From Balneola sp. (lineage in GTDB: Bacteria > Bacteroidota > Rhodothermia > Balneolales > Balneolaceae), in contig JANQSE010000002.1 in the NCBI GenBank assembly GCA_028284195.1, positions 248,001 to 312,000 on the forward strand: a stretch of 64,000 bases of DNA. Direction: 5' to 3'. The first letter of the stretch is position 1, and each line of letters opens with the position of its first letter. The position numbers and the translations under genes are program-made. The notes beneath the pieces are model-generated. The model ran no database searches. It was not told where the DNA came from and worked only from the letters and a program-made list of their open reading frames with translations. Below, one piece after another: positions 1-64,000 of the stretch.

Positions 1-2851
1 TAAATACATCAATAGTTATTTGGCTGGATGTTGGAAGACTGAACGAAATAGTGGTGGTAGGGTTGAACGGGTTAGGATAATTCTGCTCCAGGTTGAAGGT
101 TGAAGGAGTGGATAATTCTTCATCTTCATTAGATACTGCCATATTATCCAGTTCATATAAATAAATTGGAGTATCGCGATAGTTACGATCTGACGGTTGA
201 TACCCAAGAAAGTTAAGCCTTCCATCACCATTGTAATCACCTACCAATGGGAAATATTGTACATTAAGAAAAGCCGGAGAAGGATGGAGTGGTAAATTAG
301 CATTAGGTGAATTATATATGACCGTAGCCAAGTCGGTAGGCGAATCTCCTATTTCATATAAAACCGCATTTCTAAATCCACTTCCTGGTACAAATAATAA
401 CTCATCGGCTCCATCTTCATTTAAATCCGCTACGGCTTTTAATAAAGCTCGTCCCGAAGCTTTGATGTACGTTTCTTCTCCAACAGTATTGGGTGTAAAA
501 ACATATTCCGAACGGATGGGTATGGTTGTATCAGGTTGGCCCGTAAATCCGTTTTTACCAAAAAAATAGGATAAAGCACCAACACCTTCATCGAACGCTT
601 CATTAGCATGACGAAGTGCTTTTGCTGCTATATCTTTTTTACCGTCCCCATCAAAGTCACCGCTGGCTATATTGTTTACTCCGCCAAAGAGCCGTTGTCG
701 ATTTGTGATATTTGATGTGTCTGGCAACAATTCAAGATCAGGTCCTGTAAAACTAGGCAAGGCCGTATTTTGTCCATATAACACATAAATAACTCCACTT
801 ATAAACGGATTTACTTCAGCTAATCGGCTGCTATAAAATCTTCCTGGATCTCCGATTACAAAATCATCAATACCATCATCGTTGAGGTCACCTATTCCTT
901 GTATAACAGTTGCTCCCCAATTGGTGCTCCCGCCTGTTGGGTCTGGAAATTGAGCGTTTAAGTCAAGGGTGATTTCTGGAGATGAAGAAATAGTAGTACC
1001 ACCAAGCAGTATAAACACTTTTTCCTGTTCGTTGGAAGTTGGAACCGCGATACCCAGATCATCAAATCCATCATTGTTAATATCTCCTAAATTTGCCATC
1101 AGTTCTAATTTGTTTAACGCTGGTGAGAGCTCGGTTTGGCGAATAACATGATATGGAGTTACTAAATCTGAAAGACTGTAGAATCTTATTTCGGATTGAT
1201 GTTCATTCTGATTTTGTGCCTTCAAAAGAACGGCAATTGATTTGTTGTCGGTACTATTGAAATACCCAGCTTGCACAAAGCTGAAGTCAAGCGTGTCGGG
1301 GTTTTCGATTTCTATAACACCTGGAGACTGATCATTGAATCCATTCATGATAAGAAGTTGAGATTCGCCATTCATACTTTGGAAGATTGCGAAATTATCA
1401 GTTCCATTACCTTTCAGATCTGAAAGATGAAATAGCCGTCGTCTGAATTTAATAGAAAAATCAGCAGTATTTTGAGTAATAAGTTCAGCTTCGAAAGTAT
1501 TCGAACCATTCTGAGATTTAAAAACCACGTTGCCAAATTTTTCACGGGAAAAGATAGGCAGACTAAAAGTGTTAAACCCAGGTATAAAAATAGAATTCTC
1601 AGTATTTACCCCTAGAGAAAAATCAGAGCTAGGCAATATTTCTGAACTTGTAAATGATTTAATTGAAACTAGTGAGTTAGTAAGGCTGTCGTAGTTTATG
1701 ACTTCGATGTTTTGAGTATTGTGGAATAAAATTTCCCCTCTGCTGTCGCCAGTTATATCTCCAAGTAATGATGGCTTTTTACTGATGCTTTCAAAAGTAT
1801 TAGTGATTTGAATAGGTTCAGCAAATATAGAATCGGACACTGACAAACCTTTGAAAAAGTATGTGCCATCAAAAACAGTTTGAACAATTAGGTCAAGTGG
1901 GCCGTCTCCATCAAAGTCAGAAACCATTGAACTGTTCGGTATTAGTGGACCTCCTGGTACAATTTTCACTTCGGCTAGTGCAATACTATCAGGATTAACG
2001 TACTTGAACACCCGAAATTCAACTTCGCCAGTTTGTGGATTTCCAGCATTTACACCCACATGTACTGTATCGTTTTTAACAAATCTGTACAGGTTTGAAG
2101 GTTTTGATATAGTAGTAGGAGGAAGAATAGTTTCTGTATAAGAGATCGTCTCGAAAGTAGCAGCACCCAATATTTCGAAGTATTTGGTTTTACCGTCATC
2201 TTGATTGCTGAAAGACCCAAAAATATCCTCAAAGTTGTCGCCGTTCAGGTCTTGTCCAGCCAAAAAAGTCAAAGATCTTTTTTGAATGGATAAAAGAAAA
2301 TTAGCTTGTGTACTGCTAACAGAAGTAAGCCCTGAAGCACTTCCTTGATATAGCGTTGCTTCTCCGTCAATGGCCTCACCAACTGCATCAGCAAAGCCAT
2401 CTCCATTTAAATCACCTAATGGGTAAACGGTTGTGTATACAATCTCATCATATTCGGGTGACAAAGAAGTGCCGCCGTAAAAAAGCAATGATTTATTAAC
2501 GGTTGTGCTAATATCGTTGTCTCTTTCATCGGGAGAGCTAAACTGTTTGACCATATCATCAACCCCATCTCCGTTTACATCCCCAATATTTATAAATGCC
2601 CCATGGGGGGTGAAATTGATTTTCGGATCGTTCCATGGAGTTTTGTTCCATATTTCATCAACCGGATCAAAGCTATCTACCAAAGATTTTGCACGTATCA
2701 GGTTTAGGTTTTTGAGTTGCGCGTCCTTTTCTTTATCAAGAGATAAGTAATCAACGATGTCTATATTTCCATTTTGTTGTGCAAAGCTGGTAATAGTTGT
2801 CGAAAAAATTGTAGCAAATAATAAAGTTAGTTTAAGTAGCATTCTGCCCAT
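1..2851 (-). CDS. Exported FG-GAP/VCBS repeat protein with T9SS sorting domain (3' end cut by window)
   Basis: The minus strand is open from an ATG at 2851 (or in-frame ATG 2842) to the window edge, about 950 codons, so the stop lies outside. The N-terminus MLLKLTLLFATIFSTTITSFAQ is a typical signal peptide with cleavage near FAQ. At least ten calcium-binding-like FG-GAP/VCBS segments follow, for example GDVNGDGVDD, GDLNGDGFAD, DLNGDNFED, DFDGDGPLD, DINNDGFDD, DLNDDGIDD, DFDGDGKKD, DLNEDGADE and DYNGDGRLN, consistent with a beta-propeller. The last visible residues contain LEQNYPNPFNPTTTISFSLP, the start of a type A type IX secretion sorting domain. Inference: a cell-surface or secreted propeller protein, ligand unknown. 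A fragment of its coding sequence (495-513) recurs at 3142-3160. Confidence 0.88.
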   Translation of the reverse strand, partial: MGRMLLKLTLLFATIFSTTITSFAQQNGNIDIVDYLSLDKEKDAQLKNLNLIRAKSLVDSFDPVDEIWNKTPWNDPKINFTPHGAFINIGDVNGDGVDDMVKQFSSPDERDNDISTTVNKSLLFYGGTSLSPEYDEIVYTTVYPLGDLNGDGFADAVGEAIDGEATLYQGSASGLTSVSSTQANFLLSIQKRSLTFLAGQDLNGDNFEDIFGSFSNQDDGKTKYFEILGAATFETISYTETILPPTTISKPSNLYRFVKNDTVHVGVNAGNPQTGEVEFRVFKYVNPDSIALAEVKIVPGGPLIPNSSMVSDFDGDGPLDLIVQTVFDGTYFFKGLSVSDSIFAEPIQITNTFESISKKPSLLGDITGDSRGEILFHNTQNIEVINYDSLTNSLVSIKSFTSSEILPSSDFSLGVNTENSIFIPGFNTFSLPIFSREKFGNVVFKSQNGSNTFEAELITQNTADFSIKFRRRLFHLSDLKGNGTDNFAIFQSMNGESQLLIMNGFNDQSPGVIEIENPDTLDFSFVQAGYFNSTDNKSIAVLLKAQNQNEHQSEIRFYSLSDLVTPYHVIRQTELSPALNKLELMANLGDINNDGFDDLGIAVPTSNEQEKVFILLGGTTISSSPEITLDLNAQFPDPTGGSTNWGATVIQGIGDLNDDGIDDFVIGDPGRFYSSRLAEVNPFISGVIYVLYGQNTALPSFTGPDLELLPDTSNITNRQRLFGGVNNIASGDFDGDGKKDIAAKALRHANEAFDEGVGALSYFFGKNGFTGQPDTTIPIRSEYVFTPNTVGEETYIKASGRALLKAVADLNEDGADELLFVPGSGFRNAVLYEIGDSPTDLATVIYNSPNANLPLHPSPAFLNVQYFPLVGDYNGDGRLNFLGYQPSDRNYRDTPIYLYELDNMAVSNEDEELSTPSTFNLEQNYPNPFNPTTTISFSLPTSSQITIDVF

Positions 2852-3219
2852 AAATGTATACTGTAGATAATTAGATTTAATTTGGTCAGCCAATGTACTG
2901 GTTTTGATAGTTTGATACTATAGGTGACAACTATCAATCGTAATTACTGAACAAAGTTAAAATCAGGGGTAAAAAGAAAAGGACTTAATTCGTTTTATGA
3001 TAAAGGGCTTATCGTGTCGGGGCGACAGGATTTTCCCACAGGAATGGCTTGGGCAGAACCTGCGACCCCTCGGCCTTTCACGCTATGGTGTAGTCACGTC
3101 CCGAAGATCTAACGTACGTTTTTTCTCTGGTACTCTCAGGAGTAAAAACATATTCCGAACAGAAATAACATGGAAATGAGAGACTTTACTACTGACGTAT
3201 TTTTAACGCTCAAATAACA
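2852..3219. other. Intergenic mosaic of gene fragments
   Basis: No convincing gene lies here. The stretch holds a broken tRNA-Pro copy (3017-3104) followed directly by a degraded copy of an internal piece of the FG-GAP gene (about 3110-3165, best at 3142-3160, which equals 495-513 base for base). A possible short ORF across it runs through the tRNA remnant and has no recognisable family. Confidence 0.6.
3017..3104 (-). pseudogene. Broken tRNA-Pro remnant
   Basis: Compared with the intact tRNA-Pro at 6349-6422, the 3' acceptor and T-arm side (TCGGGGCGACAGGATTT, 3017-3033) is identical. A 23-nt foreign stretch (3034-3056) interrupts the T loop. Positions 3057-3075 match the T-arm/variable/anticodon-stem side exactly, and 3076-3104 is a diverged version of the D-arm and 5' acceptor side. 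The anticodon loop is lost, so it cannot be functional. It may be a scar of an insertion or duplication at the tRNA-Pro locus. Confidence 0.8.
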
Positions 3220-4386
3220 TCAGTACTTGAAAGAGATCAGTTCTGGCTCTCTTCTGTATAACATAACAGGAGTCTCAACACCTTTAATGTGTAGTTCCAA
3301 CGGCTCTTTGTTTCCTTTCTTTGTGGCGAGAAAAGATCGTAGTGTACAAGGCGTTGGAAAATGTTCAGTACCTGTTTTATCTAAATGAGTGACTTCGGAG
3401 AACAGAGGTATCTTAGAGAGATATGGGTCATTTCCATCTTTTTGGATCACTTTCAATGTACCATCAATATGGTATAAAGATATTCCAAATGACGAATCAG
3501 GTGAAGCGTGTACTTTTTCATTAATAGGGTCAAGGTAATAGTGTTCTTCATCAGAATGAATGACAACCGTATAGTTTTTGAAGTAACCAACGCCTATACT
3601 GGCATCGTACTTTTTGTTTTGACTGAGATTTATTTCAGCAGGTATGGGTAATTCATATTCTTTGTGTGAGATAACCTGATTCAAAAATGTATAAACAGTG
3701 TCCGCATTTCCTAGTCCGGTTGCAGATAATGAAGTGATCCCAATAGCTTGCTGCGCTTGTTCATCTGCAAAGTACTCAGCGTATTTCTGTTTTCTTATCC
3801 CCATACTACCCTGATAGCCTAAATCTATCTTTGTATGTAATGATGCACCATTAACATTCAGCTTCGTAAGCGAGCTGTTATTGCCTGCGATGTTGAAATC
3901 AATTTTAATCCCCTCTCTTTCAAAATGATTTGATGACAGTGATAGGTTATGATTCGCAAAATCAATTTTCCAGTTGATCTTGTTAATTACGGAAGCACCA
4001 ATTACTCCATCAATTGGATCACAAGGTAAAAACAAGTTAGTATCAACGATGTATGTTCCGGTATTGATAAACTCCGCTTGACCAATGGATAATTTTTGAA
4101 TATTTCCAGCCCGCAATTGAGCTCGTTTATCATTTGCATCTCTTATTGATAAAGTACGGTTTAATTTAATGCCAGCTCTTTCAGCAAATTCTTCGTTTAA
4201 TCCACTCAAAGAAAATCCGTTATCGAATAAAAAGCGCCCTTTAATATCATTTACTTCCGCTTCAATAATGATTAATTCACTATCAAATGAAAATGGTATG
4301 GTTTGCATCTCTTGAATTGGTTGCGCCAGATGCCCTTGCATACAGCTTACAGGAATTAATAAACAAATTAGTATAAGTATTTTCAT
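3220..4386 (-). CDS. Retropepsin-like aspartyl-protease-family lipoprotein
   Basis: 388 residues. The N-terminus MKILILICLLIPVSC resembles a lipoprotein signal with Cys15 as possible acylation site, although Pro at -3 is atypical. The rest looks like two retropepsin-type halves. The first has FLFDNGFS (Asp55-Asn56-Gly57) followed by the hydrophobic-Gly segment DGVIGASVI (about 125-133). The second has KIDLGYQGSMG (Asp187-Leu-Gly). The family's catalytic triplet is normally DTG/DSG, so both sites are altered and proteolysis is doubtful. The start overlaps the end of the upstream membrane-protein gene by 4 nt, implying translational coupling. Function unknown; it may be a peptide-binding or inactive homologue. 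Confidence 0.65.
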   Translation of the reverse strand: MKILILICLLIPVSCMQGHLAQPIQEMQTIPFSFDSELIIIEAEVNDIKGRFLFDNGFSLSGLNEEFAERAGIKLNRTLSIRDANDKRAQLRAGNIQKLSIGQAEFINTGTYIVDTNLFLPCDPIDGVIGASVINKINWKIDFANHNLSLSSNHFEREGIKIDFNIAGNNSSLTKLNVNGASLHTKIDLGYQGSMGIRKQKYAEYFADEQAQQAIGITSLSATGLGNADTVYTFLNQVISHKEYELPIPAEINLSQNKKYDASIGVGYFKNYTVVIHSDEEHYYLDPINEKVHASPDSSFGISLYHIDGTLKVIQKDGNDPYLSKIPLFSEVTHLDKTGTEHFPTPCTLRSFLATKKGNKEPLELHIKGVETPVMLYRREPELISFKY

Positions 4387-5099
4387 GTGGCTTTTTTTCG
4401 TAACTCAAACTTTTTTCTATACGTTTTTCTCCAATAAGAAAAACCAGGTACTCCTATTGCCGCGGGCAACAACCATGACAACCAGCTATATTCAAAGTGG
4501 CTTAAATAGGTTGCTGACATTTGGACTGAAAATGCGGTTATTGCCGCAATATAAGCTCCACCCATAGTACCCATATGGTGATAGAACCACCATAGTTTTT
4601 CATCCATATCGTTCTTCCTGAAAATGCGTATGTCGGTAATAGCTATACCAGAGGTAAAGAATCCAAAAAGAATAAGGAGAATAATGTAAGAGGTTAACCC
4701 TACACCTTGCGATAAATAGTAGATAGCTGTTGCCCAGAAAGAAAGCCCGGCAATAAGGGTAATAATAGCCCCGGTCCAATCTATCCATGTTTGTTGGCCT
4801 GGTTTTTTTCGTTTGAGCACACGATAGCCTGTAAAGCAGTTGTAGAAACTGAAAACGCCAATTACTAACAGAAAAAAGTTAAACCGAAAGAAGGTGATAA
4901 GTAGCAGAGCGGTAATAAAGATTCCAAACATAGACCAGAAGAAAATAATCCCGGATTGATTATGAATTTTCCCTCCTTTTTTTACCACCATTGGAATGAA
5001 CCCAGAGACAAGGCATATAGCTCCTAAAGCTACATGTGAGTATCGAATAATATCATGCATATTAATTGTATTAATTTTGCGCCTGAATACATGGTACAA
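4383..5099 (-). CDS. DUF2306-like seven-to-eight-helix membrane protein
   Basis: 238 residues, or 225 if the internal ATG before HDIIRYSH is used; that second start fits the family better because the first helix begins there. Hydrophobic segments recur through the chain (for example AICLVSGFIPMVV, FGIFITALLLITFF, FFLLVIGVFSFY, YIILLILFGFFTSGIA), with His residues near the first helix and in WWFYHHMGTMGG that are typical of DUF2306-type membrane proteins and could bind haem or metal. It lies between a LytTR regulator upstream (102-nt gap) and the protease-like lipoprotein downstream (4-nt overlap), so the three probably form one unit. The biochemical role is unknown. Confidence 0.6.
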   Translation of the reverse strand: MYHVFRRKINTINMHDIIRYSHVALGAICLVSGFIPMVVKKGGKIHNQSGIIFFWSMFGIFITALLLITFFRFNFFLLVIGVFSFYNCFTGYRVLKRKKPGQQTWIDWTGAIITLIAGLSFWATAIYYLSQGVGLTSYIILLILFGFFTSGIAITDIRIFRKNDMDEKLWWFYHHMGTMGGAYIAAITAFSVQMSATYLSHFEYSWLSWLLPAAIGVPGFSYWRKTYRKKFELRKKAT

Positions 5100-5201
5100 A
5101 ATTGATCTGCTATTGATGTGAGTAAGGGATGCGAAACAAATGAGAGGGATAGAAATTACTCTTCAAGGGATGAAGTGCAATAATAAGGGACGAATGACAA
5201 A

Positions 5202-6047
5202 CTATGCAGGAAGTAGTGCCGTTTTTTTATTCATCTCCAGCCAGTTTTTGACAGCAGACACATAGGTTCTGGAGGCATTCAGCTTCATATCCAATGAGCG
5301 GAGGCACATCTCATATCCGGTTGAGTTTCCGTTAATGTGCTCTACTTTATTCATGTTGACAATAAAACTTCGATGGCAACGAATCAGAAAATCAAATTCC
5401 GATAGCGATTGCTGAACCTCTTTCAGTGTGATGCGCAATTCAGTAACTAAGCCATCCTCAAAATGGAGCTTAACATAGTTCTTGTTTGATTCTATATACA
5501 GAAGGGAATCTACATTAATGTTTTGGGCTTCTCTTCCAGCCCGGATATTCCAATTTATGGCTTTTGATTGTGATGGATTCATCGGTAAATGATCCACTAC
5601 AGGCCGGGCTTTTTTTAATGAGCTTTTGAGCCTTTGATTGGATTTATAAAAATGAATAAAGGCAATAGCAAGCAGGCCAATAAGTACGGTAAGTCCTAGT
5701 ATCATAAAATATAAGTCCAGGCTGGCTTTCTGATCATTCAGGTATAATAAATAAGCATAATTTGCGAAACTGATCGCCAGAATATTGAATAGAGATGAGG
5801 CGATGGATCTGGGGTTACGAAATGGTTGTTCTGATGTACTCCATGATGGAAAAAGAGTATAGAAGAGTATCATATTAAAGATACTTACCACGGCAGAGAT
5901 AAGCCCAAATGTCGCGCTGTAAAAAATGGTTTCAAGCAGGCTCAAATAATCGCTGGAAGACAGGTATATAAAAACACTAAACCATACCAACAGGAATATG
6001 CCTATGGCGGATTTGTAATTCTTAATAAGATACCGGCTTAGTGTCAT
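5202..6047 (-). CDS. Membrane-anchored LytTR-domain transcriptional regulator
   Basis: 281 residues. The N-terminal half has four predicted membrane helices (about 14-30, 37-66, 84-108, 112-136). The C-terminal third is a LytTR DNA-binding domain, shown by NVDSLLYIESNKNYVKLHFEDG and then FLIRCHRSFIVNMNKVEHING, the family's hallmark RCHRSFIVN. There is no receiver domain, so it is a one-component membrane sensor rather than a classical response regulator. The likely target is its own operon (DUF2306-like protein and protease-like lipoprotein), as is common for LytTR membrane regulators. Its start lies only 19 nt from a duplicated scrap of the epimerase gene, so its promoter region is recent in origin. 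Confidence 0.82.
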   Translation of the reverse strand: MTLSRYLIKNYKSAIGIFLLVWFSVFIYLSSSDYLSLLETIFYSATFGLISAVVSIFNMILFYTLFPSWSTSEQPFRNPRSIASSLFNILAISFANYAYLLYLNDQKASLDLYFMILGLTVLIGLLAIAFIHFYKSNQRLKSSLKKARPVVDHLPMNPSQSKAINWNIRAGREAQNINVDSLLYIESNKNYVKLHFEDGLVTELRITLKEVQQSLSEFDFLIRCHRSFIVNMNKVEHINGNSTGYEMCLRSLDMKLNASRTYVSAVKNWLEMNKKTALLPA

Positions 6048-6065
6048 CTCATACTGGTTATTTAC

Positions 6066-6137
6066 CCTGGCAAAGCTCTACTAAAACCCATTATTATCTT
6101 TGGGATGAACAAATGCCGAGAGTTTGTTATCGGCACC
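6066..6137 (-). pseudogene. Duplicated 3' fragment of the methylmalonyl-CoA epimerase gene
   Basis: About 72 nt match 6508-6580, the last codons of the epimerase gene, with one single-base deletion and about five mismatches clustered near the middle. Both copies have the same orientation. The fragment lacks a start and is too short to code. It lies on the far side of the intact tRNA-Pro from the real gene, just upstream of the LytTR gene start. Confidence 0.85.
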
Positions 6138-6348
6138 CAATGCATCAATCTCTGAAACTGCTTAAAAGGTTGTTTTTGAATATCCTCAGTACTTTTCCTA
6201 TCTCTTCAAAAAGAAGACAGGTATCAGCTCTTCTGAGTATATCCATGCGTATTCATTGAATTAAATCGAGTTGGCTATTCTTATACAACAGCCACTACTG
6301 CACTTGTGTTACCAATTAAACTTGTCTAAACAAAAGTTTCCTGAATTG
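6138..6348. other. Intergenic stretch without recognisable feature
   Basis: Between the epimerase scrap and tRNA-Pro I see no coding sequence, repeat or terminator. It must contain the promoter of the minus-strand LytTR gene, but no clear element stands out. Confidence 0.4.
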
Positions 6349-6422
6349 TCGGGGCGACAGGATTTGAACCTGCGACCCCTCGGCCCCCAGCCGAGTGCGC
6401 TACCGGACTACGCCACGCCCCG
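6349..6422 (-). tRNA. tRNA-Pro (GGG)
   Basis: Reading the minus strand, the acceptor CGGGGCG pairs with CGCCCCG, followed by discriminator A. The D arm contains GGTAGCGCA. The anticodon stem CTCGG/CCGAG encloses loop CTGGGGG region giving anticodon GGG, and the T arm contains GGTTCAAATCC. The 3' CCA is not encoded. A broken copy lies at 3017-3104. Confidence 0.95.
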
Positions 6423-6493
6423 ATGTGAATGGATAGCAAAGATACATGTTAAGCGTATTAAAACTCAACGTTCGTGATCATTTAAATCACGGT

Positions 6494-6895
6494 TTATTCT
6501 TGTTTCTCCTGGCAAAGCTCTACTAAAACCCCATTATTATCTTTGGGATGAACAAATGCCACCAACTTGTTATCGGCACCATTTTTGGGTTGTTCGTTTA
6601 ACACCGTAAAGCCTGCTGCCCTTAACCGATCTAATTCGGCATAAATATCTTCTACCTCGAAAGCTACATGATGCATGCCCTCGCCCTTTTTATCAATGTA
6701 TTTGGCAATTACAGAATCTGGTGTAGTTGCACCCAGCAGTTCTACTTTTGATTGGCCTGTGTTAAAGAAAGCGGTTTCAACTTTTTCACTTTCTACAATC
6801 TCCCTTTTATCGCAGGGCCTGTTTAAGATCTTTTGATAGATTTCGGTAGCAGCTTCCAGGTCTTTAACTGCTATTCCAATATGATCGATATGCAT
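6494..6895 (-). CDS. mce: Methylmalonyl-CoA epimerase
   Basis: 133 residues, full length for this vicinal-oxygen-chelate (VOC) enzyme. It starts MHIDHIGIAVKDL, with the metal-binding His at the start of the first beta-alpha-beta module. GEGMHHVAFEVEDI carries the second conserved His, and the C-terminal NGVLVELCQ supplies the conserved Glu. The enzyme interconverts (R)- and (S)-methylmalonyl-CoA in propionyl-CoA/succinyl-CoA metabolism in the cytosol. No mutase or carboxylase gene is adjacent. Its 3' end has been copied to 6066-6137. It is divergent from the lipoprotein gene at 6967. Confidence 0.92.
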   Translation of the reverse strand: MHIDHIGIAVKDLEAATEIYQKILNRPCDKREIVESEKVETAFFNTGQSKVELLGATTPDSVIAKYIDKKGEGMHHVAFEVEDIYAELDRLRAAGFTVLNEQPKNGADNKLVAFVHPKDNNGVLVELCQEKQE

Positions 6896-6966
6896 TGCTT
6901 AAATTTTAATTTTGATACAAAGTAGCTATTCAACATTTTAATTCCGACAGTAATAAACCACTCTTT

Positions 6967-7731
6967 TTGAAACAACTACATTTTTTTGCTCTCATTACAA
7001 TTGCCGTTGTTGCCTGTAGCAAAGAACAAGGCCCAAGGCAGCATTATTTTCTAAAAGGATATGAACAGTTGCATTTTGTGGATTCCAACAATGTTCATGT
7101 ACCCGTTTCAGCGTTTATGCAATGGAGGCAGTTAAACAGTACTCAAACTTATCAGGTGCTTGATAAGAACTTGCGTTTGGTTCACAAAAAAACCGGAGAA
7201 GGATACACAGGGCCTGTCAGAACGTTCCATTGGGGTTCCTACAATATTGAAGCACTTTTCGAAGACGGCTACATTTACCGAATGAGATACTGGCACTCAA
7301 ATCGTCAATTAGGAATGGATGCAGATTACAAAACAGGTACAGGAACGGTATATGATCCTCATGGGCGGCTAACCATTTCCTGGACAAAAGATGAAATGCA
7401 GTACCGAAATCCGGTAACACAGCACCTCCGGCAGATTATTTCAGATACATTGACTTCGTACTTTGGTTCTGATGGAAGGATGAGCTATTACGCTTACCGG
7501 ACTGACACTGCCTGGGTAAGCTTTTATCCCGACGGCAAACCGCGCTATTTTCTTCCTGTAGCAAGAACGGGGAACTTTAACGGGCCGGTAAAAAGGTGGT
7601 ACAGAAATGGGCAGCTTAGGGCCGAGGGTACTTATACCAATGGCGAAGAATCTGGAATGTGGACAGAATATGATTCTCTCGGGAACATATTGCAGGAAGT
7701 GAATTATGACACTCTTCAGGACAACAACTAA
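6967..7731 (+). CDS. MORN-like/YwqK-type repeat lipoprotein
   Basis: 254 residues from a TTG start. I chose this start because it places a clean lipoprotein signal at the front, MKQLHFFALITIAVVAC, with lipobox AVVAC and Cys17. The body holds spaced repeats of the kind YDPHGRLTISWTKD, FGSDGRMSYYAYR, FYPDGKPRYF and WYRNGQLRAEGTYTNGEESG, that is MORN/YwqK-type beta-hairpin repeats. Members are often named antitoxin YwqK, but no toxin partner is next to it. It is probably lipid-anchored in the outer envelope; its role is unknown. The next gene starts 11 nt downstream. Confidence 0.7.
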   Translation: MKQLHFFALITIAVVACSKEQGPRQHYFLKGYEQLHFVDSNNVHVPVSAFMQWRQLNSTQTYQVLDKNLRLVHKKTGEGYTGPVRTFHWGSYNIEALFEDGYIYRMRYWHSNRQLGMDADYKTGTGTVYDPHGRLTISWTKDEMQYRNPVTQHLRQIISDTLTSYFGSDGRMSYYAYRTDTAWVSFYPDGKPRYFLPVARTGNFNGPVKRWYRNGQLRAEGTYTNGEESGMWTEYDSLGNILQEVNYDTLQDNN

Positions 7732-7742
7732 ATAAATCGAGT

Positions 7743-9569
7743 ATGAGATTTTCCTTTCCTTCTATTAATGAAATTTTAAAAAGCAGCACTAATACAGTCA
7801 AACGATTTCCACTTGCAATTACTGCAGGGGTTTTTGGCAGCATTTGTGCAATTTGGTTTTTTGACCTTTCCCCTCAAGAGCAGCAAAACAGCCCGTGGTT
7901 ATCTGATCTTATTTTTGTTTCTGGTTTGTCGATTTCTCTTTTTACCGGATTGAGTTTTTTTAGTGAATCAAAATCCTGGAATAATTCTAAAACATGGTTG
8001 TTACGATTTTCAGGCCTGGCCCTGATAACGATTTATTATTTTCTCGGCCAATCTATTACAGAAGGTGCCGATCAATACGCATACCGGTTGCTGTTACTGC
8101 TTTTAGCTACTCATTTGTTTACTTCTTTTTCAGCGTTTATTGGCCGGGGCACTATCGAAGAATTCTGGGGATTCAATAAAACCCTTTTCCTGAATATTCT
8201 CACTTCTGCAATGTATAGTGCCGTGTTGTTCATGGGGCTAAGCATTGCATTATTATCCATCGATAACTTATTGGGTTTCCATGTTAAACAAGACAGATAC
8301 TTTCAACTTTGGATTATCCTGGTTGGTGTATTCAATACCATATTTTTTCTGGCAAAGGCTCCAAAACCCGGTGCATTCGGGCCATCTGTTACCGAGTATC
8401 CTAAGGCACTGAAAGTATTTGTACAGTACGTGCTCATTCCGTTGGTATCAGTATATATTCTTATTCTGTACAGCTATTTGATAAAAATTCTTTTCCAGTG
8501 GGAATTACCTACCGGCTGGGTGGCAAATTTGGTTCTGAGTTTTTCTATAGCAGGAATTTTTTCTTTGTTGCTGCTACATCCGATAAAAGACGAGGTTGGG
8601 AATAAGTGGATACGGCTCTACTCAAAATTGTATTATGCAGGATTAGTACCTCTGGTGGTTTTGCTTTTTGTTTCTATCGGTACAAGAATTTCGGAATATG
8701 GGGTTACTATCAACCGTTTTTTTGTTGCAACTCTTGCTGTTTGGCTTGCGGGTATTGTCATCTATTTCATTTTCAGCAAAGCAAAAAATATAAAAGTGAT
8801 TCCTGTATCGCTTTGTCTTGTGGCTCTCAGTATTTCGCTTGGGCCAATGAGTGCTTTTTCAGTTTCGGAGAGGAGCCAAACAGGCAGGATATCTGAGATA
8901 TTGAGTTCGATTGATTTACTGGACGAGAGCGGAAAAGTTTTGAAAAGCGAGAAAGAAGTATCTTTTAACGATCGTAAAAATCTTTCATCCGGAGTTAAAT
9001 ACCTGGTAAGCAATCACGGCATCCAATCGTTGGATGAGTTCTTTGAAATGGATCTGGCCACACACCTGGAAATGGAGAATAAAACATCAGCGTATTCAAA
9101 ATCTGTAGAGATACTAAGTTTAATGGGCATGGAGTATCTGAACTATTGGGAAGGGGAAAAAGATCATGATTATTTTGACTTTTATACCAGCGAACAGCTT
9201 GTGATTTTGATAGAAGGTTACAACTATTTTTTAGGCGATGTGGAACTGTTCATGAACAGTGATTCAACATTTAAAACAAAAGAATATGTGCAGAGTACCT
9301 GGAAGGTATCTTACAGAAAAGAAGAAAAGTTGTTGTTTATCGAGAACACAGAAAGCAGCAAGAATATTGAGGTATCGCTTTTGCCTGTGGTTGAAAAATT
9401 ACTGTCCAGGAATTTAAACAATTCATCTGTAGTACCACCGGAGGACATGATTTTTGAACAAGAGAATGATGAGATGAAAGTGAAGATATTGCTTACCCGC
9501 ATAAGCGGTTCAGCACAAAGAAAGAATATCAACAGTATGAGGTTTGACCTGTTTATTGCAGATAAATAG
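7743..9569 (+). CDS. DUF4153-type multi-spanning membrane protein
   Basis: 608 residues. Residues about 20-385 hold around ten hydrophobic helices (for example LAITAGVFGSICAIWFF, LLLATHLFTSFSAF, NLVLSFSIAGIFSLLLL, LVPLVVLLFVSIG, LAVWLAGIVIYFIF). A soluble C-terminal region of about 220 residues follows, beginning SERSQTGRISEIL. This arrangement and the family-like FSAFIGRGTIEEFWGFNKTL stretch fit DUF4153. It sits between the YwqK-type lipoprotein and an AI-2E family exporter, with spacings of 11 and 10 nt, so the three are probably cotranscribed. The family has no established function. Confidence 0.72.
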   Translation: MRFSFPSINEILKSSTNTVKRFPLAITAGVFGSICAIWFFDLSPQEQQNSPWLSDLIFVSGLSISLFTGLSFFSESKSWNNSKTWLLRFSGLALITIYYFLGQSITEGADQYAYRLLLLLLATHLFTSFSAFIGRGTIEEFWGFNKTLFLNILTSAMYSAVLFMGLSIALLSIDNLLGFHVKQDRYFQLWIILVGVFNTIFFLAKAPKPGAFGPSVTEYPKALKVFVQYVLIPLVSVYILILYSYLIKILFQWELPTGWVANLVLSFSIAGIFSLLLLHPIKDEVGNKWIRLYSKLYYAGLVPLVVLLFVSIGTRISEYGVTINRFFVATLAVWLAGIVIYFIFSKAKNIKVIPVSLCLVALSISLGPMSAFSVSERSQTGRISEILSSIDLLDESGKVLKSEKEVSFNDRKNLSSGVKYLVSNHGIQSLDEFFEMDLATHLEMENKTSAYSKSVEILSLMGMEYLNYWEGEKDHDYFDFYTSEQLVILIEGYNYFLGDVELFMNSDSTFKTKEYVQSTWKVSYRKEEKLLFIENTESSKNIEVSLLPVVEKLLSRNLNNSSVVPPEDMIFEQENDEMKVKILLTRISGSAQRKNINSMRFDLFIADK

Positions 9570-9579
9570 ATTATAAAGA

Positions 9580-10656
9580 ATGAAGCATCATCCAATTTCA
9601 TCTCCGCAAAAATATCCTTTTTGGCTGAAATCGTCCGTAACCCTGGTCGGTTTGTCACTTCTTTTCGTAATTCTGAGTTACGGGAAATTTATTCTGATGC
9701 CGCTGGCGTTTGCTGCATTTCTTTCGATGCTGCTAAGCCCGGTAGTAAACAAACTGGAAAGCTGGAAGCTGGGAAGAGCACTAAGCATTATAGTTACATT
9801 ACTTCTGGTACTTATCATTCTTGCGGGAATTATTTCTCTCATTTCAGCTCAGTTTGTGCAATTTTCGGAGAGAATTCCTGAGGTAACCGAACGATTGAAA
9901 ACAGTAACGGCAGATGGTATTGGGTTTCTGGAAAATACATTGGGAATTTCGGAAGCGCAGCGTACTGATTACTTGCAGCAAGGCTTAAGTAACCTGATTG
10001 ATAAAAGCGGGCAGTACGTGGGTTCGGTGGTAAGTGCTACTACCAGTGCATTCACGTTGATGTCGCTGCTTCCGATTTTTGTGTTTTTTATGCTTTATTA
10101 CAAAGAAATGTACCAGACCTTTTTCCGGAAACTGTTTGAGCGAAAAGGGGAAAACACTATGGTTGACGGGGTATTAGAAAATGTGCAGGAAGTAACTCAG
10201 AATTATTTGGTCGGTATGCTTACTGTAATTGGGATTCTTGCCGTGCTAAATACCACCGGCTTATTTTTGATCGGGCTGGAACATGCCATCTTTTTTGGGG
10301 TGTTCGCCTCGCTGATGGCGGTAATACCTTATATTGGTATTATTATTGGAGCTTTGCCCCCGCTACTGTTTGCATTTTTGTTGGGAGATTCCCTGATTAC
10401 TTCGTTGTTGGTTATAGCCGTGTTTGGCACGGTCCAATTCCTTGAAGGTAATTTCATAACTCCACGAATTGTGGGTTCCAAAGTATCCATTAACCCGTTT
10501 ATGGCTATGCTGGCATTAATCATTGGGGGAGAACTTTGGGGCATTTCTGGCATGATCTTATTTGTACCGCTGATTGGAATCCTCCGTGTGATCTTTGAAC
10601 AGATTGAAGCCCTGAAGCCTTATGGGTATTTGTTGGGAAACAGGATTGAGTATTAA
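9580..10656 (+). CDS. AI-2E family transporter (PerM/TqsA-like)
   Basis: 358 residues, the usual size. About eight membrane helices are visible. The N-terminal pair (LVGLSLLFVILSYGKFILMPLAFAAFLSMLLSPVV) is followed by a helical soluble segment (about 90-150). The C-terminal block contains the family's PYIGIIIGALPPLL and EGNFITPRIVGSKVSINPF motifs. The family was named for autoinducer-2 export but also includes Na+/H+ antiporter-like and uncharacterised members, so the substrate cannot be assigned. It is the last gene of the 7-10.6 kb block and is followed by the toxin-antitoxin operator palindrome. Confidence 0.88.
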   Translation: MKHHPISSPQKYPFWLKSSVTLVGLSLLFVILSYGKFILMPLAFAAFLSMLLSPVVNKLESWKLGRALSIIVTLLLVLIILAGIISLISAQFVQFSERIPEVTERLKTVTADGIGFLENTLGISEAQRTDYLQQGLSNLIDKSGQYVGSVVSATTSAFTLMSLLPIFVFFMLYYKEMYQTFFRKLFERKGENTMVDGVLENVQEVTQNYLVGMLTVIGILAVLNTTGLFLIGLEHAIFFGVFASLMAVIPYIGIIIGALPPLLFAFLLGDSLITSLLVIAVFGTVQFLEGNFITPRIVGSKVSINPFMAMLALIIGGELWGISGMILFVPLIGILRVIFEQIEALKPYGYLLGNRIEY

Positions 10657-10678
10657 ATTTATTTCTTAATCTGATAAT

Positions 10679-10719
10679 AAGTCTTACTTTCCTTACTCAT
10701 AGTAAGAAAAGCAAGACTT
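10679..10719. promoter_or_regulatory. 41-nt palindrome touching the antitoxin start codon (candidate autoregulatory operator)
   Basis: The arms AAGTCTTACTTTCCTTACT (10679-10697) and AGTAAGAAAAGCAAGACTT (10701-10719) are complementary at 17 of 19 positions around a 3-nt centre. The right arm ends on the base before the ATG at 10720. No T-run follows, so a terminator is unlikely. A dyad of this kind fits binding by the AbrB/MazE-type dimer encoded immediately downstream; alternatively the RNA hairpin could block translation. Confidence 0.65.
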
Positions 10720-10974
10720 ATGCCGTCAGCAACTATCACATCAAAAGGTCAGGTTACTATTCCAAAAAAAATCAGAGACCAGCTTCAGTTAAAACCAGGT
10801 GACACGATCAATTTTGAAATTGATTCTCCATCAACTGCAAAAATTAGTACAGAAAAAAAGCATCACTCCGAGATCTTTGGAAAGTTTAGTTATAAAACGA
10901 AAGAAGCATTTACTGTTGAGGAGATGGATGAAGGTGTTGCAGAGTATTTTAGAACCAAATACAAAGCCGAATAG
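10720..10974 (+). CDS. AbrB/MazE/SpoVT-type antitoxin
   Basis: 84 residues. The N-terminus MPSATITSKGQVTIPKKIRD followed by LQLKPGDTINFEI is the swapped-hairpin DNA-binding domain of the AbrB superfamily (about 1-45). The acidic C-terminal tail (AFTVEEMDEGVAEYF) would wrap the toxin. The ATG directly follows the 41-nt palindrome, and the stop codon overlaps the GTG of the toxin gene by 1 nt (TAGTG), a classic antitoxin-first, coupled pair. Expected role: neutralise the PIN toxin and repress the operon. Confidence 0.88.
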   Translation: MPSATITSKGQVTIPKKIRDQLQLKPGDTINFEIDSPSTAKISTEKKHHSEIFGKFSYKTKEAFTVEEMDEGVAEYFRTKYKAE

Positions 10975-11357
10975 TGATTGGAGCGGATACCAATTTACTG
11001 GTTAGATTAATAATTGATGATATTCCGGAACAGGCTCAAAAAGTAAATGAATTGCTTAATGACGGTATAACTCTGTATGTAAATGAAGTGGTTATTTCTG
11101 AATTGTATTGGGTTTTAACATCAATCTATAAATTTACAAAAAACGAATTTATAGAGGCTGTAGATGACTTAATTGAAACTCAGAGTATCACTTTTTTTAA
11201 TGTTAGAACTATCACCGAGGCACTTACTTATTTTATTAATTCCTCTGCGGGTTTTACAGATTGCCTTATACATGCCATAAATCAATCTCAAAAACTTACA
11301 ACAGCAACATTCGACCAAAAAGCTTCTAAACTCAAAGGAATGAAATTGTTGAAATAA
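10974..11357 (+). CDS. PIN-domain toxin (VapC-like ribonuclease)
   Basis: 127 residues from a GTG start that overlaps the antitoxin stop. MIGADTNLLVRLIIDD carries the first conserved Asp (Asp5). Glu residues around VVISELYWVL match the second acidic site, and the C-terminal GFTDCLIHAINQ and TTATFDQKASKL give the third and fourth acidic positions. This is a complete PIN catalytic set and so a probable Mg2+-dependent RNase. It ends 1 nt before the convergent polX gene. Confidence 0.88.
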   Translation: MIGADTNLLVRLIIDDIPEQAQKVNELLNDGITLYVNEVVISELYWVLTSIYKFTKNEFIEAVDDLIETQSITFFNVRTITEALTYFINSSAGFTDCLIHAINQSQKLTTATFDQKASKLKGMKLLK

Positions 11358-11358
11358 G

Positions 11359-13116
11359 TTATCTCATCTTAAAAAACTTCACTACTTCCTCAGCACTTTT
11401 TGTATTCAGTACTCTTTCCTTTTCGTACTTTCCTTTGCGGGCAATTTTTACTCCGTAGGTAGTCAGGTCAATGCCGTCAATGGTATGGGCATCGGGGTTA
11501 ATGGAAGTCATCATACCTACTTCCTTAGCTTTGTTTCCAAACTTCCAGTCCAGATCTAGCCGGCGCGGGTTGGCATTAATCTCAATCGCTGTATTGTGTT
11601 CGGCGGCCAAAGCAACAAGTTCGTTCAAGTCGATTTTACTTTCCTCCCGTTTCAACAATAAACGTCCGGTAGGGTGTCCAATAATTCGGGTATATGGATT
11701 TTTGATAGCATTCCGGAATCGTTCCATCATTTGCTTTTCCGGCATTTCCAGTGATTGGTGTACGCTTGCAATTACAAAATCGAAACCTTCCAGGATGTCA
11801 TCTTTGTAATCCAGGCTTCCATCAGCCAGAATATCCGATTCAATTCCTTTAAAGATCACAAAGTTTTTTCCGGTAGATTTAAACTCATCATTTAGTTCAT
11901 CGATTTCATCCCACTGCCGTTTTACTTCATCGGGTTTTAACCCTCCTGCATAGGCTGCTGTTTGGGAGTGATCGGTAAGGCCTAAATATTCATAACCACG
12001 TTCCATACATGCTTCTGCCATTTCCCGTATAGAGAATTTGCCGTCACTCCAGGTACTATGAGCATGGATCACTCCGCGAATGTCTTCATCAGTAACCAAA
12101 TCGAGTATTTCCTGATTTTCAAAGATCTCAAATTCCCCACGATCTTCCCGAAGTTCAGGAGGCACAAAATTCAAATCCAGCATCTTGTAGATATCAGATT
12201 CTGTTTCGAAATTTTGTGGAGCATTCCAGTTGGTTTCACCGTTTTCTTCCAGTTTATATAAACCATATTCATTTAAGCTCATTCCTCTGTCTCTGGCTCG
12301 CGAACGCATCTCCACATTGTGTTCTTTGCTTCCTGTAAAATACATAAGGGCTGCAGCAAAGTTTTTGGGCTTAACAATTCTCAGATCCACTTGTCGCCCC
12401 TCGACGGTGCGAACGGAGCTTTTGGTATCACCTTTTCCAAGAACTTCTGTTACCCGGCCATGGCTTGTAAATACATCAAAGAGATCTGGGATATGTTTTT
12501 CATTTGCTCCGATCAGGATGTCAATATCTCCGATGGTTTCTTTGGCCCGGCGTAATGATCCGGCTACTTCAATTTGCTGAACACCTTCAAGATCTTTTAG
12601 GCTGGCAAATATATCATCAGCGATTTTAGTGGCTTCATCAAGTCTGCAACGCTCATCATATTTTTCCATCCACTCAATGGATTTTTGGATCTTCTCAGCA
12701 GATTTGCCGCCAAGCCCGGGAAGTTTTGCAAGTTCTCCATTATCGATCAGCTCTTTTAACTCTTCAGTCTCAGTAATACCAAAAGTCTCATGGATTTTCA
12801 GGATATTCTTTGGCCCAAGCCCTGAGATCTGTGTCCATTTTAATAAACCCGGTGGAATTTTTTCACGAAAAGCTTCAAGCACGGGCATAGTTCCGGTTTC
12901 AGCATAAACGTAAATATCTTCAGCAATCGATTTCCCAATCCCTTTAATGTCAGTCAGGGTTTTATTGTCAATATATTCGTTGATGTCGTCGTTGAGGCCA
13001 TCGATAGTTTGTGCAGCTTTATCAAAAGCAATGGCTTTAAAGCGGTTCTCTCCAGCTAATTGCATAAGCTGAAATACTTCTTTGAGTTTGGAGGCTATAT
13101 CCTGGTTATTTGGCAT
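11359..13116 (-). CDS. polX: Family X DNA polymerase/3'-5' exonuclease with PHP domain
   Basis: 585 residues, the normal size for bacterial PolX. The N-terminal part (1-about 150) has helix-hairpin-helix repeats such as LTDIKGIGKSIAEDI and LAKLPGLGGKSAEKI. The nucleotidyltransferase motif GSLRRAKETIGDIDILIG holds the paired catalytic Asp residues. The C-terminal PHP phosphoesterase domain (from about 345) has HAHSTWSDGKFS, GLTDHSQ, GIESDI and NPDAHT with the metal-binding His and Asp residues. It acts in base-excision and gap repair. It is convergent with the toxin gene, 1 nt apart. Confidence 0.93.
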   Translation of the reverse strand: MPNNQDIASKLKEVFQLMQLAGENRFKAIAFDKAAQTIDGLNDDINEYIDNKTLTDIKGIGKSIAEDIYVYAETGTMPVLEAFREKIPPGLLKWTQISGLGPKNILKIHETFGITETEELKELIDNGELAKLPGLGGKSAEKIQKSIEWMEKYDERCRLDEATKIADDIFASLKDLEGVQQIEVAGSLRRAKETIGDIDILIGANEKHIPDLFDVFTSHGRVTEVLGKGDTKSSVRTVEGRQVDLRIVKPKNFAAALMYFTGSKEHNVEMRSRARDRGMSLNEYGLYKLEENGETNWNAPQNFETESDIYKMLDLNFVPPELREDRGEFEIFENQEILDLVTDEDIRGVIHAHSTWSDGKFSIREMAEACMERGYEYLGLTDHSQTAAYAGGLKPDEVKRQWDEIDELNDEFKSTGKNFVIFKGIESDILADGSLDYKDDILEGFDFVIASVHQSLEMPEKQMMERFRNAIKNPYTRIIGHPTGRLLLKREESKIDLNELVALAAEHNTAIEINANPRRLDLDWKFGNKAKEVGMMTSINPDAHTIDGIDLTTYGVKIARKGKYEKERVLNTKSAEEVVKFFKMR

Positions 13117-13247
13117 ATTTCTTTCTTGTTGTCACAAAAGCACAAATTTTTAATTGAATTATTTTTGTGTTTTAGTGGCTTGTTTTATTTCAGTAAAACT
13201 TCTTGAAAATGGTTGTTCATTGGGAAAGTAAGCTGTAAAATCCATCC

Positions 13248-13760
13248 ATGAAAAAAATTGATTATAAAAAGCTGTTATTTCTTTTTTACTCTGCTTTTTT
13301 AGCCATGGCTTGTGTTCCATCAGAAGAACAGAGAGCTGAATACAAAGCAGACATTCAGGCGATTATGGAGGACTGGCATGACGCTGCCGCTGAAGCTGAC
13401 TTTGATCGGTATTTTGGATATTTCGCTGACTCAACTTCAATTTTTATGGGTACTGATGCTACCGAAAGGTGGACGGTTAGCGAATTCAAGGCGTTTAGTA
13501 AACCGTATTTTGATAGAGGAAGGGCATGGAATTTCACTCCTCTTAATCGATATGTTTATCTCTCTGATGACGGTCACACTGCATGGTTTGATGAAGAACT
13601 TTCAACTCCAAATCTTGGCCCAAGTCGTGGAACGGGAGTGTTAGTACTCAAGAATAATGCATGGAAAATTGCTCATTACAATCTTACCGTTCCAATTCCG
13701 AATGCCATTATGGATGATGTAAAAGAGCAAATTGAAAAAGAACTCAACAAAGAAAATTAA
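13248..13760 (+). CDS. NTF2/SnoaL-like (DUF4440-type) lipoprotein
   Basis: 170 residues. It opens with a lipoprotein-like signal (LFLFYSAFLAMAC, Cys22). The mature part reads as a single cone-shaped NTF2-like fold: an N-terminal helix (IQAIMEDWHDAAAEADFDRYFGYFADS), then strands ending WKIAHYNLTVPIP, as in DUF4440/SnoaL-like proteins. These bind small molecules or act as scaffolds; no catalytic residues can be assigned. Its stop codon lies inside the left arm of a perfect 16-bp inverted repeat. Confidence 0.7.
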   Translation: MKKIDYKKLLFLFYSAFLAMACVPSEEQRAEYKADIQAIMEDWHDAAAEADFDRYFGYFADSTSIFMGTDATERWTVSEFKAFSKPYFDRGRAWNFTPLNRYVYLSDDGHTAWFDEELSTPNLGPSRGTGVLVLKNNAWKIAHYNLTVPIPNAIMDDVKEQIEKELNKEN

Positions 13761-13800
13761 AAATTAAGAATTGTAGATACCCCTATTCTTAATTTTTAAT
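13756..13800. terminator. Perfect 16-bp AT-rich inverted repeat
   Basis: ATTAAAAATTAAGAAT (13756-13771) and its exact reverse complement (13785-13800) flank a 13-nt spacer, overlapping the stop codon of the NTF2-like gene. It has few G-C pairs and only scattered T residues after it, so it may be a weak bidirectional terminator, an mRNA 3'-end stabiliser or a short repeat element. TTAATTTTTAAT-like text is repeated again just downstream. Confidence 0.5.
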
Positions 13801-13822
13801 TCCTAATTTTTAACTCTACGAA

Positions 13823-16333
13823 ATGAATCGAAGCATAAAAACCTTTTTCCTTCTTCTAATTGTATCAACAACTGCTTACGGGCAATTGAAATCACCTGCT
13901 GAATTTCTTGGCTATGAACTGGGTGAACAATGGACTCCTCATCACAAAGTGCAGGCTTATTTTTTGCATGTAGCTGAAAACTCTGATATGGTTACCCTTG
14001 AGAAATATGGTATGACTTATGAGGGTAGAGAGCTTGTTATTGCAACAGTTTCATCAGTTGCAAATCAGGGTAGAGTTGAGGAGATACGTTCCAACAATTT
14101 AAAAAGAGTTGGCTTTATCGATGGAGAACCAACTGCTGATAAAACCCCTATTGTTTGGCTGAGCTATAACGTGCATGGAAATGAAACATCATCCAGCGAA
14201 GCAGCAATGAATACCTTGTACAAGTTGATTACGGAAAATACAACCTGGCTGAATGAAGTAATAGTGGTCATGGATCCTATGATTAACCCGGACGGAAGAG
14301 ATCGGTATGTGTACTGGAACAAATCTGTTACAGGTGTACAGTACAATGCAAATCCTGAATCCAGGGAGCATAGCGAGCCGTGGCCGGGAGGCAGAACAAA
14401 TCATTATTATTTTGATTTGAACCGTGATTGGGCCTGGCAAACACAGATTGAGACGCAGAATAGAATTCAGGCTTATTTATCATGGATGCCACATGTGCAT
14501 GTCGATTTTCATGAGCAGGGATATAACTCACCGTACTATTTTGCTCCGGCTGCCAAACCATACCATACTGCGATTACAGATTGGCAAAGTGAATACCAAA
14601 CTATGATCGGTAAAAATCACACTAAGTATTTTGACCGGGAAAACTGGCTGTATTTTACTCGCGAAATCTTTGATCTGTTTTATCCGAGCTATGGAGATAC
14701 CTGGCCTACATTCAACGGCGCAATTGGCATGACCTACGAACAAGCCGGGCACAGCCGTGGAGGATTAGGAGTAAGAACCGCTGAAGGAGATACACTTACT
14801 TTATGGGATAGGTTAACCCACCATACAACAACAGGCCTTTCTACAGTAGAAATCACAGCTCAGAATAAAGAACGGGTAGTGGATGAGTTTGCTTCCTATT
14901 TCAGAAATACACGCGAAAATGGAACCGGTGAGTACAAAGCATTTGTAGTAAAGAAGTCTGGCAATCCGGATAATGTAGCACGGCTACTTCAGTACTTGGT
15001 GAAGCAGAATATCGAATTTGGTGAGGCAACTTCTGCCAGCAGAGTGGAAGGTTATGATTATTCAACTGGTGAAACCGGAAGGGTTAATGTGGAGGCAGGT
15101 GATTATGTGATCAGTACTTTCCAGCCACAAGGAACATTGGTGCGTGTGTTGTTTGAGCCAAAACCGGAATTGGAAGACTCGTTAACCTACGACATTACTG
15201 CCTGGGAAACACACTATGCCTATGGCTTGGAAGGCTATGCTGTGAAAGGGAATCTTAAGTACCAACCAGTTTCTAATATAACCACATCAGAAATTTCGGC
15301 TTCTATAAATAAGCCGTATGCGTATTTGGCAAAATGGAACTCACTGGATGATTTGAAATATTTAGCAGCATTATTGAAGCAGGGAATTAATGTAAGATAT
15401 GCTGAACAGGAATTTGTGATGAATGATAAAAAGTATGGCCGTGGAACATTGGTTATCACAAGAAATGGGAATGAGAAATTGGGCGATGCTTTTGACCGAA
15501 TTGTTAAGAATACAGCGGATCAATTAGGAAGGTTCATTACTCCGGTTTCAACAGGTTTTGTAAGCTCAGGTAAAGATTTTGGTTCATCTTCGGTTCGTTT
15601 TGTTAGCGCACCAAAAGTTGGATTGGTTGCGGGGGATGGCACGAGCTCAAATATGGTAGGGCATATTTGGCATTACTTTGATCAACAAATTGGATATCCG
15701 GTAAATCTTGTCAACAAAGATGATCTGCGCTTTGTGGACTGGAACGAATATGATGTAATGATTATGCCTTCGGGTTCTTATGGAAGTACTTTTAATGAAA
15801 ACGGATTAAATGATCTGAAAGAATGGATTCGTGGAGGGGGCACATTGATTGCAGTTGGTGGAGCAAACGGATTCTTAGCCGGGAAAGACGGATTTTCATT
15901 GAAAAGAAAATCGAACGATAACGGGGGTAAGAAGGAAGATGAAGATCCTGCTGAAAAACTTAAAAAATATGGCGAGGTTTCCAGAGCGTCTGCTTCAAGG
16001 CTGAATGCAGGATCTGTTTTTGAATTGACAATGGATAACACACACCCATTAGCATTTGGATATGATGACACATATACGAGTTTAAAACTTGGTTCTTTCG
16101 GGTATGAATACCTTGAGAATGGCTGGAATGTAGGAGTAGCTAAGCCTGGAGCTCATCGAAGTGGTTTTGTTGGCATTGAAGCAAAGAAAAGCCTGGAGCA
16201 CACACTTTCTTTTGGTGTACAGAATATGGGTGCCGGACGTGTTGTGTATATGATTGATAACCCGCTTTACAGAGGGTTCTGGCACAACGGAAAGCTGTTA
16301 TTTGGCAATGCAGTGTTTTTTGTAGGGAATTAA
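13823..16333 (+). CDS. Secreted M14-family zinc carboxypeptidase with C-terminal amidotransferase-like domain
   Basis: 836 residues with signal peptide MNRSIKTFFLLLIVSTTAYGQ. The zinc-site motif is HGNETSSSEA (His118, Glu121), then DPMINPDGRD, FDLNRDW and HVDFHEQG (likely third ligand His230). The catalytic Glu is probably in MTYEQAGHSRGG. The C-terminal third (from about 590) resembles the class I glutamine-amidotransferase-like/ThuA-type fold (VGLVAGDGTSSNM, YDVMIMPSGSYGS, GGGTLIAVGG) seen in large Bacteroidota M14 proteins. Inferred role: periplasmic or extracellular peptide degradation. The promoter must lie in the 60-nt gap after the inverted repeat. Confidence 0.88.
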   Translation: MNRSIKTFFLLLIVSTTAYGQLKSPAEFLGYELGEQWTPHHKVQAYFLHVAENSDMVTLEKYGMTYEGRELVIATVSSVANQGRVEEIRSNNLKRVGFIDGEPTADKTPIVWLSYNVHGNETSSSEAAMNTLYKLITENTTWLNEVIVVMDPMINPDGRDRYVYWNKSVTGVQYNANPESREHSEPWPGGRTNHYYFDLNRDWAWQTQIETQNRIQAYLSWMPHVHVDFHEQGYNSPYYFAPAAKPYHTAITDWQSEYQTMIGKNHTKYFDRENWLYFTREIFDLFYPSYGDTWPTFNGAIGMTYEQAGHSRGGLGVRTAEGDTLTLWDRLTHHTTTGLSTVEITAQNKERVVDEFASYFRNTRENGTGEYKAFVVKKSGNPDNVARLLQYLVKQNIEFGEATSASRVEGYDYSTGETGRVNVEAGDYVISTFQPQGTLVRVLFEPKPELEDSLTYDITAWETHYAYGLEGYAVKGNLKYQPVSNITTSEISASINKPYAYLAKWNSLDDLKYLAALLKQGINVRYAEQEFVMNDKKYGRGTLVITRNGNEKLGDAFDRIVKNTADQLGRFITPVSTGFVSSGKDFGSSSVRFVSAPKVGLVAGDGTSSNMVGHIWHYFDQQIGYPVNLVNKDDLRFVDWNEYDVMIMPSGSYGSTFNENGLNDLKEWIRGGGTLIAVGGANGFLAGKDGFSLKRKSNDNGGKKEDEDPAEKLKKYGEVSRASASRLNAGSVFELTMDNTHPLAFGYDDTYTSLKLGSFGYEYLENGWNVGVAKPGAHRSGFVGIEAKKSLEHTLSFGVQNMGAGRVVYMIDNPLYRGFWHNGKLLFGNAVFFVGN

Positions 16334-16350
16334 CCCGAAGAGTGCTGGCT

Positions 16351-17262
16351 CTATTTTTGAGCCAGTTCAGCTTCACTGGCAATATATCCAAAAGAAGCCC
16401 AATTGCTTCCTTTATAAACTTCTTCCCAGATAGAATACGCACGACCTTTTCGTCCGTTTATAAAATGCCAGTTTCCAATTCCATAACCTACCGTAGCATT
16501 GCTTAGTGCATCAGAGTCTTCATCAAGGAGCATTTCGGGATCGAACTCTCCTTTAAAAACCAGCAGCAATTTATGGTAGCTGTTATTTTCAATGATATCC
16601 ATGTCGGTTTCAATGGGCTCGATAATTTGTCCTGCAAATTCATCTTGTCCATTTCGGCGCAGGCTCATGTAATACCAATATAAGGCGGCTACCAGCATAT
16701 CATTATTGGTACTGGCTTTGATGCATTCGTTATATGCATTTTGTGCTTTCTCAAAATCTCCGGTTAGGTAATAAGCCAATCCAAGATGATACCAGATATT
16801 GGTATGCAAGCTGCTGGTTGGTTTGTTTTGTGTATTAGGTAATCCATCCTGCTCCACAATATCTTCGGTGCCTTTGATTAACTCCACTGCTTTTTCAAAG
16901 TCTTGAATGGCGTAATCTAAAGCCCGGAGAGAAATGTACCGATGTCCCCGGTGGCGATATAAAGCTGGTTCTTCTGGTTTTTTTGCAATTGCATCAGATA
17001 ACAGTTCTATTGCATTGCGATATTCGCCGTTATACCCCAGTAATCGAGCTCTCCAGATTAGTTCATTTATTTCATCAGAAACCTGGATCAAAGAATCTAT
17101 TCTGGTTGTGAGTGTTTCGGGTAATGTATTTGAACTGGTTTGCAATGTATCTCCCAGAAGCGAAACAGTTTGAACTCCATCCGGAAGGGAAGTAAAATCT
17201 GGTTCAGAAGAGGTGCAATTCAGAAGTAATAAAGAAAAAAGAGCAGCGACAAATAATCTCAT
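16351..17262 (-). CDS. TPR-repeat lipoprotein
   Basis: 303 residues. MRLFVAALFSLLLLNC resembles a lipoprotein signal (Cys16). From about residue 65 there are tetratricopeptide-like helix pairs: AIELLSDAIAKKPEEPALYRHRGHRYISLRALDYAIQDFEKAVELI and LGLAYYLTGDFEKAQNAYNECIKA. TPR repeats mediate protein contacts; the partner is unknown. It is convergent with the M14 gene (17-nt gap) and about 50 nt from the DUF1801 gene in the same direction. Confidence 0.75.
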   Translation of the reverse strand: MRLFVAALFSLLLLNCTSSEPDFTSLPDGVQTVSLLGDTLQTSSNTLPETLTTRIDSLIQVSDEINELIWRARLLGYNGEYRNAIELLSDAIAKKPEEPALYRHRGHRYISLRALDYAIQDFEKAVELIKGTEDIVEQDGLPNTQNKPTSSLHTNIWYHLGLAYYLTGDFEKAQNAYNECIKASTNNDMLVAALYWYYMSLRRNGQDEFAGQIIEPIETDMDIIENNSYHKLLLVFKGEFDPEMLLDEDSDALSNATVGYGIGNWHFINGRKGRAYSIWEEVYKGSNWASFGYIASEAELAQK

Positions 17263-17311
17263 AGTTTAGCTATTTAGGATCAGGAGTTTTTGAAGGTAAC
17301 AAATAAGAGTA

Positions 17312-17707
17312 CTATTTATCGAGGTGATATCTCAGTGCCATCTTAATACAAATCATCAGTTCGGTTTTTGGCAGCGGTTCATCTGCCGGAAAAACAATTG
17401 CGCGGTTTCCTTCAAACTCTAATTCATTTCTAAACATTCTTCTGTAATTTTCTACCAGGCTGGTATTGCAACTCACATACATCCCAATTTGATCCGGGCT
17501 TCTTTCTTTCCAGTCGATACGAATAGTGGTTCCACTCTTTGGTTTCTTGGTTAAATAAGAAGGTTCTCCCCATTTTAGTGTTTCTTCCAGTTCCCCAACT
17601 CCTTCAGTAGTTTTGGCTACGTCATAGATCAATGCACGGAGCTCCCGCATCTTTGGTTTAATATGACCAGGATAGGAGTCGAATTTATGTTGTACAATTT
17701 GTTCCAT
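17312..17707 (-). CDS. DUF1801-type small cytosolic protein
   Basis: 131 residues. The family-like features are LKWGEPSYLTKK, TTIRIDWKERSPDQIGMYV and the late FEGNRAIVFPADEPLP stretch. It has no signal peptide or membrane segment. The fold is a YdhG/YjhX-like alpha-beta domain of unknown function. It starts 116 nt from the divergent arginine leader ORF, so the two promoters share a short intergenic region. Confidence 0.75.
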   Translation of the reverse strand: MEQIVQHKFDSYPGHIKPKMRELRALIYDVAKTTEGVGELEETLKWGEPSYLTKKPKSGTTIRIDWKERSPDQIGMYVSCNTSLVENYRRMFRNELEFEGNRAIVFPADEPLPKTELMICIKMALRYHLDK

Positions 17708-17776
17708 ATTAAAAACTCCATTTCCTGGTGGAGAATGTCAATTGGAAATTCAAAAATAAGCTGCACAAAAATAAGT

Positions 17777-17810
17777 TTTGATCTCCTCTTGTTTTAAAAG
17801 TATCAATTTC
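17777..17810 (+). promoter_or_regulatory. Candidate promoter of the arginine operon
   Basis: TTTG at 17777-17780, a 20-nt spacer, then TATCAATTT at 17801-17809. The pattern approximates the Bacteroidota TTTG-N19/21-TAnnTTTG consensus, but the -7 element is imperfect. A start point near 17812-17816 would put the leader-peptide ATG about 10 nt inside the transcript. Confidence 0.3.
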
Positions 17811-17822
17811 TCATTTTCTGGC

Positions 17823-17885
17823 ATGCAAAAATCTCTTGCACATAGAATTGAACGAACTGTTCGGCGCATCCGGCGGCGGCGGTAA
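17823..17885 (+). CDS. Arginine-rich leader peptide (candidate attenuator of the arginine operon)
   Basis: A 20-codon ORF, ATG at 17823 and TAA at 17883-17885, reads MQKSLAHRI followed by ERTVRRIRRRR. Eight of the 20 residues are Arg, and six of the last seven codons are CGG or CGC. It sits 87 nt upstream of the first gene of an eight-gene arginine biosynthesis operon. An Arg-run before the stop is what a ribosome-stalling sensor of charged tRNA-Arg needs. The five CGG codons may be decoded by a minor tRNA, which would sharpen the response. No protein function is expected from the peptide itself. The downstream RNA pairings are listed separately. Confidence 0.72.
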   Translation: MQKSLAHRIERTVRRIRRRR

Positions 17886-17966
17886 GCTATATATTTTGGT
17901 TGCTGGCTAAGCAACTCCCGTCCTTAATCACTCAATTCTAACCACCCTTCGGGGATTTCTCTTTTT
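17843..17966 (+). promoter_or_regulatory. Possible attenuator RNA of the arginine operon
   Basis: TAGAATTGA (17843-17851, inside the leader ORF) is perfectly complementary to TCAATTCTA (17932-17940). A local hairpin GTTGCT/AGCAAC occupies 17899-17915. An alternative pairing TGGTTG (17897-17902) with TAACCA (17939-17944) competes with both. A small CCC-TTCG-GGG hairpin (17945-17954) followed by ATTTCTCTTTTT (17955-17966) could be the terminator, but its stem has only 3 bp, so the termination step is the weakest part of the model. Confidence 0.45.
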
Positions 17967-17972
17967 AACATT

Positions 17973-18548
17973 ATGACAATTTCAATCCTTTTTGGTACAA
18001 AAAACCACAGTACTTACGCAGAAGAAATCTGTTCACTTATCGAACATGCTGCAAAACAAAGGGGTACTGGTATTGCAAAAAGAAAGCCTTCTTATATAAA
18101 AACCAAGTTCGAAAATGAGAATGCTGTTATTGCTTTAGATGGAGATCAGTTAGTAGGGTTCTGTTATGTCGAGGTTTGGGAAGACAAAAAATATGTGGCC
18201 AATTCTGGCTTAATAGTTCATCCTGATTACAGGGGACAGGGGCTTGCAAAAAAGATAAAAGCGAAAGCATTTGAACTTTCCAGAGAAAAATACCCCGGTT
18301 CAAAACTATTTGGAATTACTACCAGCCTCCCGGTAATGAAGATCAATTCGGAACTGGGTTATAAACCGGTCACATTCTCAGAATTAACTCAGGACGAAAC
18401 ATTCTGGAATGGTTGCAAGAGTTGCCCGAACTATGACATTCTTACCCGAAATAACCGAACAAATTGTTTATGTACAGGAATGCTGTTTGATCCAAACCGT
18501 CCAAATGATAAAACAAAAGAAGAAAAGGAAATTGTTGATCATGAATAA
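17973..18548 (+). CDS. GNAT acetyltransferase, candidate N-acetylglutamate synthase of the arginine operon
   Basis: 191 residues. The GNAT core is visible: VGFCYVEVWEDKKYVANSGLIVHPDYRGQGLAKKIKAKAF, with the acetyl-CoA pyrophosphate loop RGQGLA at 87-92. After the GNAT fold come four cysteines in CX2C (148, 151) and CXC (165, 167), which could bind zinc or form a redox or feedback site. It is the first gene of the operon and overlaps argG by 8 nt. No classical ArgA or ArgJ is present in the window although all other steps are, so it probably acetylates glutamate. The assignment is by context. Confidence 0.72.
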   Translation: MTISILFGTKNHSTYAEEICSLIEHAAKQRGTGIAKRKPSYIKTKFENENAVIALDGDQLVGFCYVEVWEDKKYVANSGLIVHPDYRGQGLAKKIKAKAFELSREKYPGSKLFGITTSLPVMKINSELGYKPVTFSELTQDETFWNGCKSCPNYDILTRNNRTNCLCTGMLFDPNRPNDKTKEEKEIVDHE

Positions 18549-19737
18549 AAATAAAAAAGTTGTACTCGCATTTAGTGGCGGATTGGATACTAGCTACTGC
18601 GCTATTTATCTGGCAAAGGAAAAGGAGTATAAAGTGTATACCGCTGCAGTAAATACGGGAGGATTTGATGAAACCGAACAAGAAGAACTTGCACAAAAGG
18701 CCAAAGAGCTTGGAATAGAGAGCCATATTTGTATTGATGTTGAAAAAGAGTTTTATGAGAAAGGGATCAAATACCTGCTTTTCGGGAACGTATTAAAAAA
18801 TCATACGTATCCACTTTCTGTAAGTGCAGAAAGAGTTTTTCAGGCAGTAGCTATAGCTGAATATGCCAAAGAAATTGGTGCGGATGCTATTGCACATGGG
18901 AGCACCGGAGCTGGAAATGATCAGGTTCGTTTCGATCTCATTTTTAATGTGCTTGTTCCTGAAATGGAGATCATAACGCCAATCAGAGATATGAAGCTGA
19001 GCAGAGAAGAGGAAGTGGAATTTCTTAAAAATCATGGAGTAGAAAAAGAATGGGCCAAAGCTAAGTACTCCATCAACAAAGGATTGTGGGGGACCAGTGT
19101 TGGAGGAGCTGAAACATTAACTTCTCACCAAGCATTACCAGACGAAGCATGGCCAACAAGTTTAGTTAATGGCGATGAATTAATAGTTGAAATAGGTTTT
19201 GAAAACGGGGAGCCAATTTCAATCGATGGAAAGAAAAGTGATTCTGTTTCAATAATAAAACGACTAACAGAAATAGCAACTCCTTATGGAATTGGAAGAG
19301 ATATCCATGTGGGTGATACTATTATCGGAATAAAAGGCCGTGTTGGTTTTGAGGCAGCTGCACCGCTTATTTTGATAAAAGCACATCAGTTATTAGAAAA
19401 GCATGTGCTTGGGAAATGGCAGATATACTGGAAAGATCAATTAGGAGAATGGTACGGGATGTTGATGCACGAAGGGCAATACCTGGATCCGGTAATGAGA
19501 GATATTGAAGTATTTCTGGAGAATACACAGCAAAAAGTCACAGGAAAAGTAATAGTAAAGCTGGAACCTAAAAGATTCGAGCTCATTGGCATTGAATCAG
19601 ACTACGATCTCATGCAATCAGGCCACGGGCAGTATGGAGAAATGAATCAAAGCTGGAGTGGTGAAGATGTAAAGGGCTTCACAAAGATTTTTGCTAATTC
19701 AACACTCATTCAACAATCGGTACAGAACAATGATTAG
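18541..19737 (+). CDS. argG: Argininosuccinate synthase
   Basis: 398 residues from the ATG at 18541, chosen over upstream in-frame starts because the protein then begins MNKNKKVVLAFSGGLDTSYC, with the N-type ATP pyrophosphatase P-loop SGGLDTS at the normal place. It joins citrulline and aspartate with ATP. HGSTGAGNDQVRF and the YSINKGLWG stretch are conserved substrate-site segments. The start overlaps the GNAT gene by 8 nt and the end overlaps argC by 8 nt. Confidence 0.95.
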   Translation: MNKNKKVVLAFSGGLDTSYCAIYLAKEKEYKVYTAAVNTGGFDETEQEELAQKAKELGIESHICIDVEKEFYEKGIKYLLFGNVLKNHTYPLSVSAERVFQAVAIAEYAKEIGADAIAHGSTGAGNDQVRFDLIFNVLVPEMEIITPIRDMKLSREEEVEFLKNHGVEKEWAKAKYSINKGLWGTSVGGAETLTSHQALPDEAWPTSLVNGDELIVEIGFENGEPISIDGKKSDSVSIIKRLTEIATPYGIGRDIHVGDTIIGIKGRVGFEAAAPLILIKAHQLLEKHVLGKWQIYWKDQLGEWYGMLMHEGQYLDPVMRDIEVFLENTQQKVTGKVIVKLEPKRFELIGIESDYDLMQSGHGQYGEMNQSWSGEDVKGFTKIFANSTLIQQSVQNND

Positions 19738-20695
19738 AGTAGGAATAATTGGTGGAGCCGGATACACGGCAGGAGAATTAATCAGAATTCTGGTTAATCA
19801 TTCTGAAGCAGAAGTTGCTACAGTATTGAGTACAAGTCATGCAGGAAAGAAGCTGATTGAAGCTCATCCCGATTTGATAGGAGAAAAAGAAATGGTATTT
19901 GAAGCTGAGCTTAGCGAAGAAGTAGATATCCTGTTTCTTTGCTCAGGCCATGGAAAGTCTAAACCCTTTTTAGATGAGAATAAGGTTTCTGATAAAACTA
20001 AGATTATTGATCTGAGCAATGACTTCAGGTTAAAAGAAAGCGGACAGAGTTTTGTTTATGGATTGCCGGAATTGAACAGAGATGAAATTTCCAGTGCATC
20101 AAAAATTGCAAACCCAGGATGTTTCGCAACATGCATTCAGTTATGCCTGCTTCCTCTGGCAAAGCATAATTGCATGAAAGAAGATATTCATGTTTCAGCG
20201 ATAACCGGAAGTACAGGTGCCGGGCAAAGCTTGTCAGAAACCACTCACTTTAGCTGGAGAAGCAATAATGCTTCGATGTATAAAGCATTTACTCACCAGC
20301 ATCTGGGAGAGATCAATCAAAGCATTAACCAGTTACAACCTGGTTTCAAAAACTCCATTCATTTCATTCCGTTCAGAGGGGCATTTACCAGAGGAATTTT
20401 AGCAGCTTGTTATTTGAAATCAGATTTGGACGTGGGAGAAGCACAGCAGTTATTCAGGGAATTTTATCGCCCGCATCTTTTCGTTCAACTATCTGAAAAC
20501 CCGGTGGATGTAAAGCAGGTGGTAAACACCAATAAGGCAATTCTTCATCTTCAGAAAGAAGGAGATCAGTTGCTGATAACCGGAGTGATCGATAATCTGA
20601 TAAAAGGAGCATCCGGTCAGGCGATACAAAATATGAATCTATTGTTTGGGCTGGATGAAAGCACCGGGCTAAACCTGAAAGGAGGAGTCTTCTGA
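19730..20695 (+). CDS. argC: N-acetyl-gamma-glutamyl-phosphate reductase
   Basis: 321 residues from the ATG at 19730. MIRVGIIGGAGYTAGELIRIL is the Rossmann NADP-binding start, so upstream in-frame TTG codons are rejected. The catalytic cysteine lies in NPGCFATCI. It reduces N-acetylglutamyl phosphate to the semialdehyde. It overlaps argG by 8 nt and the argD ATG by 1 nt (TGATG). A strong purine-rich GGAGGAG precedes the argD start inside its 3' end. Confidence 0.94.
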   Translation: MIRVGIIGGAGYTAGELIRILVNHSEAEVATVLSTSHAGKKLIEAHPDLIGEKEMVFEAELSEEVDILFLCSGHGKSKPFLDENKVSDKTKIIDLSNDFRLKESGQSFVYGLPELNRDEISSASKIANPGCFATCIQLCLLPLAKHNCMKEDIHVSAITGSTGAGQSLSETTHFSWRSNNASMYKAFTHQHLGEINQSINQLQPGFKNSIHFIPFRGAFTRGILAACYLKSDLDVGEAQQLFREFYRPHLFVQLSENPVDVKQVVNTNKAILHLQKEGDQLLITGVIDNLIKGASGQAIQNMNLLFGLDESTGLNLKGGVF

Positions 20696-21822
20696 TGAAT
20701 CTATTCGAAGTGTACTCTTTGTTTGATATAGAGCCGGTTAGAGCTGAAGGCAATTATGTATTCACTCAAGATGGAACAAAGTATCTGGATATGTATGGAG
20801 GTCATGCTGTGATATCTATTGGCCATTCACACCCAGACTATAAAAATAGAATAACTAAACAGCTTAATAAAATTGGGTTCTACTCGAACTCTGTTCCGAT
20901 CGGAATTCAACAAGAAATGGCTGAAAAGTTAGGAGAGCTCTCTGGCTATCCTGACTGGAATTTATTTCTCTGTAATTCCGGAGCTGAAGCCAATGAAAAT
21001 GCGTTGAAAGTTGCATCTGCTTATAACCAAAGAAAGAAGGTTTTTGTTTTTGAGAAGGGTTTCCACGGCAGGACATCTCTTGCCGTAGCTGCTACAGATA
21101 ATCCAAAAATCCTGCTCCCGGTAAATGAAGGCGCCGAAATCATCAGATTACCACTTGAAGATTTTGATGGTGCAGAATCAGTTCTTTTACAGCAGGATGT
21201 TTGTTGTGTCCTGATCGAAGGAATTCAGGGAGTTGGAGGAATTAATATTCCGACCATTAATTTTTTGAGTCATTTGAGAAAATTATGCGATCAGACAAAT
21301 ACGGTTCTAATCCTTGATGAAATCCAGTCTGGTTTTGGGAGAACAGGAAAGTTCTTTGCACATCAACATTCAGAAGTAGTTCCGGATGTTATCACAATTG
21401 CCAAAGGGATGGGAAATGGCTTTCCGGTTGGTGGGGTAATGATTCACCCCAAATTTAAAGCTCAACCCGGAATGCTGGGCACTACGTTTGGAGGAAATCA
21501 TCTTGCTTGTTCAGCAGCTCTTGCGGTTTTGGAAATTATCGAAAAGGAATCACTGATCGAAAACGCTGATAAGATTGGTGCGTATCTGAAAGAGGAGTTG
21601 ATAAGTATTCCACAGGTAAAAGAAGTACGCGGCTTAGGTTTGATGATAGGAATAGAATTTGATTTTGAAATCGCAGATTTAAGAGATGAGCTTTTGTATT
21701 CACATCATGTTTTTACAGGTTCCTCTTCCAATAAGAAAGTTCTTCGGTTACTTCCTCCTCTTGGAATTAAGAAACATGAAGCAGATCAGTTTCTGAACGC
21801 ATTGAAGGAGGTATTATCATGA
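20695..21822 (+). CDS. argD: Acetylornithine aminotransferase
   Basis: 375 residues, a class III PLP aminotransferase. Visible sites are the N-terminal GGHAVISIGHSHP, the cofactor segment LCNSGAEANENALKVA, LILDEIQSGFGRTG and the PLP-lysine region TIAKGMGNGFPVGG. It makes N-acetylornithine from the semialdehyde and glutamate. It is placed between argC and argF' with 1-nt and 4-nt overlaps. Confidence 0.93.
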   Translation: MNLFEVYSLFDIEPVRAEGNYVFTQDGTKYLDMYGGHAVISIGHSHPDYKNRITKQLNKIGFYSNSVPIGIQQEMAEKLGELSGYPDWNLFLCNSGAEANENALKVASAYNQRKKVFVFEKGFHGRTSLAVAATDNPKILLPVNEGAEIIRLPLEDFDGAESVLLQQDVCCVLIEGIQGVGGINIPTINFLSHLRKLCDQTNTVLILDEIQSGFGRTGKFFAHQHSEVVPDVITIAKGMGNGFPVGGVMIHPKFKAQPGMLGTTFGGNHLACSAALAVLEIIEKESLIENADKIGAYLKEELISIPQVKEVRGLGLMIGIEFDFEIADLRDELLYSHHVFTGSSSNKKVLRLLPPLGIKKHEADQFLNALKEVLS

Positions 21823-22754
21823 AGCAGTTTTTTTCGATCGATGATGTATCAGACTTAAAGCAGCTGCTCGAAGAAGCTAAAGTTGTAAAAGAGAACCCGT
21901 TTGAGCTCAAGGGAAACATCAGGAACAAAAGTATTTGCTTACTTTTTTTGAACCCAAGCTTAAGAACAAGACTTAGCTCACAAAGAGCGGCTCAAAATCT
22001 GAGGGTGAATGTGACCATTTTTGATGTAGGCTCCGGAGGGTGGCAACTCGAATTTACTGACGGAGCTATAATGAATAGCGATAAAGCAGAACATGTAAAG
22101 GAAGCCGCCGCTGTAATTGGTACTTATTTCGATCTGATAGCAATCAGAGCTTTTGCAAAACTGGAAGACAAAGATTACCAGGAACAGGTTTTGAGTCAAT
22201 TCATGAAGCATTGTCCGGCTCCGGTAGTAAACTTAGAGTCTTCAACCAGGCATCCGTTACAGGCTTTTGCTGATCTGGTCACGATTGAAGCATATAAGAA
22301 AACCAAAAAACCGAAAGTGGTTTTGACATGGGCTCCGCATCCAAGAGCACTTCCTCAGGCGGTTGCGAATTCATTTTCTTTATGGACTCAAGCTGCCGGC
22401 TATGATCTGACTATTGCTCATCCGGAGGGATACGAATTGGCACCCGAATTTTCAGGGAATGCAAAGGTCGAATATGATCAAAGAAAAGCATTTGAAGAAG
22501 CGGATTTCATTTACGCAAAGAACTGGAGCAGTTACTCAAATTATGGGGAGATTCTTTGTAAGGATTCAAACTGGATGGTGAGTGAGGACAAAATGAAACT
22601 CACTAACAACGCAAAGTTTATGCATTGCCTGCCGGTTCGAAGAAATGTGGTTGTAAGTGATGCCGTGATCGACAGCAAAGACTCGCTGGTTGTTGAACAA
22701 GCAGAAAACAGAATTGTATCCGCTCAAACCATCTTTAAAAGATTATTGTCATGA
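21819..22754 (+). CDS. argF': N-acyl-L-ornithine carbamoyltransferase (ArgF' type)
   Basis: 311 residues. The carbamoyl-phosphate motif is FLNPSLRTRLS (44-53); note LRTR where ordinary ornithine transcarbamylases have STRT/SMRT. The domain continues with SSTRHPLQAFADLVT and HCLPVRRN. It is much closer to N-succinyl/N-acetyl-ornithine transcarbamylases (Bacteroides, Xanthomonas) than to ArgF. The residue that sets acyl specificity in those enzymes, Pro90 in Bacteroides and Glu92 in Xanthomonas, aligns with Ala90 here (DKAEH). The product would be N-acylcitrulline, deacylated by the M20 enzyme two genes on. ATGA overlaps occur on both sides. Confidence 0.9.
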   Translation: MKQFFSIDDVSDLKQLLEEAKVVKENPFELKGNIRNKSICLLFLNPSLRTRLSSQRAAQNLRVNVTIFDVGSGGWQLEFTDGAIMNSDKAEHVKEAAAVIGTYFDLIAIRAFAKLEDKDYQEQVLSQFMKHCPAPVVNLESSTRHPLQAFADLVTIEAYKKTKKPKVVLTWAPHPRALPQAVANSFSLWTQAAGYDLTIAHPEGYELAPEFSGNAKVEYDQRKAFEEADFIYAKNWSSYSNYGEILCKDSNWMVSEDKMKLTNNAKFMHCLPVRRNVVVSDAVIDSKDSLVVEQAENRIVSAQTIFKRLLS

Positions 22755-23515
22755 AGGAAGCAGTAAGAATCATAAAGATTGGTGGAAAAGTTATTGACGA
22801 TCAGGTAAAGCTGAATCAGTTTTTGAGTGATTTTGCAGAAATCGAAGGACCGAAGATACTGGTTCACGGTGGAGGGAAGATCGCATCACATGTAGCTTCA
22901 AAACTTGGTATCGAAACCAAAATGGTAGATGGAAGAAGGATAACAGATCCGGAAATGTTGGATGTGGTAGCTATGGTTTATGGCGGTCTGGTAAACAAGA
23001 GAATAGTTGCGAAGCTCCTGGCATTAGGGGTAAACGCATTGGGCTTATCGGGCACAGATTTAAATGTAATCTATTCTAAAAAACGAAACCCAAATCCGAC
23101 TGATTTCGGTTTGGTTGGAGATATTGAATCAGTGAATGGACCCGTGTTGATTGATTTATTAGCTAAAGGTATAACTCCGGTATTAGCGCCACTTACTCAT
23201 GACGGAAATGGTCAATTACTCAATACCAACGCTGATAACATTGCCGGATATGTTGCGATGGAGCTTGCAACCGAAGCTAAGTTGGAACTCGATTTTTGTT
23301 TTGACCTGGAAGGCGTGATGAATGAAGGTAAATTGATCACCCAAATGAACCTTCTTCTTTACCGTCACCTTAAAGGAGTCGGCGTTATCAAAGATGGGAT
23401 GATTCCTAAACTGGATTTGGGATTTCAAGCTTTGAAAGCGGGAGTGAAGTCAGTAAGAGTTGTAGGAAATGAGTTTGTAAAAGAAGCTCAAAAAGGAACG
23501 AGGTTAATAAAATGA
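22751..23515 (+). CDS. argB: Acetylglutamate kinase
   Basis: 254 residues, an amino-acid kinase fold. Visible motifs are IIKIGGKVIDD, ILVHGGGKIAS, VDGRRITDPEMLDVVAMVYGG (the acylglutamate-binding stretch), NTNADNIAG and MIPKLDLGFQAL. It phosphorylates the acylated glutamate. It has the short N-terminus of arginine-insensitive forms, lacking the extra N-terminal helix of feedback-inhibited hexameric enzymes, which agrees with control at transcription or at the first enzyme. Overlaps of 4 nt occur with both neighbours. Confidence 0.93.
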   Translation: MKEAVRIIKIGGKVIDDQVKLNQFLSDFAEIEGPKILVHGGGKIASHVASKLGIETKMVDGRRITDPEMLDVVAMVYGGLVNKRIVAKLLALGVNALGLSGTDLNVIYSKKRNPNPTDFGLVGDIESVNGPVLIDLLAKGITPVLAPLTHDGNGQLLNTNADNIAGYVAMELATEAKLELDFCFDLEGVMNEGKLITQMNLLLYRHLKGVGVIKDGMIPKLDLGFQALKAGVKSVRVVGNEFVKEAQKGTRLIK

Positions 23516-24579
23516 TCGATCCTGATTTATCAAATAAAGCAATTGCTCTATTACAGAAGCTTATCTCCGTGCAGTCCTATAGTGGAGAAGAAGCTAAAAC
23601 TGCAGATTTAATCGAAGATTATTTAAAAGAACATGGCTTTTCTCCACAACGGAAGAAAAATAATGTGTGGGCCCAGGCATCAGAAAAAGATGCTGGTAAG
23701 CCAACATTATTATTAAACTCTCACCATGATACCGTGAAGGCGACTTCGAAATGGACGCTTGATCCGTTTACTCCAACCATTGATAACGGAAAATTATTTG
23801 GTCTGGGAAGCAATGACGCTGGAGGACCGCTAGTGAGTCTGATACATACGTTTATTCATCTTGCCAAAACAGAGCAACCATATAATCTGATTTTTCTGGC
23901 ATCAGCGGAAGAAGAAACGTCCGGAAAACAAGGGGTACCAATTGTACTAAACGATTTGGGAAAGGTTGATCTTGGAGTGATTGGCGAGCCAACATCAATG
24001 AACATGGCTATAGCCGAGCGAGGTTTAATCGTTCTTGATTGCGTAGCTCACGGAAAAAGTGGTCATGCTGCACGCGGAGAAGGAGAGAATGCTTTATACA
24101 AAGCGATTAAAGACATTGAATGGTTTAAAGGGTATGAGTTTGAAAAGCAGTCGGCAGTGTTGGGGAAAGTAAATATGACGGTTACACAAATTGAATCAGG
24201 TTCACAGCATAATATAGTGCCGGATGAATGCAGGTTCGTTGTAGATGTTCGTCCGAATGAACATTACTCAAATCAGGAAATTCTGGACGAGATCAAAAAA
24301 AATGTGGACTGTGAAGTGATCCCAAGATCGCTGAACCTGAATGCTTCAGGTATTTCGGAAAAACATTCGATTGTTCGGAAAGGGAGGCAAATAGGAATGA
24401 AAACTTATGGCTCTCAGACGATGTCAGATCAGGTTCACATGCCTTTCCCTTGTATCAAAATGGGACCTGGAGATACTCATCGTTCTCATACTGCCGATGA
24501 GTTTATTTATCTGTACGAAATAAAAGATGGAATAAAATTATATATCGAATTATTAAATGGATTAGAGATTAATGGCTAA
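23512..24579 (+). CDS. M20-family deacylase (ArgE/DapE-like), candidate N-acetylcitrulline deacetylase
   Basis: 355 residues. The metal-site motifs are NSHHDTV (His/Asp), GSNDAGGPL, SAEEETSG (catalytic Glu and metal Glu), GEPTS and the late GDTHRSHTADEF. Members of this family act as acetylornithine or acetylcitrulline deacetylase or as succinyl-diaminopimelate desuccinylase. Position between argB and argH and the presence of ArgF' argue for removing the acyl group from N-acetylcitrulline. It overlaps argB by 4 nt and argH by 8 nt. Confidence 0.85.
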   Translation: MIDPDLSNKAIALLQKLISVQSYSGEEAKTADLIEDYLKEHGFSPQRKKNNVWAQASEKDAGKPTLLLNSHHDTVKATSKWTLDPFTPTIDNGKLFGLGSNDAGGPLVSLIHTFIHLAKTEQPYNLIFLASAEEETSGKQGVPIVLNDLGKVDLGVIGEPTSMNMAIAERGLIVLDCVAHGKSGHAARGEGENALYKAIKDIEWFKGYEFEKQSAVLGKVNMTVTQIESGSQHNIVPDECRFVVDVRPNEHYSNQEILDEIKKNVDCEVIPRSLNLNASGISEKHSIVRKGRQIGMKTYGSQTMSDQVHMPFPCIKMGPGDTHRSHTADEFIYLYEIKDGIKLYIELLNGLEING

Positions 24580-25873
24580 GAAACTGTGGGAAAAAGGAAT
24601 AGAAATGGATGCTCTTATCGAGCAGTTTACTGTTGGAAAAGACAAAGAACTGGATGTAGAGCTTGCTTCGTATGATATACAAGGCACAAAAGCACATATC
24701 ATCATGTTGGAATCAGTTGGCTTACTGGAAAAGTCGGAATTAGATGAACTGATTGTAGAACTGGATAAAATACAATCAGAAATAATAGATACCGGAAAAT
24801 TTGAAATTGAGGAAGGGGTAGAAGATGTTCATTCCCAAATCGAATTGATGCTTACCAGATCGCTGGGTGAAGTAGGTAAGAAAATTCATTCCGGGAGATC
24901 CAGGAACGACCAGGTTTTGGTAGATATTCGTTTGTATCTGAGAGATGAACTGAAACAAATAAAACTACTTGTAAAGAGTTTGTTCGATGTGTTGATTCAG
25001 CAGGCGGAAGCGCATAAAGAGATATTGATGCCAGGCTATACGCACACTCAGGCTGCCATGCCCAGTAGTTTTGGGTTATGGTTCGGAGCATATGCAGAAA
25101 GCCTGATTGATGATATTGAAATACTGAACGGAGCATACAAAGTAGTGAACAGAAATCCTTTGGGGTCTGCGGCAGGCTATGGATCCAGCTTCCCGTTAAA
25201 CCGACAAATGACTACAGAGCTTCTGGGTTTTGAAGGCATGGTTTACAATTCAGTATATGCTCAGATGGGAAGAGGGAAGACAGAACAAGTCGTGTCTTCT
25301 GCAATAGCGAATTTAGCTCTCACACTCAACAAGCTGTCTTCTGATATTTGTTTATATAATAGTCAGAATTTTCAGCTCCTGAAACTACCGGATGAACTCA
25401 CTACCGGTTCAAGTATTATGCCACATAAAAAGAATCCGGATGTGTTTGAATTACTTCGTGCAAAAACAAACTCGTTAATGTCGTTACCAAACCAGGTTAT
25501 GATGATGCTTGGCAGTCTAACTTCCGGTTACCACAGGGATTTTCAATTACTGAAAGAACTATTATTTCCTGCAATCAAAGAACTAAAAAGCTGCCTGAGA
25601 ATAACCGAATATGCAGTAGCCAGAATTGAACCTGTTGAAGACATTTTGAACGATCCCAAATACAAGCTGATATTTTCGGTAGAAGCAGTTAATGAATTGG
25701 TGGTTCAGGGAATTCCATTTCGGGAAGCCTACCAACAAGTTGCAAAACAAATTGAAGAAGGAAGTTTTGAACCTTCAACAAAACTCAATCATACCCATGA
25801 GGGAAGTATTGGCAATTTGATGTTGAAAGAGCTTAAAGAACAGATGGATGATTTGATGACGTTAAGAATTTGA
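24572..25873 (+). CDS. argH: Argininosuccinate lyase
   Basis: 433 residues of the fumarase/aspartase superfamily. Signature GSSIMPHKKNPDVFELLRAK carries the mobile catalytic loop, HSGRSRNDQVLVD is the substrate-binding region, and GYTHTQAAMPSSFG holds the catalytic His/Thr. It splits argininosuccinate into arginine and fumarate and completes the pathway. It is the last gene of the overlapping series; no clear terminator follows, only a palindromic repeat from 25906. Confidence 0.95.
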   Translation: MAKKLWEKGIEMDALIEQFTVGKDKELDVELASYDIQGTKAHIIMLESVGLLEKSELDELIVELDKIQSEIIDTGKFEIEEGVEDVHSQIELMLTRSLGEVGKKIHSGRSRNDQVLVDIRLYLRDELKQIKLLVKSLFDVLIQQAEAHKEILMPGYTHTQAAMPSSFGLWFGAYAESLIDDIEILNGAYKVVNRNPLGSAAGYGSSFPLNRQMTTELLGFEGMVYNSVYAQMGRGKTEQVVSSAIANLALTLNKLSSDICLYNSQNFQLLKLPDELTTGSSIMPHKKNPDVFELLRAKTNSLMSLPNQVMMMLGSLTSGYHRDFQLLKELLFPAIKELKSCLRITEYAVARIEPVEDILNDPKYKLIFSVEAVNELVVQGIPFREAYQQVAKQIEEGSFEPSTKLNHTHEGSIGNLMLKELKEQMDDLMTLRI

Positions 25874-25905
25874 CTGTTAATGCCAGCCAAGTCCAAGAAT
25901 TAAAG

Positions 25906-26029
25906 TCATTCCTGCGAAAGCAGGAATCTCGCTTATTTTTGAAAACAGAAATGATGAAACATACTAGATCTCGGGCATTCGCCGCGAGATGACTCTTTGT
26001 TGTCATGCTGAACTTGATTCAGCATCTGA
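25906..26029. repeat. Composite palindromic repeat, copy 1
   Basis: Three hairpin modules in order: TCATTCCTGCGAAAGCAGGAATCT (25906-25929), GATCTCGGGCATTCGCCGCGAGATGAC (25967-25993) and TTGTCATGCTGAACTTGATTCAGCATCTGA (26000-26029). The same modules in the same order recur at 27883-28114. They resemble dispersed intergenic palindromic repeats. The first lies 33 nt after argH and could act as its transcript end. Confidence 0.75.
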
Positions 26030-26054
26030 TCAATTACAGGTTCTTTCCGAAGGA

Positions 26055-26633
26055 CTACAAAAAGTTTCTCCATTCGGGCTCTTCCTCTTCACCCGCTGCA
26101 TTTCGAAACAACAAACCCGAAACGATAAATAGCATAACAAAGAACCCGTTTAATCCCAGAATTTCAGTAACAGAGCTGTATGGTAAATGATGAGCTCCTG
26201 ACATAAGTGCTGTTCCGGCTATTAAAGCCATTATAAATGCCATACCGAATAATGTAAGCGCCATTCCTTTAGGTTTCAATCTTGCTGCAACAGCACTGGG
26301 TATTCCAAAAGCAATAACTCCAAAATACCAGAGGTTTACAGTGTTATTTTCTGATCCTATAATCCCTACAGCACCATTTACCCAAACAAGTAGTAAACTT
26401 GAAATCAAAGCCAGGCCTATTGCAGCACGATATGTTGTCTTTACAGATTTTCTGGTTATTAGTTGATAAGCAGCGCCAGTCCCAAAAATGAGACCTCCTG
26501 CGAAAACGAAGTCAAAAGTACCCCATACTACTTCATCAGTAAATTGCATGGCTACTAAAGGGATGAGTAGTAGTACGATGGTTATTATTGCCGGAGGAAC
26601 GAGAGATTGGTAAAGTGATTTTTCTGTATTCAT
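26055..26633 (-). CDS. Unrecognised six-helix membrane protein
   Basis: 192 residues, nearly all hydrophobic helices: AIITIVLLLIPLVAMQF, FVFAGGLIFGTGAAY, AIGLALISSLLLVWVNGAVG, LWYFGVIAFGIPSAVAA, MALTLFGMAFIMALIAGTALMSG, NGFFVMLFIVSGLLF, with an acidic tail EEEEPEW. I do not recognise a named family with certainty. It is the last gene of a minus-strand cassette with a small membrane protein, a winged-helix regulator and another membrane protein. Confidence 0.6.
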   Translation of the reverse strand: MNTEKSLYQSLVPPAIITIVLLLIPLVAMQFTDEVVWGTFDFVFAGGLIFGTGAAYQLITRKSVKTTYRAAIGLALISSLLLVWVNGAVGIIGSENNTVNLWYFGVIAFGIPSAVAARLKPKGMALTLFGMAFIMALIAGTALMSGAHHLPYSSVTEILGLNGFFVMLFIVSGLLFRNAAGEEEEPEWRNFL

Positions 26634-26708
26634 GGTGATTACCTCTTATGGGTTGGATTAAGTGACTGTACTTTGTATTTCAAAGTGACTGGATAAATTT
26701 TTTTGAGA

Positions 26709-26912
26709 TTAATGGGTCTTTGTTTGATTCGATTTAATTCGTGATTGGGTGATAAAAAACCAAATAGTACCAGTTATAATCATGAGTACTGGAATTCCGC
26801 CAGGTTCATCCTCTACGACAATCATTAAGACCATGAGTGTAAATCCTAATGCAATCATTATTACTGATAACATTCTTTGGATCATGAGCTTGTTGTACGT
26901 TTCAGCTTTCAT
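26709..26912 (-). CDS. Small two-helix membrane protein
   Basis: 67 residues with two hydrophobic segments (LSVIMIALGFTLMVLMIVV and GGIPVLMIITGTIWFFI) and a basic tail. It starts 2 nt after the regulator gene ends, which supports cotranslation. No function can be inferred beyond membership of the cassette. Confidence 0.55.
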   Translation of the reverse strand: MKAETYNKLMIQRMLSVIMIALGFTLMVLMIVVEDEPGGIPVLMIITGTIWFFITQSRIKSNQTKTH

Positions 26913-26914
26913 TA

Positions 26915-27214
26915 TTACTTCTGCGATTTAATGATTTGTTCCAGCACATTCAGATGATCTTCAAAAGCTTTTTTACCAGCGGCAGTCATCGAATATTTGG
27001 TATTGGGTTTCTTGTCTATAAAAGTTTTTTCTACGACTATGAACTCAGCCTTTTCCAGGTTTTTGATGTGGCTCGCGAGATTCCCATCGGTCACATCCAG
27101 GAATTCTTTAAGTGCATTAAAATCGAGTTTTTCATTTACTGCCAATGCCGACATAATCCCGAGCCTCACCCGGTTTTCGAATGCTTTGTGTAAACCATTG
27201 ATTGATACATTCAC
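26915..27214 (-). CDS. Winged-helix transcriptional regulator (MarR/ArsR-like, single domain)
   Basis: 99 residues. Helices LHKAFENRVRLGIMSALAVNE, LDFNALKEFLDVTDGNLASHIKNLEKAEFIVV and the wing KTFIDKKPNTKYSMTAAGKKAFEDHL match the short winged-helix domain common in Bacteroidota next to small membrane proteins. It has no ligand domain and no sensing cysteines. It starts 6 nt from the end of the upstream membrane gene, so it probably autoregulates the four-gene cassette. Confidence 0.82.
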   Translation of the reverse strand: MNVSINGLHKAFENRVRLGIMSALAVNEKLDFNALKEFLDVTDGNLASHIKNLEKAEFIVVEKTFIDKKPNTKYSMTAAGKKAFEDHLNVLEQIIKSQK

Positions 27215-27220
27215 TTGGTG

Positions 27221-27826
27221 TCACCGCTCGTACCTGAAATGAATATATAAGCCATATACAATATGGGCGACTCCAAAACCCAACGCCCAACATACCAGGC
27301 TGTACTCGATAAAGTACGCACCAAGAAGCCCTAACACGATCTGAATCAAACCCAATGATTTTACATCATTAAATGTGAATGATCCGGCGTTGTACAATGT
27401 GAGGCCATAAAATATCAGTGTGAAGGGAGCTGCCAAACCGGTTAATCCGTTTGAAAGAAGCATTAAAATGAGGATGCCTCCTGTGAATAACGGAACAGAT
27501 ACATTAACCAAAAGTCGTCTCGAAGTAGTGTTCCATGCTTTTTCTTCTTTGCCCTTCGCATTTCTTGCCGAAAGAATTACAGCCGTTCCGATTGCAAGAA
27601 CCAAAACAGATACAGCAATCAGGATTATGCTATTTAATTCAGGAACAGAATAGTGTATTTGATCCGGGCTGAACCCGAAGGCAGAATAAGCAAAGTAAGC
27701 CCCTGCAAGTGCGTAAATACCTGCCATTACTCCTGCCAGTCCTGAAAGCGAGAGAAATTTAGAGGAACGCTCCATCATGGAGCGTATCTCGGCTATGTTG
27801 TTAATGTGGTCTTGTTCTTTATTCAT
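27221..27826 (-). CDS. Six-helix membrane protein of the regulator cassette
   Basis: 201 residues. A short soluble N-terminus (MNKEQDHINNIAEIRSMMERSSKF) is followed by hydrophobic segments such as LAGVMAGIYALAGAYFAY, SIILIAVSVLVLAIGTAVIL, LFTGGILILMLLSNG and LGLLGAYFIEYSLVCWALGFGVAHIVYGLYIHF. Its placement directly before the winged-helix gene is a recurring Bacteroidota arrangement. Function unknown. Confidence 0.62.
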   Translation of the reverse strand: MNKEQDHINNIAEIRSMMERSSKFLSLSGLAGVMAGIYALAGAYFAYSAFGFSPDQIHYSVPELNSIILIAVSVLVLAIGTAVILSARNAKGKEEKAWNTTSRRLLVNVSVPLFTGGILILMLLSNGLTGLAAPFTLIFYGLTLYNAGSFTFNDVKSLGLIQIVLGLLGAYFIEYSLVCWALGFGVAHIVYGLYIHFRYER

Positions 27827-27882
27827 TCAAAGTACTTTTAAATACAAAGTAGTGGATACAAAACTAAGAAACAACCACAAAA

Positions 27883-28114
27883 TCATTCCTGCGAAGACAG
27901 GAATCTGATTTCTTAAAGTGATCCGGATCTCGGGCATTCGCCGGGAGATGACAAATATATTATTCATTTCATCCTGAGGCTACTGCCGAAGGATCTTATA
28001 GAGAAATCGTTTTTATAATCTGATAAGATTCTTCGCAAGTATGCTCAGAATGACAGTTTTGTTGTCATGCTGAACCCTGTGTTGAATTTAATTCAGTATC
28101 AATTCAGCATCTGA
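27883..28114. repeat. Composite palindromic repeat, copy 2
   Basis: The modules are TCATTCCTGCGAAGACAGGAATCT (27883-27906), the GATCTCGGGCATTCGCCGGGAGATGAC-type hairpin (27926-27952) and the TTGTCATGCTGAAC...CAGCATCTGA hairpin (28062-28114). An extra inverted pair, TCATCCTGAGGCTACTGCCG region (27968-27997) and 28024-28055, is inserted between the second and third. Same order and orientation as copy 1, flanking the membrane/regulator cassette. This accounts for the whole 310-nt gap. Confidence 0.75.
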
Positions 28115-28136
28115 AAAAGACAAATTTTACGGAGAG

Positions 28137-28700
28137 CTACGAAATGAGATTAAATTTGGTGATGCACTCATTTACCTTTTTCTCTAAAAAAAAGAAGTAT
28201 GTTCTACAGAAATCATAAAGTTCATCTCTCAGATTAGATTTTTCTTTAGAGCTGTCTTTTGTAAAAGTAAAACGTAGAACTTCATCCCCATCCTCATCTT
28301 CTTGGATTTTATTTTTATCTAAACTTTGATCAGCTGGTTTAATTGTTAATCTATACTCTCCATCTTTACTCAAAAATTCCTTTACTTTTGGATAATATTG
28401 CTCTTCCACTGGTATCGAATCAAAAAGGTAAAAATCAGTTTTTATTCCCCTTTTTTTGGTGGTTTGAATTCTAAAATCATTTATCTCTTTTAACAATTTT
28501 TCTTCAGTATTTGTCATTTTTGTATTTGTAAACCAACTTTCCCAGCCTTCAATTTCTCCAAATTCGTACCTCATAACCCAAGCTGTACTTCTTGCGGCGT
28601 TAAGAAAGGCACTTAAAATGTAATCAAAGTAAGGGTCATGAGTCTTTAACTGACCCAGAAAATATCTGGCCTCGTCAAGTTTTCTTTCTGTGGAAGTCAT
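28137..28700 (-). CDS. Unrecognised mostly helical protein
   Basis: 187 residues, no signal peptide and no membrane helix. The N-terminal part (ERKLDEARYFLGQLKTHDPYFDYILSAFLNAARSTAWVMRYEFG) looks like a helical bundle reminiscent of HEPN-like or abortive-infection-type small proteins, but the diagnostic RX4-6H is not clear. The middle is acidic (NKIQEDEDGDEV). It lies alone between the composite repeat and the M28 peptidase and is more AT-rich than its neighbours, so it may be an acquired gene. Confidence 0.55.
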   Translation of the reverse strand: MTSTERKLDEARYFLGQLKTHDPYFDYILSAFLNAARSTAWVMRYEFGEIEGWESWFTNTKMTNTEEKLLKEINDFRIQTTKKRGIKTDFYLFDSIPVEEQYYPKVKEFLSKDGEYRLTIKPADQSLDKNKIQEDEDGDEVLRFTFTKDSSKEKSNLRDELYDFCRTYFFFLEKKVNECITKFNLIS

Positions 28701-28760
28701 TGCTTGAGATTAATAAGAAAAGCTATCTAAAATAATATCAGCAATAAAAATTACTAATTC

Positions 28761-30029
28761 TTACAACTGCAAATCCATCGTCATTTCTTTGCCATTTCTG
28801 ATTACGGTAATGGTAGTCAACTGGCCTTTCTTTAGTTTGTTCAAGGCACCCATATAGCCATAGATATCTTCCAGTTTTTCTCCTCCAAGGCCGATTATGA
28901 TATCGCCGCCTTTAACTCCGGCTTGTTCGGCCGCACGGCCTTTGGTTACTCCGGTAATTCTCATTCCTTTGCCTTCATAACCGTAATCAGGGAGTACACC
29001 TAAAGTCGGGCCTTTCAAACTCATGGCTTGTCGCTGCTCTCCGGGCGACTCAATAAACTCCATTTCTGATTTATCCAATTCATCTAACTGAACCGCCACA
29101 CGAACCAAGTGATGTAAAGCAAGAGCGGTACCATTCGCATTAATATAATCTGCGTCGTCGGAAGGGCGGTGATAATCAGCATGTGTGTCAGTGAAATAAT
29201 GGAGCACTGGTATATTTTTATAATAAAAACTGGTATGATCGCTGGCTCCGGTCCCATCCTTTACCAGATCCAACTCCAATCCTCCGGTATTGGCAGAGTC
29301 AAGAATCGCTTCCCATTTTTCAGCAGTTCCAATCCCGAATATCATCAGTTTTTTATCTGTCATACGCCCGATCATATCCATGTTGATCATTGCTAAAGCA
29401 TTTTCAATATTAATAGTGGGGTTGTCCACATAATGAGCAGAACCCAATAACCCCATTTCCTCTCCGGAGAAGGCTAAAAACAGTATATCCTTTTCAGGTC
29501 TGTTCTCAGAAAAATAGTGTGCCAGTTCCAACACACCTGCTGTGCCGGATGCATTATCATCGGCACCATTATGAATACGGGGTTCATCGCCTCTGTACAA
29601 CGATCCAAACTCTCCATAGCCTAAATGATCGTAATGTGCCCCTATTATGATTACATCATCAGTATTTCCGGTTCCCTGTAACAGCCCGGCTACGTTTCTA
29701 GAAAGTCGCTTTTCTCCATCTTCGGCATCCTGCGAAGCATGTGGATTCCGGAGCACCGCGGTATTAATGATGAATTCCTGGAAATACGTTTCTTCATCTC
29801 CGGCTGGTTCCAATCCAAAATCCCTGAAATGATCGGCGATATAATTGGCAGCTATGGCTTCGCTGGGTGAACCGGCTTCGCGCCCTTGTAAAGAATCGCT
29901 GGCTAAGAAAGTGATATGAGTTTCTACATCTTCAGGTGTGATACTTACTGAAAATTTGCTTTCCGGTTGTTGTGAGCAAGTGGTGAGAAGGAGAAAAGAG
30001 ATAGAGAAATAAAAGGATAGGTGCTTCAT
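28761..30029 (-). CDS. M28-family aminopeptidase lipoprotein with PDZ domain
   Basis: 422 residues. The N-terminus MKHLSFYFSISFLLLTTC is a lipoprotein signal (Cys18). The peptidase domain has IIGAHYDHLGYG (metal His/Asp), HNGADDNASGTAGVLELA (metal Asp), AFSGEEMGLLGS (catalytic and metal Glu), INMDMIGR and HADYHRPSDDADYIN. A C-terminal PDZ-like domain (about 335-422) contains GYEGKGMRITGVTKGRAAEQAGVKGGDIIIGLGG. It is probably an envelope aminopeptidase. It is divergent from the TPP-riboswitch-controlled receptor. Confidence 0.92.
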   Translation of the reverse strand: MKHLSFYFSISFLLLTTCSQQPESKFSVSITPEDVETHITFLASDSLQGREAGSPSEAIAANYIADHFRDFGLEPAGDEETYFQEFIINTAVLRNPHASQDAEDGEKRLSRNVAGLLQGTGNTDDVIIIGAHYDHLGYGEFGSLYRGDEPRIHNGADDNASGTAGVLELAHYFSENRPEKDILFLAFSGEEMGLLGSAHYVDNPTINIENALAMINMDMIGRMTDKKLMIFGIGTAEKWEAILDSANTGGLELDLVKDGTGASDHTSFYYKNIPVLHYFTDTHADYHRPSDDADYINANGTALALHHLVRVAVQLDELDKSEMEFIESPGEQRQAMSLKGPTLGVLPDYGYEGKGMRITGVTKGRAAEQAGVKGGDIIIGLGGEKLEDIYGYMGALNKLKKGQLTTITVIRNGKEMTMDLQL

Positions 30030-30070
30030 TTTGATGCTGAATTTTTTATTGGCTCAAAGGTAAAAGTTTT

Positions 30071-30103
30071 TTTGAAGATTTGATGAATATGTTCTTAGTT
30101 TTA
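30071..30103 (+). promoter_or_regulatory. Candidate promoter of the thiamin receptor transcript
   Basis: TTTG (30071-30074), a 21-nt spacer, TAGTTTTA (30096-30103). This would start transcription just before the TPP aptamer at about 30108. Confidence 0.4.
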
Positions 30104-30105
30104 CG

Positions 30106-30191
30106 CCAACGGTTAGGGGTGTCCCGGCAGCAGCCGGGGCTGAGATTATACCCTTCTACCTGATCCGGTTAATACCGGCGGAGGGAAACCA
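30106..30191 (+). promoter_or_regulatory. TPP riboswitch (THI element)
   Basis: The conserved TPP-aptamer strings are all present in order: AGGGGTGTCC, GGGGCTGAGATTATACCC, ACCTGATCCGG, then AATACCGGCGGAGGGAA, with GGTT/AACC closing P1. It lies 80 nt upstream of a TonB-dependent receptor gene. A stem AACC-CGC/GCG-GGTT (30188-30215) followed by CTCCTCTTTTTT is a plausible expression-platform terminator, so TPP binding would shut off receptor synthesis. Confidence 0.95.
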
Positions 30192-30272
30192 GTTCGCTTA
30201 TCTATTTGCGCTCGGTTCACCTCCTCTTTTTTAAACCATAATTTTGTCGCAAGACTTTAAAAAGAGGAATAC

Positions 30273-32561
30273 ATGTTTAAAACAATTCAATTATCATTTA
30301 GTGCGGTTTGCTTTGTCATTTTATTGGCAGGTCCAACCCATGCACAGGTTACTGCAACGGGTAAAGTGCTCGATGCTGAAACCAAAGAACCCTTGGTTGG
30401 TGCCAGCGTTTTTATCAAAAACACTACCACAGGAACCAGCACCAATAAGGATGGAGAGTTCAGCCTTTCGCTTCCACAAAAAACAGGACTAATCACAGTT
30501 AGTTATGTGGGATACAATTCTGTTGATCTTCAGCCCTCAACCGATATGGTGGTGTATCTTACCCCTTCGGTTTCTTTAGAACAGATTATCATTAAAGTAG
30601 TTCGTGCGGATGAAGCAGAGCCTATAGCAAAGAGTACTATCCAAAGGGCAAAGCTTGAAGAAGTGTACAGAGGGGAGCATCCGGTATTTTTTCTGGAAGA
30701 GTTAACACCATCTATCTTTTCATTTTCAGAATCGGGAACAAAGCTGGCCAATTATGGAAGTATGAGACTTCGCGGGATCGGCCAGGAGCGCATCAATTTT
30801 ACACTGAATGGAATCCCGCTGAACGACATGATCGATCACGGAGTATTTTTCTCAAACTTTTCTGATATCGGAAACAGCTTCGAAAGTGTGCAGGTACAGC
30901 GTGGAGTAGGAACCAGCAGCAATGGAGCAGCTTCCTATGCTGGATCAATTAACTTTGAATCTGTAAACCTGGAAAAAAGAAAACAAGGTGGTGAAATCGG
31001 CTTGAGTGCTGGTTCTTTCCATACTTATCGCTTGAATGCTAATCTGTCAACAGGTATGATTGATAATAAATGGTCGTTCTTTGGGAATTACAGCAAGATT
31101 TATTCAGATGGATACCGCTATAACACATCAACCAATGCACATTCTTTTTTCTTTTCCGGAGGATATTTTGGGGAAAAAGACCTGATTAAGCTGAATGTAT
31201 TTGACGCCCGATCTAAGAATGGTTTAGGTTATTCAGCAGTAGCAAAAAGCGACTTGGATACAGATCCAAGAACTAATTATCTGAATGAGAATGATAAGGA
31301 TGATTTTGGTCAACGTTTGGTACAACTTCAACATACTCGCCGGTTCGATGAAAACCAGTCATTAACTACCTCTGCTTATTATGGTGGAGCATCGGGAGAT
31401 TTTCTGTTTACTTATGCAGATTCTGACACAACGTTTGCACAAATCAACTTTCCCCTGCGCAACGACCATTACGGATTAATAACCACCTATTTTTATGAAG
31501 CTGAAGACTGGAACGCGAGTATAGGAGCTCACGCTTATATCTTCGACCGAACTAATGAGGAATCAAATACTCCAAACTTTGCAAACCCCTATTACTTAGA
31601 AACTTCTTCTAAAAAAGAGCTGAGCTGGTTTGCTAAAACAGAATACTCTTTTGATAAGCTTACTGTTTTTAGCGAGGCTCAGGTTCGCATTGCGGCACTT
31701 TCCATCCAGCCGGATTATGGTTTTATAGGGATTGCTCCTGAAGGAGACATCGAAAAAAACTGGACGTTCATTAACCCAAAAATTGGTGTTAATTACAAGT
31801 TTGATAATCAATGGAGCGGCTATGCTTCGATTGGAAGAACAGGCCGTGAGCCAACTAAGATCGATATTTTCGGTGGCTTTAACCTTGGAGCTGCTAACTA
31901 TGCACAGGCACGGGCTAATACTTTTGATCCGGAGTATGTGAATGATTATGAGGCCGGGTTGAACTACCAGTCTCAAAAAGCTACAATTGGTGTGAATTTG
32001 TTTTACATGGATTTCCAGGATGAAATAGCTCCGATTGGTGAGGTGCTCGATTTTGGGGTTCAGAAAAGAGATAATATTTCCGACAGCTATCGTGCAGGAA
32101 TAGAATTAGACTGGAATACACTGCCCACAAATAAACTGGCTTATCAGGGTACGCTCACTTATATGAAGAGTGAGATTAATTCATTCACCGATGCAGACGG
32201 CAATACATTCCAGAATAAAACTCCGATCCTAAGCCCTCAATGGATCATCAATAATACTGTAAAAGTGTTCCCTACCGATGAGCTTACATTTTCTGTTTCC
32301 GGAAATTATGTAAGTGAATCGTTTTTGGAATTGAGTAATGATCCCAGTCTGGTGCTTCCATCTTATTTTGTAATGGACGCAGCTGTGAATTATGAAACTG
32401 CCCGGTTCCGGTTCCGGCTGGAGCTCAACAATATCGTTGATAATACCTATTACTCGAGCGGTACTCCTGTTGATGTAGATTTTGACGGCACCATTGATGA
32501 ACCCGGTTATTTCATTAATGCAGAAAGGAATGTGATGGGGACGTTGACAGTTAAGTTTTAA
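30273..32561 (+). CDS. TonB-dependent outer-membrane receptor, predicted thiamin/TPP uptake
   Basis: 762 residues. The signal peptide ends THAQ. A carboxypeptidase-regulatory-like beta-sandwich follows (VTATGKVLDAETKEPLVGASVFIKNTTTGTSTNKDGEFSL, about 26-100). The plug domain begins near IIIKVVRADEAEP and contains MRLRGIGQERINFTLNGIPLND. The 22-strand barrel runs to the terminal aromatic residue in MGTLTVKF. The substrate is inferred from the TPP riboswitch directly upstream, because the receptor sequence alone does not define it. No inner-membrane pnuT or thiamin kinase gene is next to it. Confidence 0.92.
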   Translation: MFKTIQLSFSAVCFVILLAGPTHAQVTATGKVLDAETKEPLVGASVFIKNTTTGTSTNKDGEFSLSLPQKTGLITVSYVGYNSVDLQPSTDMVVYLTPSVSLEQIIIKVVRADEAEPIAKSTIQRAKLEEVYRGEHPVFFLEELTPSIFSFSESGTKLANYGSMRLRGIGQERINFTLNGIPLNDMIDHGVFFSNFSDIGNSFESVQVQRGVGTSSNGAASYAGSINFESVNLEKRKQGGEIGLSAGSFHTYRLNANLSTGMIDNKWSFFGNYSKIYSDGYRYNTSTNAHSFFFSGGYFGEKDLIKLNVFDARSKNGLGYSAVAKSDLDTDPRTNYLNENDKDDFGQRLVQLQHTRRFDENQSLTTSAYYGGASGDFLFTYADSDTTFAQINFPLRNDHYGLITTYFYEAEDWNASIGAHAYIFDRTNEESNTPNFANPYYLETSSKKELSWFAKTEYSFDKLTVFSEAQVRIAALSIQPDYGFIGIAPEGDIEKNWTFINPKIGVNYKFDNQWSGYASIGRTGREPTKIDIFGGFNLGAANYAQARANTFDPEYVNDYEAGLNYQSQKATIGVNLFYMDFQDEIAPIGEVLDFGVQKRDNISDSYRAGIELDWNTLPTNKLAYQGTLTYMKSEINSFTDADGNTFQNKTPILSPQWIINNTVKVFPTDELTFSVSGNYVSESFLELSNDPSLVLPSYFVMDAAVNYETARFRFRLELNNIVDNTYYSSGTPVDVDFDGTIDEPGYFINAERNVMGTLTVKF

Positions 32562-32773
32562 GTAGTACGGTTTTTCTTTTTGATGCGTTCGCCAATTCGT
32601 TGACTTCTCCCTGATGTCAGGCAGGGAATAAGGCCTGCCTATGCCGAATCCCGAACGCTTTTGGGGCAGGCAGAGTAGGTCAGGGAAAGAGGTGATCTCC
32701 GAATGTCCCTTTGAAGAAGGCCCGTCTTCACGAGCGGAGCGAAGTGATCTCCCGATTTGAAGCAAAGGGCAAT
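32562..32773. repeat. Intergenic palindromic repeat cluster
   Basis: No gene is apparent. Several short dyads occur: CAGGC/GCCTG around 32618-32638, and CCCTTTG (32704-32710) with CAAAGGG (32763-32769). The segment around TTCACGAGCGGAGCGAAGTGATCTCCC is the kind of dispersed repeat seen between genes elsewhere in such genomes. TGATCTCC appears twice. Confidence 0.5.
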
Positions 32774-32809
32774 AAAAAGCCCCGCACATAATTATGTACG
32801 GGGCTTTTT
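32774..32809. terminator. Bidirectional intrinsic terminator
   Basis: AAAAAGCCCCG and CGGGGCTTTTT form an 11-bp stem around CACATAATTATGTA, whose centre is itself palindromic. T-runs exist on both strands, so it can end the receptor transcript (+) and the DUF2911 transcript (-). Confidence 0.9.
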
Positions 32810-32832
32810 AAAAGTACTAAAGTGATAAGATA

Positions 32833-33393
32833 TTACTCTAAAGTAATAGGAATAGCTGCCATAATAGATCCCCAATGCAGGTTCAGATGTGCTTTAGTAT
32901 CTGAAAGTGTATCAAAATAAATGGTGAAACGTTCCAGACTAGGTGCATTAGCTGTAGTTACTGCAGCCGGTACACGAACTACATCCTGAGATGCATCATA
33001 CTGAGTTCCCCAGCTATTATTCTTCTTGTTGATGATGAATGTCCAGTTATCACCAGCGTTTTCTCCGGGAATAGTGTATAGCGAATAGGTTCCTGCCTTT
33101 ACTTCTTTTCCACCAAATAGTACATCAGTAGAAAAGGTAATTACTGTGTTTTCATTGGCACCGGTTCTCCAAACTTCGCCGTTTGGACGGTCATTTACTA
33201 AAGTATTAACATCTCTGCCTTTAAGCCCCGGGCGGCCATAATAAATTGTTACAGTGGTTGAGCCAATATCCTGGCTTACAGATGCATTAGGGCTCGGCCG
33301 GTCTCCCTTTTTACGCTCCTGTGCTATCGTGAATTCTGTTGAGAGAAGCACGGCAAATACAGCAAGTGCTCCTAATTTTAAAAGTGATTTCAT
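32833..33393 (-). CDS. DUF2911 exported protein
   Basis: 186 residues, with signal peptide ending FTIAQ. The family-typical core is SPNASVSQDIGSTTVTIYYGRPGLKGRDV, GEVWRTGANENTVITFS, GKEVKAGTYSLYTIPGE and WTFIINKKNNSWG. DUF2911 proteins are common periplasmic or secreted proteins of Bacteroidota with no established activity. It is a single-gene unit, convergent with the receptor gene. Confidence 0.9.
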   Translation of the reverse strand: MKSLLKLGALAVFAVLLSTEFTIAQERKKGDRPSPNASVSQDIGSTTVTIYYGRPGLKGRDVNTLVNDRPNGEVWRTGANENTVITFSTDVLFGGKEVKAGTYSLYTIPGENAGDNWTFIINKKNNSWGTQYDASQDVVRVPAAVTTANAPSLERFTIYFDTLSDTKAHLNLHWGSIMAAIPITLE

Positions 33394-33416
33394 GTTAAAT
33401 AGATTTGGTTGATTAG

Positions 33417-34517
33417 TTATTTAGGAAATAAACTTTTATCAATGCCCGGTATAATTTTCAGGGCATTTTTGTAATACACTTTTTTTAACACCTCATCCGG
33501 CAAATTCAGTCCATACATTTTCCAAAAAGCGTGTCTTTTTCTGAAATAATCAAAATACTCGTCATTACTTTCCAACACACGGAAGTAAGTATGAAATTCC
33601 TTAGGCCGGTATGTGTCTTTCCCAAAGAGTAGCCGGTCCTGGTATTTAATAAAAAATTCTTTGGCAAATCTTGGCTGCCTTCCAAGCTCAGCGATAACGG
33701 CAGCTATTTCAGTATATACATTCGGAAACTCATCCAGATGACGGCCTAATCTTTCAAGGTCATTAGCCATCCAGCCTAAATGTGCATTTATAAAAGTAGT
33801 GTTGGGGTGTTTTCTGAAGACATTCCACTGTTCAGCCATAACTACTTCCCAGCTGGGATAGCGGGTTGTATCTCCACGATGCCGGCTTGGAAATTGCTTC
33901 ATTTCCAACCAACGTTCATTTTTTTCATCGATCGGTGCCCAGAACACAGCCGGTTCTCCGGTGTGGATTAAAACCGGGATTCCAAGCTCGCCTGCTTTTG
34001 CCCAAACGGGATCAATGCGGGGATCATCGGTATGAACCCTGTTACCTTTAGAATCTAACACGGTAAGCCCAAGGTTTTTGAAGATCTTTACGCCTCTGGC
34101 ACCATTATCATAATCTTCCTGGAGTTGATTAACGGCACGTTGTGTCCAGTCCGGTTCATCCATTCCATTAAAGTTGATGTTTGCAAAAACCACAAATCGC
34201 CCGGGAGCTTGTTTTTTGGCAGCATCAACCATGGCTTTTAGTGCTTTGCCCGATCGGCCGCTTAAATTTACAATCGCTCCCATGTTCAGTGCATCCATCT
34301 CGGAGGTTGTTTGTGCCAGATCCATAGTAGCCATGCGCCATAAATGGCTGTGTACATCAATGAAGGTAAATTTAGCACGCGTGATTTCTTCTCCGGGAAC
34401 TACAAGAGTAGACACAGGGTCGTACTCTTCGAAAGTCATAGTTGTATCAGGCTGTTGGGCTAAAATAGTACCCGAAACCAAACATAATAAAAGGGTAGAA
34501 AGGCATAGTTTTTTCAT
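33417..34517 (-). CDS. Exported amidohydrolase-family protein
   Basis: 366 residues from the ATG at 34517, chosen because it begins with a clean signal peptide (MKKLCLSTLLLCLVSGTILAQQ) and because a longer reading would run through the upstream terminator. The TIM-barrel metallohydrolase motifs are FIDVHSHLWRM (HxH), IPVLIHTGEPAVFW (His), FINAHLGWMAND (His) and LLFGKDTY, where the usual metal-site Asp falls. It is related to the amidohydrolase_2 (decarboxylase/hydrolase) group; substrate unknown. It lies downstream of msrA but beyond a terminator. Confidence 0.85.
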   Translation of the reverse strand: MKKLCLSTLLLCLVSGTILAQQPDTTMTFEEYDPVSTLVVPGEEITRAKFTFIDVHSHLWRMATMDLAQTTSEMDALNMGAIVNLSGRSGKALKAMVDAAKKQAPGRFVVFANINFNGMDEPDWTQRAVNQLQEDYDNGARGVKIFKNLGLTVLDSKGNRVHTDDPRIDPVWAKAGELGIPVLIHTGEPAVFWAPIDEKNERWLEMKQFPSRHRGDTTRYPSWEVVMAEQWNVFRKHPNTTFINAHLGWMANDLERLGRHLDEFPNVYTEIAAVIAELGRQPRFAKEFFIKYQDRLLFGKDTYRPKEFHTYFRVLESNDEYFDYFRKRHAFWKMYGLNLPDEVLKKVYYKNALKIIPGIDKSLFPK

Positions 34518-34566
34518 GCAGTAAGTATAGCTAAAGCATGATTTATGAATTGTTAAAATTTTGTCA

Positions 34567-34604
34567 ATAAAAAGCCCCCATATATAACTATGTGCGGGGC
34601 TTTG
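34567..34604 (-). terminator. Intrinsic terminator of msrA
   Basis: On the minus strand CAAAGCCCC pairs with GGGGCTTT around a loop that includes CACATAGTTATATAT, followed by TTTTTATT. It stands between the msrA stop (34616) and the amidohydrolase start (34517). Its core resembles the terminator at 32774-32809. Confidence 0.85.
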
Positions 34605-34615
34605 AGTATATGACA

Positions 34616-35230
34616 TCAATCAGAATTTTTAAGCAGATGTTTAAATTCCTTCTTGAATTTTTTGATTTTTGGTGCAATTACATATGAGCAGTACCCGGCG
34701 TTGGGGTTATTCTCAAAATAATTTTGGTGGTAGTTTTCAGCTATATAATAATTTTTAATCGGTTCGATGGTAGTAACAATTGGGTTTTTCCAAAGGTCCG
34801 AAGCATCGGTTTTCTTGAGGGATGCTTCCGCAATTTTTTTCTGCTCTTCGTTATGGTAGTAGATCACTGAGCGGTATTGCTCTCCCACGTCGTTGCCCTG
34901 CCGGTTTAATGTTGTTGGGTCGTGCGTGTGCCAAAGCACTTCGAGTAATTGCTCGTATGAGATCACATCCGGATCAAAATGAATGCGCGCTACTTCTACA
35001 TGGCCTGTTCTGCCGGAAGTAACTTCTTTGTAGGAAGGGTTATCGATATGCCCGCCGGAATAACCGGATTCAACATGTACAACACCCTCTACGATTTCAT
35101 AAACGGCTTCCACACACCAGAAACACCCGGCACCAAAAGTCGCTTTTTCTATTTTCTTGTTCATATCTTGTGCAAAGATTATAGATGTAAGGCTTAAAAA
35201 CAGCCCGGTAAATAATAATTTTTTAAACAT
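34616..35230 (-). CDS. msrA: Exported peptide-methionine (S)-S-oxide reductase
   Basis: 204 residues. The N-terminal signal peptide (MFKKLLFTGLFLSLTSIIFAQ) is followed by the MsrA fold: FGAGCFWCVEAVYE with catalytic Cys, GYSGGHIDNPSYKEVTSGRTGHVE, WHTHDPTTLNRQGNDVGEQYRS and the C-terminal PNAGYCSYVIAPK with a likely resolving Cys. It repairs oxidised methionine, here probably in the periplasm. No msrB is fused or adjacent. Confidence 0.95.
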   Translation of the reverse strand: MFKKLLFTGLFLSLTSIIFAQDMNKKIEKATFGAGCFWCVEAVYEIVEGVVHVESGYSGGHIDNPSYKEVTSGRTGHVEVARIHFDPDVISYEQLLEVLWHTHDPTTLNRQGNDVGEQYRSVIYYHNEEQKKIAEASLKKTDASDLWKNPIVTTIEPIKNYYIAENYHQNYFENNPNAGYCSYVIAPKIKKFKKEFKHLLKNSD

Positions 35231-35589
35231 GATCTTGTCGATTCATTTTGTTTCACAAAAGAAACGAAATTGATTTCGGTTTTATATCACGAATGAATAA
35301 CAAATAAAATGAGTGATTTCATTTCATTTTCGAAGTGAACATTCCGTTTAGTACTTTGCTGGTAGCGAACCGGTGATATGCATAATGATGTACCTTACAT
35401 TTTGGTTGGTTTACCTGTAATTTTAGGTTGAATCCGGATGTTCAAATACCGCATTGAATATCAGTATGGCTAACGGAAAAGGAATGGCGGCTTGTTTTAA
35501 ACTCAAAAATTGAAATACTTATTTTTGTCCCTTATCTCAATGTGTGTTTGTTACCACAGAGAACATCAACGTTAACCAAATAGAAAATC
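35231..35589. other. Intergenic region without recognisable feature
   Basis: About 360 nt between the divergent msrA and DGPF-protein genes. I see no ORF, tRNA, repeat or strong hairpin. It must contain both promoters. Confidence 0.4.
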
Positions 35590-35925
35590 ATGAATAAATA
35601 TATGCTATTGCTGTTCGAAAGTGAGGGAACATACGACGACATGTCTCCTGAGGATTATCAAAAAGAATTTGAAGCACATGGAGCCTGGATTCAGCAATTG
35701 GGGGATCACTACGACTCAGGTGAGCCTCTTGAAAAGCCGGCTAAATCAGTAAAGGGAAAAGACAAAGTAGTTACAGACGGTCCTTTTATTGAAGCGAAAG
35801 AACTCGTTAGTGGTTTCTATATTTTGAAAGCAGAGAGTTTGGAAGAAGCTACAGAGCTTTCAAAAGGCTGCCCGATTCTTCGGCTCGGAGGCAGTATTGA
35901 GGTACGCGAAATAATGAAAATGTAG
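35590..35925 (+). CDS. YciI-like DGPF-domain protein
   Basis: 111 residues. It starts MNKYMLLLFES, and the core VVTDGPFIEAKELVSGFYILKAES contains the DGPF signature followed by the usual late ILRLGGSIEVREIM. This is a small ferredoxin-like-fold protein, often encoded with ECF42-type sigma factors. The sigma gene follows with no gap, so the pair is cotranscribed. A regulatory or enzymatic role of the protein is not established. Confidence 0.88.
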   Translation: MNKYMLLLFESEGTYDDMSPEDYQKEFEAHGAWIQQLGDHYDSGEPLEKPAKSVKGKDKVVTDGPFIEAKELVSGFYILKAESLEEATELSKGCPILRLGGSIEVREIMKM

Positions 35926-37206
35926 GTGAGTTTAAAAACCACATATTCTGATAAAAAAAATATGGAGCATCTTTTTCGGCAGCAGTCGGGAAAGATGTTT
36001 TCCATTTTAATACGCTTATTTGGGTTCGATCATTCATCGCTTATCGAAGATATTATTCAGGATACTTTTTTGGTTGCGATGAAAACATGGGGAGTTAAAG
36101 GTGTGCCTGAAAACCCGGAAGGCTGGTTGATGCAGGTAGCAAAAAACAAGCTCATCAACGAGTTGAAAAAACGCAGCAACCGGATGCGGTTGAATGAGCA
36201 GTTTGCCAGCGAAGCTATTGAAGAAAAAGTGGAAGAGCTGTTTCTGGAACAGGAGATTAAGGACAGCCAGCTTCGGGCATTATTTGCGTGTTGCCATCCC
36301 AGTTTAAAAAAGAAAGAACAGGTAATGCTTACGCTGAAAATACTTTCAGGGTTTAGTGATGCTGAAATCGGGAATGCACTTTTAAGCACCCCCGATGCGG
36401 TTAAAAAAGCTATTTATAGGGCAAAAAAGTTTTTACAGAAAAAGCAGATTGATTTAAACACGCCATTTATTGAGGATATTGCCGGCAGAATTGAAACGAT
36501 TCACACTATTATTTATCTGATTTTTAATGAGGGCTATAAGCAAACAATGGGCGAGTTAGTTATTAATGAGGATCTTTGTTTTGAGGCTACACGACTGGCT
36601 CTGTTGATAAAGAATATCGAAGGAGAGCATCAACCGGTAACAAATGCATTATTGGCATTGATTTACTTTTCGATGGCCAGGTTTCCATCTCGGATAAATG
36701 ATGAGGGAGAAATGGTAGAATTGGAGCGTCAGGATCGTTCGCTTTGGGATAAAGATATGATTTATGCCGGGGTAGTTTTTTTGAAAAAATCCCAAAAAGC
36801 TAATGAATTAACGAAATACCATCTGGAGGCAACCATAGCTTCTATTCATTGCACAGCACAAAGCTATGCCGATACAAATTGGGAGGCCATTGTTGTATGC
36901 TATGATCAATTATTGATGCTTAGTCAAAATCCGGTAGTAGGTATTAACAGGGCCATAGCAATTAGTAAGTGGAAAGGAGCCGAGGCAGGATTAAAAGAAC
37001 TTGATAAGATCGAAGACGAATTGTCGAAACCACTGAAGCCACTGTTCTATTCAGCAAAAGCGTCCATGCTTACAAGTTGTTCGAAATTTGATTTAGCTAA
37101 ATCATACTATCAGGTAGCGCATGATCTTTCTAAGCATGAAATGGATAAGAAATTTCTATCTAAAAAAATGCAGATTTGTGACAGGAAAGGGCTGGGATTG
37201 AACTAA
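35926..37206 (+). CDS. ECF sigma factor with C-terminal TPR-like extension (ECF42-like)
   Basis: 426 residues from a GTG directly after the previous stop; an ATG at 35962 (MEHLFRQQSGKMF) is an equally good start. Sigma region 2 is MFSILIRLFGFDHSSLIEDIIQDTFLVAMKTWG, and region 4 is MLTLKILSGFSDAEIGNALLSTPDAVKKAIYRAKKFL. The long C-terminal part (about 190-426) has helical repeats (IASIHCTAQSYADTNWEAIVVCYDQLLML and FYSAKASMLTSCSKFDLAKSYYQVAHDLSK) as in ECF42. The pairing with a DGPF protein and the absence of an anti-sigma gene are typical of that group. Confidence 0.9.
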   Translation: MSLKTTYSDKKNMEHLFRQQSGKMFSILIRLFGFDHSSLIEDIIQDTFLVAMKTWGVKGVPENPEGWLMQVAKNKLINELKKRSNRMRLNEQFASEAIEEKVEELFLEQEIKDSQLRALFACCHPSLKKKEQVMLTLKILSGFSDAEIGNALLSTPDAVKKAIYRAKKFLQKKQIDLNTPFIEDIAGRIETIHTIIYLIFNEGYKQTMGELVINEDLCFEATRLALLIKNIEGEHQPVTNALLALIYFSMARFPSRINDEGEMVELERQDRSLWDKDMIYAGVVFLKKSQKANELTKYHLEATIASIHCTAQSYADTNWEAIVVCYDQLLMLSQNPVVGINRAIAISKWKGAEAGLKELDKIEDELSKPLKPLFYSAKASMLTSCSKFDLAKSYYQVAHDLSKHEMDKKFLSKKMQICDRKGLGLN

Positions 37207-37212
37207 ATAAAG

Positions 37213-37296
37213 TGCTCACGAGAGGATTCGAACCTCCACGCCGGTTAAGGCACACGCCCCTCAAGCGTGCGTGTCTACCAGTTCCACCACGTGAGC
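37213..37296 (-). tRNA. tRNA-Leu (GAG)
   Basis: Minus-strand acceptor GCTCACG/CGTGAGC with discriminator A. The D arm has GGAACTGGTAGACA. The anticodon stem CACGC/GCGTG encloses TTGAGGG, giving anticodon GAG. There is a long class II variable arm (TGCCTTAACCGGCG), and the T arm is GGTTCGAATCC. CCA is not encoded. It is convergent with the sigma gene. Confidence 0.95.
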
Positions 37297-37364
37297 AGCA
37301 GGGGCGACAAAGATACTATTACCTGTGTTAAAAAACAGCATTGTGTTTGGTTTGGTAAATAAAA

Positions 37365-37389
37365 AACCCACTTCTAACAGAAGCGGGTT
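37365..37389 (-). terminator. Intrinsic terminator
   Basis: AACCC-A-CTTCT / AGAAG-C-GGGTT forms an 11-position hairpin with one mismatch and a 3-nt loop. On the minus strand it is followed by TTTTTTATTT. It ends transcripts coming from the TPR gene and includes the candidate structured RNA at 37395-37463 just upstream. Confidence 0.85.
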
Positions 37390-37394
37390 AAACG

Positions 37395-37463
37395 CTTAGT
37401 GCTATTTTGTAATAACACATCAGGCGTAGGCGAATCTCTTGATGTTGGCACTAAGACGATTCG
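37395..37463 (-). ncRNA. Candidate structured RNA before a terminator
   Basis: Complementary segments are 37395-37402 with 37448-37455 (CTTAGTGC/GCACTAAG, 8 bp) and, nested inside, 37417-37422 with 37440-37445 (ACATCA/TGATGT). A third pair crosses these as a pseudoknot, 37431-37436 with 37458-37463 (CGAATC/GATTCG). It lies in the untranslated 170 nt between the TPR stop and the terminator. It could be a 3'-UTR-derived small RNA, a 6S-like RNA or chance. I do not recognise a known family. Confidence 0.35.
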
Positions 37464-37562
37464 TTTTACCTGAAAGTTTAACAAACGTGAAAAACTTGCC
37501 TAAGGGCTTTCAAGCAAGATTTTTGGATTTCTCCCTATATTGAAATGACAAATTCAGAAGAA

Positions 37563-38108
37563 TCACTTTTCCTCTAATTGCCGGCGGGCATAATCATTAT
37601 CGGGATCAATTTTTAGAGCCTGTTCATAATAAGTTGCGGCTTTATCAGCTTGTCCACCTCGTTTAATCATGTCACCCATTAAAATCCAATTCTCCGGGTC
37701 TTGCGGTGATTTTTTGATGCGCTCGATAGTGTAGGGAATTGCTTCAGCTCCCCGATCGGTCATTAACATCAACATCACTTTACTGCGATGAGCAGCTGCA
37801 AAGTCGCTGATGTTGATGGCTTTATCAAAATCTTTTTCGGCTTCTTCGAGCTCTTCTTTGTTCATGTGCATGTTGCCGCGCAGGTTATAATAAGCAGCAT
37901 TTTCATCATCAAGCTCAATAGCTTTATTGATGTTTTTCAAGCTAAGGTCAAATTGCTCCAGTTGTTGAAAGATCAATGCTTCCAGGTAATATGCTTCATG
38001 AGAGTCCTCGTTTTCTTTTTGGAGTTCTCTGGCAATATCCAAAGCATGGTCTATGTCTTTATCCTGTAGGAGTTCGAAACCGTGATTTAGCTTCTCTTCA
38101 AAATTCAT
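37563..38108 (-). CDS. TPR-repeat cytosolic protein
   Basis: 181 residues with no signal peptide. Consecutive TPR units: HEAYYLEALIFQQLEQFDLSLKNINKAIELDDENA, AYYNLRGNMHMNKEELEEAEKDFDKAINISD, and ENWILMGDMIKRGGQADKAATYYEQALKIDPDND. It is the last protein gene of the dnaA-folB-folK-kinase run, 5 nt from the DUF4834 gene. It probably acts as a protein-interaction scaffold; partner unknown. Confidence 0.8.
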   Translation of the reverse strand: MNFEEKLNHGFELLQDKDIDHALDIARELQKENEDSHEAYYLEALIFQQLEQFDLSLKNINKAIELDDENAAYYNLRGNMHMNKEELEEAEKDFDKAINISDFAAAHRSKVMLMLMTDRGAEAIPYTIERIKKSPQDPENWILMGDMIKRGGQADKAATYYEQALKIDPDNDYARRQLEEK

Positions 38109-38113
38109 AGAGT

Positions 38114-38311
38114 TTAATTGTCTTTATTAGTGATGTCTTCGTAGTCAGCGTCTTCAATCTGGTCAAAATTCTTTTTTCGTTTTCCCGAAGTGTTGCTAAA
38201 ATTTCCAAATGGATTGAATTGGCCGTTTTTCTTCCTGGAAGGTAAGAACATTCGGTTCACGTATCTTAAAAAAAGTATAAAACCAACAATAAGTAAAAGC
38301 TTCCAAAACAT
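38114..38311 (-). CDS. DUF4834-like small membrane protein
   Basis: 65 residues. One N-terminal membrane helix (FWKLLLIVGFILFLRYV) is followed by a basic, polar tail ending QIEDADYEDITNKDN, the layout of DUF4834 proteins, which are small and conserved across Bacteroidota near folK or TPR genes. It starts 2 nt after the kinase gene ends. Function unknown. Confidence 0.75.
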   Translation of the reverse strand: MFWKLLLIVGFILFLRYVNRMFLPSRKKNGQFNPFGNFSNTSGKRKKNFDQIEDADYEDITNKDN

Positions 38312-38313
38312 AA

Positions 38314-38955
38314 TTACGGTGCAATATGGATATGTGTATTTGAATGCAAAGGTATTTCGAATATTTGATGTTCTATGTATTCAAAATGTTCTGTGTTATT
38401 TACAAAATCGACTTCAGTGGCATTTATTGTGATAAGCGGAGAACGATTATAATGATAAAAAAAGTGGTTGTATGCATCATTGAGCTCTTTCAGATAATCA
38501 GGAGTAATATGTTGCTCGTAATCCCGTCCTCTGCGACTGATGTTATCCATTAGTCGTTCTACCGAAGATTGAATAAAAATAATAAGGTCTGGCTGGGGAG
38601 CGATTCCCTGCATGATATTAAATATAGTATCATATAGTGCCATCTCGTCGGTATCCAGATTTAAACGTGCAAAGATCCGGTCTTTATCAAAAATGTAATC
38701 TGAAATGGTAAGCTGGCTAAACAAATCCTGGCTCATCATGTTTTGCTGCTGCTTAAAACGGCTCGCCAAAAAAGCAAGTTGAGTTTGAAAAGCATACCGC
38801 TCTCTGTCTTCATAAAATTTTGGCAGAAAAGGATTATCCTCAAATTCTTCCAGAACGATTCGGGCATTCTTCTTTTCTGCTAACAGATGAGCAAGTGAGG
38901 TTTTCCCTGCTCCAATAACTCCTTCTACAGCAATAAAGTCAAAATGGTTTGGCAT
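38314..38955 (-). CDS. Deoxynucleoside kinase
   Basis: 213 residues. The P-loop is VEGVIGAGKTSLAHLL (11-26). The dNK-family substrate region is YAFQTQLAFLASRFKQQ, SDYIFDKDRIFA follows, and the LID-type arginine segment is NISRRGRDYEQHI. It phosphorylates deoxynucleosides in salvage; the base preference cannot be read from sequence alone. Its start codon directly abuts the folK stop, as in many Bacteroidota genomes. Confidence 0.9.
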   Translation of the reverse strand: MPNHFDFIAVEGVIGAGKTSLAHLLAEKKNARIVLEEFEDNPFLPKFYEDRERYAFQTQLAFLASRFKQQQNMMSQDLFSQLTISDYIFDKDRIFARLNLDTDEMALYDTIFNIMQGIAPQPDLIIFIQSSVERLMDNISRRGRDYEQHITPDYLKELNDAYNHFFYHYNRSPLITINATEVDFVNNTEHFEYIEHQIFEIPLHSNTHIHIAP

Positions 38956-39444
38956 TTACCAGGCCAGCTTCGTTTTTTTAATTCTGATTTTTGGAGCACT
39001 TGCAATCATCTCCTCAATAGGCTGAGCATTGCTGACATCAATCCAGTTTGGAAAAACCTCACTAAGAGGCAAAAGAACAAACAATCGGGTTGCATACTCA
39101 GCATGTGGAATAATAAGGGTATCTGATTCAAGCACCAAGTCATCATAGGCGATAATATCCAGATCGATTGTACGTGGCGTCCATTTTGGATATCGGGATG
39201 GTCTGCCTTGTATTTTTTCTTGCTTTTTTAGCTTTTCAAATAGTTTGTGTGGTTCAAGGTGTGTTTCAATGTTGATAACAGCATTTAGAAAGTCGTGTTC
39301 GCTTGGCCCTACGGGTTCTGACTGATAAATAGATGATTGTTTAAGCTTTGAATCACTAAGTTCTTCCAGAAAAAATTTGGCTTCTTTTAACTGTTGATGC
39401 GGGTCGTTGAGATTGGAGCCTAATGCAATTACTACCGAGGCCAT
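38956..39444 (-). CDS. folK: 2-amino-4-hydroxy-6-hydroxymethyldihydropteridine pyrophosphokinase
   Basis: 162 residues. VIALGSNLNDPHQQL opens the family, and SSIYQSEPVGPSEHDFLNAVINIET follows. The signature RPSRYPKWTPRTIDLDIIAYDD holds the Mg/ATP-binding Asp pair (DLD), and LIIPHAEYATRLFVLLPLSEVFP follows. It adds pyrophosphate to the pterin in folate synthesis. It overlaps the end of folB by 13 nt. Confidence 0.95.
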   Translation of the reverse strand: MASVVIALGSNLNDPHQQLKEAKFFLEELSDSKLKQSSIYQSEPVGPSEHDFLNAVINIETHLEPHKLFEKLKKQEKIQGRPSRYPKWTPRTIDLDIIAYDDLVLESDTLIIPHAEYATRLFVLLPLSEVFPNWIDVSNAQPIEEMIASAPKIRIKKTKLAW

Positions 39445-39788
39445 TTCATAGTAACTTCTGAGTATTTGATTTCGCCATCCATTGGAGGATTCAATTTTCG
39501 AACACTCACTTCAAGTTTGTCAACATTAAATTCATCGAAAAGCTTATTACCAATCCTAAGTGCTAATGCTTCAATCAGGTTCAGAGAATCACCGTCTATA
39601 ATATTAGCTACTATGGTACGAGCTTTTGAATAATCGACGGTATGTGTAAGATCGTCTGAAAACCCTGCTTTTTGAAGAGGCAGTATAAAAGTTAGATCAA
39701 CTTCGAATGTGTTGCCATCAATTTTTTCTTGCTCAAAAACCCCATGCAAACCACGAAACCGAAGCCCTTTTAATACGAGCTTGTCCAT
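39432..39788 (-). CDS. folB: Dihydroneopterin aldolase
   Basis: 118 residues, the normal length. MDKLVLKGLRFRGLHGVFEQEKIDGNTFEVDLTF includes the conserved Tyr/His-Gly segment. DLTHTVDYSKARTIVANI and SLNLIEALALRIGNKLF carry the catalytic-site Glu, and the protein ends with the strand KLEVSVRKLNPPM. It makes the hydroxymethylpterin used by FolK, its overlapping neighbour. It begins 3 nt after the dnaA stop. Confidence 0.93.
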   Translation of the reverse strand: MDKLVLKGLRFRGLHGVFEQEKIDGNTFEVDLTFILPLQKAGFSDDLTHTVDYSKARTIVANIIDGDSLNLIEALALRIGNKLFDEFNVDKLEVSVRKLNPPMDGEIKYSEVTMKWPR

Positions 39789-39791
39789 AAT

Positions 39792-41234
39792 TTAAAGGCT
39801 GGCTACTTCAATACGCTGCTGCAGCTCATCCAGCATTTTTTTGTGCTTGTGGCTGGTACTTACACGCTCTTCGACAGTGGAGATTGCATGAATTACCGTG
39901 GAATGATCTCGCCCGCCAAAGTGCAGCCCTATTGTTTTAAGGCTCGATTTGGTGTACTTCTTGGAAAAGTACATGGCAATCTGGCGCGCTTCTACAATTT
40001 CCTGCTTACGGGTTTTTTCCCGAACCTTGTTGGTATCAATTCCAAAATAGTCGCACACATAATTTTGTATAGATTCGATAGAAAGTTGTGTGTTTGATTC
40101 TTTAACCATGTCTTTAAGTACACGCTTTGCCATAGCAAGATCGATTTCATCCACACTTTGCAAGGAAGCATGTGCCAATAATTTTATAATCGCACCTTCT
40201 AAATCCCGGACGTTAGACTTGAAGTTATGAGCAATAAATTCGATGATCTCAGACTCAATTTCGATACCGTTATCCTGAGCTTTTCTTTCTAAAATGGCAT
40301 AGCGTGTTTCATACTCGGGCATTTGCAAATCAGCACTCAATCCCCATCCAAAACGTGAGATCAATCTTTCTTCTATATCAGGAACATCTTTTGGTGCACG
40401 ATCGCTGCTCAGAATAATTTGTTTTCCATCCTGATGTAAGGCATTAAAAATGTGGAAGAATTCTTCCTGGGTTTTTTCCTTGCCGCTAAAGAACTGAATA
40501 TCATCTACAATTAATACATCAATATTTCTATAGAACATAGAAAACTCGCTGGCACGGTTATTTCTTATCGCATGTACAAATTCATTAGTGAAAGATTCTG
40601 ATGAGATATAGAGAACAGATTTGTCGTCTCCAAACTTTTGCTTGATCTTATTACCAATGCTTTGAGCCAAATGGGTTTTTCCTAAGCCGGTTGGCCCGTA
40701 TATAAAAAGGGGATTGAATGAATTGTTTCCGGGATTATCCGCTATTGCCATAGCAGCAGATCGTGCAAGGCGGTTGCAGTCACCTTCAATAAACCGATCG
40801 AATACATAGGAACTGTTCAGATTCGAATCCACTTTTGTTTTTTTGATTCCCGGAATCACAAATGGATTCTCAATTCGCTCCGGATAATAATCCTTAAAGC
40901 CGCCATTCATTTCCTGTGGCTGTACCGGCCCCATTGGCCTTTGCGGAAGCCGAACAAAGCGATTGTGTTCGAAGTGCTCTGATTTTTCCATTACTATAGA
41001 GTATTCCAGTTTTCCTTCAGGTCCAAGCACTTTTGCAAGGGTAGATCGTAACATAGAATAGTAATGCTCTTCTAACCATTCGTACCAAAACTGACTGGGA
41101 ACCTGAATAGTGAGTGTGTTATCTGAGAGGCTTATCGGCTTGATAGGTTCAAACCAAGACTTAAATTTTTGATAGCTTATATTATCTTTAATTATTTCTA
41201 AGCAATTATCCCAAGCTTCTTCAACAGATGTCAT
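39792..41234 (-). CDS. dnaA: Chromosomal replication initiator DnaA
   Basis: 480 residues. Domain I (1-about 85) is EEAWDNCLEIIKDNISYQKFKSWF. The AAA+ domain III contains Walker A IYGPTGLGKTHLAQS, Walker B VLIVDDIQFFSG and sensor motifs. Domain IV has the DnaA-box-binding signature HFGGRDHSTVIHAIS. It binds the 9-mers in the region immediately upstream (41295, 41394, 41557). Downstream folB is 3 nt away, so initiator and folate genes may share a transcript. Confidence 0.97.
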   Translation of the reverse strand: MTSVEEAWDNCLEIIKDNISYQKFKSWFEPIKPISLSDNTLTIQVPSQFWYEWLEEHYYSMLRSTLAKVLGPEGKLEYSIVMEKSEHFEHNRFVRLPQRPMGPVQPQEMNGGFKDYYPERIENPFVIPGIKKTKVDSNLNSSYVFDRFIEGDCNRLARSAAMAIADNPGNNSFNPLFIYGPTGLGKTHLAQSIGNKIKQKFGDDKSVLYISSESFTNEFVHAIRNNRASEFSMFYRNIDVLIVDDIQFFSGKEKTQEEFFHIFNALHQDGKQIILSSDRAPKDVPDIEERLISRFGWGLSADLQMPEYETRYAILERKAQDNGIEIESEIIEFIAHNFKSNVRDLEGAIIKLLAHASLQSVDEIDLAMAKRVLKDMVKESNTQLSIESIQNYVCDYFGIDTNKVREKTRKQEIVEARQIAMYFSKKYTKSSLKTIGLHFGGRDHSTVIHAISTVEERVSTSHKHKKMLDELQQRIEVASL

Positions 41235-41615
41235 TCTTTAGCGCAAACTCCTATATACTTTTTAGACCTTTTTCAACCCCTAAAGAAAGGTTAGTTATCC
41301 ACAGTTAAATTTTATCATTTTTGATTTAACTCCCCCTGAAAATGAAGAATTATTGGGCTCAAGTCAAACTCCAAAATCGCTAAATCAAAAAAGTTATCCA
41401 CATTGATAAAAGTCTTTTAAAGCATTGACACACAATGAATTGTAATTTTTTTACCAGATTATGAATTTTTCACTTGACAGCTCTTAATATTACCGTAATA
41501 GAGAATTAACCCTTCACTAAACAGGGGGAAATTTTTTTATACTTTTTTTCCACAAGTTATCCACATTGTATAATCAGGGTTGGGCACTGGAAGAAATCGA
41601 TTCACTATTTCAAAT
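41235..41615. other. oriC: Probable chromosomal origin (oriC) beside dnaA
   Basis: A gene-free, very AT-rich 380 nt between dnaA and prmC. Three perfect TTATCCACA DnaA boxes, all in the same orientation, lie at 41295-41303, 41394-41402 and 41557-41565. A/T stretches fit a DNA-unwinding element (TTTTTTTATACTTTTTTT around 41533-41549 and the AATTTTTTTACC region near 41455). Confidence 0.85.
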
Positions 41616-42473
41616 TTATTTGCTGGCAATAATATACCTGTTTCTATTGTCCAGGTCTTTTTTGATGGTGGTATTCCAGTTTTTTTTCGAAAAAATTTCT
41701 GAAACCTCCGGTGTATAATGTTCATTAGTTTCCAGATATACTGTTCCCTTTTTAGATAGGTTTGAAAAGCAGAATTTTTCAATCGCCTCATACATATTTT
41801 TGGTACTGTCGCAAAAAAGAGCAAGGTGTGGTTCGTAGTTTAATACTTCCTTATCAAGCTGTTGTTTCTCTTCATTCAGAATGTAAGGTGGATTTGAAAT
41901 TATGAGATCAATCTTCTCAGGAATTTTTGGTTTATGGTCGAAGAGGTCGTGTTGAAAAAAGTAAACATCCACACGATTAAGTGAGGCGTTTTCTTTGGCA
42001 ATTTCTAGCGCTTCTTTTGATACGTCAAATGCCGACACATCCCAGTTTGGATTTTCCTTTTTCAGGGCGATTGGAATGCAGCCCGATCCTGTTCCTATAT
42101 CCAGAACGTATAGCGTTTTGTTGGAAGGGTGCTCATCGATTACTAGTTGAACAAGTTGCTCGGTTTCTTGTCGCGGAATAAGAACTTTTTCGTTGACTTT
42201 AATTTTGTATCCATAAAACTCTGTTTCGCCTGTTATATACTGAAGAGGTTCGTGCCGGGCTCTTCGTTGTACCATGATGCGAAGTGTTTGCAATTCTGAG
42301 CCAGTCAATGGGCGGTCATAGTTTATATATAAATCTAACCTCTTGATCCCAAGAACATCAGCTAATAGCCACTCAATACTAAAACGGGGAGACTTTATTT
42401 CTTTTTCCGAAAAGTAAGAAGTAGCCCATTCCAACATGGAAAGTATAGTCCATTCGGAAGGTGTTTGCGACAT
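41616..42473 (-). CDS. prmC: Peptide chain release factor glutamine methyltransferase
   Basis: 285 residues. The N-terminal helical domain (1-about 90) is followed by a SAM-binding Rossmann domain with VLDIGTGSGCIPIALKKE and the catalytic NPPYI motif (DLIISNPPYILNEE). It methylates the Gln of the GGQ motif in RF1/RF2. Its start codon shares one base with the stop of the upstream gene (TAATG). Confidence 0.95.
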   Translation of the reverse strand: MSQTPSEWTILSMLEWATSYFSEKEIKSPRFSIEWLLADVLGIKRLDLYINYDRPLTGSELQTLRIMVQRRARHEPLQYITGETEFYGYKIKVNEKVLIPRQETEQLVQLVIDEHPSNKTLYVLDIGTGSGCIPIALKKENPNWDVSAFDVSKEALEIAKENASLNRVDVYFFQHDLFDHKPKIPEKIDLIISNPPYILNEEKQQLDKEVLNYEPHLALFCDSTKNMYEAIEKFCFSNLSKKGTVYLETNEHYTPEVSEIFSKKNWNTTIKKDLDNRNRYIIASK

Positions 42474-42868
42474 TATATATCGTCTTCGTCGTCTTCTTTA
42501 GGAACGTCTGAAATTTGCTCTTCCTGAACCGTTAACCCAAAACGTTTTCCAAAATCAAGAATAAAATCTATTACGTTGGCCTCTATATTTCTTTCTTCTG
42601 AGAGCGAACTCCCTCTAAACCCCATGCGCCCACCGGTTTTTTTTAGAATTATTTTATTATGCTTTGCTGTACTTTCAAAAATGCAGGTTAGCGTAACGCT
42701 AGAGTTAATTTGCTTTTCATATTCTTCATAAACTGCGACAAATAATCCATTTTCTTCTTTAATATGTTCATATAGAAATTTTGGAGGATGTTCTTTAAAC
42801 ATCTTACCAGACATCCTTCGAAGTGTAGCAGCAGGGCCAAAAACCAGGAATGTAGTATGTGAATTCAT
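42473..42868 (-). CDS. Unrecognised small cytosolic protein upstream of prmC
   Basis: 131 residues, without signal peptide or helix. The N-terminal phrase FLVFGPAATLRRMSGKMF, strands VTLTCIFESTAKHNKIILKKTGG and an acidic tail KEDDEDDI are visible. I do not recognise a family. It is coupled to prmC by a 1-nt overlap and is divergent from the outer-membrane protein gene. Confidence 0.6.
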   Translation of the reverse strand: MNSHTTFLVFGPAATLRRMSGKMFKEHPPKFLYEHIKEENGLFVAVYEEYEKQINSSVTLTCIFESTAKHNKIILKKTGGRMGFRGSSLSEERNIEANVIDFILDFGKRFGLTVQEEQISDVPKEDDEDDI

Positions 42869-42994
42869 ACAGTGTATTTAATTCAGTTTAAATTTGGTGG
42901 TGAAAATAACATGTTATTCAATTAAGGCAATAAGAAAATCAGTTATTTTTCGTTCATTTTGTATTACATTTCCTTTTTAAAAAAATTTAATGAT

Positions 42995-43807
42995 ATGAAA
43001 AAGCTATTTTTACTTGGTTTAACAGGACTCTTTTTGGGGGTTTCTTCAAGTGTATATGCTCAGTTTGGCGAACCAGAAGTACAAAAACAGGAAAAGCCCA
43101 AAAACCTTTATGATGAAGGTTACAGATCCGGCTTCGGTTTTCTTTTTGATATCAACGATTTTGGTATTGGCGTTGGGGGGCAGTTCCGAAAAGGGCTTGG
43201 GCCATATACTGAAGCTTTGGTATCGTTTAAAATAGCAGGCTTAAGAGATACAAGAGAACAAACATATATTGATATATTTTTTGGCACACGCACCATTCCA
43301 GATAAATTTCAACGGGTAGTTTCTTTTCCATTAAAGGTAGGAGTAAAGAGAAGATTATTCGCAGACCAAATTACCGATAACTTTAGGGTTTTTGGAAGTA
43401 TTAGTGGCGGGCCGGTTTTGGCATATTCTTACCCATATTTTAATGATAGCAATAACAACGGCTTTCGGGAAAGTAGTTTTTTGTTGTATGGACGTGTTGA
43501 AAGGACAAATGATATTTTTACAGGTTGGAAAGAAGCTGAATCCCATTTTGGATGGACAGGAGATGTTCAAGTTGGTATAGATTTTAGTAGTAATTTTGCC
43601 AGCCTCCAGAGTATTCAGTTTGGCTACAATTTCAATTATTTTAATAAAGGCATTCAAATACTTGAACCAAACCGACCCGACCTTGATAGCAATGGCCGGC
43701 TGCAGTTTGATCAGAGCGGGGATGTAATAGTTGAGCCAAATCATAAGCCGGGTAAGTTTTATGGTTCGGCACAAATCAGTTTCATTTTCGGATGGATGTG
43801 GAACTAG
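42995..43807 (+). CDS. Predicted outer-membrane beta-barrel protein
   Basis: 270 residues from the ATG at 42995, chosen because it gives the signal peptide MKKLFLLGLTGLFLGVSSSVYAQ. The rest alternates glycine/aromatic-rich strands (GFLFDINDFGIGVGGQFRKGLGPYTEALVSFKIAG, VFGSISGGPVLAYSYPYF, GDVQVGIDFSSNFASLQSIQFGYNFNYF) and ends SAQISFIFGWMWN, the aromatic end expected of an 8-12-strand barrel. Function unknown. Its stop overlaps the convergent HAD gene by 4 nt. Confidence 0.75.
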   Translation: MKKLFLLGLTGLFLGVSSSVYAQFGEPEVQKQEKPKNLYDEGYRSGFGFLFDINDFGIGVGGQFRKGLGPYTEALVSFKIAGLRDTREQTYIDIFFGTRTIPDKFQRVVSFPLKVGVKRRLFADQITDNFRVFGSISGGPVLAYSYPYFNDSNNNGFRESSFLLYGRVERTNDIFTGWKEAESHFGWTGDVQVGIDFSSNFASLQSIQFGYNFNYFNKGIQILEPNRPDLDSNGRLQFDQSGDVIVEPNHKPGKFYGSAQISFIFGWMWN

Positions 43808-44493
43808 GAGCTAATCAATTCAGGAAACCATCTTTCAGGGTGGCATAAATTTGGAAGAACTAAATCAGGATCAAGCTCCATTAGTTCTTCCTTTGTGAAT
43901 TTTCCTGTTGTTACTGCCACGCACCTCATTCCTGCATATTTTGCGCATTCAATATCCCGAGGGGTATCTCCTATAACAATACATCTCCCGGGATCAGTAT
44001 TGATTCCTAAATCTTTACTTACCATTTCAACAGCATGTGCTGGAAGTTGATTTCTGTCATGCTCAAATTCACCAAAGGCACCAAATTTAAAATCATAATG
44101 AATTTCGGCAGCCTTTAATTTTGCCTTGGCCGCCCGCTCAATATTTCCGGTAAGTAAGCCGATGTGAGCCTTTAATTCATGAAAAAATAAAATGGATTCA
44201 TCTGCATAAGGATGCTTCATAATATGGCTTTGATTGATCTCTTTTTCGATGCTGCTTACATAACTTTCCTTAAGCCGCTTGTACAGGTTAGGATCGTGAG
44301 TATGGTTAATAAGAAAAGATGTCAGGATATCATGATCGGTTCGGCCTGAAAAAACATCTTTTTCCATGTTGGGATAATTAATGCCTAATTCGTCTAAAAT
44401 ACGACGAATGAGCGGGCGGTTAAAATCCTTCTTAACAGTTAATAAAGTGCCATCAATATCGAATAAGATGACCCATGGATGAATAGTACTCAA
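43804..44493 (-). CDS. HAD-superfamily hydrolase (phosphoglycolate-phosphatase-like)
   Basis: 229 residues. Motif I is VILFDIDGTLL with the nucleophile Asp, motif II is LLTGN, and motif III-IV is CIVIGDTPRDIECAKYAGM. A C1-type helical cap lies between motifs I and II. It probably hydrolyses a small phosphate ester in the cytosol; substrate not assignable. It overlaps the convergent barrel gene by 4 nt and is divergent from enolase. Confidence 0.88.
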   Translation of the reverse strand: MSTIHPWVILFDIDGTLLTVKKDFNRPLIRRILDELGINYPNMEKDVFSGRTDHDILTSFLINHTHDPNLYKRLKESYVSSIEKEINQSHIMKHPYADESILFFHELKAHIGLLTGNIERAAKAKLKAAEIHYDFKFGAFGEFEHDRNQLPAHAVEMVSKDLGINTDPGRCIVIGDTPRDIECAKYAGMRCVAVTTGKFTKEELMELDPDLVLPNLCHPERWFPELISS

Positions 44494-44543
44494 GAGAATA
44501 AATTTGTTTTCAGAAAAAGTATGAATTAGTTCAATAAAAGAGC

Positions 44544-45897
<1,354 letters not shown>

Positions 45898-45907
45898 TGA
45901 AAGAATA

Positions 45908-46993
45908 ATGAAGCAGCTTTTTACTTTAGTAACATCCTTGTTGGTAACAACATCGGTTTTAGCGCAGAACGAATTTATTCATCCAACTAAAACCGGAACG
46001 GAATTAATAGATTCACTACAGCAGAACTATTCTGTAACCAATGCACAATCATACAATGCGGCGCGTGATGCCATGTTTGAGCAGATTGATAAAAAAGAGG
46101 GAAGCCAGATTTCGTGTGTATATACAGGTTATACAATAACATTTACAGACAGGCAGGATGCTCAAGGCGGCAATAACGAGCCAAGTGATTTTAATACGGA
46201 ACATACCTGGCCGCAAAGTTTTTTTGATCAGGCTTCTCCGATGAGAACAGACATCCATCACTTATATCCAACCCGCCAGGATGTTAATGCTGCAAGGTCT
46301 AACCTGAAATTTGATGAAATACCTGATGAAAATACCAATACCTGGTACCGGGAAAACTCAAATCAATCGTCAATTCCTGTTTCTAATATTGATGAATACA
46401 GCGAGTTATTGAGCAATACTTCTTTTGAACCCCGGGAAGACCACAAAGGAAATGTAGCAAGAGCATTATTTTATTTTTGGGCGATCTATCAGGATAACAG
46501 CAACGTAGTAAATGACGCCACCGATAACGAAGCATTTTTCAATAGCATGAAAGATGTGTTGTTAAGTTGGCATGATGCCGACCCGGTTGATCAGGCAGAA
46601 GTAGATCGCAGTACTGCTATAGAAAGTGTCCAGGGCAATAGGAATCCTTTCATTCATGATACTACGTTAGTGAGAAGAGCTTTTTTTGGAGGGATGCCGG
46701 TTTCGGCTGAGGACGAATCCCAAATACCTGTTACTGTAACGCTCTCTCAAAATTACCCGAACCCGTTTAATCCGGTTACGAGTATTCGATTCGAGCTTGA
46801 AAATGCTCAATTTGTTTCTTTGTCTGTATTTGATCAGCTTGGCAGAAAGGTTTCTACGTTGGTTAGTGGCAGAAAATCTGCAGGTGCACATACAGTTTCT
46901 TTTAATGCTTCTTCTCTGGGGTCGGGTGTTTATTATTATCGTTTGCAAACCAATGAAGCAGTGCTAACCCGAAAGATGACCTTGATTAAATAA
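45908..46993 (+). CDS. Secreted endonuclease I-family nuclease with T9SS sorting domain
   Basis: 361 residues from the ATG at 45908, which exposes the signal peptide MKQLFTLVTSLLVTTSVLAQ. The endonuclease I core is VYTGYTITF, FNTEHTWPQSFF, MRTDIHHLYPTRQDVNAARSNLKFDE and DHKGNVARALFYFW, that is the His-containing beta-beta-metal-type site. The C-terminal 80 residues are a type A T9SS sorting domain: LSQNYPNPFNPVTSIRFELE, then SLGSGVYYYRLQT and KMTLIK. Inferred role: cell-surface or secreted nuclease for DNA uptake or scavenging. Confidence 0.92.
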   Translation: MKQLFTLVTSLLVTTSVLAQNEFIHPTKTGTELIDSLQQNYSVTNAQSYNAARDAMFEQIDKKEGSQISCVYTGYTITFTDRQDAQGGNNEPSDFNTEHTWPQSFFDQASPMRTDIHHLYPTRQDVNAARSNLKFDEIPDENTNTWYRENSNQSSIPVSNIDEYSELLSNTSFEPREDHKGNVARALFYFWAIYQDNSNVVNDATDNEAFFNSMKDVLLSWHDADPVDQAEVDRSTAIESVQGNRNPFIHDTTLVRRAFFGGMPVSAEDESQIPVTVTLSQNYPNPFNPVTSIRFELENAQFVSLSVFDQLGRKVSTLVSGRKSAGAHTVSFNASSLGSGVYYYRLQTNEAVLTRKMTLIK

Positions 46994-47127
46994 GTGTGGA
47001 TCTGATTTAATCTTCCTTCAGTCTAAGATTTTGATAAAGGTATACAAGCCGGCGTGGGAAATATTTAGCGGCTCAATCCTTCTTCTCAAACATTAATTGT
47101 ATGTATTATATTTTGTACTATTAAAGC

Positions 47128-48258
47128 ATGAGAATCACTTCGCTTGATCTGCTTCATTTTCGAAACCATGTAAAAACACAAATAAACTGGGCTCCGCATT
47201 TGAATGTAATTACAGGGCCAAATGGTGCGGGTAAAACCAGTTTGATTGATGCCATTCATTTTTTGTGTATGTCCCGGAGTTTTGTTTCCACAACAGATCA
47301 ATATGTGGTTAATACAGGCGAATCATTTTTTATGATTAAAGGGCATTTTGAAGGAAAAATTCGATCAGAATTTGATGTAAGCTGCTCTTACTCCCGTGGG
47401 GAAGGGAAAAAGATTTTTGTAAATGAATCTCCGCTTGACCGGCTTTCTGATTTAATAGGCATGGTTCCGGTAGTTGTACTTTCGCCCGACGATAAAAAAC
47501 TTACGATAGAAGGCCCTGTTGAGCGGCGCACTTTTCTGGATTCTTTTATCAGCCAGATTTCTCCTCCTTATTTAAGAGACCTTATTGATTACCAGAAGGT
47601 GAGAAGACAAAGAAATACATTGCTTAAAGATTTTCAGGGCCCGGCCGATCTGTTAAAAAGTTATCTGGAGCCATGGAATATCCAGTTAGTCGAAACGGGG
47701 TCCCGCATAATTGCGATGAGATATCAGGTACTGGAAAACTTCAAATCCTTTCTTGAAAAAGATTATGCTATGATTTCGGGTATGGATTTAACTACCGGGT
47801 TAACATATCAAACATTTTGCGAGCCATCTGCTAATGCAGAAGAAATACAAGTTCAATATGAACAGGCACTGGAAGAAAGCATTGATAAAGAAATAGAACG
47901 GGAGCAAACGCTGGTTGGCCCTCACAAAGATGAGATCATTTTTTATCTGGATGATTTTGAACTTCGAAGATTTGGATCACAAGGACAGCACCGGTTATTT
48001 GCACTATCGTTGAAACTTGCGCAATTACATTATTACTCTGATGAGCTGGATGACCTTCCCATTCTTATGTTGGATGATGTATTTGGTGATCTTGACCTGA
48101 AAAAAACAGAGGTGCTGTTAAGTGCCTTACAGGCTCATGAAGGCCAGACTTTCATAACCTCAGCTAATCCGGTACCTTTTGGGGAGTTTGTAAACTTTGA
48201 TGGAGAACGAAACAGATTCTACAAAGTAGAACAAGGAAATATCGAGATAATAAAATGA
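47128..48258 (+). CDS. recF: DNA replication and repair protein RecF
   Basis: 376 residues. Walker A is GPNGAGKTSLIDAIHFLC (about 32-49), the central arm contains GMVPVVVLSPDDKKLTIEGPVERRTFLD, the ABC signature is in FGSQGQHRLFALSLKLA, and Walker B/D-loop is LMLDDVFGDLD. It loads RecA at gaps with RecO/RecR. It overlaps the DUF721 gene by 4 nt, the usual recF-DUF721 arrangement. Confidence 0.96.
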   Translation: MRITSLDLLHFRNHVKTQINWAPHLNVITGPNGAGKTSLIDAIHFLCMSRSFVSTTDQYVVNTGESFFMIKGHFEGKIRSEFDVSCSYSRGEGKKIFVNESPLDRLSDLIGMVPVVVLSPDDKKLTIEGPVERRTFLDSFISQISPPYLRDLIDYQKVRRQRNTLLKDFQGPADLLKSYLEPWNIQLVETGSRIIAMRYQVLENFKSFLEKDYAMISGMDLTTGLTYQTFCEPSANAEEIQVQYEQALEESIDKEIEREQTLVGPHKDEIIFYLDDFELRRFGSQGQHRLFALSLKLAQLHYYSDELDDLPILMLDDVFGDLDLKKTEVLLSALQAHEGQTFITSANPVPFGEFVNFDGERNRFYKVEQGNIEIIK

Positions 48259-48548
48259 GGTTCGACACACCAAAACCCATCCGGGATTCTCTGCAGAAAT
48301 ATTTGGATAAATTTCCTCAGAAGAGGAAGTTGCGCCAAGGCATGGTATTATCTGTTTGGGAAGAAGTGGTTGGGGAACGGATTGCATCTCAGGTAAACGA
48401 CGTACATTTTGAATCGGGAAAGCTTGTAATTAAAGTCTCTAATCAGGTTTGGAGACACGAAATACATGCAAATCGATTCAGTATTGCAAAGAAATTAAAT
48501 ATAAAAGTAAAAGCTGAAGTGGTAAAAGAGATTATAGTACGCAGCTAG
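48255..48548 (+). CDS. DUF721/DciA-like protein
   Basis: 97 residues. MVLSVWEEVVGERIASQVNDVHFESGKLVIKVSNQVWRHEIHANRFSIAKKLN is the KH-like DUF721 core. Homologues (DciA) are helicase-loader proteins that work with DnaB in bacteria lacking DnaC. Here it is short and translationally coupled to recF, which supports a replication-associated role. Confidence 0.85.
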   Translation: MRFDTPKPIRDSLQKYLDKFPQKRKLRQGMVLSVWEEVVGERIASQVNDVHFESGKLVIKVSNQVWRHEIHANRFSIAKKLNIKVKAEVVKEIIVRS

Positions 48549-48582
48549 TTGAATAAAGCGCGATTCGCATCTATATTAGTTT

Positions 48583-49596
48583 ATGGCAGAGAACTCTAAC
48601 AAAAATATTAAAGAACGTGTACTTTCTTTTGTAAAGAAGGAAAAAAGGCCGGATACAGAAGAAGGTGAAAGCAGGGTTTTAAGCCGGGAAAACATTCTTG
48701 TTTTTGTGTTTGCTTATGTTGTTTCCATAAGTTTATGGTTTGCTGTAAATCTTAACGGGATTTTCAATGTTACGGTTCAAATGCCCCTCGAAGTTGGCAA
48801 TATTCCGGATGATATGGCATTGACCAATCAACTTCCGCAATATGTAGAAGTTAATTTAAGCGGCACTGCTCTTCCACTTATAAACCTGTATAACAATCCG
48901 CCTTCAATTCCCATTGATGTTGAAGATTCGGAAGTGAATTTATTTAACCAGGTTCGCCAACAAATGAATTCTTTCCAGGAAGTTGATGTCTCTAAAGTTG
49001 AGCCTTTGCTTGTTGCCGTTAATCTGGAAGAAAAAATTTCAAAGAAAGTACCTATTCGATTTGAATGGGATATTGAGTTTGAATTGCGCTATGGATTTAT
49101 AAGCCAACCAAAAATCACTCCGGATAGCATTGAGGTAACGGGGGCGGTATCTCAGGTGAATGCATTAACAGAATGGAGAATACCTGAAACAATAACCTTG
49201 AGTGAGGTTAGAACCGATGTGGATGAAACGATAGAGATTACCAATACTAATCCCTTATTAGAAACCTTGTTGGAAAGCGTTCAATTTACTGCTGATGTTT
49301 CTGAATTTACCGAAAGCGAGATAAACGTGTATATTCGTACCCGCGATTTACCGAGGGGACAGAGCATTACATACAATCCTTCTTCAATTACTATAAAGTA
49401 TGATGTTCCGTTGGAGCAGTTTTCAGAAATTGCTGACCAAATTCCCTATGCAGTATATGTACCCTATCAAAAAATTGAAGAGGATGAAACCGGCTTTGTA
49501 ACACCTGATATTGAATTGACAGCGACAAAGTATGCGTTAAAGCTCCGTAGTTTTCAGCCTAAAGCAGTGGCTTACTTCAGTGTAGTAGATCAGTAG
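48583..49596 (+). CDS. YbbR-repeat membrane-anchored protein
   Basis: 337 residues. A basic N-terminus is followed by one membrane helix (ILVFVFAYVVSISLWFAV, about 37-54). The exported part holds repeated YbbR-like beta modules, for example FNVTVQMPLEVGNIPDDMALTNQLPQYVEVNLSG, KKVPIRFEWDIEFELRYGFISQPKITPDSIEVTG and INVYIRTRDLPRGQSITYNPSSITIKY. YbbR/CdaR proteins often control diadenylate cyclase, but no cdaA is next to it here. It lies 34 nt downstream of the DciA-like gene. Confidence 0.8.
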   Translation: MAENSNKNIKERVLSFVKKEKRPDTEEGESRVLSRENILVFVFAYVVSISLWFAVNLNGIFNVTVQMPLEVGNIPDDMALTNQLPQYVEVNLSGTALPLINLYNNPPSIPIDVEDSEVNLFNQVRQQMNSFQEVDVSKVEPLLVAVNLEEKISKKVPIRFEWDIEFELRYGFISQPKITPDSIEVTGAVSQVNALTEWRIPETITLSEVRTDVDETIEITNTNPLLETLLESVQFTADVSEFTESEINVYIRTRDLPRGQSITYNPSSITIKYDVPLEQFSEIADQIPYAVYVPYQKIEEDETGFVTPDIELTATKYALKLRSFQPKAVAYFSVVDQ

Positions 49597-49641
49597 TCAC
49601 ATCATTTTGCTGTTATAATATGATTCGTTGGCATTTTTGTC

Positions 49642-49670
49642 TTGACACAAAAGTGTTCAAAAAGTTTTTT
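49642..49670 (+). terminator. Weak terminator between convergent YbbR-like and ispH genes
   Basis: TTGACAC pairs with GTGT-TCAA (one bulge) across an AAAA loop (49642-49660), followed by AAAGTTTTTT. Low G-C content makes it weak. Confidence 0.4.
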
Positions 49671-49672
49671 CA

Positions 49673-50923
49673 TCAACTTTCGGCTATAAGCTTTTCCTCA
49701 AAAGGAGTAATTACTTCATCTACTTCCTTTACACCTTCAAAATAGGAAAGCACCTTCAGCATTACTTCATCGACCAGAACATCCGGGCAGGAAGCACCTG
49801 AAGTAAGGGCAACTTTCAATGGCTTCTTATTAGTTAGAAGCCAGTTTTCTGTTTCCTGAATGCTCTTTTCCCACTGGTTGAAATGAACAATGTGATTTTC
49901 AGATTTGAGTTCTGAAGCGTCTCTTACATGATAAGTCGGGAATGAGTGCTCAAGAATTTCAACCAAATGCATGGTATTTGACGAGTTGTAACCCCCAACC
50001 ACTAAAGCAAGGTCAGGATCTGTTTCTGTAAGAGCTAAAGTGGCAGATTGGTTTTCGTTGGTGGCGTAGCACAGTGTGTCGGATGTGTCTGCAAAATGAT
50101 TGAGGATATCGGTTTTGCCGTACAAAGAAATGGCAGCTTCCTTCAGTATATCCATCACTTCCTGTGTTTCGGTAGCAAGCATGGTGGTTTGGTTTATCAC
50201 GCCAAATCGCTGCAAATCTTTGTATGGATCAAAACCGGGGGTGGATTTGTGACCGAAGTACTTTTCAAAGTCGGAGAGTGGTCGCTTTTTGGTCATGATT
50301 TCTGCAAGAACAACAGCCTCTTTGGGATTAAATACAACAACCACGGCCGAATGTTCGGCGCTGTGGGAGAATGTAGCTCTGGTTTCTTCATGCTCATGTT
50401 TGCCATGTACTACCAGGCTGTATTCCTTTTTACCAAGCTGCTTTCCACGCTTCCATACTTTCTCAACAAACGGGCAGGTGGTATTAAACTGGTAGGGGTC
50501 AATCCCCACTTTTTGTAGTTCTTCCTGAATTTCTAAAGTGGTACCAAACGCGGGCACAATCACAATATCCTCTGAATTAAGGGATGAAATGGGAATTCGT
50601 TCGGTTCCATCAGTATCGAATAAAAATTGTACTCCTCGCCCAAGCAGATCTTCATTCACCGTTGGGTTGTGGATCATCTCGCTTAGCAGGTAGATGCTTT
50701 TTTCCGGGTTTTCTTCCACTGCCCGGTATGCAATATCAATGGCATTTTCTACGCCGTAGCAAAAACCAAAAAAACGTGGAATAAAAAACTGAACCGGGCC
50801 AAAATCCAGCAGTGTGGGCTTCAAATCCTTTTTCATCGGGTCCGTAATTTTCGTTGCCTCCTTTACCTTCCGAATGATGGGGGACTTGTACATGTCAGGG
50901 ATTTGAAATTGTTTTCTTGCCAA
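49673..50923 (-). CDS. ispH: 4-hydroxy-3-methylbut-2-enyl diphosphate reductase
   Basis: 416 residues from a TTG start. It is of the longer type, about 100 residues more than the E. coli enzyme, mostly as an N-terminal extension. The three iron-sulfur cysteines are in FGFCYGVENAI, FNTTCPFVEKVWK and TSGASCPDVLVDEV, and VVHGKHEHEETRATFSH carries the substrate His/Glu. It makes IPP and DMAPP, the last step of the MEP pathway. Its start region is duplicated 590 nt upstream on the far side of a toxin-antitoxin module. Confidence 0.93.
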   Translation of the reverse strand: MARKQFQIPDMYKSPIIRKVKEATKITDPMKKDLKPTLLDFGPVQFFIPRFFGFCYGVENAIDIAYRAVEENPEKSIYLLSEMIHNPTVNEDLLGRGVQFLFDTDGTERIPISSLNSEDIVIVPAFGTTLEIQEELQKVGIDPYQFNTTCPFVEKVWKRGKQLGKKEYSLVVHGKHEHEETRATFSHSAEHSAVVVVFNPKEAVVLAEIMTKKRPLSDFEKYFGHKSTPGFDPYKDLQRFGVINQTTMLATETQEVMDILKEAAISLYGKTDILNHFADTSDTLCYATNENQSATLALTETDPDLALVVGGYNSSNTMHLVEILEHSFPTYHVRDASELKSENHIVHFNQWEKSIQETENWLLTNKKPLKVALTSGASCPDVLVDEVMLKVLSYFEGVKEVDEVITPFEEKLIAES

Positions 50924-50949
50924 GGCTTGTTAAAGGTTAATGGTTATTC
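50913..50949. repeat. Direct repeat flanking the toxin-antitoxin module, ispH-proximal copy
   Basis: It begins TTTCTTGCCAAGGCTTGTT and ends AATGGTTATT, with AAAGGTT in between. It matches 51508-51537 except for that 7-nt stretch and two substitutions. It contains the ispH start codon. Confidence 0.75.
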
Positions 50950-50970
50950 TGTAATTACATCAACAATGCT

Positions 50971-51276
50971 TTAAATTATTTTTTGAGTAGTGTTTTTATT
51001 CAAAGTACCAATTTTATACAGGATAATATTCTTTGAGCAAGTGAAGATTTTGTCAGGTCGGATGTTGCTTACTTTATTCAAAGAGCCAGATAAAAAATCA
51101 TTGTCATCAATAGAGATTGAGAATTTATTTTTAAGCGATTTGCTGGTTATCTGGCATAACAACAAATCGTCCCCGTCAAAATCCCGGATTACAAAGGCGG
51201 GCCTTTTTTTTGAGTTAGATAAATCGGAAAAGGGAAAAGGTACAACTACAATATCTCCTTTTACAAATTGGACCAT
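50971..51276 (-). CDS. MazF/PemK-family toxin
   Basis: 101 residues. FVKGDIVVVPFPFSDLSNSKKRPAFVIRD is the PemK/MazF beta-barrel opening, with the conserved KRPA segment whose Arg helps catalysis. DLLLCQITSKS and SNIRPDKIFTCS correspond to the later strands. Probable sequence-specific mRNA endonuclease. It overlaps the antitoxin gene by 16 nt and is flanked, with it, by direct repeats. Confidence 0.85.
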   Translation of the reverse strand: MVQFVKGDIVVVPFPFSDLSNSKKRPAFVIRDFDGDDLLLCQITSKSLKNKFSISIDDNDFLSGSLNKVSNIRPDKIFTCSKNIILYKIGTLNKNTTQKII

Positions 51277-51452
51277 GCTTCATCTTCCTCAGATTTCAGC
51301 CAGTCCTTTCCAAGCGAAGGTTCACTCACCAGAGTAGAAGACATGATTTCGCTCTCTTGTTTGATCAAAAATCGAACGTAATCCAAAACTTCTTTGGCTT
51401 TTTGTTCGGGTAGCTTATCGATTTCTATTTTTAGTTTTTCTTTTTCAGACAT
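51261..51452 (-). CDS. DUF2281-type antitoxin
   Basis: 63 residues. The N-terminal helices (KEKLKIEIDKLPEQKAKEVLDYVRFLIKQESE) and the acidic-tryptophan tail (GKDWLKSEEDEAWSNL) are typical of DUF2281 antitoxins paired with MazF- or PIN-type toxins. It has no obvious DNA-binding domain. The transcript probably starts almost at the ATG, judging from the promoter at 51457-51487. Confidence 0.82.
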   Translation of the reverse strand: MSEKEKLKIEIDKLPEQKAKEVLDYVRFLIKQESEIMSSTLVSEPSLGKDWLKSEEDEAWSNL

Positions 51453-51456
51453 ATAC

Positions 51457-51487
51457 CAAATATAAAAGTATTAAAAGAGTGAACCAA
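51457..51487 (-). promoter_or_regulatory. Promoter of the MazF-type module
   Basis: On the minus strand TTG (51487-51485), exactly 20 nt, then TATATTTG (51464-51457), a full match to TAnnTTTG. The start codon at 51452 is only 4 nt past the -7 element, so the mRNA is probably leaderless. Confidence 0.6.
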
Positions 51488-51507
51488 CCTATCTAATGGA
51501 AAGGACG

Positions 51508-51537
51508 TTTCTTGCCAAAGCTTGTTAATGGCTATTT
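51508..51537. repeat. Direct repeat flanking the toxin-antitoxin module, smc-proximal copy
   Basis: TTTCTTGCCAAAGCTTGTT followed by AATGGCTATT. It is the counterpart of 50913-50949 and reads, on the minus strand, as a second copy of the ispH start region (TTGGCAAGAAA). Confidence 0.75.
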
Positions 51538-51625
51538 GCTATTGGTGCTTGTACTGTACTCTATTTCGGATTCTTTAATAATGTTTGCTTTAGTGCATTT
51601 TAGATATCCGATATCCATTAACAAA

Positions 51626-54600
51626 CTATGCAGCATCCTCAACATCATCCATCCTCACACCAACCAAGCGGCTAACTCCGGTTTCGGGCATGGTAACGCC
51701 ATACATCATTTCAGCTTTGCTCATCGTCTTTTTGTTATGGGTAATAATGATGAACTGAGTTTCTTCACTGAAGTTTTTAATCATCTTGGCAAACCGTTCA
51801 ATGTTGGCATCATCAAGGGGAGCATCTACTTCGTCCAGTACGCAGAAAGGAGAAGGTTTTACCAGGTAAATAGCGAAAAGAAGGGCAATGGCAGTTAAGG
51901 TTTTCTCTCCACCCGAAAGCTGCGAAATTCCGGATGGGCGTTTACCGCGAGGCTGAGCAAGGATTTCAATCTTAGCCTCTAACGGATCCTCCACATTCTG
52001 TTCGATGATCAGGTCGCAGTTATCATCTTCAAAGAATAAAGTCTTAAATACTTTTTGGAAGTTGGTTCTTATTTCCCCAAATGTAGTGTTGAACCGTTCG
52101 TTAGCCGTTTCGTTTATTTCGGCAATAGTTTCGAGCAGCTGGGCTTCTGCTTTATTCAGATCTTCGATCTGTTCTTCGTAAAAATCGAGGCGCTCTTTTT
52201 CTTCTTTATACTCTTCAATGGCAAGGGCGTTTACTTCGCCAATGCTATTCAGTTTTTGGCGAAGCCAGCCAATTCGTTGTTTCACTTCGTCGGCAGTCAT
52301 GTTTTCGGGCATTTCACCTTCTACCTGTTTCATCAGGATTCCATATGTTTCCCAGATGTGATCGGAAAGTGCCTGGCTTTGCATTTCCATTTTCTCTTTG
52401 GCCATTGCCAGGTGATGAACCAACTCCATGTTTACTTCTTTCTGCCGGCGAGCCTCACGAAGTTGTTTGTCAAATTCATTGATCTTGCCACGTTGTATGC
52501 TTGCCGTTTCTTCTGCTTTTGCCAAAGCCTCATCAGCGTTAACCTTCTGTTCTTTATTTTTGGCAAGTTCTTCTTCTAGCGAGGAAATATGAGTTGTGTA
52601 GCTTTCGATTCGGGCTTTACTTTCTTCGGTAAGTTTGGTTCTGTTTTCGATGCGGGATTGAACGCTGTCGATCCCGGTTTCAGCTCTGCGAACATCACGT
52701 TCGTGGTTTTCAACCTTGTTCTTGAAGTCCTGATGTTTTAACTGAGCATCGTTGTATCGGTTCTGTGCAATACTGCGGTCTTCTTCTAGCGATTCGAGCA
52801 ATTTCTTTTTATCAGATTGCTGAGCATCCAGTTCTTCTATTTTTGCCTGCAGCTCTTTCTGCTTTGGCTGCATCGAATCCAGTTCTTCCTGAGCAGTTCC
52901 TTCGCTGCTTTTCAGATTGTCTTTCCGGTTAACTAGCTCACCAATATTTTTTTGATACACCTGAACTTTAGAACTGAGGCTGTGCTGCTGCTGTTCTAAA
53001 CGGCGAACTTCCTGCTCTTTTTCCTTTAGTTCTGCACTTAGTGTTCCGATATCCAGCTTGTCGTGCTTTTCTTTTATCTGTTGAAGGTATTCGGTGAGTT
53101 TATCAATTTCTTTGAGAGCAGCAGCTTTTTCTTTTTCCAGGCGCTCGATCTTATCTTTTAGCCCAACCCGAACCCCGGTATTTTTATTTTTGCTACCGCT
53201 TTTAAAAAATCTGTTTCGGTTGATTACCTCACCATCATATGTTACGCCAATTGCATTGGTATTCTTCAAACCTTTATAAGCGTCTTCTACCGTTTCAAAA
53301 ACCAATACATTTCCAAGCAGTAATTGCTTTAATGCAGAATACTGCGGTTTGGTCTTAACATGGTCAAACAACGCGCTATCTTTAACTTCATATTTTGCCG
53401 AAAGCTTATCTAACGGGATAAATGTTGCTTTTCCTTTCTTTGCCTCTTTAAGAATATTTGCTGCTCGTTTGGCTTCTTCAAGAGTAGGAAGGATCACAAA
53501 ATTCAATGCACCTCCCAAAACTGATTCTAACGCAATGGCATGCTTTTCATCGGTATCAAATACTTCGGAAACGGTTGTCATCTCTTTAAAATCGAATCGA
53601 TGATTTTCCAGCAGGTATTTTACACTATTCGGAAATGCTTCATTTGAATTAGCAAGTTCATTCAGCAATCGAATTTCGTTTAGCAACGATGAATGATTAC
53701 TGTGCAGCGAACGGAGTTCGTCTTTAATCTCATTCTGCTTTTGAGCAAAGCCTTCACGTTTATCTCTGGAAGACTCGAGTTCTTTTTCGAACTCGTCACG
53801 CTCTTCAACCAGTGTTTCCAGCTTCAATTCAATTGAACTTTGTTCTGCATTCAGGTTATCGATCTCGTCATTCAAATCAACTATTTCATCATCAATGCGC
53901 TCCAGGTCTCCTTCCGTATTTTCCAGACGCGACTCAATCTTAATTCGTTGGGTTTGCAGCTGGTTCAACTCATTATTTGCACCGCTTAACTGAATTTCAA
54001 TTTCGTATAGCTCATGGCGTTCCCGGTTGTACTGCTGCTGAATCTGAGCATATTGCTTTTTAGATTCTTCCAGGGTTTTCTCTGATTTTTCGAGATCTTC
54101 ATCAAAAGATTCCAGCTTGCTTCGGCTGCTTGCAAGCAATTCCATAAGCTCTTTCAGGTCAACTTCGCCCTGTTCAATATCTTTAGCATATTCTTTGATT
54201 ACCTTTTCTTCGTTCTGAATTTTTTCTTTGGTAATCGTTAATGAAGTTTCTGCCTCACGGATGGCGTTGTGCAATTGGTTTACATGGCGTTGGGCTTCTG
54301 CTTGTTGTCTTTCTTTTTCAAGAAGTTCGGCCCGGGCTTTTTCGTCTGATGTTTCAAATTCTTCTACCGCAGTTGTGATTTCTTTCTTTTCCTTTTCTGC
54401 GTTATTGATTCGTTTCTGGAGAGGTTCCAGCTCTTCTTTGATCTTGTTGAATTCATGAAGCGTATATCCTTTGTCGAGTGATTCCAGCTCAACCTTATAC
54501 TTCTTGGCTTTTTCAGCTTTTTCAGCTTGTATCTCAAGAGAGCGGGCTTTTTTTCGCAGCTCAATTAATAAATCATCAACTCGTTGGAGGTCTTTTCGGG

Positions 54601-55150
54601 TTTCATCCAGCTTTCTCAACGTTCGCTTTCTTTGATCTTTGTAACGGGTAACTCCGGCAGCTTCCTCAAACAACCGGCGGCGGTCATTATTTTTGTCGTT
54701 CAGAATCTCTTCCACCATTTTAAGCTCAATCACGGAATAAGCATCGGAGCCCATGCCGGTGTCCATAAATAATTCCATGATATCTTTAAGACGGCAGGCA
54801 GTATTGTTGATGAGATATTCGCTGTCTCCGGAACGATACAATCGCCGTGTAATCGTAACTTCGCTATACTCGATAGGCAGAATGCCTTTGTCATTCACGA
54901 AGGTGAGTGAAACCTCTGCCATGCCAAGTGCTTTCTTTTTGGCAGTTCCATTAAAGATTACGTTACTCATTGCCGCAGACCGCAGAAGAGATGGCCGTTG
55001 TTCGCCCAATACCCAGCGTAAAGCATCAACAATATTAGATTTTCCACAGCCATTTGGCCCTACAATAGAAGTAATGCCGCTGTCGAAGCCCACTTTGGTT
55101 TTGTGAGCAAAACTTTTAAATCCGTGTAAGTTTAATTCAGATATATACAT
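51626..55150 (-). CDS. smc: Chromosome segregation protein SMC
   Basis: 1174 residues. The N-terminal head has Walker A VGPNGCGKSNIVDALRW and the Q-loop region. Two long coiled coils (about 165-505 and 665-1005) flank the hinge (about 515-660, including FVILPTLEEAKRAANIL and GVTYDGEVINR). The C-terminal head has the signature LSGGEKTLTAIALLFAIY and Walker B FCVLDEVDAPLDDANIERF. It organises and segregates chromosomal DNA with ScpA/ScpB, which are not in the window. Confidence 0.97.
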   Translation of the reverse strand: MYISELNLHGFKSFAHKTKVGFDSGITSIVGPNGCGKSNIVDALRWVLGEQRPSLLRSAAMSNVIFNGTAKKKALGMAEVSLTFVNDKGILPIEYSEVTITRRLYRSGDSEYLINNTACRLKDIMELFMDTGMGSDAYSVIELKMVEEILNDKNNDRRRLFEEAAGVTRYKDQRKRTLRKLDETRKDLQRVDDLLIELRKKARSLEIQAEKAEKAKKYKVELESLDKGYTLHEFNKIKEELEPLQKRINNAEKEKKEITTAVEEFETSDEKARAELLEKERQQAEAQRHVNQLHNAIREAETSLTITKEKIQNEEKVIKEYAKDIEQGEVDLKELMELLASSRSKLESFDEDLEKSEKTLEESKKQYAQIQQQYNRERHELYEIEIQLSGANNELNQLQTQRIKIESRLENTEGDLERIDDEIVDLNDEIDNLNAEQSSIELKLETLVEERDEFEKELESSRDKREGFAQKQNEIKDELRSLHSNHSSLLNEIRLLNELANSNEAFPNSVKYLLENHRFDFKEMTTVSEVFDTDEKHAIALESVLGGALNFVILPTLEEAKRAANILKEAKKGKATFIPLDKLSAKYEVKDSALFDHVKTKPQYSALKQLLLGNVLVFETVEDAYKGLKNTNAIGVTYDGEVINRNRFFKSGSKNKNTGVRVGLKDKIERLEKEKAAALKEIDKLTEYLQQIKEKHDKLDIGTLSAELKEKEQEVRRLEQQQHSLSSKVQVYQKNIGELVNRKDNLKSSEGTAQEELDSMQPKQKELQAKIEELDAQQSDKKKLLESLEEDRSIAQNRYNDAQLKHQDFKNKVENHERDVRRAETGIDSVQSRIENRTKLTEESKARIESYTTHISSLEEELAKNKEQKVNADEALAKAEETASIQRGKINEFDKQLREARRQKEVNMELVHHLAMAKEKMEMQSQALSDHIWETYGILMKQVEGEMPENMTADEVKQRIGWLRQKLNSIGEVNALAIEEYKEEKERLDFYEEQIEDLNKAEAQLLETIAEINETANERFNTTFGEIRTNFQKVFKTLFFEDDNCDLIIEQNVEDPLEAKIEILAQPRGKRPSGISQLSGGEKTLTAIALLFAIYLVKPSPFCVLDEVDAPLDDANIERFAKMIKNFSEETQFIIITHNKKTMSKAEMMYGVTMPETGVSRLVGVRMDDVEDAA

Positions 55151-55163
55151 GTTTGGTTTTAAC

Positions 55164-55211
55164 CGTCATTACGAGGAGCCCGAATGTATTCGGGTAGCGA
55201 AGCAATCTTTT
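55164..55211. repeat. Short dispersed palindromic repeat
   Basis: CGTCATTACGAGGAGCCCGAATGTATTCGGGTAGCGAAGCAATCTTTT-type unit (given by position) between smc and frr. Its centre CCCGAAT/ATTCGGG is a 7-bp hairpin. It resembles the dispersed GTCATTGCGAGGAG...AGCGAAGCAATCT family. Confidence 0.6.
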
Positions 55212-55253
55212 GTAATTGATTTAGGGAGATTACTTTGCTTTGCCCGTAATGGC

Positions 55254-55823
55254 TTAAACAGTCATTATTTCGCTTTCTTTGGTAGAAAGTAAATCGTCAA
55301 TTGCTTTTCCGTGTTTATCCGTGATTTTTTGAACCTCATCTTCTGCTTCAAATTTGGAGTCTTCAGGGAGTGATTCTGCATCCACTGTTTTTTTGATGCT
55401 TTCGTTTGCATCTCTTCTGGAATTCCGGACACTAATACGAGCTTGCTCGGCTTTGTCTTTTGCTACTTTCACCAATTCAGCCCGGCGCTCTTCGGTTAAA
55501 ATGGGTAAAGGAATTCGAATGAAATCACCATCATTCATTGGATTCAACCCAAGGCCTGCAGCCATAATTGCCCGTTCTATATCTTCCAGTGTAGATTTGT
55601 CATAAGGAGAAACCATTAGCATCCGGGGTTCAGGAACGGTAATGTTTGCCAATTGCTGAAGAGGGGTTTGTGAACCATAATATTCAACTTTTATACCTTC
55701 TACCAAAGCAGGGTTTGCCTTACCAGCACGGATGTGAGAAAATTCTTTTTTGAGGAACGTATAGGCATCGTCCATCTTCATATCCGCTTCATCAATAATA
55801 TCTTGTAACTCCTCTGGGATCAT
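55254..55823 (-). CDS. frr: Ribosome recycling factor
   Basis: 189 residues. SHIRAGKANPALVEGIKVEYYGSQTPLQQLANITVPEPRMLMVSPYDK is the conserved start of the three-helix bundle, with ISVRNSRRDANESIKK later. It splits post-termination ribosomes with EF-G. It is usually directly downstream of pyrH; here two unrelated genes lie between them. Confidence 0.96.
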   Translation of the reverse strand: MIPEELQDIIDEADMKMDDAYTFLKKEFSHIRAGKANPALVEGIKVEYYGSQTPLQQLANITVPEPRMLMVSPYDKSTLEDIERAIMAAGLGLNPMNDGDFIRIPLPILTEERRAELVKVAKDKAEQARISVRNSRRDANESIKKTVDAESLPEDSKFEAEDEVQKITDKHGKAIDDLLSTKESEIMTV

Positions 55824-55973
55824 AGGTTCTGTTTTATCTTAATTGAACTTTTGCTCTGATTTTTAATTCAAAGAAGTTAATAAAAGTGAAGGATAATTCT
55901 TAGTAGGATGAGACTTCAACAGAGGTTCTAATTTTTTTATATGCTATCCCAAACCCCTTTTAGCATTTAATGT

Positions 55974-56402
55974 TTATTTAGATTTACCATATCCTATACC
56001 TGCTAAAAAACCTCCTACAAGACCACCAAACCCTGTTAATATAGGGATGAGGATATTTGGTTGATCTTTAAATATTATAATTATGGCAAAAAAAGAGGCA
56101 ATTACTGCTAAAAAATAGAAAGCTTGGTATTTCTTATCTGTTTTTCTTTCTTGAAATTCGTTTTCCTGTCCATCTTTGTATATCTCAAACTGGTTTTTGT
56201 CGTGACTGACCGCTAAATCAACAATTTTGCCAATGTGCTCTTCTGATAGTTTATCATGCAATGGATTAGGCATCGAGCCCATTCGAGCCATAGTCATGAA
56301 TTGAGAGATCACCTCAGGCTCATCATTTGAGAGTTGTTCTAGTGTTTCTGAAACTTCAGCTATTTCTTCAGAAACTTGTTTCTTAGGTTCTTTTTTACTC
56401 AT
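55974..56402 (-). CDS. DUF2335-like two-helix membrane protein
   Basis: 142 residues. A soluble N-terminal half (MARMGSMPNPLHDKLSEEHIGKIVDLAVSHDKNQFEIYKDGQENEF) is followed by two membrane helices (AFYFLAVIASFFAIIII and LIPILTGFGGLVGGFLAGIGYG). The GSMPNPLHDKLSEEHI segment is like the DUF2335 signature (membrane protein with a P-x-P-x2-L motif). It overlaps the upstream gene by 8 nt. The pair interrupts the pyrH-frr order and is more AT-rich than its neighbours. Function unknown. Confidence 0.7.
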   Translation of the reverse strand: MSKKEPKKQVSEEIAEVSETLEQLSNDEPEVISQFMTMARMGSMPNPLHDKLSEEHIGKIVDLAVSHDKNQFEIYKDGQENEFQERKTDKKYQAFYFLAVIASFFAIIIIFKDQPNILIPILTGFGGLVGGFLAGIGYGKSK

Positions 56403-56817
56403 CTATGAACTCAAAACTTGAAAAGTGTTTGGGTTTCTTGGGGTCTTTTTTTTGAAACTTTTTCTCACTTGCCGCAACTATCCAGTTATAGGAGTTGGTT
56501 TCGGTTCCTATGTTTTCAAAAACCTTTGAAACCCTTTTTGAAATAAGACTACTTAACATAAACTTAAGTAGTTTTTCTCCTTGGGCCTCAGTTATTGAGC
56601 CATCTGAAATACTTTTTGAAACTATCTCAGTAATCTTAGAAATAACTCTGATTTCTTTTGCAAAAGTAGTTTCTTTGGGCGGAAATTTAGGTTCTGATAG
56701 TATATTTAATACATATCCAACTAATTCATCTTTAGAATAATCATAAGATGATTGTTTTTTCTTTTCAAGATTGAAATTTGACCAATGATTATTAATCAGT
56801 TTATTGATCGAGCTCAT
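56395..56817 (-). CDS. Unrecognised cytosolic protein paired with the DUF2335-like gene
   Basis: 140 residues with no signal peptide. It is predominantly helical in ETTFAKEIRVISKITEIVSKSISDGSITEAQGEKLLKFMLSSLISKRVSKVFENI, with a basic segment EKKFQKKDPKKPKHF near the end. I do not recognise a family. Its 8-nt overlap with the DUF2335-like gene suggests they work together and arrived as one unit. Confidence 0.6.
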   Translation of the reverse strand: MSSINKLINNHWSNFNLEKKKQSSYDYSKDELVGYVLNILSEPKFPPKETTFAKEIRVISKITEIVSKSISDGSITEAQGEKLLKFMLSSLISKRVSKVFENIGTETNSYNWIVAASEKKFQKKDPKKPKHFSSFEFIDE

Positions 56818-56901
56818 TTATTTAATTTTTTTTATTTAAAAACTGATTATCAGTGCATTTAGTTTACAAAAAAGAGAAATAGTTTACAATTAATCCCTGA
56901 A

Positions 56902-57621
<720 letters not shown>

Positions 57622-57648
57622 TGTAAGTTGGTTTTAGGAATTATGGGT

Positions 57649-57684
57649 CAAAAAAAAGGCTGTTTTGAAAATTCAAAACAGCCT
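57649..57684 (-). terminator. Strong intrinsic terminator after tsf
   Basis: A perfect 13-bp inverted repeat, AGGCTGTTTTGAA (57657-57669) and TTCAAAACAGCCT (57672-57684). On the minus strand it is followed by eight T residues. It ends the rplM-rpsI-rpsB-tsf transcript before pyrH. Confidence 0.9.
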
Positions 57685-57702
57685 AAGGTAAAAAAAAATT
57701 GA

Positions 57703-58536
57703 TTAAGCCCCTTCGCCTAATTGAATTCTGTGGAAGGACTTAACAAGCGGAGTGTTGTTTTGTTCCAGGTATTGCTTTACAGAAACACCGTTATCTTTCA
57801 CGAATTTTTGTTCGAGCAATACACGCTCTTCGTAAAAACGGCGAAGTTTGCCTTGTGCCGCTTTTTCAGCAATGTCAGCAGGCTTACCTTCGTTAATCAA
57901 TTGCTCTTTAGCAATCTCAAGTTCCTTTTCTACGGTAGTAGCGTCAACTTCTTCGCGCGTAACTGCAAGAGGATTCATCGCTGCAACCTGCATGGCAACA
58001 TCACGGGCTATATCTTCATTTTCAACATTGCCATCAAACTCGGCAAGTACGCCTAGCTGGTTGCCTGCATGGATGTAATCAACAATAGTTCCATCAGTGT
58101 TAACAAGAATCACGTTAGAGATCTCTATCTTCTCACCAATTTTGCCTACCATTTCCTGCAGATGATCTGCGATTGTTTTTCCATCAACTTCTGCTTTCAA
58201 AAGGTCATCAATGTTGTTGATGTTACCTTCATAAGCCGCATTTAGAAAGCTCTCAGCCTGGGCCTGGAAGTCTTCATTACGGGCAACAAAATCTGTTTCG
58301 CAGTTTACTTCGATGGCTACCGCTTTTTTAGCATCATCGCTAACTTTTGAAAGGATTAAACCTTCTTTGGCATCACGATCCGCTCTTTTATCGGCAACTT
58401 TTTGGCCTTTTTTACGGAGCAATTCAACAGCAGCATCAAAATCGCCATTGGTCTCTGATAGTGCTTTTTTGCAGTCCATCATGCCTGCCCCGGTCATGTC
58501 TCTAAGTTTTTTTACGTCAGCAGCAGAAATACTCAT
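57703..58536 (-). CDS. tsf: Elongation factor Ts
   Basis: 277 residues. The N-terminal UBA-like domain has VKKLRDMTGAGMMDCKKALSETNGDFDAAVELLRKKGQ. The conserved core contains VEVNCETDFVARNEDF and the late VLLEQKFVKDNGVSVKQYL. It exchanges GDP for GTP on EF-Tu. It lies 31 nt after rpsB. Confidence 0.97.
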   Translation of the reverse strand: MSISAADVKKLRDMTGAGMMDCKKALSETNGDFDAAVELLRKKGQKVADKRADRDAKEGLILSKVSDDAKKAVAIEVNCETDFVARNEDFQAQAESFLNAAYEGNINNIDDLLKAEVDGKTIADHLQEMVGKIGEKIEISNVILVNTDGTIVDYIHAGNQLGVLAEFDGNVENEDIARDVAMQVAAMNPLAVTREEVDATTVEKELEIAKEQLINEGKPADIAEKAAQGKLRRFYEERVLLEQKFVKDNGVSVKQYLEQNNTPLVKSFHRIQLGEGA

Positions 58537-58567
58537 TTCTCTGAATAGTGGTTTTGATAATTATAAT

Positions 58568-59446
58568 TTATTCTTCTTCGTCAGCAGTGGTTTCTGCGGC
58601 CGGCTCTTCTTCAGCTGTATTTTCCACAGGTTCTACTGTTGGCTCTTCGGTTTTCGCTTTTTTCTTGCGAGAACGTAATTTTGTTTTTGCTTCCTGAATA
58701 TCTTCTTCAGAAACTTCAACGGCAGCTTGTTCCATTACTTCTTCTTCAGCATGGGCTTCTCTTTCTGCGGCACCTTCAATAATAGCATCAGCAACCTGAG
58801 AAGAGATTAATTGAATAGTTCGTGCAGAGTCATCGTTACAAGGAATGATAAAATCCGGAACATCAGGATCACTGTTGGTATCAACCATAGCAATTACCGG
58901 AATATGAAGTTTGATGGCTTCATTAACAGCAAGGTGCTCTTTAATGATATCAACAACAAATACAGCACCGGGCAGCCGCCCCATATTCGCAATACCACCT
59001 AATGTGTTTTCCAGTTTCTCTTGCTCACGTTCCAGCATTAAACCTTCTTTTTTGGTGAGCTCGTCCATGGTGCCGTCTGTTTTCATGCGCTCAATTTCTT
59101 CCATACGGCTGATGCTTTTCCGAACCGTAGAGAAGTTGGTAAGCATACCGCCTAACCACCGGTGAGTAACAAACGGCATTCCCGCACGGATTGCTTCTGT
59201 TTTGATGATTTCGGTTGATTGTTTTTTTGTACCTACAAAAAGGATGGTTTTTCCTGCTCTGGAAAGTTGTTGAACTTGATCGAGAGCGTCTTGCAGAAAG
59301 GTTTGTGTCTTTTTAAGATCAATGATATGGATGCCGTTTCTTTGCATAAAGATGAAGTCTTTCATCTTAGGGTTCCAACGGCGGGTCAGGTGGCCGAAAT
59401 GGGCACCTGATTTTAATAGTTCTTCAATAGAAGCTGCTTTAGGCAT
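58568..59446 (-). CDS. rpsB: 30S ribosomal protein S2
   Basis: 292 residues. Core motifs are [60 protein letters not shown] and [29 protein letters not shown]. The C-terminus (about 230-292) is a long acidic, Glu/Thr-rich tail ([27 protein letters not shown] onward), longer than in E. coli S2 and common in Bacteroidota. The 119-nt leader upstream folds into alternative hairpins. Confidence 0.97.
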
Positions 59447-59496
59447 TGTATTAAGTATAGGTTTAGGTTAATCCGCTATGTGGGTCATTCTCTGAT

Positions 59497-59548
59497 GCCA
59501 ATCAGCCCATTGGCTGACACCTGGCAAAGAGTCGCCACATATGTGTGG
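59497..59548 (-). promoter_or_regulatory. Candidate structured leader of rpsB-tsf
   Basis: In the rpsI-rpsB gap, GCCAAT/ATTGGC (59497-59502 with 59509-59514) and CAGCC/GGCTG (59503-59507 with 59512-59516) are mutually exclusive hairpins. A third, CCACA/TGTGG (59535-59539 with 59544-59548), stands alongside. This could be a ribosomal-protein autoregulatory site (S2), but no known consensus was checked. Confidence 0.4.
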
Positions 59549-59565
59549 TTAAATTGGTTGTACTT

Positions 59566-59961
59566 TTATCGTTTAGAGAACTGGAATTTCTTACGTGCTT
59601 TTGGCTGGCCGTACTTTTTACGCTCAACCATTCTGTCATCTCGGGTAAGTAATCCATTACTCTTTAGTGCAGTATGAATTTCTTCATTGTTTTCGTTCTC
59701 GCCATCAATTGCACGGGCCAGAGCATGTTGTACCGCACCTGCTTGTCCTGATTTTCCACCACCGCGAACCGTAACTTTGATGTCGTACTTGCCATCAAGT
59801 TCAGTAACGTTCAATGGTAATGTTGCGATATTTTGCAACGCTTTTACAGGTAAATATTCTTCGATAGGAGTTTTGTTGATTAAAAATTCACCTTTGCCTG
59901 GCTGAATATATAATCGAGCCGTAGAGGTTTTTCTTCTTCCGATGTAATTCGCTTGTGCCAT
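59566..59961 (-). CDS. rpsI: 30S ribosomal protein S9
   Basis: 131 residues. The start YIGRRKTSTARLYIQPG, the middle VTVRGGGKSGQAGAVQHALARAI and the basic C-terminal tail RDDRMVERKKYGQPKARKKFQFSKR are diagnostic. It begins 3 nt after the rplM stop, as usual for the L13-S9 pair. Confidence 0.97.
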   Translation of the reverse strand: MAQANYIGRRKTSTARLYIQPGKGEFLINKTPIEEYLPVKALQNIATLPLNVTELDGKYDIKVTVRGGGKSGQAGAVQHALARAIDGENENNEEIHTALKSNGLLTRDDRMVERKKYGQPKARKKFQFSKR

Positions 59962-59964
59962 TAA

Positions 59965-60414
59965 TTAAAGCTCAATGATTTCAGGGTTCTGAGCTGTTTG
60001 TTCATGAACCGGGCCCGCATACACGCGGATGTTGGTCATTAGTTTGCGTCCTATTTTATTTTTGGGAAGCATTCCTTTAACAGCTTTCATTACAAGAGAG
60101 GTAGGATCTTTTGCCAACATATCTTCTGCACTGGTAAAACGCTCACCGCCTGGGTAAAAAGTGTGGCGGAAATACATCTTGTCAGTCATTTTTTTACCGG
60201 TCAGCTTTACCTTCTCAGCGTTTATGACAATTACATTGTCGCCGGTATCCATATGAGGAGTAAACGTCGGTTTATTTTTGCCTCTCAAAATAGATGCTAC
60301 AACAGTACTCAGGCGGCCCAGTGGCTGATCTTCAGCATCAATCAGCACCCACTTCTTTTCAATATCAGAAGGTTTTGCCGAGTATGTTTTAAAACTTAAA
60401 GTATCCACGATCAA
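59965..60414 (-). CDS. rplM: 50S ribosomal protein L13
   Basis: 149 residues. Motifs are KWVLIDAEDQPLGRLSTVVASILRGKNKPTFTPHMDTGDNVIVINAEKV, KMYFRHTFYPGGERF and VKGMLPKNKIGRKLMTNIRVYAGPVHEQTAQNP. It is the first gene of the rplM-rpsI-rpsB-tsf operon; its promoter is called at 60445-60475. Confidence 0.97.
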   Translation of the reverse strand: MIVDTLSFKTYSAKPSDIEKKWVLIDAEDQPLGRLSTVVASILRGKNKPTFTPHMDTGDNVIVINAEKVKLTGKKMTDKMYFRHTFYPGGERFTSAEDMLAKDPTSLVMKAVKGMLPKNKIGRKLMTNIRVYAGPVHEQTAQNPEIIEL

Positions 60415-60444
60415 ACTCGTTTTTGTATTTTCTTGGAAAGTCGA

Positions 60445-60475
60445 AAAAGATAGGGGTATTTGATCTTTGTATCAA
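60445..60475 (-). promoter_or_regulatory. Candidate rplM operon promoter
   Basis: Minus strand TTG (60475-60473), a 20-nt spacer, TATCTTTT (60452-60445). It matches the TTTG/TAnnTTTG pattern at seven of eight -7 positions and lies 30 nt before the start codon. Confidence 0.5.
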
Positions 60476-60580
60476 CAATTAATTGGGTAAATAATATGGT
60501 ATTTAGTTTAAACAGGAGTGTACGAATGAAACAGATTGTGAAAAGATTGCGGAACCAAAGACAAAGCATCTGAGATTTTG

Positions 60581-60588
60581 TATCTTTG
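60581..60588 (+). promoter_or_regulatory. Candidate -7 element of the aconitase promoter
   Basis: TATCTTTG is an exact TAnnTTTG match located 31 nt before the aconitase ATG. No good -33 TTTG is found at the right distance. Confidence 0.45.
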
Positions 60589-60619
60589 AATCTATTCGAA
60601 TTTTTAAAACTTTTTTGAG

Positions 60620-63322
60620 ATGAGCGACAAATTTAAAAGCACAAAACAAACGTTCGATACAGGCAATGGCGAAGCAACCTTTTATAATCTCCCAAAATTA
60701 AAGAAGTTGGGATATGACATTGATACGCTTCCATTTTCAATAAAGATTTTGTTGGAAGCGGTATTGCGAGAGAACGATGGATACGCGATTACCGATCAGG
60801 ATATTGAAACACTTGCTACTTACAACGCAGCAAGCCCGCAGGGAGAAATTCCTTTCAAACCTTCGCGCGTGGTTCTTCAGGATTTTACCGGAGTTCCGGC
60901 CGTAGTAGATTTAGCAGCACTTCGCTCAGCAATGAAAAGGATGGGAGGAAATCCAACCGATATTAATCCTCAGGTTCCGGTTGACCTGGTGATCGATCAC
61001 TCCGTTCAGGTAGATATGTTTGGTCGTGACGAAGCGCTGAACTTTAATGTGGAATTAGAAATGGAGCGTAACCGCGAGCGTTATGAGTTTTTAAAATGGG
61101 GAAAAGAGGCGTTCGATAATTTCAGGGTGGTTCCCCCGGGTCGTGGAATTGTGCACCAGGTAAATCTTGAATATTTGGCAAAAGGAGTGTTTACACGCAC
61201 TGAAGAAGATGGAAGCATAACTGCCTATCCTGATACCTTAGTAGGAACGGATTCTCATACAACGATGATTAATGGCCTTGGAATTCTGGGCTGGGGAGTT
61301 GGTGGTATTGAAGCGGAAGCAGCCATGCTTGGCCAGCCTATTTCTATGTTAGTGCCGGAAGTGGTAGGAATGAAATTGACCGGAAAACTTCGGGAAGGAG
61401 TTACAGCTACCGATTTGACACTCACTGTAACACAAATGCTCCGTAAGCATGGCGTGGTAGGAAAATTTGTTGAGTTTTATGGTAATGGTATCAGCAATAT
61501 GAGTTTGCCGGATCGTGCTACTATTGCGAATATGGCGCCGGAGTACGGTGCTACTATGGGATTCTTCCCTATTGACGATGAATCACTTCGTTATATGAAG
61601 AGAACTGGTCGTTCTGAAGAATTAGTAAAACTGGTTGAGAACTATACTAAGGCTCAGGGATTATTCAGAACGGATGATACAGTTGATCCGGAATTCACAT
61701 CTACTCTGGAGTTGGATCTGGGTACTGTGGAAACGTCACTTGCCGGCCCAAAGCTTCCGCACGACCGAATCGCACTCAATAATATGAAGAGTACGTTCGA
61801 AAGTTCTTTAGTAAGCGATAATCCGACTATGGGTTTTAACCTTACAGAAGATCGTTTAAGCAACAAAGGGTTGTACAAGAATGGCCAGGAAATTGAAATG
61901 ACGCATGGTGATGTGGTTATAGCGGCAATCACAAGTTGTACAAATACATCTAACCCAAGTGTAATGTTAGGGGCAGGAATTGTTGCCAAGAAAGCTGTTG
62001 AGCGTGGACTGGAAGTTCCGGCATATGTAAAAACATCATTAGCTCCCGGTTCAAGAGTAGTAACAGAATACTTGAATGAAGCAGGACTTACAGGTTATAT
62101 GGATCGGTTAGGGTTCAATCTTGTGGGTTATGGATGTACGACCTGTATCGGTAATTCGGGGCCGCTTCCTGAGCCGGTAGAAAATGCAATTAAGGAAGGT
62201 GATCTGATAGCTGCAGGTGTTCTTTCAGGAAACCGGAATTTTGAAGGACGAATACATCCATGGGTAAAAGCTAATTTTCTGGCTTCACCTCCTCTCGTAG
62301 TTGCGTATGCGCTGGCAGGAACTGTGGACATTGATTTAAAAACCGAACCACTTGGAAAAGATAAGGATGGAAATGATGTATATCTGAAAGACTTGTGGCC
62401 TACTACTGAAGAGATTGCGGAACATTTAGACAATGCAATTCGTCCTGAGTTATTCGATGAACTTTATTCCGATATCTTTGAGTCACCGGCCTGGGAAGAT
62501 ATTCCTGTTTCAGGTGGTGACTTGTTCAACTGGAATGAAGACTCAACATATATTCAGGAGCCACCATTCTTTATGAACATGAGTCAGGAGGCTGAGCCAA
62601 TTGCAAGTATCGAAGGAGCTCGTGTATTAGTTAAGGTTGGGGATTCTATCACTACTGATCATATTTCTCCAGCAGGTAACATAAAGGAAGATGCTCCAGC
62701 AGGTGAATACCTGAAAGAACATGGTGTTGAGAAGAGAGATTTTAACTCCTATGGTTCCCGTAGAGGAAATGACCGTGTGATGACACGAGGTACCTTTGCG
62801 AATGTACGGTTCAAAAATCAACTGGCACCAGGTACCGAAGGTGGATTTACCAAATATCACCCAACCGGCGATATTACTACCATTTATGACGCCTCTTTGA
62901 AATATAAAGAAAGCAACACCCCTTTGATCGCTATTGCAGGCAACCAGTATGGAACAGGCTCATCAAGAGATTGGGCTGCCAAGGGAACAAATCTGCTGGG
63001 AGTAAAAGCAGTTATTGCTGAATCTTACGAAAGAATCCATCGGTCAAATCTGGTGCAAATGGGAGTGCTTCCTCTTCAGTTTAAAGAAGGGGATACACCG
63101 GAATCTCTTGGGCTTGACGGCTCGGAAACATTCACGATTTATCTGGATGATAACATTAAGGCAAGGGAAGCAGTGAAAGTTACAGCAGTTAAAGAAACCG
63201 GGGAGGAAATCAACTTTATGGCAAACAGCAGAATTGATACTCCTGTTGAAGTAGATTATTATCGCAATGGAGGCATTCTGCATACGGTACTTCTTGATTA
63301 TTTAGAGAAGGGCAAGGGTTAG
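60620..63322 (+). CDS. acnA: Aconitate hydratase (AcnA type)
   Basis: 900 residues, full length. The 4Fe-4S ligands are in [17 protein letters not shown] and [17 protein letters not shown]. Substrate segments [33 protein letters not shown] and, in the swivelling C-terminal domain, [23 protein letters not shown] and [16 protein letters not shown] are all intact. It isomerises citrate to isocitrate in the TCA cycle. It is a single-gene unit, convergent with the FAD monooxygenase. Confidence 0.97.
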
Positions 63323-63353
63323 AGATTACCTTATCTGTTCTCAGAATTGGTTA

Positions 63354-64000
63354 TCAACCCAATCCATGCATAGTAAATTTTCTGGCTGCTATGCTGCTCA
63401 ATGGTGTATGAAGCAGCACATGAATTAATGCTTTTTTTGCAAAAGGTATTTTGTGCTTTCTACCCATTTTCATATTCCATTCTGCTCTTTTAGCAGCTTT
63501 TTTCACCACTTTTTTATGCTTGCTTTCATAAGCATGTAACAGCTCTTTTTCCCTGGAAGGGTTTTCAAGGCATACTTTTAATATCTCAGCCAGTTTCCAG
63601 GCACCAAGCCAGCCAAGGTTCATTCCCTGCCCGCCAATCGGGCTTACAACATGAGCTGCATCACCTACAAGGATTATTTTGTTTTTCACAAAATACTCAG
63701 CCATAAAGTGCTGAACTCCAAAACTACTAAGCATACTATGGTTGATGCTAGAGAGATCATAGCCAAGCCTTTTTAACACCAAGCCAGATAATTTTTCCTG
63801 TGTAACATGTTCAATAAACTGGTTGGTTTTTACCACCCAGCGTCTCATTCCATTTGGGAGTGGGAAACATTCTACCATTCCCTGTTTTGGCAAAAATACT
63901 ACGGCATCTTTTCCAAATGATGTGTTTTCTTCAAAATCTCCCATTATATAGGTATCGGGATATCGCTTTCCTCCAAAGAAAATTCCTGTTTCCTGCCGGA
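63354..64000 (-). CDS. FAD-dependent monooxygenase (PHBH/UbiH-like), N-terminal part outside the window
   Basis: The frame is open to the right edge, so the start and the N-terminal FAD Rossmann motif are missing. The visible 215 residues begin RQETGIFFGGKRYPDTYIMGDFEENTSFG and include the second FAD-binding motif IILVGDAAHVVSPIGGQGMNLGWLGAWKLAEIL (GDAAH, then P-x-GGQGMN), typical of aromatic-ring or quinone-precursor hydroxylases. A helical basic C-terminus follows (HKKVVKKAAKRAEWNMKMGRKHKIPFAKKAL). Substrate unknown. Confidence 0.88.
   Translation of the reverse strand, partial: RQETGIFFGGKRYPDTYIMGDFEENTSFGKDAVVFLPKQGMVECFPLPNGMRRWVVKTNQFIEHVTQEKLSGLVLKRLGYDLSSINHSMLSSFGVQHFMAEYFVKNKIILVGDAAHVVSPIGGQGMNLGWLGAWKLAEILKVCLENPSREKELLHAYESKHKKVVKKAAKRAEWNMKMGRKHKIPFAKKALIHVLLHTPLSSIAARKFTMHGLG

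Follow-up and report, generated by a model that had tools for sequence, protein, structure and literature searches.

A covarying long-range helix and a conserved arginine-rich leader ORF form a probable ribosome-mediated arginine sensor upstream of the arg operon in Balneolaceae

Our analysis points to a cis-acting, ribosome-mediated arginine sensor in front of the arginine operon of a Balneola sp. genome, in which a long-range helix, P1, would serve as the switch and which would replace the repressor ArgR; we consider this reading probable. As judged from sequence comparison, ribosome-mediated sensing of arginine is well supported, since the leader ORF is conserved, P1 and a second helix, P2, covary, ArgR is absent, and a histidine leader parallels the arginine leader, while classical attenuation of the trp/his type is partly supported. 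Leader-peptide attenuation has long been known, and arginine is the textbook amino acid pathway run by a repressor, ArgR, rather than by leader peptides. The DNA analyzed here, referred to as the window, is a stretch of 64,000 nucleotides (contig JANQSE010000002.1, positions 248,001 to 312,000); all coordinates given below are window positions.

The leader ORF (17823-17885, + strand; MQKSLAHRIERTVRRIRRRR, followed by the stop codon), taken from the list of open reading frames, comprises 20 codons, eight of which specify Arg (AGA, CGA, CGG, CGC, and four CGG), and its product ends in RRIRRRR-stop. Ranked among the 1,119 ATG-initiated ORFs of 8 to 45 codons on both strands of the window, it comes first in both Arg count and Arg fraction. 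An Arg control block, CGG CGC ATC CGG CGG CGG CGG, occupies 17862-17882 (+ strand), and 87 nt separate the end of the ORF from the first ATG of the operon at 17973. That operon is complete, with eight genes: a gene for a GNAT-family N-acetyltransferase, a candidate N-acetylglutamate synthase (17973-18548, + strand), is followed by argG, argC, argD, argF', argB, an argE/dapE-type deacylase gene, and argH (18541-25873, + strand). A first-pass annotation, made from the letters of the window, had described a 20-codon ORF with eight Arg codons at this distance from an eight-gene arginine operon, and every detail of that description holds. The argF' product scores above the NCBIfam cutoff for N-acetylornithine carbamoyltransferase, and arginine synthesis therefore follows the acetylornithine route. 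A search of a plasmid collection gave no match. Elsewhere in the window, a TPP riboswitch lies at 30105-30203, upstream of a gene at 30273.

Among the 92 genomes of the family, 42 carry argG, and after one fragment was set aside, 41 arg loci were examined. An Arg-rich ORF occupies the same place in 39 of these 41 Balneolaceae loci, across at least 10 genera. No such ORF was found in two reduced argG-bearing genomes of 1.5 to 1.8 Mb (G022 and G027), nor upstream of the arg operon in a genome from another family (G093). Homologous leader peptides such as MQKSLAHRIDRRSVRRIPRRR, MQIKSRNRISTSFLRRIPRRR, MQLSLAHRIDFIPVRPIPRRR, and MLISEVYRPISIPVNPVRPIYRRRR, as well as MKANGTHINTFSDSKTVAGISTFRFRVRRRALRAQQ from genus g7, drift freely at residues 3 to 6 and 10 to 14 and retain the Arg block ahead of the stop. 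The alignment of upstream regions in relatives that the first-pass annotation had suggested thus shows a drifting sequence, a kept Arg block, and covarying stems. A covariance model built from the ORF, P1, and P2 detects this element once, and only once, in each of 24 genomes, in every case at the arg operon, and gives no match in genomes lacking argG; the model was trained on 20 of these 24 loci and does not reach genera g5 and g7. No close argG was found in roughly half of the searched Balneolaceae genomes (family f1, genera g19 and g20, and others), and these organisms may be unable to synthesize arginine.

The helix that we propose as the switch connects the coding part of the leader with the region ahead of the first gene. 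Its 5' strand (TAGAATTGA, 17843-17851, + strand), which spans ORF codons 7 to 10, is fully complementary to its 3' strand (TCAATTCTA, 17932-17940, + strand), located 32 nt ahead of the first gene, and the perfect pairing noticed in the first reading is therefore real. P1 is found in register in 20 distinct homologues: its 5' strand occupies the same positions of the ORF and its 3' strand lies 30 to 66 nt before the gene, with strand pairs such as TAGGATC/GATCCTA, TAGAATC/GATTCTA, TAACATTGTTCG/CGAACAATGTTA, and TAGTATTGA/TCAATACT. In the fixed-register alignment, 88.3% of cells are paired versus 79.2 +- 1.3% after shuffling, a count that leans towards structure because each sequence's best helix was used to choose the register; independent tests, both per-sequence and non-cognate, agree with the register-based result. 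Covariation reaches 0.291 versus 0.123 +- 0.019 in shuffles, a value attained by none of 500 shuffles, and slid registers leave only 17 to 43% of cells paired. Several of the compensatory changes are synonymous for the peptide, for example AGA ATT to AGG ATC. A P1-type helix is formed from another ORF position (nt 13 to 20) in genus g5. Genus g4 has a further pairing, between GGCGGTA in the Arg block and TACCGC.

The second covarying element, the P2 hairpin (17898-17916, + strand), begins, with few exceptions among the homologues, about 12 to 16 nt 3' of the leader stop and hence just past a ribosome positioned at that stop. Here, 90.8% of cells are paired, and all six pairs show compensatory changes. 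When the ORF is covered in folding, the 3' strand of P1 is largely left unpaired, and the remaining structure consists of P2 and a weak downstream hairpin, P3, only; P1 formation depends on a ribosome-free ORF, and folding of the homologues reveals no conserved alternative partner for the 3' strand of P1. A different pairing, between 17897-17902 and 17939-17944, had been put forward as a competitor of P1. It does exist, as five Watson-Crick pairs and one G-U pair, in the window sequence only, but it is not conserved (cognate score of 6.5 versus 6.6 +- 1.7 for non-cognate combinations, 24 homologues) and also clashes with the conserved P2, and we reject it as a conserved antiterminator.

Upstream of the leader ORF lies a promoter-like element of the Bacteroidota type (17789-17818, + strand), consisting of TTG at 17789-17791, a 19-nt spacer, and the -7-like sequence TCATTTTC at 17811-17818. 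In 26 homologues, TTGnnTTTAAA and TACTTT-like boxes keep an almost fixed spacing to the leader ATG, the TTG about 34 to 36 nt and the TACTTT-like box about 12 nt upstream of it. For the -7 box of Bacteroidota promoters, one study gives the consensus TAnnTTTG (PMC9723704). Given boxes of this type at a near-fixed distance, the transcript is predicted to start at the ATG or within a few nucleotides of it, which suggests that the leader ORF is leaderless or nearly so.

Considering these elements together, we propose a model for arginine sensing by the leader. Transcription would start at the leader ATG or immediately beside it, and ribosomes would load on a leaderless or nearly leaderless ORF. 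With ample Arg-tRNA, ribosomes would pass the Arg block, terminate, and depart, and in the ribosome-free leader P1 would close around P2, keeping operon expression low. With scarce Arg-tRNA, ribosomes would instead stall at the Arg codons, form a queue there, and cover the 5' half of the ORF, which would keep P1 from closing and allow the operon to be expressed. In this scenario, the switch would stand in for ArgR. In genus g11, the sole Arg codons of the leader ORF are located downstream of P1; blocking of P1 would therefore require a queued second ribosome there.

A search with Arg_repressor_C detected no ArgR in any of 98 genomes, comprising the Balneola genome and its relatives, and was positive for 8 of 14 control genomes. 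Across 392 Bacteroidota genomes, 169 carry the GNAT gene and 125 carry ArgR, and only six carry both (G160, with a degenerate ArgR match containing a stop codon, and G326, G333, G419, G422, and G449), an overlap that was counted by hand from two lists and represents a clade-level pattern rather than independent events. ArgR and the GNAT-first arg operon are thus almost mutually exclusive in this phylum. In other families, the region ahead of the GNAT gene was examined at 44 loci, and 13 of them have an ORF whose final 12 codons include four or more Arg, compared with 1.2 (at most 4) expected from shuffling, and Arg leaders therefore extend past Balneolaceae. A broader hypothesis, which we regard as tentative and rather doubtful, is that a phylum-wide class of leaderless Arg leaders replaces ArgR in those Bacteroidota families that lack it, that in Balneolaceae the ribosome senses a single isoacceptor, tRNA-Arg(UCG), through CGG/CGA codons, and that the operon is controlled through Rho or translation with no intrinsic terminator. 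In family f29, eight loci (L125, L127, L170 to L173, L175, and L199) show a conserved hairpin of the GAACTnAGGTGAGTCCAGTTC kind upstream of the GNAT-arg operon, immediately preceded by a stretch rich in Arg around CGTCGCCC...GGG. Its loop, AGGTGWGTCC, is nearly invariant, and its stem varies in sequence and remains paired; it has no Rfam match and may represent an RNA element of arginine operons that has not been described before.

The arginine leader has a counterpart in the same genome. About 150 nt upstream of hisG (L122; contig C12, minus strand), a leader ORF encoding MKGTQSHTIHLFRNAHHLHHGHHHVQ, with nine His, runs GTG AAA GGA ... TAA, a frame read by eye, and a perfect box, TATCTTTG, lies 4 nt upstream of its GTG. 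His-rich leaders recur in many Balneolaceae relatives; counting the arginine leader, this lineage therefore has two or more leader peptides of this style. Together with the kept Arg block and P1, the single copy per genome at arg operons only, and the absence of ArgR, this parallel lends strong support to the earlier reading that the leader senses charged tRNA-Arg.

How such a sensor would act on the operon is best discussed together with the classical trp/his-type attenuator, in which a stall at the Arg codons would favor an antiterminator and P3 (CCC-UUCG-GGG and ATTTCTCTTTTT) would otherwise terminate transcription. The C(UUCG)G-capped hairpin described in the first-pass annotation was indeed found as CCC(UUCG)GGG at 17945-17954 (+ strand), it precedes a T-rich stretch in the window, and most genera have a weak hairpin at this position. 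However, P3 has a stability of only -1 to -6 kcal/mol, is missing in genera g5 and g11, lacks a following U-tract in most homologues, and is not recognizable as a terminator. Scans for intrinsic terminators on the + strand of the window leader were empty, even though strong U-tract terminators are present elsewhere in the window, and the competing pairing that would have provided the antiterminator is not conserved. A hairpin with at least four T in the next 8 nt occurs in 6 of 24 homologues, in five of the six as P2 followed by CTCATCTT. We therefore consider the classical attenuator improbable and intrinsic termination an unlikely output, and since an intrinsic terminator was searched for and none was detected, we do not place the leader in the terminator-bearing class. 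The terminator hairpin proposed at the outset is thus not borne out, and the accompanying caution, which allowed for a translational or Rho-dependent last step, was well placed, as neither the window leader nor most relatives show an intrinsic terminator.

For the ribosome-mediated sensor with P1 as its switch, the more likely output is either termination by Rho or reduced translation of the first gene, and altered mRNA stability may be a further one. Simple occlusion of the first start codon, as in rbfL, is not supported, because the predicted accessibility of the start region stays the same when a ribosome footprint is placed on the Arg codons or on the stop (means of 0.70, 0.70, and 0.71 in 25 sequences); the ORF is also 87 nt away. 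Downstream of P2, a C-rich, G-poor, mostly unpaired stretch (17917-17972, + strand) is a candidate Rho loading site or unstructured initiation region. From stop to gene, all 35 leaders are C-rich and G-poor (1011 C and 442 G; C:G, 2.3:1), yet the bias is not extreme within the window, where 7% of equivalent segments attain the value of 17886-17972, and it fits any unstructured leader; we do not accept it as proof of Rho. The motif CTCACTC shows no enrichment ahead of start codons in the window. In five genomes of genus g7 (L047, L049, L084, L086, and L087), the sequence GTACGGC in the Arg block could form pairs with GCCGTACG, which overlaps the first start codon, possibly as a translational variant of the same switch. 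This start-codon pairing was set aside, as folding with a blocked footprint does not favor its opening and not all of g7 has it.

An alternative to sensing charged tRNA is nascent-peptide arrest, known from SpeFL and the fungal AAP, which do not respond to a shortage of charged tRNA. Here, the C terminus RRIPRRR-stop would bind free arginine or stall the ribosome by its sequence, in keeping with the IPRRR-stop that the peptide alignment shows to be common to many genera. However, leader C termini also read RRRQ, RRRYS, RRQRMG, and YRRRR, and some genera have unrelated peptides bearing Arg runs. Moreover, a peptide sensor would have no need for the observed codon choice: the last four leader codons of the homologues include 75 Arg codons, all of them CGG (66) or CGA (9), versus a share of 28% for CGG plus CGA among the Arg codons of the window. 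On these grounds, we regard arrest by the peptide as unlikely. With 31 of 32 tRNA places typed, the tRNA-Arg anticodons of the Balneola genome are TCT, ACG, CCT, and TCG, and CCG was not found; CGG and CGA are therefore probably both decoded by a single tRNA-Arg(UCG). The restriction to these two codons may reflect isoacceptor sensing, a constraint on the RNA, or shared ancestry. As a claim about codon frequency, the earlier guess that CGG is a slow codon fails, since CGG is not rare, making up 15% of the Arg codons in the window.

It is also conceivable that a structured 5' RNA, riboswitch-like or protein bound, is under selection for P1, P2, and the GGCGG-CCGC pairing and that the ORF is incidental. 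The covariation of P1 and P2 and the GGCGGTA/TACCGC pairing in g4 would be expected in this case, but the ORF stays open and keeps Arg clusters in lineages whose RNA sequences differ, and the histidine counterpart bears His codons in their place. In addition, Rfam scans of the window and the homologues return nothing in the leader, with no match to a T-box or other riboswitch, and no large invariant ligand-binding core is seen, making this explanation very improbable. Finally, a functionless, chance Arg-rich ORF, for which its short length alone speaks, is refuted by the comparative data, as the ORF is conserved in 10 or more genera, the helices covary, and the element is specific to a single locus; its probability is negligible.

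If a ribosome-mediated sensor operates here as we propose, a group of bacteria that lacks ArgR appears to use ribosome sensing to run a whole arginine operon, and this offers an account of how ArgR-less Bacteroidota may control arginine synthesis. With seemingly no 5' untranslated region and no classical terminator, the leader would be a compact leader-peptide system in bacteria that generally lack Shine-Dalgarno signals. Like the his, trp, and leu attenuators of Enterobacteria (Rfam His_leader, Trp_leader, and Leu_leader), it combines a short ORF carrying a run of cognate codons with long-range pairing between ORF and leader. Unlike them, it concerns arginine, has an apparently leaderless ORF, no intrinsic terminator found, and no Rfam match, and uses as its pairing strand codons 7 to 10, ahead of the control codons. 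The trpL leader ORF of S. meliloti begins at the 5' end of the transcript, as the present ORF is predicted to do, and differs in responding to Trp and in having a proper terminator. Within the same phylum, leader-peptide attenuation was suggested for amino acid operons of Flavobacterium psychrophilum with short peptides before them, the accessible text naming no arginine operon (PMC9723704). Arg codons in a leader ORF are shared with the Salmonella ORF34/speFL leader of speF, where they alter RNA folding in response to arginine and Rho is involved; that 516-nt leader, with its HIRRT*HIMM-type conserved core, controls ornithine decarboxylase (PMC6386406). Both the peptide core and the downstream gene differ here, and with no ORF34 core and no speF downstream, an arrest leader of this kind was rejected. 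In Staphylococcus aureus, Arg codons in rbfL, an eight-residue ORF, sense arginine restriction and repress rbf on starvation (PMC13009471). The rbfL ORF overlaps the downstream ribosome binding site (PMC13009471), unlike the present ORF and gene, which lie apart. Searching the open-access literature, we came across no previous description of an Arg leader located upstream of an operon for arginine biosynthesis. The Arg-codon leaders known for speF and rbf do not belong to arginine biosynthetic operons, and the leader described here would, from its sequence features, work on such an operon in the manner of a leader-peptide attenuator.
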